Assembly (NCBI GenBank): GCA_002684895.1
Contig: NYVZ01000030.1
Location: forward strand, 1-41,810
Origin: Pelagibacteraceae bacterium
Lineage (GTDB): Bacteria; Pseudomonadota; Alphaproteobacteria; Pelagibacterales; Pelagibacteraceae
Length of the DNA: 41,810 bases
Direction of reading: 5' to 3'
The translations under genes were made by a program, and so were the position numbers. Below, in pieces: positions 1 through 41,810 of this stretch. Under the pieces are notes generated by a model that worked only from the letters and a program-made list of their open reading frames with translations, did no database searches and was not told where the DNA came from. Position 1 is the first letter of the stretch. Each line of letters opens with the position of its first letter.

Positions 1-1
1 A

Positions 2-205
2 AGTGAAAAATATAAAAATATTTTTTTAACCGAAAATGGCCAAAGCCTGGCAAAAAAATCGAATGCAAGACATGAGATACTTTATAAATTTTTAACTAAA
101 CTTGGCGTACCAAATAAAATAGCTGAGATTGACTCAGAGGGAATGGAGCATCATGTTAGTACTGAGACTCTCAGTTTAATGAAAAAATTTAATAACTCTA
201 ATTAA
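2..205 (+). CDS. MntR/DtxR-like metal-dependent transcriptional regulator, C-terminal part (5' truncated by window edge)
   Basis: Open frame from position 2 to TAA 203-205: SEKYKNIFLTENGQSLAKKSNARHEILYKFLTKLGVPNKIAEIDSEGMEHHVSTETLSLMKKFNNSN. The RHEILxxFL..LGV...A..D(S/A)EG(M/I)EHHVS pattern is typical of MntR-type regulators. Confidence 0.75.
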   Translation, partial: SEKYKNIFLTENGQSLAKKSNARHEILYKFLTKLGVPNKIAEIDSEGMEHHVSTETLSLMKKFNNSN

Positions 206-1212
206 CTACGCTGTACTGATAGCCAAACCATTTTATTAACCCACCTGCTGCAGGCATTGTACAATTTATCCTTCCACGCCTTTTTTTAAACGGCAAATCA
301 AATATTAATTCAACTTTACTTGTGTTTATAAAATTTAATTTTGTGCTCCTCCAGCTTCCACCTGAATTATCAAAACAATTAATACTTTTCACATTTTCAT
401 TAAATTCTAATTTCATATTTGTAGGATTATTTTTTGAATTCAAAAGAATAATTTTTGGTTCATATGATTTTAAATTAAAAGCCCTTGATCTTAGGATATT
501 TTTAAATCGTTTAGGCTTTCCATAGTTTTCATTTAAACTAAATCTTGGAAGATAATAAATATTTTCATTTTGACTTATGACTCCTGAGTGCTGACCGAAA
601 ATAATTTTATATTTAAATTTTTTAATAAGTTCTATTAAATCAGAACTTGTTTCGCCAAAAGTATGTGCGTATAAATCTGGAATAAATTTTAATTCTTTTA
701 GATAATTCTTATGCGAAATTTCTATGTCCTTTTTTACTTCACTGATTTTCATATCAACGAAGTACTCATGACTCCATGAGTGTCCTCCAATAGTTACCAA
801 GCCAGAGTCTTTTAATTCTCTTATTTGCTCCCAGGTCATATAATTTGGGTGATTGTTATTTATTTCTCTTGTATTAACAAAAATAATGAAAGGTATTTTT
901 TTTTTCTTTTAATATTGGCCAAGCATTTTGATAAAAGCTTTTAAAAGAGTCATCAACAGTAAGTAAAATATACCTTTCGGTAAATTCTTCTCCACCTAAA
1001 ATTTTTTTTTTAAATTTTGAGGGTTCAATAAATTTTAATCCGCTTTCCTCTATAGCTTTTAAGTGCTGTTTAAACATTTCAACCGAAACATTTGTGCTTG
1101 GGTATTTTCCCTCACCTACCCGGTGATACATGAGGGAAATAACACCAAGTTCATCTGAGATCGATTGAAAAGAATACAGTAAAAGAAATAAGAATATGAA
1201 TAATTTTTTCAT
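198..1212 (-). pseudogene. Polysaccharide deacetylase family protein, interrupted by a frameshift at an A10 tract (coding strand)
   Basis: ORFs 874..1212 (signal peptide, MYHRVGEG, LLTVDDSF) and 198..839 (GGHSWSHEYF, TFGE) are the N and C parts of one NodB-like enzyme. Deleting one A from the A10 run (896-905) gives continuous KEKKIPFIIFVNTREINNNHPNYMTWEQ. Confidence 0.8.
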
Positions 1213-1874
1213 TTTGTTAACTTGTAATTTTTAAGCTTATAATCCCATTTACCTTTTTTTTGAAGAACTTGACGTACTATCATTTTACTCTTTTCATCAA
1301 ACCATACTAGCGTATTAAGTTTGTTCCCTTTTATACTATACGCAGATGTATCAAATAATTGGTTCATAATTTTAAGTTTTTCTCTCTTAATAAATTTAAC
1401 TTTTTGGTCGAGCACTCTGCAAGTGATGCCTGATACCTGTTTTGAAACCATCAAAATCTCATGATTCCAATACGACGATATTCTAAAAGGTTTTTCAATG
1501 AATCCTTTGTAATTTGTCCCGTTAATTTTATATTTTGAGCTGTGCAGTCTAATCTTGCAAAATTTAAGCTTTCCATTGTCACTAGTTTTTGAGTCAAAGG
1601 CTACAAGCTGTCCTAATGAATTATATTTTTCAATTCCATTAGACTCGTATTTGTAAAAATTTATACCAAATTTTTTAAGGCTAAATTTGATATTATTTGT
1701 TACTATCAAATTACTATCTTCTAACCATTTAAAAGAAATATGATGATAACCTACGTAATTTCCATTTCTATAAATATCAAAATTAAGATTTTGTAAATTG
1801 GTGTGGTGCGCAACATGCGCCGAACTTGGGAATGTTTTTAAAAATATTAATAATAATAGAATATATTTTTTCAT
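1209..1874 (-). CDS. DUF6134-like secreted hypothetical protein
   Basis: 221-aa ORF with signal peptide. Start overlaps the end of the downstream deacetylase context, suggesting an operon. Confidence 0.6.
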   Translation of the reverse strand: MKKYILLLLIFLKTFPSSAHVAHHTNLQNLNFDIYRNGNYVGYHHISFKWLEDSNLIVTNNIKFSLKKFGINFYKYESNGIEKYNSLGQLVAFDSKTSDNGKLKFCKIRLHSSKYKINGTNYKGFIEKPFRISSYWNHEILMVSKQVSGITCRVLDQKVKFIKREKLKIMNQLFDTSAYSIKGNKLNTLVWFDEKSKMIVRQVLQKKGKWDYKLKNYKLTK

Positions 1875-1966
1875 ATTGTGTCGTTTATCTTGTATTGAAA
1901 AAGCAACAAAGTAAAAGGTTTTTACACTTATGCAATTAAGTATTTAGTTTAAACTATTTTAACTTA

Positions 1967-2254
1967 TTATTTTTTTGGATCTGTTTTAGGAGCAGGTTTC
2001 TTGGGAGTTTCGCCTACCCTTTGTCTCAAATATTTTCCAACATTTCCTCTATTGTAAGTGAATAAATAAGGGTCTTGCCTTACTAATCCTGCACAATAAG
2101 CTGTCAAATCATCTGTTGGAATTCCGTTCGCCTTAATATCTTTTTTACAATTATTTAAATATCTTACATCTCTGTATTGCTCTTCAACTTGAAGTCCAAG
2201 AAATAGTGATAAGACTAATGCTATGATAAATAATAAAATATTTGTGCCTCTCAT
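1967..2254 (-). CDS. Hypothetical membrane-anchored protein
   Basis: ORF track 1967..2293 uses a TTG start. Internal ATG at 2254 gives MRGTNILLFIIALVLSLFLGLQVEEQYRD..., a clean N-terminal TM segment. Confidence 0.6.
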   Translation of the reverse strand: MRGTNILLFIIALVLSLFLGLQVEEQYRDVRYLNNCKKDIKANGIPTDDLTAYCAGLVRQDPYLFTYNRGNVGKYLRQRVGETPKKPAPKTDPKK

Positions 2255-2296
2255 GATTATTTTGTTCGTAGATGGTATTGTGATCTGAGTCAAATT

Positions 2297-2322
2297 AATT
2301 GGGGTGAAAAATCACCCCAATT
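2297..2322. terminator. Perfect 11-bp stem hairpin between the 48-aa ORF and the gene at 1967..2254
   Basis: aattggggtga-aaaa-tcaccccaatt; 11-bp stem, 4-nt loop, AT-rich flanks. Confidence 0.65.
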
Positions 2323-2334
2323 TAAAATCTATAA

Positions 2335-2481
2335 TCAAATACCTTTTTGATTTGGATTGATTACGTTATCCTTCGCTCGTGGACGACTATTGCGCTCACG
2401 GAATGTTTTACGAATTTGACGTAAGGCATTTGCGCCAGTGTTGCTTACTTTACGCAACAATTGAAAATCCTTATAAAACAT
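2335..2481 (-). CDS. Small basic protein, 48 aa (not in ORF track)
   Basis: MFYKDFQLLRKVSNTGANALRQIRKTFRERNSRPRAKDNVINPNQKGI; strong SD (ggagg) upstream of ATG, terminator-like hairpin downstream, locally higher GC than neighbours. Confidence 0.6.
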   Translation of the reverse strand: MFYKDFQLLRKVSNTGANALRQIRKTFRERNSRPRAKDNVINPNQKGI

Positions 2482-2514
2482 AGATCCTCCATATTATAAT
2501 TGTTACGCCTTTTA

Positions 2515-2592
2515 ACTCATGGCTATGAGTCACTTTTTAACCATGTGATATGGTTTATTATAATGCATATCAGCTATGCATTATATGCATAT
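2515..2592. promoter_or_regulatory. Cluster of palindromes in a divergent promoter region
   Basis: ACTCAT-ggct-ATGAGT (2515-2530), AACCAT-gtgat-ATGGTT (2539-2555), TATAATGCATA-tcagc-TATGCATTATA (2559-2585), ATATGCATAT (2583-2592). Confidence 0.55.
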
Positions 2593-2658
2593 ATTATTTT
2601 TGTATCTTTTTTTCAAGTAAAAAAAAGGGTATCTTTATAGAAATTTTAGGAAAAAATT

Positions 2659-3210
2659 ATGAGTCACTGTGAAAAAGTAGATGGAATGCAAATACCTGAC
2701 AAAGAAACAGAAGGTTATGTGTTTAATCATATGATGTTAAGAATTAAAGATCCAATAAAATCTCTAGATTTTTACTCAAAAATTATGGGAATGCGTATGG
2801 TAAAAAAAATAGATTTTCCATCAATGAAGTTTTCATTATATTTCCTGGGAAATCTCACAGATGATGAAGTTAAAACAGCCCCTCAAGATAGTTATGACAG
2901 AACTGTATGGGCTTTTAGACAAAAAGGTCTTTTAGAGCTTACGCATAACTGGGGTTCAGAAAATGATGACTCAGTAAAATTCCATGACGGAAACTCTGAA
3001 CCAAAGGGATTTGGTCATCTATGCTTTTCTGTTCCGGATGTTTACGCTGCTTGTAAAAGGTTTGAGGCATATAAAATGGAGTTCATAAAAAAACCTGATG
3101 ATGGATCAATGAAACCTCTGGCTTTTGTAAAAGACCCCGATGGTTATTGGATTGAGATAATCGAAGCAAAAGCTACGGCTAATATAGCTAAAGAATTAGG
3201 AAAAATTTAG
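2659..3210 (+). CDS. gloA: Lactoylglutathione lyase (glyoxalase I)
   Basis: NHMMLRIKDPIKSLDFYSKIMGM, ELTHNWG, GFGHLCFSVPDV, AFVKDPDGYWIEII motifs. Confidence 0.93.
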   Translation: MSHCEKVDGMQIPDKETEGYVFNHMMLRIKDPIKSLDFYSKIMGMRMVKKIDFPSMKFSLYFLGNLTDDEVKTAPQDSYDRTVWAFRQKGLLELTHNWGSENDDSVKFHDGNSEPKGFGHLCFSVPDVYAACKRFEAYKMEFIKKPDDGSMKPLAFVKDPDGYWIEIIEAKATANIAKELGKI

Positions 3211-3300
3211 TTCAACCTTTAAGAGTATTTAAAAAAATACTTTATCTGTTTAATAAATTTGTTATTATCCACTTAAAATCGTAGTTATTAAGATCAAAAA

Positions 3301-3321
3301 TAACTAATTGCAAATTAGTTA
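3301..3321. other. 9-bp perfect inverted repeat with 3-nt loop
   Basis: taactaatt-gca-aattagtta. Confidence 0.5.
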
Positions 3322-3445
3322 GCAGAATATCTTTTTTGTAACTAAAAAAATTTCATCAATATAGTTTTTTTTATTTTAGATTTAAAAGTAATTCTTTGAC
3401 GATAAATGCTTTTTTGTGTTAGGTTTATTAATAGTAAAAGTAAAT

Positions 3446-3497
3446 TTTAAAACAGGGGATTTGTAAAATTTATATTTTTAATATCCTGTGTTTTAAA
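3446..3497 (+). promoter_or_regulatory. Imperfect long hairpin in the leader of the GMC oxidoreductase operon
   Basis: tttaaaacaggggat ... atatcctgtgttttaaa; arms complementary apart from one mismatch and one G-U, ending about 18 nt before the ATG at 3515. Confidence 0.45.
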
Positions 3498-3514
3498 CAA
3501 AACGAAAGGGAAGA

Positions 3515-4087
3515 ATGACTATTACAAGAAGAAATCTTCTACTAGGTGCAGCATCTACAATTGCATACCTTCAACTAGGTACAATGCAGACAAAGTCAGA
3601 TATTAAAATTGCATCAAAAGCGGGAGATCAAAAAATGGTAGCATCGATGTGTAGAGCTTTATATCCTCACAAACGTTTTCCTGAAAACATTTATATGGAT
3701 GTCGCAGCGGGTGCTATTAAAAAAGGAAATGCTGATACTGGATCAAAAATTATGTTTCGAGCTGGCTTAGATGGTTTACAAGCTAAAAAGTTTGATAAGC
3801 TAAGCTTTAGGAAGCAAACCAAGTATCTAAAATCAATCGAGGGATCTGCCTTCTTTGGGTTAATAAGAGGTCACACGACTGTTGCATTGTACGATCATAA
3901 ACAAGTTTGGAAAATTCTTGGTTATGAAGGAGAAAGCTTCAGCAAAGGTGGTTATAAGGATGGTCAGTACAATAGTTTAGACTGGTTACCGAATCCTAGA
4001 ATTAAAGAACACCCTGAGCTTCAGGCTTTTTTAAATGACAGTTCTTCGGTTAAGTATGCATCAAGTAAAATAATTAAATCTAATTAA
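3515..4087 (+). CDS. Gluconate 2-dehydrogenase subunit 3-like protein with Tat-like signal
   Basis: MTITRRNLLLGAAS (twin Arg) N-terminus; immediately upstream of a GMC-type oxidoreductase; length and composition fit the small subunit. Confidence 0.75.
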   Translation: MTITRRNLLLGAASTIAYLQLGTMQTKSDIKIASKAGDQKMVASMCRALYPHKRFPENIYMDVAAGAIKKGNADTGSKIMFRAGLDGLQAKKFDKLSFRKQTKYLKSIEGSAFFGLIRGHTTVALYDHKQVWKILGYEGESFSKGGYKDGQYNSLDWLPNPRIKEHPELQAFLNDSSSVKYASSKIIKSN

Positions 4088-4101
4088 AAGGGGATAGGGT
4101 T

Positions 4102-5664
4102 ATGAAAATTGACAAAAAAGAAAAGGCAGTCGTTGTAATTGGTACCGGTCCTGGTGGTGCAACTGTTGCTTACGAGTTAACGAAACGTGGTATTCCAGTA
4201 GTTTCACTTGAAGCTGGCCCACGTATAATGAAAGAAGACTATAAAAACGATGAATGGCCAGCATTTAGCCAAATGGCTTGGTTAGACAAAAGAACAATGA
4301 CAGGAAATGCCAGAGTAGTAAAAGATTTTAATGGCTTACCTACCTGGCTTGTTAAAGCTGTTGGCGGTACTGCAACACATTGGGCTGGCGCAACACCACG
4401 TTTTTTAGATTACGAATGGAAAACTAAGTCGACCTATGGGAATGTTAAAGGTGCTTCTCTTCTAGATTGGCCAGTTGATGGCAAATCAATGAAGCCTTAT
4501 TATGTTAAAGCTGAAGATGCCATAGGATCAACTCACAGAGGAGGAAGACCTCCATTACCAGCAAACAACAATTATAAAGTTTTTGCTGAGGGAGCAAAAA
4601 GAAATGGTTACAAGTTCTATGCTACTGGACCTTATGGAACTAATGCCGCTCCTTATGATGGTAGACCTGGATCTGTACAAGATGGCTTTAACTTTCAGGG
4701 TGATAAAAATGGCTCTAAATGGAACCCAAATGTAAGGGAAATACCGAGAGCATTAAAAACTGGCAAGTTAGACCTTAGGCCAAACTCACAAGCAGTTCAA
4801 ATCACACATGACAGAAATGGTAAAGTTGATGGTGTCTTATATATTGATACTAAGACCAAAGCTCTTCACAGACAAGAAGCAAAAGTTGTTTGTGTAGCAG
4901 GAAATTCAATTGAAACACCAAGACTATTTCTGATGAGTGCATCATCTATGTTTCCAAATGGTTTAGCAAATAGCTCTGACCAGGTAGGTAGAAACTACAT
5001 GAGACATTTGACTGGTTCTGTTTACGCAAGATTTGACAAACCCGTTAATTTTTATCGTGGAGAAACTATGGCTGGTTTTTTAGCAGATGAAGTTAAAAAT
5101 AATCCAAAAAGAGGTTTTGTTGGAGGGTATTATTTAGAAACTCTTGCATTGGGACCTTCTTTTATGGGAGCATTTTTAGAACCAGGTGGTTGGGGCAAAA
5201 AATTTGCTGATATGATGGATGGATACCGAAATCTAGCTGGTATGTGGATTGTTGGTGAAGATATGCCTCAAGCAAATAATAGAATAACATTAGGTTCTGC
5301 GAAAGATGCATTTGGTCTTCCAGCTCCAAATGTTCATTTTGATGACCATCCAAATGATACAGCTATGAGAAATCACGCTTACAACGTTGGAGAAAAAATC
5401 TATAAATCTGTTGGGGCTAAACAAACTTGGAGAACAACTCCTTACCCGCATACTCACAATTTAGGAACAATGAGAATGAGTGCGAAAAAGAAAGATGGAG
5501 TTACGAACAAGTGGGGAAGATGTCATGACATTAAAAATCTTTTTGTGTCAGATGGATCAGTAATGACTACTGGTGCAGCATGTAACCCAACTTTAACAAT
5601 TGTAGCTTTGGCGATCCGTCAAGGTGAGTATCTAGCGGATCAGCTTAAAAAAGGTAAAATTTAA
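4102..5664 (+). CDS. GMC family FAD-dependent oxidoreductase (gluconate/sugar dehydrogenase large-subunit type)
   Basis: VVVIGTGPGGATVAYEL dinucleotide-binding motif; GGTATHWAGATPRF; C-terminal HNLGTMRMS..., LFVSDGSVMTTGAACNPTLTIVALAIR. Confidence 0.92.
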   Translation: MKIDKKEKAVVVIGTGPGGATVAYELTKRGIPVVSLEAGPRIMKEDYKNDEWPAFSQMAWLDKRTMTGNARVVKDFNGLPTWLVKAVGGTATHWAGATPRFLDYEWKTKSTYGNVKGASLLDWPVDGKSMKPYYVKAEDAIGSTHRGGRPPLPANNNYKVFAEGAKRNGYKFYATGPYGTNAAPYDGRPGSVQDGFNFQGDKNGSKWNPNVREIPRALKTGKLDLRPNSQAVQITHDRNGKVDGVLYIDTKTKALHRQEAKVVCVAGNSIETPRLFLMSASSMFPNGLANSSDQVGRNYMRHLTGSVYARFDKPVNFYRGETMAGFLADEVKNNPKRGFVGGYYLETLALGPSFMGAFLEPGGWGKKFADMMDGYRNLAGMWIVGEDMPQANNRITLGSAKDAFGLPAPNVHFDDHPNDTAMRNHAYNVGEKIYKSVGAKQTWRTTPYPHTHNLGTMRMSAKKKDGVTNKWGRCHDIKNLFVSDGSVMTTGAACNPTLTIVALAIRQGEYLADQLKKGKI

Positions 5665-5682
5665 TTATTAAGTAATCTACTA

Positions 5683-5714
5683 AAAAAAGGCCCCGGAACC
5701 ACGGGGCCTTTTTT
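5683..5714. terminator. Strong, probably bidirectional Rho-independent terminator
   Basis: aaaaaa-ggccccg-gaacca-cggggcc-tttttt. Confidence 0.93.
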
Positions 5715-5771
5715 ATTATAAAATGAGGAAAAATTCTGAAAAATATCCTTACAAACCTAAACAATAAAAAA

Positions 5772-6107
5772 ATGTTTTTTATTTTTAAAGTTCTCCTTTC
5801 TGCCTTGATAATAGCTGGAGCTAGCTGGTTGTCTGGAAAAAATCCAAAATTAGCAGGATTTATAATCGCATTACCTTTGGTAACTTTAATAGTGTTAATT
5901 TTTTCATATGTTGAGCATAAAAATGTGATCGCAACTATTACTTTTGCTAAAAGTATATTAGTTGGTGTAACTCTCAGTTATTTATTCTTTATACCTTTTT
6001 TTTTCGCTAAAAGTTTGAACATGAATTTTTGGGTAATTTATACAATTGGTCTGGTTTTGCTAATTTTGGCATACTTTATTCACAAATACATCGTTTCATT
6101 TTTTTAA
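5772..6107 (+). CDS. Small multi-span membrane protein (DUF3147-like)
   Basis: 111-aa ORF with about 4 predicted TM segments; KLAGFIIALPLVTLIVL. Confidence 0.55.
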   Translation: MFFIFKVLLSALIIAGASWLSGKNPKLAGFIIALPLVTLIVLIFSYVEHKNVIATITFAKSILVGVTLSYLFFIPFFFAKSLNMNFWVIYTIGLVLLILAYFIHKYIVSFF

Positions 6108-7330
6108 GCTATTTGCGATCTTTTTAAAGGACGTTCGTCAATTGGCAAATGCATCAGGGTCGCAAAAAAAGATAGTGCTATGGATAGATACCATGCATAA
6201 TCATAACTTCCGAAATTATCAAAAAAATATCCACCTAAATAAGCGCCAGAAAAAGATCCAAATTGATGACTTAAAAAAACAACACCACTTAACATAGCTA
6301 AATGTTTAGTACCAAAAACTTGAGCAACAATTCCGAATGTTGCCGGTATGGTTGCTAACCACAAAAAACCAAAGCATATTCCAAAAGCAATTGCTAACAT
6401 ATTAGAAGCAGGTAAAAATAGGAAGAGGATTATAGTTATTCCTCTTAAAAAATATAAACCACTTAATAATGTTTTTTTAGAGTATTTGTCAGCTAAAAAA
6501 CCCATCGTTAAAGTACCAAAAATATTAAATAAACCAATTAAAGATAAAATTGCTGCACCCGTCCACCCGTCTAAGCCTCTCTCAATAACGTACTTTGGTA
6601 CATGTGTTGCCACTAATGTAATTTGAAAACCACAAACAAAAAAGCCAGCCATTAAAAATAAATAGCTTTTGTATCCAAAAGCTTCTTTAATTGCCTGATA
6701 TAACGATTGTTTAACTTCAATATTATTCTGACTGAATTGATCAGCTTTAGGTTCTTTTAAAAATATTGATAAAACACTAGCTAGTAATAAAATTAAAACA
6801 AAAATATTTAATATTTTGCCCCAACTATAATAATTAAACAAAGTACTAGACATAATAGGATAAATAAACATTCCAACGCTGGCAAAAGCTGTGACTAAAC
6901 CTGCTGCTTTTGCTCTATTATGATTGGGAAAATGTTTTGCCACTGTTGGCACAATTATTGGAGCAGCTGCTCCACCTAAACCTATGCCTACTAGGATACC
7001 AAGATTTATTTGAAATAAAAATCCCTGACTATTCAAGTTGCCCAAAGAGTAAATACCGATAGCGTAAGTAACGAGTGCAATCATTACAACTTTATTAGAT
7101 CCATATTTATCGGCAATCATACCAAAAATTGTTGCAAAAATTCCCCACACTATAGCCTGCACCCCAATTGCAAGTCCAAAATATGTACTTGTAATATTTA
7201 AATCTGTTTCAAAAAACTGAAAAAATATACCATAAGTTTGACGAATCCCCATTGAAACAGAGACGACAAAGCACCCTATAATTAATGTGTAGAGTGCTAC
7301 TTTATTATTTATAAACTTAGTATTAATCAT
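6104..7330 (-). CDS. MFS transporter
   Basis: 12-TM hydrophobicity; GMIADKYGSNKVV and GFLADKYSKKTLL loop 2-3/8-9 motifs. Confidence 0.88.
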   Translation of the reverse strand: MINTKFINNKVALYTLIIGCFVVSVSMGIRQTYGIFFQFFETDLNITSTYFGLAIGVQAIVWGIFATIFGMIADKYGSNKVVMIALVTYAIGIYSLGNLNSQGFLFQINLGILVGIGLGGAAAPIIVPTVAKHFPNHNRAKAAGLVTAFASVGMFIYPIMSSTLFNYYSWGKILNIFVLILLLASVLSIFLKEPKADQFSQNNIEVKQSLYQAIKEAFGYKSYLFLMAGFFVCGFQITLVATHVPKYVIERGLDGWTGAAILSLIGLFNIFGTLTMGFLADKYSKKTLLSGLYFLRGITIILFLFLPASNMLAIAFGICFGFLWLATIPATFGIVAQVFGTKHLAMLSGVVFLSHQFGSFSGAYLGGYFFDNFGSYDYAWYLSIALSFFATLMHLPIDERPLKRSQIA

Positions 7331-8102
7331 TTAGAACTGACACTCTATCATTTAAGAATATTTGTCCAGCTGTTAATGGTTTTAAATAAATGCCAAAGTC
7401 GATATGATCATAAATTTGATTAAGTCTCTGTGGTAAATTGATATCTAAAACTTTTGATCGATATGGGAAATTAGTTGCTCTACATCTTGGTGTATTACAG
7501 AATACATCGAATACAACACTGCCAACTCTAATTTTCTTTTTGGCAAGTTCTAATTCTTTCATTGCAGGTAATCCATCAATAACAATATTTGCCCTGAAAC
7601 GTTCGTGATCAATTTTAAGACCCGATTTAGCTTCAAAATCTCTAAGGCTAGACAAATTAATCAAAGATACAACATTATCGTTAATCATATCAAAAAAGGG
7701 TGTTTTTAAATTATATAAAAAATATATTTCTTTATCCTTAAGTTCATTCTCGTTTTTTTTTATTTGAGATACTACTTTTTGAAGATTTAAAAAATTAAAA
7801 TCGTTAATGGTAACTAATTCCTTAGTTTCTTTAAAAATTTTAAGTTCATTTTTTTTAAACAAAATCCGGTAGTTATTTAATAAGGGGGTATTCTTTACAC
7901 TTAAATAACTTTGATTATTTCTCAAATATTGCTTATTTTGAAATTTTTCTGCATCGTCTTGATTTTTGTTTCTAACGAAAGCAAAAATTCTATCATTTTC
8001 AACTCCCCTGCCCTCAAGAATGTTCAACCTATCATCTTCAATAAAATTGAAGGATTTTACAGGTGAATAATAAAGTTTTTTTATTTGTATATTCTTGTTC
8101 AT
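7323..8102 (-). CDS. MOSC domain-containing protein
   Basis: IKKLYYSPVKSF N-term (MOSC_N) and RFRANIVIDGLPAMKELE..., CNTPRCRATN. Confidence 0.85.
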   Translation of the reverse strand: MNKNIQIKKLYYSPVKSFNFIEDDRLNILEGRGVENDRIFAFVRNKNQDDAEKFQNKQYLRNNQSYLSVKNTPLLNNYRILFKKNELKIFKETKELVTINDFNFLNLQKVVSQIKKNENELKDKEIYFLYNLKTPFFDMINDNVVSLINLSSLRDFEAKSGLKIDHERFRANIVIDGLPAMKELELAKKKIRVGSVVFDVFCNTPRCRATNFPYRSKVLDINLPQRLNQIYDHIDFGIYLKPLTAGQIFLNDRVSVLND

Positions 8103-8116
8103 TCTGATTTATTTAA

Positions 8117-8248
8117 ATGATGCCAGAACATATGAAAAATTACAACGAATCTATTTTTTCCAATCTTACCCAAGGGGAAATAATACAGATTGTGACAATT
8201 ACACTTATTTTAGTCTATCTGATATTCAATTATTTAAAAAAAAAATGA
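8117..8248 (+). CDS. Small single-TM protein, 43 aa (not in ORF track)
   Basis: MMPEHMKNYNESIFSNLTQGEIIQIVTITLILVYLIFNYLKKK; stop TGA 8246-8248 overlaps the next ATG (ATGA). Confidence 0.55.
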   Translation: MMPEHMKNYNESIFSNLTQGEIIQIVTITLILVYLIFNYLKKK

Positions 8249-8397
8249 TTAATTTTCGCTTCGTAAAAAAGCAAATTATTAAGTATAAAAAAGAAATCCT
8301 TTTCTCGGTTGCAATGGCTATGATTTGTTTTTCAATAGCTTTATGGGCTATAGGTGTGAATTTTATTAAATATCACAATATAATTGGTTCATATTAA
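8245..8397 (+). CDS. Small single-TM protein, 50 aa (corrected start of track ORF 8095..8397)
   Basis: MINFRFVKKQIIKYKKEILFSVAMAMICFSIALWAIGVNFIKYHNIIGSY; the upstream extension in the track is not membrane-like and competes with the better ORF at 8117. Confidence 0.55.
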   Translation: MINFRFVKKQIIKYKKEILFSVAMAMICFSIALWAIGVNFIKYHNIIGSY

Positions 8398-8409
8398 TAT
8401 TCTCAAAAC

Positions 8410-8450
8410 GCATACTTGGTATGTTGATAATATCGTTATTACCAATATGC
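8410..8450 (+). promoter_or_regulatory. Inverted repeat in the amt leader
   Basis: gcata(c)ttggt ... accaatatgc; 10-bp stem with one bulge, 20-nt AT-rich loop, 60 nt before the amt ATG. Confidence 0.45.
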
Positions 8451-8509
8451 ATAAGTGATAACAATCCATCATACGGTTTCAAATTTAATATAAAAAAAGG
8501 AGAATATTT

Positions 8510-9799
8510 ATGAAAAATTTAAAAACCACTATAGCTTTTGTCGCCCTAGTTACTTTGGGTAGTTCCATGGCAATGGCTGACACAACTATTAGTAAAGAAG
8601 GCCAGTATATATTTAATACTTTGGCATTCTACTTGGGAGGTATTTTGGTTGCTTTTATGGCTGCAGGATTTTGTATGCTTGAAAGTGGTTTGGTAACAAA
8701 TAAAAGTGTTTCTACAATTGCTGCAAAAAATATTGGAAAATTTGCAATTTGTTCAATTATTTTTTTCCTATTTGGTTACAACATGGCATATGGAATACCA
8801 GAAGGTGGTTATATTGGATCCTTTTCAATATGGACAGAAGGCTCAAAGATTGAAACAGGTTATTCAGATAGCTCAGACTGGTTTTTTCAAACTATGTTTG
8901 TCTGCGCGACTGTATCAATTGTTTCAGGTGCTGTAGCAGAAAGAATTAAAGTTTGGCCTTTTTTTCTGTTTGCAGTATTAATGTCTGGTTTTATTTATCC
9001 GATATCAATGGGTTGGCAATGGGGGGGAGGCTGGTTAGCTAAAACTGGTTTCTCTGATTTTGCTGGATCAACATTGGTGCACGCATGTGGTGGAGCTGCT
9101 GCCTTAGCAGGTGTAATGGTGTTAGGAGCAAGAAGCGGGAGATTCACTGGATCTGGGTCTAAAAGAGTTATGGTTCCGTTTGCAGCTTCAAGTATTCCTT
9201 TGACGACACTTGGTACATTTCTATTATGGTTTGGTTGGTTTGGTTTTAATGGATTTAGTCAATTAGCTATGGGAACCTTTGATGATGCGACAGCAATTAC
9301 TAAAATTGCTGTAAATACACATTTAGCTGGTGCTGCAGGAACTTTTGCCGGCGCTGTAGTATCAAGATTGTATGGCGGAAAAACAGATGTGATTATGATG
9401 CTAAATGGAGCATTGGCTGGCTTAGTAGCAATTACTGCTGAACCTTTAACGCCGAGTCCAATTACTGCAATGTTGATAGGTGCTATCGGGGCAGTCATAA
9501 TGTACTTTGGAACAAAGATGCTTGAAAATTACGGTTTAGATGATGTTGTAGGTGCTATACCCGTGCATATGTTTGCTGGAATTTTTGGAACATTGGTTGT
9601 GCCACTTACGAATGGAGACACTTCATTTGTAACTCAGTTGATTGGCGTAATATCAGTTTGTATTTTTAGCTTTATTTTATCCTTTGGGATATTCAAAGCT
9701 CTAAGTATGACCATCGGTCTAAGAATAAGTAAAGAAGCAGAAAAACTTGGAACCGATAAAGCTGAAATTGGAGTAGTTGCTTACTCAATAAGAGACTAA
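8510..9799 (+). CDS. amt: Ammonium transporter
   Basis: FLGYNMAYG-like motif, GSTLVHACGGAAALAGVMVLG, LGTFLLWFGWFGFNG, TTLGxxLL, AIPVHMFAGIFGTL; SD gga-gaa upstream. Confidence 0.95.
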   Translation: MKNLKTTIAFVALVTLGSSMAMADTTISKEGQYIFNTLAFYLGGILVAFMAAGFCMLESGLVTNKSVSTIAAKNIGKFAICSIIFFLFGYNMAYGIPEGGYIGSFSIWTEGSKIETGYSDSSDWFFQTMFVCATVSIVSGAVAERIKVWPFFLFAVLMSGFIYPISMGWQWGGGWLAKTGFSDFAGSTLVHACGGAAALAGVMVLGARSGRFTGSGSKRVMVPFAASSIPLTTLGTFLLWFGWFGFNGFSQLAMGTFDDATAITKIAVNTHLAGAAGTFAGAVVSRLYGGKTDVIMMLNGALAGLVAITAEPLTPSPITAMLIGAIGAVIMYFGTKMLENYGLDDVVGAIPVHMFAGIFGTLVVPLTNGDTSFVTQLIGVISVCIFSFILSFGIFKALSMTIGLRISKEAEKLGTDKAEIGVVAYSIRD

Positions 9800-9810
9800 T
9801 TGAGTCATAA

Positions 9811-9838
9811 TTTAGGGCCTGTAAATGCAGGCCCTAAA
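9811..9838 (+). terminator. Rho-independent terminator of amt
   Basis: tttagggcctg-taaatg-caggccctaaa followed by tatttt; 11-bp perfect stem. Confidence 0.92.
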
Positions 9839-9878
9839 TATTTTACAATCATCGAATAACATATGGTATTAATGTTTT

Positions 9879-10124
9879 ATGATAAAAAAAATTATCCTTT
9901 TAGCAGCTATTTTACTACCTTTTGTACTTTACTATTTATCTATTTACTTGATTAAAAAAGATACAAACAAAAAATTTCCAATTTTACCGTTGTCGCTAGC
10001 AAGCTTAATACTATTGGCCTTAGTCTTAATTTTTTTTAGATTTTCTGACAACGATCCTTCCGATGGGAAGTATACGCCTCCCCAATTTAAGGATGGAAAA
10101 ATTATATCCCCAAAAACGCAGTAG
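9879..10124 (+). CDS. Small hypothetical membrane protein
   Basis: 81-aa ORF, two TM segments. Confidence 0.55.
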   Translation: MIKKIILLAAILLPFVLYYLSIYLIKKDTNKKFPILPLSLASLILLALVLIFFRFSDNDPSDGKYTPPQFKDGKIISPKTQ

Positions 10125-10243
10125 AAACTTAATACTCACATACTAACACTGTTTGTAACTATCATATCGCAAAAGTTTAATTTTTCACTCAAAGATGATT
10201 CAAAACAAGAACATTGATATTAATAATAACAGGATATCAACAA

Positions 10244-12067
10244 TTACACGGTTAGAGTTTCTCTAGAATGTTTCTTTCTTTCATTGGCTAACAGTAATTT
10301 TTTTCTTAATCTCAAATTTTTAGGAGTTACTTCCAATAACTCATCATCATTTACATAAGCCATCATTTCCTCTAATGACATCTTTATTGGAGGTGTTAAT
10401 GAAATTAAACCATCACTACCAGCAGCCCTAACATTGGTTAATTTTTTTCCTTTTAATACGTTAATCTCTAAATCATTGTCTCTATTATGCTCTCCAACAA
10501 TCATTCCGCCATATACTTTGGTCTGTGGTTCTATAAACATGAGGCCCCTGTCTTGTAAATTAAAAATTGCATATGCAACAGCTTCGCCACTATCAGTTGA
10601 AATTAATGCTCCATTTCTTCGACTTTTAATATCTCCTTTGTACTCTCCATATGATTCAAATACTCGGTTCATTACACCTGTACCTCTAGTTTCAGTCAAA
10701 AACTTACTTTGATATCCGATCAAACCTCTTGTAGGTGCCTTAAAAATAATTCTTTTTTTATTTTGGCCAGTATCACGCATATCTATCATTTCACCTTTTC
10801 TTTGATTTATTGAATCTATTACTGTACTTGAATATTCTTCATCAACATCAATTGTAACTTCTTCAAAGGGCTCCAATTTTTTATTATTTTCATCTTTAAA
10901 TAATACTTTTGGTCTTGATACAGATAATTCAAATCCCTCTCTCCTCATGGTCTCAATTAAAACACCGATTTGAAGCTCTCCGCGTCCTCCGATTTCAAAT
11001 GAGTCTTTTTTTTCATTTTCGGCAAATGAAATTGCAACATTTGTTTCTGCCTCTGCAAGTAATCTTTCTCTAATCATGGTAGATGTCACTTTTTTACCTT
11101 CAAGTCCCGAAATAGGTGAGTCATTAATTGTTATAGTTACTGACATGGTAGGAGGATCTATCGGTGTTGTTTTAAGTGCTTCGTTTACTTCCAAATGGCA
11201 TATTGTGTCTGAAACTGATGTTATTTTTAATCCCGCTACACACACGATATCTCCTGCTGTCACTGTATCTGTTGCAACTTTATCAGTGCCAGAGAATGTA
11301 AACAATTTTGTAAGTCTACCTTCCTCTACTTTATTATTATTTAAATTTAGAGATTTGACTGTATCATTTACTTTTGCAATTCCATGCACTACGCGTCCAA
11401 TTAAACAACGACCTAAAAAAGTATCGGAATGTAACAAGGTTGATAGCATGGCAAAAGGTTTACTTAAATCAACTTCAGGTTCATTAACATGATTAAGTAT
11501 TAGATCTAAAAGTGGATGTAAATTTTCTCTCTTCTGATCGAGTTCATAATTACACCATCCATCACGACCAGAAGCGTAAAGAATGGGAAAGTCTAGCTGC
11601 TTATCATTAGCATCTAACGCAACGAAAAGATCAAAGATTTCATTTATAACCTCTTTAGCTCTTGCATCTGATCTGTCTACTTTATTTATAACTACTACAG
11701 GTCTTAAACCTTGGGATAATGCTTTTGATAAAACAAATTTTGTTTGTGGCATTGGACCCTCTGCAGCATCAACTAAAAGTATAACACCATCTGTCATTCC
11801 TAAAATTCTCTCAACTTCCCCTCCAAAATCTGCGTGTCCTGGTGTATCAATAATGTTTATTTTTGTATCTTTCCAAACAACGGATGTGGGTTTCGCTAAT
11901 ATTGTTATCCCTCTCTCTTTCTCAAGATCACCACTATCCATTATCCTCTCATTAACTTTCTGGTTTTCTCTAAACAAGCCACTTTGTTTTAATAAATTAT
12001 CTATCAAAGTTGTCTTGCCATGATCAACGTGCGCAATGATTGCAATATTTCTCAAACTATTTGTCAT
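10244..12067 (-). CDS. typA: GTP-binding protein TypA/BipA
   Basis: NIAIIAHVDHGKTTLID, ERGITI, DTPGHADFGGEVER, NKVDR; EF-G-like C-terminus. Confidence 0.96.
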   Translation of the reverse strand: MTNSLRNIAIIAHVDHGKTTLIDNLLKQSGLFRENQKVNERIMDSGDLEKERGITILAKPTSVVWKDTKINIIDTPGHADFGGEVERILGMTDGVILLVDAAEGPMPQTKFVLSKALSQGLRPVVVINKVDRSDARAKEVINEIFDLFVALDANDKQLDFPILYASGRDGWCNYELDQKRENLHPLLDLILNHVNEPEVDLSKPFAMLSTLLHSDTFLGRCLIGRVVHGIAKVNDTVKSLNLNNNKVEEGRLTKLFTFSGTDKVATDTVTAGDIVCVAGLKITSVSDTICHLEVNEALKTTPIDPPTMSVTITINDSPISGLEGKKVTSTMIRERLLAEAETNVAISFAENEKKDSFEIGGRGELQIGVLIETMRREGFELSVSRPKVLFKDENNKKLEPFEEVTIDVDEEYSSTVIDSINQRKGEMIDMRDTGQNKKRIIFKAPTRGLIGYQSKFLTETRGTGVMNRVFESYGEYKGDIKSRRNGALISTDSGEAVAYAIFNLQDRGLMFIEPQTKVYGGMIVGEHNRDNDLEINVLKGKKLTNVRAAGSDGLISLTPPIKMSLEEMMAYVNDDELLEVTPKNLRLRKKLLLANERKKHSRETLTV

Positions 12068-12148
12068 AAAATTTTCGTTTGATACACTTTATTTTTTGAT
12101 TTGCCAGTTAAATATTTCCGTAATTAATATTATCTAATTTTGTTACAT

Positions 12149-12259
12149 TTACTTAATCTTTTGCTCAATTAAATTAATAGACTGTAAATGATTGCTACTC
12201 ACAATGCTTGAGGCGGTTGCTAGAAAAATGAAGAATAACATGATTGTAATTTTTCTCAT
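12149..12259 (-). CDS. Possible 36-aa peptide with hydrophobic N-terminus
   Basis: MRKITIMLFFIFLATASSIVSSNHLQSINLIEQKIK; fills the gap upstream of typA, no other support. Confidence 0.3.
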   Translation of the reverse strand: MRKITIMLFFIFLATASSIVSSNHLQSINLIEQKIK

Positions 12260-12322
12260 GAATCTTTTATAATTAACAAATAAGACAATGAATGAACTGA
12301 AATGTGTTCTTATATTGACGGT

Positions 12323-12664
12323 TTAGTTCTTATGTAGTTTATTTTTTAAATACAATATGAACGCTGCAATTTCATAGAAAAATGCAAAAATATGAAACAA
12401 TATTGGTCTTTTAAGAATTTTATATAACCAATTAAGTTTTGGTATGTTTGACCAAACAACTAAAAAAGCCCTCGCTCCCTTAATAAGCTTTCCTTTATTC
12501 ATTACATGTAGCCGTCTAGACAGTTTATCTATGTTTAAATTGGTTATTTGAGACTCTTCTTCTTTAATATCGTACCACTCAAGTCTATTCTCCATTTTTC
12601 GATAAATATCTATTTCCTTTTTACAGATACTGCACGACTCATTAAAAAAAACTTTTATGCTCAT
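12323..12664 (-). CDS. DCC-family thiol-disulfide oxidoreductase (DUF393)
   Basis: FFNESCSICKKEIDIY motif, GARAFLVVWSNIPKLNWLYKI. Confidence 0.8.
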   Translation of the reverse strand: MSIKVFFNESCSICKKEIDIYRKMENRLEWYDIKEEESQITNLNIDKLSRRLHVMNKGKLIKGARAFLVVWSNIPKLNWLYKILKRPILFHIFAFFYEIAAFILYLKNKLHKN

Positions 12665-12810
12665 TTTTTCTTTTTTCTTTTCTTTTTTGTTTTCTTTTGG
12701 TTTTTTTCAATACTATCCTTAAATAAACTTAAAATTCCAAAAACAATTAATGCCCCGCCTGCCAAGAGACCATAGGATAATAATAATTCGGCTGACGGAA
12801 AATCAGTCAT
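12661..12810 (-). CDS. 49-aa single-TM protein with poly-Lys tail (not in ORF track)
   Basis: MTDFPSAELLLSYGLLAGGALIVFGILSLFKDSIEKNQKKTKKKRKKKK; ATGA overlap with the DCC gene start and 8-nt overlap with the upstream gene stop. Confidence 0.65.
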   Translation of the reverse strand: MTDFPSAELLLSYGLLAGGALIVFGILSLFKDSIEKNQKKTKKKRKKKK

Positions 12811-13039
12811 CTTCTTCTTCTTCTAACCATTGTTCCATAAAAACTTTATGGCATGCATAACAAATTACAGGTATAGAACCAAAAAATCCAATAGTGACAC
12901 CTACTTTTATGCCATACTCAACGCAAGAAAAGTGTGTCAATGTGATTGTTGGTATTGTACATACTGCAAGCAAGTAGGGTAACCGCCATTTAAATGAAGG
13001 TTTAAAATATTTGATGAAATATATTATTTTAAAAATCAT
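12803..13039 (-). CDS. Small hypothetical membrane protein with acidic tail
   Basis: 78-aa ORF; two hydrophobic segments; ends EEEEDD. Confidence 0.55.
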   Translation of the reverse strand: MIFKIIYFIKYFKPSFKWRLPYLLAVCTIPTITLTHFSCVEYGIKVGVTIGFFGSIPVICYACHKVFMEQWLEEEEDD

Positions 13040-14087
13040 TAGTATAAAATTTCTCTTTAATTTATTAATCTGCTATGGTTTTTTTTCAACTATAAATTAT
13101 GCTAAGGAATTTTCGCCAAATATGATCGATGACAAGTTTCAAAATCCTCCTGGTAGCCCAAAAAGAGACGGAAAAGGCAAATTTTCATATTGGACTTTTA
13201 TAAAAGAAAAGAAGAAAATAAAAATTGAGATACCCTCCGACCATGTAATTGATAAAGAAACTATTCAATATACCCTTGATCAAAATAAAAATAATGATTT
13301 TATTATGTGGATTGGACATGCTACATTTTTGATAAAACTAGGGAACAATATGATCATTACGGACCCAGTTTTTTCTAAAAATGCTGGACCATTTTTTTTT
13401 GGTCCAAAAAGATATGTTGAGCCGGCTATTTCTTTAAACAAAATTCCAAAAATTAATCTTATACTACAAACACATAATCATTATGATCATCTAGATATAA
13501 AAGCACTTAAAAAATTTCCATATAAAAGTACAAGTGTGATTACGCCGCTTAAAATGAAACAATATTTTTCATCAACAGGTTTTAAAAATATTAAAGAATT
13601 AGACTGGTACCAAAATATAAAAATAGGTAGCGATTTAAAAGTTACACTTATCCCAGCTGTTCATTGGAGCAAGAGAACCCCTTTCGATACAAATAAAACT
13701 TTATGGGGTAGTTTTGTTATAGAATATAAAAATAAAAAAATTTTATTTACATGTGATACTGGTTCTGGAAAAATTTATAACGATATTGGTAAAAAGTTTG
13801 GTCCAATAGATATACTATTTATTAATATCGGAGCATACGATTTCAGGCCAATGTTTGAAAAATCTATTTACCATACCACTCCTGAGGAAGCTGTAGAAAT
13901 TGGAAAAATGGTAAATGCAAAAAAAATTATTGGCATGCATTGGGGTACATTTATTTTATCATTGGAAGATCCTTTCGAACCACCCAAAAGATTTAAAAAT
14001 TCTGCCAATTACTTTGGATACAATAAAAATGATTTAATTTTATTTAAAATCGGCGAAATTAAAACAATAAATCAGATCTTAGAATAA
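13011..14087 (+). CDS. MBL-fold metallohydrolase (UlaG/NAPE-PLD-like), secreted or membrane-anchored
   Basis: WIGHATFLIKLGNNMIITDPVFS, QTHNHYDHLD, TCDTGSG, GMHWGTF metal-ligand motifs. Confidence 0.88.
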   Translation: MMKYIILKIISIKFLFNLLICYGFFSTINYAKEFSPNMIDDKFQNPPGSPKRDGKGKFSYWTFIKEKKKIKIEIPSDHVIDKETIQYTLDQNKNNDFIMWIGHATFLIKLGNNMIITDPVFSKNAGPFFFGPKRYVEPAISLNKIPKINLILQTHNHYDHLDIKALKKFPYKSTSVITPLKMKQYFSSTGFKNIKELDWYQNIKIGSDLKVTLIPAVHWSKRTPFDTNKTLWGSFVIEYKNKKILFTCDTGSGKIYNDIGKKFGPIDILFINIGAYDFRPMFEKSIYHTTPEEAVEIGKMVNAKKIIGMHWGTFILSLEDPFEPPKRFKNSANYFGYNKNDLILFKIGEIKTINQILE

Positions 14088-14088
14088 A

Positions 14089-14760
14089 TTGAATAAAGAA
14101 TTCATATTTTTTTCAAAAAAAGTATATAAATGCAATAAGTGTGCAAGATTAGTAAATTTCAGAAATAAAATTACCTTAAAAAAGCGAAAATCTTATTTGG
14201 ATCAAGTCTATTGGGGTAAACCTATTTCTGGGTTTGGTGATTTAAATGGAAAAATAATTATTATTGGACTTGCGCCCGCTGCACATGGAGCTACACGTAC
14301 TGGACGTGTTTTTACTGGCGATAAGTCAGCGGATTTTTTGTTTAATTGTTTGTTTAAATCAGGCTTAAGTAATCAACCAAATTCAGACCATATTAAAGAT
14401 GGTTTGAAACTAAAAAACACATTTATCACTCTTGCTTTGAGATGCGTACCACCTGAAGATAAACCAACAAAAGAAGAGTTAAAAAATTGCTCAGTTTTTT
14501 TTAAAAAAGAATTAAATATGTTAAAAAATAAAAAAGTTATTGTTGCGCTCGGAAAAATTGCATTTGATGCTTGTATTAAATTTTATAAAGAAAATTATGG
14601 ACTTACGGGATCATATAAATTTGGTCATGGAAGTAAATACAACATCAACGGCTTAACAATATTTGGTTGCTACCATCCTTCTCCACGTAACGTTAATACT
14701 AAAAGAATTAACGCAACAAAAATGACTCACCTATTTAAAAAAGCAAAAAAATTAATCTAA
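14089..14760 (+). CDS. Uracil-DNA glycosylase, family 5 (UdgB-like); TTG start
   Basis: GLAPAAHGATRTGRVFTGDKSADFL and GCYHPSPRN; Cys residues placed for an Fe-S cluster. Confidence 0.85.
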   Translation: MNKEFIFFSKKVYKCNKCARLVNFRNKITLKKRKSYLDQVYWGKPISGFGDLNGKIIIIGLAPAAHGATRTGRVFTGDKSADFLFNCLFKSGLSNQPNSDHIKDGLKLKNTFITLALRCVPPEDKPTKEELKNCSVFFKKELNMLKNKKVIVALGKIAFDACIKFYKENYGLTGSYKFGHGSKYNINGLTIFGCYHPSPRNVNTKRINATKMTHLFKKAKKLI

Positions 14761-15345
14761 AAGAGATGCAACATATTCCCAATTAACAAGGTCATTGATG
14801 AAGGCCTTTAAATAGTCAGGTCTACGATTTCTATAATCAACGTAATATGAATGCTCCCAAACATCGCAACCCAGGATAGGTTTCATGTTTTGAACTAGAG
14901 GGTTTGAAGCGTTTGCAGACTTTGTAACAATTAATTTTCCATTATCTATAGCAAGCCATGCCCATCCTGAACCAAATTGAGTGACGCCCGCTTGAATAAA
15001 GTCCTCTTTAAATTTATCAATGCTACCAAAATCAGCTACAATTCTTTTCTCTAGTTCAGATGGCATTACTCCTCCACCCTTGGGTTTCATGCATTTCCAA
15101 AATAGAATATGGTTCCAGTGTTGGCCTGCATTATTAAAAATTCCGGCTTTTGAATTATCTTTAGCCGTTTTCTTTATAATCTCCTCTAATGACGCTCCAG
15201 CTAAATCAGTATCTTTAAGTAAATTATTTAAATTTGTTACATATGTTTGATGATGCTTGCCATGATGTAAATCTAATGTTTCCTGTGACATGATAGGTGC
15301 CAACGCATCATTTTGATAATCCAGTTTAGGTAATTCAAATGTCAT
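14752..15345 (-). CDS. sodB: Superoxide dismutase (Fe type)
   Basis: MSQETLDLHHGKHHQTYV, NAGQHWNHILFWKCM, FGSGWAWL, CDVWEHSYYVDYRNRRPDYL. Confidence 0.95.
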   Translation of the reverse strand: MTFELPKLDYQNDALAPIMSQETLDLHHGKHHQTYVTNLNNLLKDTDLAGASLEEIIKKTAKDNSKAGIFNNAGQHWNHILFWKCMKPKGGGVMPSELEKRIVADFGSIDKFKEDFIQAGVTQFGSGWAWLAIDNGKLIVTKSANASNPLVQNMKPILGCDVWEHSYYVDYRNRRPDYLKAFINDLVNWEYVASLLD

Positions 15346-15360
15346 AAAATGCTTATACGT

Positions 15361-16248
15361 TTAAATCACATCGTTTTCAAGTATTCCAATTGGATCTATT
15401 GATATTTTTATTTTATCACCAGATTTCAAAAATTTAGGCGGATCAAATCCAATACCAACACCGGAGGGAGTGCCAGTTGCTATAATATCACCTTCTAGAA
15501 GTGTCATCGATTTAGTTAAAGTTTCAATTATAGTTGAAATATTGAAAATCATATCTTTCACAATTCCGGTTTGTCTAATTTCCCCATTGATGGTTGTTTG
15601 AATCTTAATATTCTTAATATCTTTGATTTCATCTTTTGTGATAATACAAGGTCCTATTGGACAATATGTATCGGGGCTTTTACCAATAAACCATTGCTTG
15701 TGATTATTTTGTAACTTTCTGGCGGTAACATCATTTATTATTGTGTACCCAAAAATTATATCTGTTGCATTTGAATACTTTATATTTTTAGATCTTTTTC
15801 CAATAATAACTCCAAGTTCTCCCTCATAATCCGTTGTGTTTGTGCGGTCGTTTATTAGTTCTATTTTATCATTTGGTCCAATAACTGAAGTAGTTGCTTT
15901 ATTAAAAATAATTGGCTCATCTGGAACATGCTTTTTTTCTTGTAAAGTACTGAAGGATGATTTCTGAACTTCTTTTGCATGTTCAGCATAATTTTTTCCA
16001 ACGCAAATAATATCACGAACAGGAACGGGTATGGGAGATAATAAATTTACTTCATTTATAGAATAGTGAATATTTTGAGCGTTATTAATATTTTGTATCT
16101 GATCTTCAACTTCTGCATAATTTTTAATAATTTTATTTAAATCATTAGGTAGATTTTTATTTGCTTTGTTAATATCAATAATTCCCCTGTTAAGTATTTC
16201 TAATCCTGCCCTAACCATGTTATTTTTTTTAAATGTTACAAATCTCAT
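15361..16248 (-). CDS. Fumarylacetoacetate hydrolase family protein
   Basis: DIICVGKNYAEHAKE, DYEGELGVIIGK, GDIIATGTPSGVGIGF. Confidence 0.92.
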   Translation of the reverse strand: MRFVTFKKNNMVRAGLEILNRGIIDINKANKNLPNDLNKIIKNYAEVEDQIQNINNAQNIHYSINEVNLLSPIPVPVRDIICVGKNYAEHAKEVQKSSFSTLQEKKHVPDEPIIFNKATTSVIGPNDKIELINDRTNTTDYEGELGVIIGKRSKNIKYSNATDIIFGYTIINDVTARKLQNNHKQWFIGKSPDTYCPIGPCIITKDEIKDIKNIKIQTTINGEIRQTGIVKDMIFNISTIIETLTKSMTLLEGDIIATGTPSGVGIGFDPPKFLKSGDKIKISIDPIGILENDVI

Positions 16249-16250
16249 TT

Positions 16251-16958
16251 TTAATTGAAATATTTTTTCTTAATATAATTTGCAACTAAAGACATTATTG
16301 CAAGAGCTAATAGTGGGAAAAAAATTTCTGGTGCAAATAATAAATTTAAACTAAAATCTTTATTGCTTTGGAATGCACTACTAATACCACTAAAAATACT
16401 TACAGAAATTATTATAGGTACTGCTTCACCAAATAGAGTTGCAAGAAAATAATTTTTTACTTTCATATTAAATAAAACAGGTAAAAGGTTTTTTATTGGA
16501 AATGGTATTCCAGGAACTACTCTGAGACTAAAAAAGTAACTCAGTTCATTTTCGTTTATATTATTTTTTAATTTGGAATATTTATTACCCAAATACTTTT
16601 CGACCAAGTCTTTAAAATAATGATTAGCAAAACAATAAAGTAAAGTTGCACCAATTGTAAAAGAAAAAATTGATAAAACCGATCCAAGTACTGTGCCAAA
16701 TGCAAATCCTGCAAATATAATTAGGGGTGTTCCAAAACCCATTAAGAAAACCCAAATGATAGCAAAAAAGAAATAAACGCTACCAATCAATATGAGGTTT
16801 TGATCTCTTAATCCAAAAATATAATTTTTGTTTTCAATTAAATATGACGGGCTAAGAAAGGTATTTGCTCCAAAGTAAAAGAAAGCAATAACTACACTGG
16901 TAACAACCATTAAATACATCAAACCTAAAAAGATTTTTATTTTAGATAGTCTATTCAT
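16251..16958 (-). CDS. TVP38/TMEM64 family membrane protein
   Basis: Multi-TM; FSLRVVPGIPFPIKNLLPVLFNMKVKNYFLATLFGEAVP (SNARE-assoc/VTT domain). Start chosen at internal MNRL. Confidence 0.85.
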   Translation of the reverse strand: MNRLSKIKIFLGLMYLMVVTSVVIAFFYFGANTFLSPSYLIENKNYIFGLRDQNLILIGSVYFFFAIIWVFLMGFGTPLIIFAGFAFGTVLGSVLSIFSFTIGATLLYCFANHYFKDLVEKYLGNKYSKLKNNINENELSYFFSLRVVPGIPFPIKNLLPVLFNMKVKNYFLATLFGEAVPIIISVSIFSGISSAFQSNKDFSLNLLFAPEIFFPLLALAIMSLVANYIKKKYFN

Positions 16959-17033
16959 AAGTAATACTGCCAATAATTTTTACTGTACATACAAATAAGA
17001 ATTTCTTATAAGTGCAAAAAAATTATTATAGCA

Positions 17034-17168
17034 ATGAAAAGAACTTATCAACCTAGTAAAAAAGTGAGAGCCAGAAGACATGGTTTTAAATCAAGAATGT
17101 CAACAAAGAATGGCAGAAAAGTATTAGCAAGAAGAAGAGCTAAAGGTCGAAAAAGAATATCAGCTTAA
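17034..17168 (+). CDS. rpmH: 50S ribosomal protein L34 (not in ORF track)
   Basis: [44 protein letters not shown]. Confidence 0.98.
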
Positions 17169-17171
17169 TCA

Positions 17172-17525
17172 ATGCAAAATAGAATCTCCTTCGAAAGTCT
17201 TAGTGGGAGTAAAGAATTTAAAGAAGTGCTATCTGGTAAGAGATTGAATTCTAATTTGTTTACAATTTTTTACAAAACAAAAAATTTTACAGATAAAAAG
17301 AATTCAATCCAATTAAGTTGTGTTGCAGCTAAAAAACTTGGTAATGCTGTTAAAAGAAATAAAATGAGAAGAAGGCTTAAAATGGCAACAAAAAAAGCAA
17401 TTGAAGAGATAGAAAAAAAATTTAAAAAGAAATTTAAATATGCAATCTTTGCAAAATCAAAGGTATATAATGAAAATTATCAAAATATTGTAAATGAACT
17501 TATAAACAAACTGAAATCAATTTAA
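17172..17525 (+). CDS. rnpA: Ribonuclease P protein component
   Basis: AAKKLGNAVKRNKMRRRLK motif, directly after rpmH. Confidence 0.95.
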   Translation: MQNRISFESLSGSKEFKEVLSGKRLNSNLFTIFYKTKNFTDKKNSIQLSCVAAKKLGNAVKRNKMRRRLKMATKKAIEEIEKKFKKKFKYAIFAKSKVYNENYQNIVNELINKLKSI

Positions 17526-17782
17526 TGAAAATTCTTGAAAAAATTTTATCAAATGTTGCAATTGGAGTTATAAAAACCTACAAATATTTAATTTCACCAA
17601 TACTTGGACCAAATTGTAGGTTTTTGCCAACGTGTTCTAATTATTTTATAGAATCCATTGAAAAAAAAGGTTTTTTAATTGGAAGTTATTCAGGTATGAA
17701 AAGGATTTTAAAATGTCATCCTGTAAAGTTACTAGGTGGTAGTTCAGGCTTTGACCCTGTGGAGAATAAAGATGGAAAATAA
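17525..17782 (+). CDS. yidD: Membrane protein insertion efficiency factor YidD
   Basis: YKYLISPILGPNCRFLPTCSNYFIESIEKKG, KRILKCHP..GGSSGFDPV. Confidence 0.95.
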   Translation: MKILEKILSNVAIGVIKTYKYLISPILGPNCRFLPTCSNYFIESIEKKGFLIGSYSGMKRILKCHPVKLLGGSSGFDPVENKDGK

Positions 17783-19451
17783 AAATGTTCTTATGGCTGT
17801 TGTACTCTCAACATTGGTCATTATTTTTTGGCAGTTTATGTACGGTGATGAGTACGTTGAATTAGAAAGTCAACAGACCAAAACGGAAGAAGTAAGAAAT
17901 GAAAAACCTTCAGCTCCATCAATTGTAAAAAAAAAGGCAGTTATAAAAGTTTCTAGATCTGATGCTATTACTCAAACAGGTAGAGTAAAAATTGAAAATC
18001 AAAATCTAACAGGATCCATAGCATTAAGAGGTGGGTTAATAGATGACATCACCCTAAAGAATTATAACTCAAATCAAAACATAAATAGCGATAAAGTAGT
18101 ATTACTTAACCCAAAAAAAATAGATCAATCCTATTACTTGGAAACTGGTTGGGCAACATCTGGTGCAGAAATTGTACCTAATAATCAAACTGAATGGAAA
18201 GTTATAGGAAATAAAATTTTGAGCCCAAATAAACCTGTCAAATTAGAGTGGAGTAATGGCAAAGGACTGATTTTTATTAAAGAATTTTCTATAGATAATA
18301 AATATTTAATAACAGTAAACGAACAAATCAAAAATCAATCAAGTCAAACTATTAATTTGTTTCATTATGCCCAGATTACAAGAAAACAAAAACCAAAGAT
18401 ACAAGACTTCTATATTCTGCATGAAGGTTTACTCGGTGTTGTAGATGAAAATTTAACAGAGGAAGATTATGACGATGTAGTAGAAAAAAAGAAAAGCTAT
18501 AAAGGATCGAAAGGATGGGTGGGTATTACAGATAAATATTGGCTTACAGCTGTAATTCCTGAGAAAGGTAAAAAATTTAATGCAGAGTTTTCATATGATA
18601 AGGCATACAAAGCAAATTATATTATTACTGACCCAACAACTGTTAATGTAAATCAATCGGGATCAAATATATCTAATATATTTATAGGTGCAAAAGAAGT
18701 AGCTGTCGTTGATGGTTATGCTGAAAGTAAAGGATTTCATAAATTTGATTTAGCAATTGATTGGGGTTGGTTTCATTTTTTTACTAAACCTCTATTTTTT
18801 ATAATTGATTATCTTTATAAAATTAGTGGTAATTTTGGTATTGCCATAATTCTTTTAACTGCGGCTATAAGATTATTATTTTTTCCCTTAGCAAACTATT
18901 CTTTTGCATCAATGGCAAAAATGAAAGCTCTTCAGCCAGAAATGCAGAGATTAAAAGATTTACATAAAGATGATAAGCAAAAAATCCAAATGGAGATGAT
19001 GAATTTATACAAAAGAGAAAAAGTTAATCCTATTTCAGGTTGCCTGCCTGTTTTAATACAAATCCCTTTTTTCTTTGCAATATATAAAATGCTTTTTGTA
19101 ACTATAGAAATGAGACACGCACCATTTTATGGTTGGATAAAAGATTTATCAGCTGCAGACCCAACTACAATTTTTAATCTTTTTGGATTAATTCCTTGGA
19201 ATCCGCCGAGTTTTCTAATTATTGGGGCTTGGCCGATAATCATGGGTGTTACAATGTACATACAGCAAAAGCTTAATCCCTCACCTCCTGATCCAATACA
19301 AGCAAAAATCTTCATGTTCTTTCCATTTTTTTTGACGATTTTATTAGCATCATTTCCATCTGGTCTAGTTATTTACTGGAGTATAAATAATATTTTAACT
19401 ATGGCTCAACAGTATGTAATAATAAGAAAAACAAAAATCAAAACTGTTTGA
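17772..19451 (+). CDS. yidC: Membrane protein insertase YidC
   Basis: MENKNVLMAVVLSTLVIIFWQ N-term; C-terminal 60KD_IMP domain NFGIAIILLTAAIRLLFFPLAN. Start moved to ATG 17772. Confidence 0.96.
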   Translation: MENKNVLMAVVLSTLVIIFWQFMYGDEYVELESQQTKTEEVRNEKPSAPSIVKKKAVIKVSRSDAITQTGRVKIENQNLTGSIALRGGLIDDITLKNYNSNQNINSDKVVLLNPKKIDQSYYLETGWATSGAEIVPNNQTEWKVIGNKILSPNKPVKLEWSNGKGLIFIKEFSIDNKYLITVNEQIKNQSSQTINLFHYAQITRKQKPKIQDFYILHEGLLGVVDENLTEEDYDDVVEKKKSYKGSKGWVGITDKYWLTAVIPEKGKKFNAEFSYDKAYKANYIITDPTTVNVNQSGSNISNIFIGAKEVAVVDGYAESKGFHKFDLAIDWGWFHFFTKPLFFIIDYLYKISGNFGIAIILLTAAIRLLFFPLANYSFASMAKMKALQPEMQRLKDLHKDDKQKIQMEMMNLYKREKVNPISGCLPVLIQIPFFFAIYKMLFVTIEMRHAPFYGWIKDLSAADPTTIFNLFGLIPWNPPSFLIIGAWPIIMGVTMYIQQKLNPSPPDPIQAKIFMFFPFFLTILLASFPSGLVIYWSINNILTMAQQYVIIRKTKIKTV

Positions 19452-20311
19452 TGAGTCTTAAAAATCTTTGGCCTAAAAAAGATGCACCTCAAATAGAAAA
19501 AGCTCTTCAATTCATTGAAAAATATAAAGATAAAAAAATTGTATTAAAGTATGGAGGGCAAGTTATGGCTAGTGATCAACTTTCAAAAGCTTTTGCCCAA
19601 GATGCTGCAATATGCAATCAGGTTGGTATCAAAAATTTAGTTATCCATGGTGGTGGTCCACAAATAAAAAAAAGGTTAGAGGAACAAAACATACAAAGTA
19701 AATTTATCTTAGGCTTGAGAGTAACAGACGAAAAAGTTATAAAAATTGTTGAAGATGTATTGTTGAATGACATTAATCCGGATTTAGTAAGATCAATTAA
19801 TTCATTTAATGTTGTTGCCGAACCAGTCACCGCAAGAAATGGAAATGGAATTTTAAAGGTTACAAAAGCAAAAAATCCAGACCTAGGATTTGTTGCAGAT
19901 CCTGAAGAAATCGATGTAAATAAATTAAATGATATAATTAATTCTAATAAGGTACCTGTAATTGCTCCAATGGGTCTTAGTGAAAATGATCAAGTATATA
20001 ATATAAACGCGGATACTGCAGCTGGTATAATAGCAATAAAAACAAAGGCTGAACGATTGCTTTTAATGACTGATGTGCCTGGTGTGAAAGATGGTAATGG
20101 TAAATATATTTCGAAATTAACTGTATCTGAGGCACAAAAATTAATTGATAATGAAATTATAACTGGTGGTATGATTCCAAAAATACAAACTTGTATTTCA
20201 GCTATTAAAAATGGAGTTGGTGGCGTAGTAATTATTGATGGAACAAGGCCGCATGCTGTATTACATGAGTTGTTTACAGATGAGGGTGCTGGTACATTAA
20301 TTACACAATGA
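19451..20311 (+). CDS. argB: Acetylglutamate kinase
   Basis: KKIVLKYGGQVM, VIHGGGPQI, NADTAAGIIAIKTKAERLLLMTDVPGV; TGATG overlap with yidC. Confidence 0.96.
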   Translation: MSLKNLWPKKDAPQIEKALQFIEKYKDKKIVLKYGGQVMASDQLSKAFAQDAAICNQVGIKNLVIHGGGPQIKKRLEEQNIQSKFILGLRVTDEKVIKIVEDVLLNDINPDLVRSINSFNVVAEPVTARNGNGILKVTKAKNPDLGFVADPEEIDVNKLNDIINSNKVPVIAPMGLSENDQVYNINADTAAGIIAIKTKAERLLLMTDVPGVKDGNGKYISKLTVSEAQKLIDNEIITGGMIPKIQTCISAIKNGVGGVVIIDGTRPHAVLHELFTDEGAGTLITQ

Positions 20312-20979
20312 AAGAGTTAAAAAAAATCAGATACTGGATTTTTGATTTAGATAATACGCTTTATTCTGCAACTACTAATGTATTTGGAAAAATAGATAAG
20401 AAAATGTGTGAATTTATCATGGAAAATTTAAATGTTTCAAAAGAAGAAGCTTTAAAAATAAAAAACGATTATTTTCACAGTCATGGAACAACATTAAATG
20501 GATTAATGAAAAAACATAAGATAGACGCTCATCACTTTTTAGAATTTGTTCATGATATTGATTATGATTTTCTAAAAAAAAATCCTGAGCTAAATGAAGA
20601 AATTCAAAAATTGCCGGGAGAAAAAATTATATTTACTAACGGATCCAAAAAGCATGCTGAAAGAGTTATTGAACGACTTGGTGTAAAAAATAATTTTAAA
20701 AAAATATTCGATATAGTGGATTGTGATTTTATTCCAAAACCTGAGATAGAACCTTACCAAAAACTCGTAAAAAAATTTAATATAATATGTGAGAACAGTA
20801 TCTTTATTGAAGATATTGCTAGAAATTTAGAACCAGCACACAACATGGGTATGAAAACTGCTTGGATTGAAAGTGACGATCCATATTGTAAAAAAGGATT
20901 TGATGGAAATCATATTCATTATATTGTAAAAAATCTTACAGACTTTTTAAAACAAACAAATAAATTTATAGGTCAATAA
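20308..20979 (+). CDS. HAD-family pyrimidine 5'-nucleotidase-like hydrolase
   Basis: [40 protein letters not shown]. Confidence 0.9.
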
Positions 20980-21788
20980 TGGAAAAGATTATTAATGATG
21001 CTTGGGACGAAAGATCTAATATTAATGTTAGTTCAAACAAATCAGTTCTAGAGGCAATCAATAATACAATAGACAAAGTAGATAAAGGAGAAATCAGAGT
21101 TGCTGAAAAAAAAGGAACAAATTGGGTTGTTCATCAGTGGATTAAGAAGGCAATATTATTAAGTTTTAAAACTAATGAGATGAAAACTCTTGTAGGACCC
21201 TATGCAACTTGGTGGGATAAAGTTAAAGGTAAAACTGCTGGATGGGGTAAAGAGGAATTTATTAAGGCAAATTTTAGGATGGTGCCCAATGGGGTTGTTA
21301 GACACGGATCTTATATAGCAAAAAACGTTGTACTCATGCCTTCATTCGTCAATATTGGTGCCTATGTAGATGAGGGTTCAATGATTGACACATGGGCATC
21401 GGTTGGATCATGTGCTCAAGTCGGAAAAAACTGTCATATATCTGGAGGTGCTGGTATTGGAGGCGTGTTAGAGCCAATGCAAGCTAATCCTACTATCATT
21501 GAAGATAATTGTTTTGTTGGCGCAAGATCTGAAATTGTTGAAGGTGTAATTGTTGGTGAAGGTTCAGTTATTTCAATGGGTGTATTTATTGGACAGTCTA
21601 CAAAAATAATAAATAGGAAAACTGGTGAAACTATTTTTGGCAAAATTCCTCCGTATTCAGTTGTAGTTCCTGGCTCATTGCCAGATAAAAATAACAAAGG
21701 ACCAAGTTTATATTGTGCTGTAATCGTAAAAACAGTTGATGAAAAAACAAGAAGTAAGACTTCTATAAACGATTTATTAAGAGACTAA
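20979..21788 (+). CDS. dapD: Tetrahydrodipicolinate N-succinyltransferase
   Basis: [62 protein letters not shown]. Confidence 0.97.
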
Positions 21789-21791
21789 TGA

Positions 21792-22958
21792 ATGAGTAAG
21801 CTAATTGACGAAATTAGGTTTACGCAGGAGCTTATTAAAATACCAAGTATTACTCCTAGGGACCTTGGAGCAATGAATGTAGTTACCAAACATCTAAAAA
21901 AACTTGGTTTTAAGTGCAAATTAATGTCATTTCAAAAAAAGGGAACGGAAAAAATAATTAATTTATACGCAAGGTACGGAAATAAATCTCCAAATTTATG
22001 TTTTGCCGGTCATACTGATGTGGTTCCGGCTGGTGATTTAACGGCATGGTCTATCGATCCTTTTAAAGCAAAAATAAAGAAAGGTTATTTATTTGGTAGA
22101 GGTGTAAGTGACATGAAAGGTGGAATCGGTTGTTTCATTTCAGCAGTAAGTCATTTTTTAAATCAAAATAAAAAATTCGATGGATCAATTAGTTTTTTGA
22201 TAACTGGAGATGAGGAAGGAATTGCAGTCAACGGAACAAAGAGAGTTGTTGAATATTTAAAAAAGAAAAAAGAAAAGATTGATTTTTGTATCGTAGGCGA
22301 ACCTTCAAATCGAAGCAAATTAGGTCAGATGATCAAAAATGGGAGGCGCGGTAGTATAACAACATATTTAACTGTTAAAGGAAAACAAGGTCATATTGCA
22401 TATCCTAGTGAAGCCTTAAACCCAGCAACACCTATAATTAAAATTCTAGATGAGCTAAAATCGAGATCATTGGATAAAGGAAACAAAAATTTTCAGCCTT
22501 CTAATTTAGAAATTACAAAAATTCATATAGATAATGAGGTAGACAATGTAATTCCAGCAAAAGCAAGTGCAACTTTTAATATAAGATACAATAATCTTCA
22601 TACTTTTAACTCACTAAAAAAAAGAATATTGACAACAATTAAAAAAATTGAAAAAAAATTTAAGTGCAAAACAGAAGTAAAATTTATTAGCACTGGTGTC
22701 TCGTTCCTAACAAATCCAAATCAAACAGTTAAAAAAATTCAGAGAATAATTCAAAAAGAAACCAGGCAGAAAACAAAGCTATCAACATCTGGGGGGACCT
22801 CTGATGCTAGATTTATAAAAGATATAGCTCCATGTATTGAGTTTGGGTTAGTTGGAAATACGATGCATCAAGTAGATGAGAGATCGTCAATTAAAGACAT
22901 GAAAAAGCTAAAGTCAATATATCTTAAAATCATTAAAAGTTTTTTTGACAAAAGTTAA
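21792..22958 (+). CDS. dapE: Succinyl-diaminopimelate desuccinylase
   Basis: LCFAGHTDVVPAGD, GRGVSDMKGGIG, TGDEEG, CIVGEPSN; GGTSDARF. Confidence 0.96.
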   Translation: MSKLIDEIRFTQELIKIPSITPRDLGAMNVVTKHLKKLGFKCKLMSFQKKGTEKIINLYARYGNKSPNLCFAGHTDVVPAGDLTAWSIDPFKAKIKKGYLFGRGVSDMKGGIGCFISAVSHFLNQNKKFDGSISFLITGDEEGIAVNGTKRVVEYLKKKKEKIDFCIVGEPSNRSKLGQMIKNGRRGSITTYLTVKGKQGHIAYPSEALNPATPIIKILDELKSRSLDKGNKNFQPSNLEITKIHIDNEVDNVIPAKASATFNIRYNNLHTFNSLKKRILTTIKKIEKKFKCKTEVKFISTGVSFLTNPNQTVKKIQRIIQKETRQKTKLSTSGGTSDARFIKDIAPCIEFGLVGNTMHQVDERSSIKDMKKLKSIYLKIIKSFFDKS

Positions 22959-24889
22959 ATTGTAAGATTTTTAAAAAATTCTAACGTTTCAGGGTTTGCC
23001 AAAGACTCAGTATTGGTTATATTTTCTTTATTCAAAATTTTTTTAACCACAATCTCAACAATTTTTCCACTTTTGGTTCTTGGAATATCTGGACAATCTT
23101 TGATTATAGAGGGTACATGTCTTGGTGAACAACTCTCTTTAATTTTTAATTTAATACTTTGAATCAATTTATCACTTAAGATCATTTTTTCTTTTAACTT
23201 AACAAAAAGTACAATTCTTATATCATCATTATAATTTTGCCCGATAACTATTGACTCATCAACCTCGTCAAAGCTTTCAACTTGTCTATAAATTTCTGCA
23301 GTTCCAATTCTTACGCCACCAGGATTTAATGTAGCATCTGACCTACCATAAATTAAATATCCGTCATTTTTGGTTTTTTGTATATAATCTCCATGATGCC
23401 AAATATTGTTATATTTTTTAAAGTAAGCAGACTTTATTTTTGACTCATTAAAGTCGTTCCAAAACTTTACCGGCATAGACGGAAAAGGTTGCTTAACTAC
23501 TAGTTCTCCCTTTCCATAATTAGAAATACTATTTCCATTTTCATCAAAAATGTCAATTTCGATTCCTAAGCTAGGACCCTGAATTTCACCAGCATAAACA
23601 GATTGAAAAATATTACCAATAACCAAACATCCAACCATATCCGTTCCTCCACTTATAGATGATAAGTGAACATCTTTTTTGATATTTTTGTAAACATACT
23701 CAAAACTTTCGCTAACCAATGGAGATCCGGTAGAAGTAATAGTTTTTAGATTGCTAAGATCAAATTCTGAGGCGTTATATTTTTTATTTTTTAAGTAATC
23801 TATATATTTGGCACCAACTCCAAATAATGTAAATTGATTTTTAGAACAATACTCAATTAAAACATTTAAGTTAGGGTAAAAAGGTGAGCCATCATACAAA
23901 CATATCGATGCTCCACACGATAATGCCGCGATTTGCCAATTCCACATCATCCACCCTGTAGTAGTAAAATAAAACACTCTATCATTTTCCTTTACGTCAC
24001 AATGTATCGAAAGTTCTTTTTTTTGCTCTATTAAAGCATTGCCAGCACCGTGCACGATGCACTTGGGTGCTCCTGTAGTTCCACTTGAATACAAAATATA
24101 AACAGGATGATTAAAATCAAATTTTTCAAAATTGTTGTCTTCCTTGGATGTATTTAAAATTTCATTAAATTTATCGTAATCATGATTTGTTATTTGCTTA
24201 GAATTATAATTGAAAACTATAACTTTTTTTATCGATGGTATTTCTTTTAAAATTTCTGGAATACGATCTAGAATATTAATTTTTTTTCCATTATAAAAAT
24301 AATAATCACATGTAAAAAGAACTTTAGGATCTATTTGTTTAAATCGATCCACTAATCCTTGAATGCCAAAATCTGGAGAGCAACTTGACCATATATACCC
24401 ATTTTTAGCTACTGCTAAAAAACTTTCAACAGACTCGATTGTATTTGGAACATATCCAGCCACACGATCATTTTTGTTAAGACCGATTTTTTTAAGAAAA
24501 TAAGATATTTTGCAAACATTTTCACGCAATTGTTTCCAAGTAATTTTTTCATTTATACCACCTTCTTTTAAAGAATAAATTGCAATATCGTCATTACTTT
24601 TAAATAATAAATTTTCTGTAAAGTTTAACTTTGAATTTTTAAAAAAAAGATTTTTATAAAAAATTTTGTTTTTAGTGATTACTTCATCACCTTTACTTCC
24701 GATAATTTGTGAATAATCCCAAAATTCTTTCCAAAAATTTTCAGGATTTCTAATTGACCAATTATATAATTTCGTGAAATCGTCATTAAAATTAATCTTA
24801 TATTTTTGAGAAATTTTTTCAGAAAATTTTTTTAGATTTGAATTTTTTTTTCTTTTAATATCTGCATTCCATAATAGTTTATTTTGCAT
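22955..24889 (-). CDS. Acetoacetate-CoA ligase (acetoacetyl-CoA synthetase)
   Basis: ILYSSGTTGAPKCIVHG, GWMMWNWQ, HHGDYIQKTKNDGYLIYGRSDATLNPGGVRIGTAEIYR. Start moved to MQNKLLW. Confidence 0.92.
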   Translation of the reverse strand: MQNKLLWNADIKRKKNSNLKKFSEKISQKYKINFNDDFTKLYNWSIRNPENFWKEFWDYSQIIGSKGDEVITKNKIFYKNLFFKNSKLNFTENLLFKSNDDIAIYSLKEGGINEKITWKQLRENVCKISYFLKKIGLNKNDRVAGYVPNTIESVESFLAVAKNGYIWSSCSPDFGIQGLVDRFKQIDPKVLFTCDYYFYNGKKINILDRIPEILKEIPSIKKVIVFNYNSKQITNHDYDKFNEILNTSKEDNNFEKFDFNHPVYILYSSGTTGAPKCIVHGAGNALIEQKKELSIHCDVKENDRVFYFTTTGWMMWNWQIAALSCGASICLYDGSPFYPNLNVLIEYCSKNQFTLFGVGAKYIDYLKNKKYNASEFDLSNLKTITSTGSPLVSESFEYVYKNIKKDVHLSSISGGTDMVGCLVIGNIFQSVYAGEIQGPSLGIEIDIFDENGNSISNYGKGELVVKQPFPSMPVKFWNDFNESKIKSAYFKKYNNIWHHGDYIQKTKNDGYLIYGRSDATLNPGGVRIGTAEIYRQVESFDEVDESIVIGQNYNDDIRIVLFVKLKEKMILSDKLIQSIKLKIKESCSPRHVPSIIKDCPDIPRTKSGKIVEIVVKKILNKENITNTESLANPETLEFFKNLTI

Positions 24890-24890
24890 T

Positions 24891-25627
24891 TTAATACTCA
24901 ACACTTTCCAAATAAAGACCACGGGCAGGTGCAGGCGGTGCACATTTTTGTCTGTCTTTCGAATTTAAAGCTTGCTTAAGATCTTTCAAAGTCCATTTAT
25001 TTTCCCCAATCATTTTTATAGTACCGACCATGGATCTTACTTGATGTTGTAAAAATGACCTTGATTTAACCGAATAAGTAATTTCATCATTATTTTTTTT
25101 TAATTCTGATAATATAATATCTCGTATTGGAGAAGTTGCTTCACACGAAGAGGCTCTAAAAGTTGTAAAATCATGTGTACCAATAAATAATGAGGATGCT
25201 TTTTTCATAAGTTCAAAATCTAATTTTTTTTTTACATGCCATACTTGATTTTCTAAAATTGCAGGCACGGCAATACGATTTAAGATTCTGTATTTATATG
25301 TTCTTAATTTTGCATCCCTACGAGAATCAAAATTATCATTTATTGGTTTTAAAGATAATATGCTTACATTTTTTTTTTTAAGAAATGATTAAGGCCAAGT
25401 AAAACTTTTTTACAATCAAGATTTTCTTTATAATCAAAATGAAATACTTGGCCAAGAGCATGAACACCAGAGTCAGTTCGTCCTGATCCAAAAATTTTTA
25501 TTTTACTTAATTGTATATCAAGAAATGATTTTTCTATAATCTGCTGAATTGTATTTCCACAAGGTTGTGATTGCCAGCCCACATAACCCGTACCATTATA
25601 TTCTACAACAGCTTTATAACGAGTCAT
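24891..25627 (-). pseudogene. truA: tRNA pseudouridine synthase A, interrupted by a frameshift at an A11 tract (coding strand)
   Basis: N part 25364..25627 (YNGTGYVGWQSQP, GSGRTDSGVHALGQVFHF) and C part 24891..25268 (GTHDFTTFRAS, FLQHQVRSMVGTI). One extra A in the tract (25369-25379) gives continuous GLNHFLKKKNVSILSLKPINDNFDSRRDAKLRTYKYRILNR. Confidence 0.9.
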
Positions 25628-26517
25628 TAATAAAAGTTATAACCCTTTAAAAATTCTTTAGTTTTTTGTTTGTTTTTTCCCGGCTTTTGAATTTCTAAAA
25701 CTTCTAGGTAATTATCTTTGCAACCGATAAACAATCTTTCATTTTCAATATAGATATGTCCAGGTTGATTGGATTTTTTTTTGGAAATTGTGCACTCAAA
25801 GATTTTCAATTTATTATTATTAATACAGTAATACGAACCCGGGTTTGGAGATAAAGCGTGAATTTTTGAAATAACAGTTTCTGCTTCTAAATCCCAAATT
25901 ATTTCCTCATCTTCTTTTTTAATTTTCTTGGCGTATGTTTTAAGATTATGGTCTTGTTCTATAAATTCATAACTATTATCTTTTATTTTATCAATCGCTC
26001 TTAAAATTAATTCTGATCCAATTTCAGCAAGTCTATTATGAACCTCGCCATATTTAGAATAAATAGTCAGTGGCAAACTTTGAGTTAATAAAACTGGACC
26101 ACTGTCAAGCTCACTTTCAATCTTCATAATTGAAATCCCTGTAGATTTATCTTTATTCATTAATGATCTTTGAATAGGAGCAGCACCTCTCCATTTGGGT
26201 AAAAGCGATGCATGTATATTTATAAATAAACATTCTTTTAAAAAAGCATCTGGAATAATCTGTCCATATGCAGCAACAACCGCCAAGTTAAAATTTTTTG
26301 ATTTAAAAAAGTCTAAATCGGCATTTAATTTATTTGGTGTTCTAACCTCTATATCTAATTGACTTGATGTTTCGTGAACTGGATTTTTTAACTCCTTCAT
26401 GCCTCTTTTGGATTTTCTTGGAGGCTGTGTAAACACTGTATCGATTTTAAACACTTCATGAATTTTCTTTAAAGCCGGTACAGCGAAATCCGGTGTTCCC
26501 ATAAATGTAATTTTCAT
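25627..26517 (-). CDS. fmt: Methionyl-tRNA formyltransferase
   Basis: MKITFMGTPDFAVPALKKI, NIHASLLPKWRGAAPIQR. Confidence 0.97.
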   Translation of the reverse strand: MKITFMGTPDFAVPALKKIHEVFKIDTVFTQPPRKSKRGMKELKNPVHETSSQLDIEVRTPNKLNADLDFFKSKNFNLAVVAAYGQIIPDAFLKECLFINIHASLLPKWRGAAPIQRSLMNKDKSTGISIMKIESELDSGPVLLTQSLPLTIYSKYGEVHNRLAEIGSELILRAIDKIKDNSYEFIEQDHNLKTYAKKIKKEDEEIIWDLEAETVISKIHALSPNPGSYYCINNNKLKIFECTISKKKSNQPGHIYIENERLFIGCKDNYLEVLEIQKPGKNKQKTKEFLKGYNFY

Positions 26518-26528
26518 AAACTATTTTA

Positions 26529-27047
26529 TTATAAAGTTTGTTTATCTTTATTTGTTTTAATTAACTTTTTAATAATCATATCTTTTTTAAGTTTTGATAA
26601 ATAATCTATAAATAATACTCCATCACAATGATCAACTTCATGTTGAATGCAAGTTGATAATAAATTATCAACCTCATCCTCTTTTTCATTACCATTATAA
26701 TCAAGATATTGAATTTTGCATTTTGATGGCCTGGTAATTTCCGCAAAATATCCTGGTATAGACAAACATCCCTCCTCTCTTGTAATTACTTCCTCTGATT
26801 TCCAAATTATTTTTGGATTCACAATATATACTGGTTTTTTTGGTTCATCGTCTTTTGCAATGTCAATAACAATTACTCTTTTTAATATTCCAACCTGTGG
26901 CGCCGCTAAACCAATTCCGGGCGCTTGATACATAGTTTCAAGCATGTCATTCATTAAACGTTGTATATTTTCATCAACTCTATCAACTGGTTGAGATTTT
27001 TTTCTTAGAATAGGATCTGGTTCTTTTATAATTTTCAGAATTGACAT
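26529..27047 (-). CDS. def: Peptide deformylase
   Basis: GIGLAAPQVG, EGCLSIPG, QHEVDHCDGVLFIDYLS. Start chosen at MSILKI. Confidence 0.97.
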   Translation of the reverse strand: MSILKIIKEPDPILRKKSQPVDRVDENIQRLMNDMLETMYQAPGIGLAAPQVGILKRVIVIDIAKDDEPKKPVYIVNPKIIWKSEEVITREEGCLSIPGYFAEITRPSKCKIQYLDYNGNEKEDEVDNLLSTCIQHEVDHCDGVLFIDYLSKLKKDMIIKKLIKTNKDKQTL

Positions 27048-27048
27048 T

Positions 27049-27666
27049 TTATTTTTCACTTATTGGATTTCTATATTTAAAAGCAGAAAATAAAGTTCCA
27101 TCGTCTAAATATTCAATTTCACTACCCACAGGTAATCCATGTGCTAATTTTGTTATCTTTATACTTAGACCTTGTAAACTATCATTAATATAATGTGCTG
27201 TAGTTTGACCCTCAATCGTTGCTGATGTTGCAATTATCACTTCCTTAACATTATTTTTTTTTACTCTTTCAATTAAAGAATTTATTAATAACGTTTCTGG
27301 ATTAGATCCATTTAAAGCCGATAGAGTGCCACCAAGAATGTGATAATGCCCTTTATAAATATTTGTAGCTTCCATCGCCCACATATCTGCGATATTTTCT
27401 ACAATGCATAATTGATCGTAAGAATTATTGATATAATAACATTTCTCTATAGTGCAATTTGCGTCTAATGATTTTATTGCTCCACAAATTTGACATCTTA
27501 TAATTTTAGAATGAGCATTTGACAATGTTTCCGCTAAAGGTTTCATAAGACTGTCTTTATTTTTTAATAGGTATAAAGCTATTCTTCTAGCAGATTTTGG
27601 TCCTAAACCGGGCAATCTAGAAATTAGATTAATTAGGTTATCAAGTGCAGGTTCAGTAAATTTCAT
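27049..27666 (-). CDS. recR: Recombination protein RecR
   Basis: LISRLPGLGPKSARRIALYLL, TOPRIM YHILGGTLSALNG. Confidence 0.96.
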   Translation of the reverse strand: MKFTEPALDNLINLISRLPGLGPKSARRIALYLLKNKDSLMKPLAETLSNAHSKIIRCQICGAIKSLDANCTIEKCYYINNSYDQLCIVENIADMWAMEATNIYKGHYHILGGTLSALNGSNPETLLINSLIERVKKNNVKEVIIATSATIEGQTTAHYINDSLQGLSIKITKLAHGLPVGSEIEYLDDGTLFSAFKYRNPISEK

Positions 27667-27668
27667 TT

Positions 27669-27986
27669 TTACATAGGAAATTTAAAACCAGGTGGCATTT
27701 TTATACCACCCGTTATTTTTGACATTTCTTCCTGAGTTTTTCCTTCAACTTCTTTTTTTGCGTTATTTGTAGCAGCTACTATTAAATCCTCGATTACAGC
27801 CTTGTCTTCCTTCAGGATTTCGTCACTAATATCAATCTTTATTACCTCAAAATGTCCATTCATTTGAACTTTCACAGCATCACCACCAGAAACCCCCTCG
27901 GCAATAACATTTTTAAGGCCATCTTTTGCCTCCATCATTTTCTGCTGCATTTCTTGTGCCTGTTTCAACATTTTAGTAAAATCCAT
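27669..27986 (-). CDS. YbaB/EbfC family nucleoid-associated protein
   Basis: MLKQAQEMQQKMMEAK, VKVQMNGHFEVIKIDIS. Confidence 0.94.
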   Translation of the reverse strand: MDFTKMLKQAQEMQQKMMEAKDGLKNVIAEGVSGGDAVKVQMNGHFEVIKIDISDEILKEDKAVIEDLIVAATNNAKKEVEGKTQEEMSKITGGIKMPPGFKFPM

Positions 27987-27989
27987 ATG

Positions 27990-29654
27990 TTACTCCTCTG
28001 TATTAAAATTTTTGACTTTATCAACATTTGTTAACTCAGCATCTGGGAAAAGTTCCTTAACTTTTTTATAAACCTCAGTTTTCTTTGCCAACTCAAGCAC
28101 CTTTTTATTTTCTTCATCTTGAAGCTCATAAATTGTTTTATCACCTTCATTCTTTGATAAGGTAATAATCCACCTACGACCAGTCCACTCGAGCAACTTA
28201 GATGTAAGATTTTTAATAAAATCTTTTGATAACTTCTCATTAAAGGCTATATCAATTTTACCATTTGAAAATTTTACTAATCTTACATTTCTCTCCAAAT
28301 CAAATTTTAATTCTATTTCTTTTTCTGTTTCAGCTAATTTAATTAGATCATTAAGATTATTGATTTTTGAAGTAATTTTATTTTCATCTAAATCTGTTTT
28401 AGGTCTTTCTAATTCTTGAGAAATATTTTTGATTTGTGTTTTTGAATCAATAGATTTAGATATATTATTATCTATATTAAAATTATTTATTTTGTTTTCT
28501 TTCATATTGTCTAAAACATCCTGTGGATCTGGCATATTTTTCAAATAACATAATCTTGTTAGTAACATTTGAAAAGCTATAGATAAGTTGGGATATAAAT
28601 TTAAATCATCTAACCCTTTAATTAAAAAATGCCACAGCATCGTTAAATAAGTCATATCTAGATTTTTAACAATTTCTTCTAGACGTTTTGACTCTGACTC
28701 CGATACACTTAAATCTTTTGAAATTTTTCCTAGTGTTTTTGTTCTCGTCATCAAATAACAGACTTCTAATAAACTATGTAGAACAAGCTTAGGATCTGCT
28801 CCAATGTCAAATATTTCCTCTGAAATTTCTATGGCTCTAAGACTATTGCCTTCTACTATATGCATCATTAGTTCAATAATCTTTGCCTCATCTGCCAAAC
28901 CGAGAATTTTTCTTACTTTATCTTCTGTAACCTTTTCTCCCATCAAATTATGAGTAACTATTACCTGATCTAAAATTGACAATGCATCTCTAACAGAGCC
29001 TTCAGAAGATTTGGATATTAATTTTAAAGAGTCATTATCGATATCTGCTTTTTCCTTTTGAGATATTTTTTCTAAAAAACTTGTCATTTCATCAGCTTTT
29101 ATTCTTCTTAAATCAAACCTTTGACATCTTGATAAAATGGTTACTGGAATTTTTTTTACTTCAGTAGTAGCTAATATAAATTTTAAGTGAGGAGGTGGTT
29201 CTTCTAAAGTTTTTAATAAAGCATTAAATGCTTGTTTAGATAACATATGAACTTCATCAATTATGAACACTTTATAAGATGCTACGGAAGGATGATATTT
29301 TGATGCTTCTAAAATTTCTCTTATGTCATCTACACCAGTTTTAGATGCGGCGTCCATCTCTAGGATATCAATATGATTTGAATTTGTTATTGCTTGGCAA
29401 TTATCACACTCACAAAATTCTTTATCTTTATTTTTATCATCTAATGTAAAGCCTACTTTACAATTAATTGCTTTGGCTATAATCCTTGCTGTTGTTGTTT
29501 TGCCTGTACCGCGTATTCCAGTTAATAAATAAGCATTCGGTATTCTTTTTAACTTAATTGCATTCTGTATTGAAATAACCATACCTTCTTGGCCAATTAA
29601 TTGCCTAAACGTTTGTGGTCGATATCTTAAAGCTAATGGTTTTCTATCATTCAT
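27990..29654 (-). CDS. dnaX: DNA polymerase III subunit gamma/tau
   Basis: LRYRPQTFRQLIGQE, LTGIRGTGKTTTARIIAK, FIIDEVHMLSKQAFNALLKTLEEPP. Track N-terminal extension runs through the SRP RNA; start placed at MNDRKPLAL. Confidence 0.95.
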   Translation of the reverse strand: MNDRKPLALRYRPQTFRQLIGQEGMVISIQNAIKLKRIPNAYLLTGIRGTGKTTTARIIAKAINCKVGFTLDDKNKDKEFCECDNCQAITNSNHIDILEMDAASKTGVDDIREILEASKYHPSVASYKVFIIDEVHMLSKQAFNALLKTLEEPPPHLKFILATTEVKKIPVTILSRCQRFDLRRIKADEMTSFLEKISQKEKADIDNDSLKLISKSSEGSVRDALSILDQVIVTHNLMGEKVTEDKVRKILGLADEAKIIELMMHIVEGNSLRAIEISEEIFDIGADPKLVLHSLLEVCYLMTRTKTLGKISKDLSVSESESKRLEEIVKNLDMTYLTMLWHFLIKGLDDLNLYPNLSIAFQMLLTRLCYLKNMPDPQDVLDNMKENKINNFNIDNNISKSIDSKTQIKNISQELERPKTDLDENKITSKINNLNDLIKLAETEKEIELKFDLERNVRLVKFSNGKIDIAFNEKLSKDFIKNLTSKLLEWTGRRWIITLSKNEGDKTIYELQDEENKKVLELAKKTEVYKKVKELFPDAELTNVDKVKNFNTEE

Positions 29655-29662
29655 AATTTTTA

Positions 29663-29760
29663 GCGGGGAACTGAATAACAACCTGAAAAATTTACGGTAC
29701 GGCTGCTTTCTTTCGAACCTGACCGGATTAACGTAACATCCACCTATTACCAATCCCCCA
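29663..29760 (-). ncRNA. ffs: Bacterial small SRP RNA (4.5S)
   Basis: Minus strand contains GGUCAGGUUCGAAAGAAAGCAGCC (SRP domain IV with GAAA loop), complementary ends GGGGGAUU... / ...AGUUCCCC, and the classic position just upstream of dnaX. Confidence 0.93.
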
Positions 29761-29808
29761 TACTAATATAACAAGTTGGTCCAAAATCTACAGAGTTGAA
29801 TCTGTGGA

Positions 29809-30654
29809 CTAGTCTTTATTTCTGTAATTAGAGGCCTGATAAACACCCAAAATATCTAGGCTTTCTGTATTTTTTTTTAATACATTGATTGCTGCATTTA
29901 CTTTAACATCTTCAAGATGACCTTCTAAATCTAAATAAAATAGTACCTGGTCAAAGGTATTGTTAATTGTAAAGCTCTCTAACTTAGTTAAATTTACATT
30001 CTGAGACGCAAATCCACCTAAAGAATTATAAAGAGCAGCAGGTAAACTTTTCAACTTGAATATGCAAGTAGTTATATAATTTTTTTTACTATTGAATGTG
30101 ATTATATTTTTTTTTTCTGATGACATTGTTAAAAATCTTGTAGTGTTTCCTGAGATATCTTCAAAATTTTTTTCTACTATTTCTAAATCATAAATTTTAG
30201 CAGCTAATGTAGAGGCTATAACTGCACTTTCTATATTTTTTTCTTCACATAATTTTTTTGCAGCACCAGCTGTGTCTGTTTCAATTATTGGCATAAGTTT
30301 ATATTTATTAATTTTATCATGGCACTGACCAATTGCATGTGAATGACTTTTAACATACTTGATATTTTTTAATTTATTTCCTTTTAGAGTTAATAGACAA
30401 TGACTAACCTTATGGAAAGATTCACCAATGATTTTAAGTTTATATTTAGGTAATAAATAATGAACATCTGCTACTCTGCCTGCAATAGAGTTTTCAATAG
30501 GTATAACAGCTTTTATTTCTTTATTATTTTTAGTTAAGCTTAATGCTTGATCAAAAGTTTTACATGGAATAACCTCTGCATTCTCATATATTTCATTCGC
30601 AGCAATGTGCGAATAAGATCCTAATTCACCCTGTATAGCTATTTTTTGCTTCAT
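29809..30654 (-). CDS. pheA: Prephenate dehydratase
   Basis: IAIQGELGSYSHIAA, VIPIENSIAGRV, ESFTINNTFDQVLFYLDLEGH (ACT domain). Confidence 0.94.
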   Translation of the reverse strand: MKQKIAIQGELGSYSHIAANEIYENAEVIPCKTFDQALSLTKNNKEIKAVIPIENSIAGRVADVHYLLPKYKLKIIGESFHKVSHCLLTLKGNKLKNIKYVKSHSHAIGQCHDKINKYKLMPIIETDTAGAAKKLCEEKNIESAVIASTLAAKIYDLEIVEKNFEDISGNTTRFLTMSSEKKNIITFNSKKNYITTCIFKLKSLPAALYNSLGGFASQNVNLTKLESFTINNTFDQVLFYLDLEGHLEDVKVNAAINVLKKNTESLDILGVYQASNYRNKD

Positions 30655-31370
30655 AATATCTTTCTAATTTTTTCTAAATCCTCTTTTGTATCAATACTTA
30701 ACGGGTTGTCGTCTGTATAACCAACAAATATATCAATATTATGGTCAATAAATCTCATTTGTTCAAGGCTTCTATTTTTTTCGTTATGAGTTTTCTCCAA
30801 TTTTACAAATTTAGATAAAGCACTACTCTTGTATCCATAAAGTCCAATGTGATGATAGTAAAATTGTTCATTGGTAATTGACCTGACAAAATCAAAAGCT
30901 TTTGAAAATTTATTTTTTTCTAAATTATTTATCGTGACTGCTTTGACAACATTTTTGTCATTTATTTCATCTTCATTCAATTTGCTTGCAACTGTAGCTA
31001 CGGGTACATTTGTATTTGAAATCATAAAATTATTAATCATATTGATAGTTTCGGGATTTATGTTTGGCATGTCACCCTGCACATTGATTATTATTTCATA
31101 ATCTAGATTTAGCTTTTCGAATGCTTCATAAATTCTATCGCTACCAGTACTATGATGTTTTCCTGTGATAATAACATTTCCACCATTTCGCTTTATTTCT
31201 TCCTCTATATCCTCATCTGCGGTTGCAACAAATATATCCTTCACATTTGATTTATTTGCACGTTCCCAGACATGCAGTATCATAGATTTATTATTTATCT
31301 TTAATAATGGTTTATTTGGCAGCCTTTTAGCTGCTAAATGACTGGGTATGATTATAGCAGTTTTATTCAT
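30651..31370 (-). CDS. kdsB: 3-deoxy-manno-octulosonate cytidylyltransferase
   Basis: AIIIPSHLAAKRLPNKPLLKINNKSMILHVWE, NVQGDMPNI. Start moved to MNKTAII. Confidence 0.94.
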   Translation of the reverse strand: MNKTAIIIPSHLAAKRLPNKPLLKINNKSMILHVWERANKSNVKDIFVATADEDIEEEIKRNGGNVIITGKHHSTGSDRIYEAFEKLNLDYEIIINVQGDMPNINPETINMINNFMISNTNVPVATVASKLNEDEINDKNVVKAVTINNLEKNKFSKAFDFVRSITNEQFYYHHIGLYGYKSSALSKFVKLEKTHNEKNRSLEQMRFIDHNIDIFVGYTDDNPLSIDTKEDLEKIRKIL

Positions 31371-31445
31371 CGAGTGCGACAACTGTTACTTTATTTTATA
31401 CTCTAAATCTCTAAAAAAATAATATATGAATTTAAATATTAAGAA

Positions 31446-31988
31446 ATGGATAGTTTTGAATTTAACAAAATAGCTGCTGCAGTGCTGGTTACTGCTTTAC
31501 TGTTTATTGGTATCAAGGAAATAGGCAATTTCGTATATAAAGTAGATAAACCAAAAAAATCTGCTTATAAAATTGAAGGAGTTGCAGATAATACTAAAAC
31601 AACAAACGAAAAAGTTAAAATTGAAGAAAAATTAGCTTCCATAAAACCTTTGTTAGCCTCAGCGTCTATTGAATCTGGAGCTAAAGTATTTAAAAAATGT
31701 GCGGCTTGTCACAGTATTGATAAAGGTGGCGCAAATAAAATAGGGCCAGCTCTGTGGGGTGTTGTAAATCGTAAAATTGGTGGTGTGCAAGGTTTTAAAT
31801 ATTCTACTGCAATGGCTAAATATGGAAAAAATTGGTCTTTTGAGGAATTGAATGGCTTTCTTCATAAACCTATGAAATACATTAAAGGAACTAAGATGGG
31901 TTTTATTGGTTTAAAAAAAGATAAAGATAGAGCAAATGTTATTGCTTATATGAATAGTAAAAGCGATACACCTATACCTGTAAAATAA
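31446..31988 (+). CDS. Membrane-anchored class I cytochrome c
   Basis: CAACH haem-binding motif, N-terminal TM, KMGFIGLKKDKDRANVIAYM. Confidence 0.92.
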   Translation: MDSFEFNKIAAAVLVTALLFIGIKEIGNFVYKVDKPKKSAYKIEGVADNTKTTNEKVKIEEKLASIKPLLASASIESGAKVFKKCAACHSIDKGGANKIGPALWGVVNRKIGGVQGFKYSTAMAKYGKNWSFEELNGFLHKPMKYIKGTKMGFIGLKKDKDRANVIAYMNSKSDTPIPVK

Positions 31989-32023
31989 TTACAAAATTAT
32001 AAAAACCTAATAAAATTTTATTA

Positions 32024-33478
32024 ATGATTAAAGAGTTAAATATATTCTTAAAAAAGGAAAATATACTCATGGCAGGTTTAGGATTTTCTGCTGGTTTACC
32101 TATCATGCTTGTTTTTTCTACTTTATCCGTATGGTTAGTAAAAGCTGGTATTGAAAGAAGCACTGTTACATTGTTTAGCTGGGCGGGATTTGCTTATTCT
32201 TTTAAATTTTTATGGAGTCCTATAGTTGATAAATTTCAAATTCCATTTTTAAATAAAATCGGACACAGAAAAAGCTGGTTATTTATTACTCAAATTCTAA
32301 TTCTTCTATCGATTATTTTAGCTTCATACTCTAACCCACAAGGCAATTTAAAATTTATGGCTTTATCTATTGTTTTAATAGCCTTTTTTAGTGCAACTCA
32401 AGATATTGTAATTGACGCATTTAGAATTGAGTCTGCTCCTGAAAAAAAGCAGGGACCACTTTCATCAATGTATTTAGCGGGGTATAGGGTAGCAATGATT
32501 GTTTCTGGTGCTGGTAGCCTTTGGCTGGCATCTTATCTGGGTAGCGAAACTTATCAACAAGATGTATGGAAACAAGTTTATCAGATTATAAGTTTGTTTA
32601 TGTCAGTGGGACTAATATGTACTTTGCTCTCAAAAGAACCAAATATTAAAAATAAAAATAAAACAAATTGGTTAAACCAAGTAAAGTTTACTTTTTCTAC
32701 AATATTATCAATTATAATTTTTTTTATTATATTTTTTAATTTTCCAAAAATTAATAATTTAAATTATATTTTTATATTTATTTTAAATATAATTAAAATA
32801 TTATTAAGTTTTACATTCTCTATTTTTGCGCTTTATATTCTTGAAAAAATTAAATTTTTACCCAAGAAACAGTCTAGAGAGATATTTATTAAGCCTATTA
32901 CTAATTTTTTTGTTAGATATAAAAAAATTGCAATAATAATTTTGCTGCTTATAGGCCTTTATAGAATTGCTGACGTTGTAATGGGTGTCATGGCTAATAT
33001 TTTTTATTTAGAAAAAGGTTACTTAATAAGTGACATAGCAACATTTTCAAAATTCTTTGGACTTATTGCCACAATTTTTGGTGGTTTTTTTGGTGGAATT
33101 TTTGCAATGAAATTTGGAACTTATAAAAGTTTGCTGATCGGAGCTATAACTGCATCGTTAACAAATGTATTCTTTGCTTTTCTTGCAATTGCTGAAAATA
33201 ACTTAGTTTATTTAGCTACCATTATTATTGCTGACAATCTAGCAAGTGGTTTTGCAGGGGCAGCATTTGTAGTTTATTTATCTTCTTTGACATCGATCCG
33301 CTTTACCGCCACACAATATGCTCTTTTTAGTTCTTTGATGCTATTTATACCTAAATTAATTGCAGGATATTCTGGTGCTATTGTTGATGTTCTTAATTAC
33401 CCAATTTTTTTTATATTTACTGCCATTTTGGGTCTTCCTGTAATTTTTATAATAATTTATTTAAATAAAGTTAAATAA
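32024..33478 (+). CDS. AmpG-like MFS transporter
   Basis: GFSAGLPIMLVFSTLSVWL, FLWSPIVDKFQIPFLNKIGHRKSWL, DIVIDAFRIE. Confidence 0.85.
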   Translation: MIKELNIFLKKENILMAGLGFSAGLPIMLVFSTLSVWLVKAGIERSTVTLFSWAGFAYSFKFLWSPIVDKFQIPFLNKIGHRKSWLFITQILILLSIILASYSNPQGNLKFMALSIVLIAFFSATQDIVIDAFRIESAPEKKQGPLSSMYLAGYRVAMIVSGAGSLWLASYLGSETYQQDVWKQVYQIISLFMSVGLICTLLSKEPNIKNKNKTNWLNQVKFTFSTILSIIIFFIIFFNFPKINNLNYIFIFILNIIKILLSFTFSIFALYILEKIKFLPKKQSREIFIKPITNFFVRYKKIAIIILLLIGLYRIADVVMGVMANIFYLEKGYLISDIATFSKFFGLIATIFGGFFGGIFAMKFGTYKSLLIGAITASLTNVFFAFLAIAENNLVYLATIIIADNLASGFAGAAFVVYLSSLTSIRFTATQYALFSSLMLFIPKLIAGYSGAIVDVLNYPIFFIFTAILGLPVIFIIIYLNKVK

Positions 33479-33500
33479 AATTTTACACAAAGCAATAGCA

Positions 33501-33851
33501 ATGGTACGAACGCGCATGAAGACAATTCAATACGTATTAATTTTAACATTTTTTTTAGGTTTTGAGTCTCATGCTGAATTCAAAAGTATAACAAAAAAAA
33601 AATTCCTAGATACTAATCTTAAAATTTTAGAAAAGAGATTTGATCAAATAGATACAAACAAAGATCAAAAAATTGATGTTAAAGAGAATAAGGCCTGGAG
33701 AAAAAAAGTTTTAAAAGCAAGACAAGAAAGAACCAAAAAATTAAAGAAAAAATCTCAAGAATTAGCAAAAAAAATTGATGCTAATAATGATGGTAAAATT
33801 ACTAAAAAAGAACTTGAAGATTATAAAAAGAAATTAAAAACTAAAAAATAG
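33501..33851 (+). CDS. Secreted EF-hand calcium-binding protein
   Basis: Signal peptide; two EF-hand loops DTNKDQKIDVKE and DANNDGKITKKE. True start may be MKTIQY at 33516. Confidence 0.8.
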   Translation: MVRTRMKTIQYVLILTFFLGFESHAEFKSITKKKFLDTNLKILEKRFDQIDTNKDQKIDVKENKAWRKKVLKARQERTKKLKKKSQELAKKIDANNDGKITKKELEDYKKKLKTKK

Positions 33852-34599
33852 TTTTTATTATTAGCAAAATTCCCATAAAAACTAACATCAAATTAAATAA
33901 CATTTTAAATATGTTTTCACTTATATTTCTTCTAAGTACCGTTCCTAAATAAACTCCTAATAAAATTGGAATACATGCAATGGACGAAAGAGCTAATATT
34001 TTCAAGCTAATTAAATCATACAAAATGAATAATAGAAACTGCGTACATGCAAAAAGGAAGAATGTGAGACCCATTAATTGAATAGCTTTATTTTTTGAAT
34101 ATTGCAAAGATTGTAAAAGAAAAATAAATGGCATTGTGTATATTCCTGAAATTCCAGTAACTGTTCCTGTTAAACCACCAATTAAAATTTGATAATATTT
34201 AGATTTATAATTTTTAAATTTAATTTCGTATTTAAGTAGTCCTAAAAAAGAATTATAAATTAATACTATTGCCAAAATAAGTAAAATTGTATCTGATTTT
34301 AATAGAAGTAAAAAATAAAACCCAAGAAATACCGTTGGTACAGCTGAAATTTGAAAAATCTTGGTATCATCTATAATTTGTTTTAAATACTTACCATTCA
34401 GCATTTGATACAAATTCGTTATTATTACTGGTAATAAAATAATTGATATAGACTCTTTGATATCAAAAATAAAACTTAGAAGTGTCAAAGTAACTGTAGG
34501 CAGCCCCACTCCAATCAAGCCTTTAACGGCACCGCCTGCTAAAAAAATCAAAATTACCTGTATTAATATTAAATGATCAATATTTGATATTACTTGCAT
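33841..34599 (-). CDS. TauE/SafE-family sulfite exporter-like permease
   Basis: Multi-TM; AGGAVKGLIGVGLPTVTLTLL, GGLTGTVTGISGIYTMPFIFLLQSL. Confidence 0.88.
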   Translation of the reverse strand: MQVISNIDHLILIQVILIFLAGGAVKGLIGVGLPTVTLTLLSFIFDIKESISIILLPVIITNLYQMLNGKYLKQIIDDTKIFQISAVPTVFLGFYFLLLLKSDTILLILAIVLIYNSFLGLLKYEIKFKNYKSKYYQILIGGLTGTVTGISGIYTMPFIFLLQSLQYSKNKAIQLMGLTFFLFACTQFLLFILYDLISLKILALSSIACIPILLGVYLGTVLRRNISENIFKMLFNLMLVFMGILLIIKTIF

Positions 34600-34629
34600 T
34601 AAATTTTAAATTATAATTAATAAGTTTAT

Positions 34630-35049
34630 ATGATTATTCAATGCAAATGTAAGAAATACAAGTTTAAAATACCCAAAGATGAGATCATAGTTTCCGGTCA
34701 TAATGTTAAGTGTGAAATTTGCAATCAGGAATGGTCCCTTAAATTAGATACAATAGAATCAAAAAATAGAAAATTAGATATTCTCCAAAATATCAATCCC
34801 TCTAAACTAAATATTGGTAATAAAATTAAATATAAAAATACAGATACTAAACTTTTAAAATATACTTTAATATTTTTATTAGTTTTTTTTATAATTTATA
34901 AAATTTCAATCAACTTTCAATTTGAAGTTATCCAAAAATTTCCAAATACAAAAAATATTTATGAAAGTTTAGAACTTGTAACCGAAATAATTAAATCCTA
35001 TATTGGATTTTTTAAAGAGATATTGAGTGAAAAATTCATTAATTTATAG
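34630..35049 (+). CDS. MJ0042-type zinc-ribbon protein with one TM segment
   Basis: IQCKCKKYKFKIPKDEI...VKCEICNQEWSL. Confidence 0.75.
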   Translation: MIIQCKCKKYKFKIPKDEIIVSGHNVKCEICNQEWSLKLDTIESKNRKLDILQNINPSKLNIGNKIKYKNTDTKLLKYTLIFLLVFFIIYKISINFQFEVIQKFPNTKNIYESLELVTEIIKSYIGFFKEILSEKFINL

Positions 35050-36604
35050 TTTTTTTTTAAAACCAGTGTTTCTAGATTTAAAGCAACATTTTAAAATGTC
35101 ATTTTTGCCACCATTGCTAATCTATCTAGCAGCAGGTGTATCAAGTATAACAGGAATAGTTGGGATTTTTTTTATAAAAGATTATCTTAACATCTCTGCA
35201 GCCTTTCTCGCTGGTCTCGGTTTTTGGGCAGGGATACCCTGGGCTTTGAAAATGCCATTGGGCCATATGGTTGACCTTATTTGGAATAAAAAAAATATTT
35301 TAATTTATATCGGGGCAGCTCTAATCTCTATTAGTCTTTTGATAATGTATTTTCTAATTTCTAATACGGATTTAATGGTTCAATACATGTCTGCTGAAAA
35401 GTGGTTTGTATTAAGTGTCATTTTATCTCCTATTGGTTATGTTCTTCAGGACGTAGTTGCCGATGCAATGACAGTTGAAGCAGTTCCAGAAGTTGACAGA
35501 AACAAAAGAAAATATTCTGACAAAGAGATCAAAGCTATGCATACAACTATGCAAACATTTGGTAGGTTCTCAATTATAGGCGGCACAGTTTTAGTTGCTG
35601 CAGCAAATATTTATTTTTTTAGAGATGCTTCCACTTTAGAAGAACAGCAGAAAATTGTGGTGTACTCAAATATTTATCTTTATGCGTTAGCAATACCTTT
35701 AATATCAATATCAGGTATTTTTTTATCTAAATTTATTTTTAAAAATAAATTAAAGTTTAGTCTAATAAAACCAGATTATACAATAATTTTTGGCAGCTTA
35801 ATATTTGTGATTTTTGTTGTAACAGTTGGACTCCTAAATCACCCAATGTCTCAAGAAATAGTTTTTTTTGGGTCATTAATCATTGTAATTTATTTAATGA
35901 AAAATCTGTTAAAAAAGATATCGCCAACAATTAAGAATACAATTATTGGAACAGCCATAATTGTATTTATGTTCAGGGCAGTTCCAGGTGTAGGAGCTGG
36001 AATGGGCTGGTTTGAAATAGATATCTTAGGTTTTGACCAACAGTTTTTCTCGTTATTGTCACTTATCAGCTCTCTATTAACAATGACAGGTATAATTATA
36101 TTTCGTAAATTTATGTATGAAAATACGATATCTAAAATAATCATTTATTTATCTTTTTTAAATGCGATTTTACTACTTCCAAGTCTGGCAATGTATTATG
36201 GTTTTCATGAGTGGACTTCAGATATTACTAATGAGGTAGTTGATGCTAAGTTTATTGCCCTAATAAATACAGCATTAGAGTCGCCTTTGGGTCAAGTGGC
36301 TATGATACCTATGTTAGCCTGGATAGCAAAAAATGCCCCATCAAATCTCAAGGCAACTTTTTTTGCAGTTTTTGCATCTTTTACAAACTTAGCGTTGAGT
36401 GCAAGTAATTTATTTACAAAATATTTAAACCAAATATTTACCGTTACTCGAGAGGTAAAAGACAAAATCAATCAAAATATATTAATAAATTCAAACTATG
36501 ATGAGCTTGGTATGCTAATATTTTTTGTTATTTTAATTACCTTTTTTTTACCTTACATTTCAATTTTAGTAATACAAAGGACAAGTTTGCAAACTAATGA
36601 GTAA
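35027..36604 (+). CDS. Folate-biopterin transporter (BT1)-like MFS protein
   Basis: GIFFIKDYLNISAAFLAGLGFWAGIPWALKMPLGHMVDL, VLQDVVADAMTVEAVP; GTG start in track, MSFLPP at 35096 is an alternative. Confidence 0.7.
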   Translation: MKNSLIYSFFLKPVFLDLKQHFKMSFLPPLLIYLAAGVSSITGIVGIFFIKDYLNISAAFLAGLGFWAGIPWALKMPLGHMVDLIWNKKNILIYIGAALISISLLIMYFLISNTDLMVQYMSAEKWFVLSVILSPIGYVLQDVVADAMTVEAVPEVDRNKRKYSDKEIKAMHTTMQTFGRFSIIGGTVLVAAANIYFFRDASTLEEQQKIVVYSNIYLYALAIPLISISGIFLSKFIFKNKLKFSLIKPDYTIIFGSLIFVIFVVTVGLLNHPMSQEIVFFGSLIIVIYLMKNLLKKISPTIKNTIIGTAIIVFMFRAVPGVGAGMGWFEIDILGFDQQFFSLLSLISSLLTMTGIIIFRKFMYENTISKIIIYLSFLNAILLLPSLAMYYGFHEWTSDITNEVVDAKFIALINTALESPLGQVAMIPMLAWIAKNAPSNLKATFFAVFASFTNLALSASNLFTKYLNQIFTVTREVKDKINQNILINSNYDELGMLIFFVILITFFLPYISILVIQRTSLQTNE

Positions 36605-37346
36605 ATTTTTTTACTGCAAAGCAAAGAAGTCTACTCTTTTCAAAGAGCCAAGTCTTAAGTCTGAACATTTAAAAGAAGTAATCTTTGGTGAAATATTTAT
36701 TATGTCAGAGGAGTATGAGGACTTTTATTATGGCTTTACACAATACGATAGATATTTTGGGTATGTCAAAAAATCCAATATGAAAAAAGGTTGCATAAAT
36801 AATAATTATTTAATTAACACAAATAAGGCTTATATATATAAAACGAATAATTTAAGATCTAAAACTAAAAAATTTCTATACTTTAACTCAAAGATTTATA
36901 TTTCATATATTGGTAAAAATTTATCTCAGAGTAATACAGGCTGGATTAAAAATTCTGATTTAATATCTTTTAAAAAAATTAAAAATAATAATTTTCTACA
37001 AAATATCAAAATATTTCAAAAAACTAAGTATTTATGGGGTGGTAATACAAGTGATGGGATAGATTGCTCGGGTCTAGTTCAAGAATTAATGAAAAATAAA
37101 CTAATTAGCTGCCCTCGTGATAGTAAAAAACAAGAAATTTTTTTTAAAAAATCAGTTTTCAAAAATCAAATAAAAAGGGGGGATTTGTTATTTTGGAAAG
37201 GTCACGTTGCAATTGCTTTAAATAAAACTAATTGTATACACGCATATGGTCCATCTAAAAAAGTAGTACGAATGAAAATAAATACTTTGATTGCTAAATT
37301 GGCAAAAAAATCTCTAAAATTATCTTCTATCAAGAGACCTTTTTAA
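36597..37346 (+). CDS. SH3-domain plus NlpC/P60 cysteine peptidase
   Basis: YLWGGNTSDGIDCSGLVQELM, RGDLLFWKGHVAIAL, HAYGPSKKV. Confidence 0.9.
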   Translation: MSKFFYCKAKKSTLFKEPSLKSEHLKEVIFGEIFIMSEEYEDFYYGFTQYDRYFGYVKKSNMKKGCINNNYLINTNKAYIYKTNNLRSKTKKFLYFNSKIYISYIGKNLSQSNTGWIKNSDLISFKKIKNNNFLQNIKIFQKTKYLWGGNTSDGIDCSGLVQELMKNKLISCPRDSKKQEIFFKKSVFKNQIKRGDLLFWKGHVAIALNKTNCIHAYGPSKKVVRMKINTLIAKLAKKSLKLSSIKRPF

Positions 37347-37436
37347 ATAATGAGAACATTTTAAGGGTTGATTCGGTCGCTTTTTATCCATAGTTTGTTC
37401 TAGAGTATTATCTAAATATAGTAGGTCAAAATTATA

Positions 37437-39908
37437 ATGGCACAAGAAACTACATCTAAAATTTTAGCAATTCTAGGACCAACAAATACAGGTAAAACTT
37501 TTTTAGCAATTGAAAGAATGCTTGAATTTGAAAGTGGAGTTATTGGATTTCCGCTAAGATTATTAGCAAGAGAAGTCTATGATAAAGTTGTCGAAAAAGT
37601 TGGAAGTGAACGTGTGGCTCTAGTTACAGGTGAAGAAAAAATAATTCCACCAACAGCAGACTTTTATCTTTGTACTGTTGAGTCTATGCCACAAGATATC
37701 AACTTTGATTTTGTAGCAATTGATGAAATACAAATGTGTGCAGATCCGGAAAGGGGCCACATTTTTACTGAGAGACTTTTAACTTTTCGTGGTGATAAAT
37801 TAACAATGTTTTTAGGATCTGATATAATCAAAACTCTTATTTCTTATTTGGTTCCGGAAACAGAATTTATTTATAGAGATCGATTGTCAAAACTGACATA
37901 TTCCGGTTTTAAAAAAATATCTCGCATAAAGCCTAGAAGTGCAATAATTGCATTTTCTGTCGATGATATTTACGCTTTAGCTGAATTTGTGAGAAGACAA
38001 AAAGGTGGTGCAGCTGTTGTCATGGGATCTTTGAGTCCTAAAACCAGAAATTCTCAGGTTGAGATTTATCAATCTGGTGATGTAGATTTTTTAATCGCAA
38101 CTGATGCTATTGGTATGGGCATCAATATGGATATAGATAATATATATTTTAGTGGATTAAAAAAATATGACGGTAAACAAATTAGAAACCTAAGGGATAT
38201 TGAAATAGGACAAATAAGTGGACGTGCAGGAAGATACATGAACAATGGATCATTTGGGACAACAGGAGATTGTGAAAAATTAACTGATGAACAAATTGAT
38301 AAAGTTGAAAACCACAAATACGATGATGTTCTGAACATTTATTGGAGAAATAACGAACTTGATTTCTCCTCAAGTGCTAATCTTATTAATAGCTTAAACA
38401 AAAAGCCAATGGATCAAGTGTTGTCCAGAAATAAAGACTTAATAGACGAAAGTACTTTTAGATATTTGATAAGTGAAAATCCAAATTTAAATTTCAAAAA
38501 TAATAAAAGGAATGTTAAGTTATTATGGGAATGTTGTCAGATCCCAGATTTTACTAAAAGCTCATACAATGAACATACAGACGTAATATATAAAGTTTTT
38601 TCTTTTCTCGCTTCTAAAAATGGAAAAATTAATAATAGTTGGATGAAGCAGCAACTGAGTAATTTAGATAATTATGAAGGTAACATAGATTCTCTTGCCA
38701 ATAGGATATCTTACGTGAGAACTTGGGCCTATGTATCAAATAAAAGTAATTGGGTAGAGAATGCCGATTATTGGATTGAGAAAACAAAGGATATAGAAGA
38801 TAAATTGTCAGAAAAACTGCATGAAGAATTATCAAAAAGTTTTGTAGACAAAAGAATTAGTGTTTTATCAAAAGGCTTAAAGCAGGATATACAATTAAAT
38901 ACAAAAATTATTGAAGAAAATAAAATTTATATCAACGATCATTTTATTGGTAAAATAAATGGTTTAAAAATAGAATTGAACTATTCAAAATCTAATCTTG
39001 ATACTGATATAAAATCCTTAAAGAAAGCTGCAAGGTCAGGTGCTCAGCAAGAATTAAATAAAAGAATTAACCATATAGTTAATAATTCTAACTCCTTAGA
39101 ACTAAGAGATGATTACAAAATATATTGGGATGGAATTCGGATTGCAGAACTTAGACCCGGAAAAAACTATCTTAACCCTCAGGTCAAAATTCATGCTGAC
39201 GATACCATTACTGAAGATCAATATACCAAGCTTAAAGTTGCCATCGAAGTTTGGATCGAGATTAAGAAAAAAGATAATTTACACGATTTAATATCGATAG
39301 AAAAAGCTATATTTAAAAATTCATTTGCAAGAGGCCTGGCTTATCAGCTATTTGAGCATAATGGAGTTTTAAAGAGAGATAAAGCAAGCGAGCTAGTTGA
39401 TAATCTTACAAAAGAAGAGAGATTCAAATTAAGAAAAAATGGAATCAAAATAGGAAAATATCATATTTACCAACCAAGGATGATAAGGCCAAATGCAATA
39501 AAATTTAAAAGCATTTTATGGAAATGCTACTACAATTCCAAAAATTTAATCTATCCAAAATTTGGATTAAATTTCTTAATCAATTTTCAAAATAAAAATA
39601 AGGAATTTTTACTAATATGTGGATTTGAGACTTTTGGTAAATTTATCATTAGGATAGATATTTTAGAGAGGCTATTTTTAGAGATCATATCAAGATCCAA
39701 AAACTATAAATTTAAATTAGACTCTAAAATTTTGAATTTATTAGGCTGTAATAAAGAAAATTTTACTAGTTTCATTAAATTCTTGGGATATCAAAAAATT
39801 AATAGTAAAGATGATTTGGAATTTAGATTTATTCCCAAAAAAATAAGGAAAAATAATAAAAAAATAAAAGATAATGTTTTCTCAATTTTACAAAAATTAA
39901 AGGTTTAA
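37437..39908 (+). CDS. SUV3-type RNA helicase
   Basis: ILGPTNTGKTFLAIERML, GFPLRLLAREVYDKV, VALVTGEEKIIP, AIDEIQMCADPERG, ATDAIGMGINMDI, QISGRAGR. Confidence 0.93.
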   Translation: MAQETTSKILAILGPTNTGKTFLAIERMLEFESGVIGFPLRLLAREVYDKVVEKVGSERVALVTGEEKIIPPTADFYLCTVESMPQDINFDFVAIDEIQMCADPERGHIFTERLLTFRGDKLTMFLGSDIIKTLISYLVPETEFIYRDRLSKLTYSGFKKISRIKPRSAIIAFSVDDIYALAEFVRRQKGGAAVVMGSLSPKTRNSQVEIYQSGDVDFLIATDAIGMGINMDIDNIYFSGLKKYDGKQIRNLRDIEIGQISGRAGRYMNNGSFGTTGDCEKLTDEQIDKVENHKYDDVLNIYWRNNELDFSSSANLINSLNKKPMDQVLSRNKDLIDESTFRYLISENPNLNFKNNKRNVKLLWECCQIPDFTKSSYNEHTDVIYKVFSFLASKNGKINNSWMKQQLSNLDNYEGNIDSLANRISYVRTWAYVSNKSNWVENADYWIEKTKDIEDKLSEKLHEELSKSFVDKRISVLSKGLKQDIQLNTKIIEENKIYINDHFIGKINGLKIELNYSKSNLDTDIKSLKKAARSGAQQELNKRINHIVNNSNSLELRDDYKIYWDGIRIAELRPGKNYLNPQVKIHADDTITEDQYTKLKVAIEVWIEIKKKDNLHDLISIEKAIFKNSFARGLAYQLFEHNGVLKRDKASELVDNLTKEERFKLRKNGIKIGKYHIYQPRMIRPNAIKFKSILWKCYYNSKNLIYPKFGLNFLINFQNKNKEFLLICGFETFGKFIIRIDILERLFLEIISRSKNYKFKLDSKILNLLGCNKENFTSFIKFLGYQKINSKDDLEFRFIPKKIRKNNKKIKDNVFSILQKLKV

Positions 39909-39912
39909 TTTA

Positions 39913-40332
39913 ATGTTTTTTAAAAAGCAAAATAAGAAAAATAATTTTGATAATATTGACAAAGCAATATGTATGCTTCTTATTCACGCAGCTAGAGTAG
40001 ATGAAATATATGAAGATCAAGAAAAAAAGTTGATAAAAGAATATTTTTTAAAAATAGGAAAAGATAAAGAATACATCATAGAACTTGTTAGATATTGTGA
40101 AATTAAAGAAAAAGATAGTGTTGAAATTATTAATATGACCAAAGAAATAAAAAAACTTGATTATAAAAATAGATTAGAAATTATTGAAATCATGTGTAAA
40201 ATAATATACTCAGACCGCCAACTTTGTAATTTTGAAGATCGATTAATTAGAAAAGTTTCTGGATTAATTTACGTAGAAAATAGGGATGTAGGGGAAATTA
40301 AATTAAAGGTTAAAAATGACATATATAGTTAA
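39913..40332 (+). CDS. TerB-like domain protein
   Basis: All-alpha; [53 protein letters not shown]. Confidence 0.65.
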
Positions 40333-40639
40333 TGAAAAATGTATCAAATGTAAGTTAACAGATTGTGTAGAAGTTTGTCCAGTTGACTGTTTTTATGAGG
40401 GTGAAAATATGTTGGTTATAAATCCAGATGAATGCATTGATTGTGGGGTTTGTGAACCTGAGTGTCCGATTGATGCAATTGAACCCGATACAAATCCTAA
40501 TACTGAAGAAATGTTATTGGTGAATAAAGAATATTCTTTAAAATGGCCAAATATCTCAAAAAAGAAAGAACCAATGTCAAATTGGGAAAAATATAAAGAA
40601 CAAAAAGACAAATTTAATAAGTATTTTGAAAAAAAATAA
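40316..40639 (+). CDS. fdxA: Ferredoxin (7Fe-8S/FdxA type)
   Basis: [55 protein letters not shown]. Confidence 0.95.
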
Positions 40640-40697
40640 TTTCACTAATACAATTAAGATTGAAAAGTGTGTATTAATAATATAACTCACTGCACTT

Positions 40698-41444
40698 ATG
40701 CCAAAAAAGAAAAAAGTAAATCCTAAAAAAAACATTAAAAAAAATAAGTCAGCCAAGAAATCTGCTAAGAAAATTCTCAAAAAAAAAGTAGTAAAAAAAA
40801 ATTTAAAAGTAAAAACGAACAATCTTAAAAAGAATGTTTTAGAAAAAAAAGCTCCTCAGCCTTTAACTATAAAATCCGGTCAACAAAACGACATTATTGA
40901 AATAAAAAAAATTAAAAAGCAAGAAAGTGAAAAAAGAATTTACAAAGTAAAAGATTATGTAATTTATCCTAAGCATGGAATTGGCCAAATCATTTCAATC
41001 GATAAGCTCAATATTGCCAACATTGATGTAAGTGTATATAAAATAGAAATCACAAAGGATCGTCTAAATCTTACTATCCCCACAAATCAGCAGCAACATT
41101 TGAGACCTCTGTCTAGTTCAAACCAGGTCAACAAAGCTCTAACCATATTAAAAGGTAAGGCCAAAATTAAAAGAACAATGTGGAGTAGACGTGCAGCTGA
41201 ATACGAACAAAAAATTAATTCTGGAGATATATATCAGATTGCCGAAGTCGTCAGAGATCTAAACAAAAACACTGATATGCCTATTGATCAGTCTTACAGT
41301 GAGCGTCAATTATTTGAAAAGGCATATGATCGACTCCTTGGTGAAGTGTCTATTGTTATGAAAATATCTGAAGAAGAAGGTAAAATAAAATTGAATAAAT
41401 CTTTAGGTAAAAAGATAGAAGAAAACACTAATAATCAAACATAA
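40698..41444 (+). CDS. CarD/CdnL family transcriptional regulator with Lys-rich N-terminal extension
   Basis: VKDYVIYPKHGIGQIISID, WSRRAAEYEQKINSGDIYQIAEVVRDL, SYSERQLFEKAYDRLLGEVSIV. Confidence 0.93.
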   Translation: MPKKKKVNPKKNIKKNKSAKKSAKKILKKKVVKKNLKVKTNNLKKNVLEKKAPQPLTIKSGQQNDIIEIKKIKKQESEKRIYKVKDYVIYPKHGIGQIISIDKLNIANIDVSVYKIEITKDRLNLTIPTNQQQHLRPLSSSNQVNKALTILKGKAKIKRTMWSRRAAEYEQKINSGDIYQIAEVVRDLNKNTDMPIDQSYSERQLFEKAYDRLLGEVSIVMKISEEEGKIKLNKSLGKKIEENTNNQT

Positions 41445-41483
41445 AAAAAAACGCCCTTCCAAATTAGAAGAGCGTTTTTTTCT
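41445..41483. terminator. Shared hairpin terminator between convergent carD and the polybasic ORF
   Basis: aaaaaaaacgcccttccaaattagaagagcgttttttt: AAAAACGC/GCGTTTTT and TTC/GAA pairing. Confidence 0.8.
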
Positions 41484-41507
41484 AAAAAGTAAAAATTAAC
41501 TAAATTA

Positions 41508-41633
41508 CTATCTTCTTTTCTTTCTTTTTTTAGCTTTCTTTTTACCTTTTTTAGCTTTCTTAGCTTTCTTAGCTTTCTTAGCTTTTTTCTTAGTTTTCTT
41601 TTTAGCTTTTTTTGCTTTTCTTCTTGTAGCCAT
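41508..41633 (-). CDS. 41-aa polybasic histone H1-like protein (not in ORF track)
   Basis: MATRRKAKKAKKKTKKKAKKAKKAKKAKKGKKKAKKRKKRR; SD gggag upstream, promoter-like TTGACA, terminator downstream. Confidence 0.7.
   Translation of the reverse strand: MATRRKAKKAKKKTKKKAKKAKKAKKAKKGKKKAKKRKKRR
41546..41585 (-). repeat. In-frame 9-bp tandem repeat (GCT AAG AAA) inside the polybasic ORF
   Basis: About 4 consecutive copies of ttagctttc on the + strand. Confidence 0.8.
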
Positions 41634-41657
41634 CTTTAGCTCCCTTTTTAAGTTAAA

Positions 41658-41674
41658 CGAATCAAAGTGATTCG
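41658..41674. promoter_or_regulatory. Palindrome upstream of the polybasic ORF
   Basis: cgaatca-aag-tgattcg, between a TTGACA-like -35 region and the SD. Confidence 0.55.
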
Positions 41675-41810
41675 CTATTAACATATTTTTATTTTTTTAT
41701 ACAACTGATGTCAAATCTTTAATTTTCTAATTTTTTTTAAATTTTTTTTGAAAATCTTTTTTTTATTTATATTTTTTAATAAGTAAAAAAAGTTAACGTT
41801 TATGCCATTA

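Follow-up and report, generated by a model that had tools for sequence, protein, structure and literature searches.

Does a short, strongly basic open reading frame beside carD in a SAR11 genome encode a real protein, and what would that protein do? The window analysed here (41,810 nt) covers contig C29 completely; the genome it comes from measures 1.07 Mb. The CarD relatives place it in the HIMB114 genus of Pelagibacterales, which we take to be subclade IIIa of SAR11. The micro-ORF lies on the minus strand at 41508..41633, with its ATG at 41633 and its stop codon at 41510-41508, and encodes the 41-aa peptide MATRRKAKKAKKKTKKKAKKAKKAKKAKKGKKKAKKRKKRR. The peptide contains 24 K, 5 R, 8 A, 2 T, and 1 G, has no D or E, and has a pI of about 12 (K+R 29/41). 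The 9-bp tandem repeat (GCT AAG AAA)n, which codes for (AKK)n, covers 41538..41585 of the same strand (TRF: period 9, 5.4 copies, 92% matches). The original prediction described a 41-aa Lys/Ala/Arg ORF without acidic residues on a 9-bp in-frame repeat, and both the ORF translation and TRF agree with it. Its comparison with the C-terminal tail of histone H1 also holds for the composition. The peptide fits the basic, Lys/Ala/Pro-rich and acid-poor make-up that is expected of an H1-like protein, and its disorder is predicted from that composition.

An in-frame ATG at 41684, which would give a peptide of 58 aa, was considered and rejected. The start was assigned to 41633 because the Shine-Dalgarno (SD) position and the start codon are conserved among relatives. 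When 1 Mb of sequence was simulated with a first-order Markov model of the window composition, no ORF of at least 20 aa with K+R of at least 50% arose by chance, and a second ORF of this kind was not found elsewhere in the window. The micro-ORF ranks among the most K/R-rich ORFs across the whole HIMB114 genome. Another tiny basic ORF was observed in HIMB114 (C1:264534-264617, minus strand). It encodes MGYPKKHRGRRKIGSKRRRNRRKNKKK (27 aa, 59% K+R), is convergent with a tRNA-thiouridylase-like gene, and has no match in PDB.

The neighbour of the micro-ORF is the convergent gene carD of the CarD/CdnL family (40698..41444, plus strand). Orthologues of the micro-ORF were detected by synteny with carD, and direct searches with the peptide were blunted by composition filters. 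The BLAST and HMM searches matched 2 of 61 genomes and none of 289 in the class, the latter count being uninformative. A convergent K/R-rich micro-ORF of 21-99 aa is present at 61 of the 62 distinct Pelagibacterales carD loci that have at least 210 bp of downstream sequence. It is absent from all 16 loci taken from other Alphaproteobacteria, one of which ends just after carD. The sole exception among the 62 (L034; genome G013, contig C5) also has this ORF, but an additional A in a homopolymer shifts its C-terminal frame, which is either a sequencing error or a real pseudogene.

The comparisons of sister pairs gave pN/pS of 0.27 and 0.16, with most changes at third positions. By these ratios, the frame is under purifying selection despite large changes in length. 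The peptides form two families. Family 1 peptides begin with MA[KT][KR][KR] (or MPK, VAK), have 21-50 aa, and most finish with Arg-rich runs. Family 2 peptides begin with ME[ED]LK[IV][IL]FA, which holds two acidic residues, and continue with H1/AlgP-like (K)AAPKK repeats to 40-99 aa. In several genera the peptide is as short as 21-25 aa and finishes in an Arg-rich stretch (MAKRRKKKKGKKKAKKRRRRR). Besides the ends, no position of the peptide is fixed across loci. The length differs among species and strains, always by whole codons in intact copies. The in-frame variation in repeat number that is expected of H1-like proteins is thus seen between loci, with the frame kept at 61 of 62. Judged from sequence comparison, the micro-ORF is a real, unannotated single-copy gene across the order Pelagibacterales (SAR11). 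Homologues next to carD had been anticipated by the original prediction, which was to fall if the frame was not conserved in relatives; they were seen, and the frame is conserved throughout the order. Its proposal that the repeat changes length without frameshift stands in part. The in-frame variation across loci agrees with it, but slippage within one lineage could not be upheld since the 41-aa allele is probably chimeric.

The same region was assembled twice in this genome. Contig C3 is 99% identical to the window through carD, with many ambiguous bases there, and its peptide has only 31 aa (MAKRRKKAKKA..RKKRR). The upstream flank of C3 runs on to an acyl-CoA synthetase-like gene. The identity of the window to C3 is 98% over 41440-41585. 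The contig end at 41586..41810 has affinity to another SAR11 genus (g4) at 83-86% identity and is matched weakly by its own genus. The genomes of the g4 genus encode a 29-aa peptide, MATK[KR]KAKKAKKKTKKKAKKAKKAK[KR]RKR, whose beginning is nearly the same as that of the window peptide. Residues 1 to about 16 of the window peptide and all sequence upstream come from a SAR11 genus other than that of the rest of the contig. The junction (41585/41586) coincides with the border of the low-complexity repeat and leaves 225 bp to the end of the contig. This makes the 41-aa allele a probable chimera of the 31-aa and 29-aa forms, produced by assembly or by recombination; the likelier of the two is an assembly that joined both forms through the repeat. 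A genuine recombinant that took its 5' half from a Pelagibacter-like genus would suit the in-frame join, which yields a full gene, and SAR11 recombines readily. However, the foreign sequence reaches the contig end, the join coincides with the repeat edge, and C3 holds the normal 31-aa form with a continuing native flank. We consider such a recombinant unlikely, and this estimate is separate from those given to the functional readings below. The contigs C29 and C3 also show redundancy and chimerism in the assembly. The chimerism touches this particular sequence and leaves the family unaffected.

The micro-ORF is preceded by a conserved leader. The SD sequence GGGAG (41640..41644, minus strand, as are all leader elements) is conserved in relatives. 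The -35 element TTGACA (41709..41714) is conserved as TTGACA/T. The probable -10 element TAAAAA (41686..41691), assigned from its 17-nt spacer, is weakly conserved between lineages. Given this spacer, transcription is inferred to start a few bases 5' of a leader hairpin, AGCGAATCA-CTT-TGATTCGTT (41656..41676). A bidirectional intrinsic terminator (41442..41484) is common to the micro-ORF and the convergent carD, and its hairpin is conserved between both stops in relatives. An SD, promoter-like sequence, and terminator had all been proposed for this locus. The sigma70 scan of the window alone remained at the shuffle level (7 found and 7.2 expected), but the conservation of TTGACA in relatives upholds the promoter. 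The order of the cassette is also conserved: TTGACA, about 35 nt, CGAATCA that opens the hairpin, SD, micro-ORF, and the common terminator.

In almost every readable leader, GAATCA follows TTGACA/T at 33-36 nt, and CGAATCA is invariant among these. Of 397 genomes of the order, 340 contain the pattern TTGACW-N31..37-CGAATCA, most of them a single time, and about 60 contain the reversed control pattern (counted by hand from the listing). The right arm of the hairpin varies between TGATTCG and TGATTTG (G-U), and the inner stems of subclade III are ATCACATAA/TTATGTGAT, ATCACTTAA/TTAAGTGAT, and TCACTTAGAA/TTCTAAGTGA. The pairing was tallied by script; the MAFFT alignment misplaced the right arms. 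The right arm changes along with its pairing to the left arm, through compensatory and G-U changes, so the pairing is preserved as would suit an RNA. The left arm CGAATCA is conserved as a sequence in its own right, also in leaders where its first bases do not pair. A general operator regulon built on GAATCA..TGATTC was rejected; the only other copy in the genome lies inside a coding gene. The Rfam search of the locus gave no match above the gathering score, and sub-threshold matches were treated as chance. None of the motifs in the main text of a paper on SAR11 structured RNAs is near carD. In family 2 leaders (e.g., L043 and L045), CTAACCTCTAACTAAACCC..GGGGGGAG stands upstream of the ATG and its CCTC can pair with AUGGAGG of the SD/start region, and in subclade IIIa leaders CTCC stands opposite GGAG. 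Pairing of the leader with the SD/start region could possibly exert translational control of the micro-ORF.

The leader hairpin of the window holds two GANTC sites (41659-41663 and 41669-41673). GANTC is the CcrM site. CcrM is encoded in the genome (PDB 6pbd match, 1e-135), and so is GcrA, which was found in 57 of 61 relatives. Two of the features expected of a GcrA/CcrM promoter are present: both proteins are encoded in the genome, and GANTC follows TTGACA at 33-36 nt in almost every leader. GANTC is depleted in HIMB114 (1745 observed vs 3219 expected). The leader site lies at about +6, downstream of the inferred transcription start. This position counts against such control, since cell-cycle activation in Caulobacter relies for the most part on sites that lie between -35 and -10 (PMC4287350), although GcrA sites downstream of promoters are also able to activate (PMC7987155). 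Methylation control of the micro-ORF promoter is plausible on these grounds. A GANTC just past the predicted start, together with CcrM and GcrA, suggests expression tuned by methylation or replication.

A similar leader was found at HU. In family 2, 38 listed genomes (hand count) have a further copy of the promoter and CGAATCA pattern (TTGACTATA...CGAATCA) at a second locus. The next gene is HU at all 11 second loci inspected, as identified by Pfam (PF00216, 3e-31) with coordinates that agree with HU matches elsewhere. These 11 leaders (L192, L195, L197-L199, L206, L207, L209, L215, L217, and L218) have CGANTC at a micro-ORF-like distance from a TTGAC box, and HU is the only other recurrent target of the pattern in family 2. 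The subclade III HU leaders, which belong to family 1 genomes (L220-L229 and L247-L249; 13 of 30 HU leaders), carry ACGATTC or ACGAATC 17-20 nt before the ATG, at a similar distance from a TTGATT box (about 33 nt in the two sequences counted). CGANTC occurs within 45 nt upstream of only 8 of 1030 long ORFs in HIMB114. The middle base of the motif varies in HU leaders, and GANTC as the CcrM site therefore fits better than a fixed word. GANTC is missing at HU in most Pelagibacteraceae outside subclade III (17 of the 30 HU leaders are without it), so co-regulation with HU depends on the lineage. HU (Bac_DNA_binding) and the micro-ORF peptide are unrelated in sequence and fold; what they have in common is the promoter-spaced CGANTC leader, in two lineages, and the presumed status of an abundant nucleoid protein.

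We favour, with reasonable though not high confidence, a free-standing and intrinsically disordered polycation that resembles the H1 C-terminal tail, is possibly expressed with HU, and has a role in the nucleoid. The peptide would be made from a short and strongly promoted mRNA. It would bind DNA by neutralising its charge, with no preference for sequence, and would help HU to compact or organise the nucleoid. The property conserved would be charge density, with the ends kept, the middle free to change codon-wise, and no room for a fold; repeat number could change in codon steps because such binding depends on charge density and not on a fold. The leader GANTC with CcrM and GcrA would tune expression by DNA methylation or replication. 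The four HU/IHF genes that already exist are a point against this reading, and DNA binding and RNA binding are indistinguishable by composition alone. The peptide might instead bind RNA or the ribosome as an always-on polycation that aids rRNA packing or subunit contact, like eL41 and bTHX. These proteins are similar in size and basicity to the shortest micro-ORF forms, the 21-25 aa peptides with an Arg-rich end, and the strong SD and promoter, the single copy, and the near-universal presence in the order would also suit such a role. However, eL41 and bTHX are fixed in sequence and length, whereas the micro-ORF varies by repeats from 21 to 99 aa with only its ends fixed, a pattern that does not suit a ribosomal protein occupying a defined site. 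The PDB search against small ribosomal proteins gave only a chance-level match (E 0.52), in a search that is weak for low-complexity 21-mers. In the loci inspected, the leader is common with HU and not with ribosomal genes, which favours DNA over ribosomes and supports the nucleoid role indirectly. We regard the ribosomal alternative as a minority possibility, on the doubtful side.

The adjacency to carD throughout the order raises a further alternative, in which the peptide acts in trans as a disordered basic domain for CarD at promoters. In Myxococcus xanthus, the C-terminal tail of H1 can stand in for the HMGA domain of CarD (PMC8156234), and CarD activity is highest with a basic disordered domain (PMC4374960). 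The micro-ORF peptide is likewise basic, predicted to be disordered, and linked to a protein of the CarD family, but the M. xanthus domain is fused and the SAR11 peptide is the product of a separate convergent gene with its own promoter. SAR11 CarD also has its own K-rich tail, which sits N-terminally, unlike the M. xanthus arrangement. This tail is H1-like and covers residues 1-88 in the window (40698-40961, plus strand). The Pelagibacterales CarD proteins examined have K-rich N-terminal extensions of 48-151 aa (median K+R 0.40, by script from the first Met), and those of other Alphaproteobacteria have mostly short and weakly basic N termini, apart from three Micavibrio-type proteins with long K/A-rich ones. 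Adjacency is common in streamlined genomes, and we consider a CarD accessory improbable. Still less credible is a small RNA of 5' hairpin and terminator with an incidental ORF. The hairpin is kept through compensatory and G-U changes and the terminator is strong, but the amino acid sequence is under purifying selection, the start, SD, and stop are conserved, and intact copies change length by whole codons. The hairpin also differs among lineages, the coding length varies nearly fivefold, and Rfam gave no match above its gathering score.

The nucleoid polycation has known counterparts. Chlamydia Hc1/Hc2, Bordetella BpH1, and the C-terminal domain of Pseudomonas AlgP are likewise Lys/Ala(/Pro)-rich, disordered, and polycationic, and length variation by repeat number between strains has been reported for Hc2 (PMC2848022) and AlgP (PMC9239181). 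Kept charge density, conserved ends, and a variable middle are the behaviour of such H1-type tails. The micro-ORF differs from this set by its size of 21-99 aa, its lack of a folded N-terminal domain and of a profile match, its vertical conservation at one locus through a marine order, and its own promoter-GANTC-hairpin leader. The search of the peptide against Pfam, NCBIfam, and PDB gave no matching family, including no named H1-like family, and nothing on the micro-ORF was found in the literature on SAR11 nucleoid and small proteins, in a search that left most subscription journals outside. The micro-ORF would thus represent a type of H1-like nucleoid protein that is absent from Pfam, NCBIfam, and the literature searched.

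SAR11, with its streamlined genomes, belongs to the most abundant cell groups of the ocean. The micro-ORF, kept in nearly every member, likely matters for their small and crowded nucleoid, and the leader that it has in common with HU suggests a small regulon of nucleoid proteins that is readable from sequence. Pelagibacter has been reported to lack ctrA (PMC2877005). We tentatively suggest, as a wider proposal that is more doubtful than the nucleoid role itself, an H1-like chromatin peptide throughout SAR11 with a CcrM/GcrA methylation site at its promoter, a mark that HU has in some lineages too and that would couple the synthesis of DNA-packing proteins to the passage of the replication fork without CtrA. 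A methylation-coupled chromatin programme of this kind becomes testable in cultured strains such as HIMB114 and, if true, would be a bacterial counterpart of replication-coupled histone expression.
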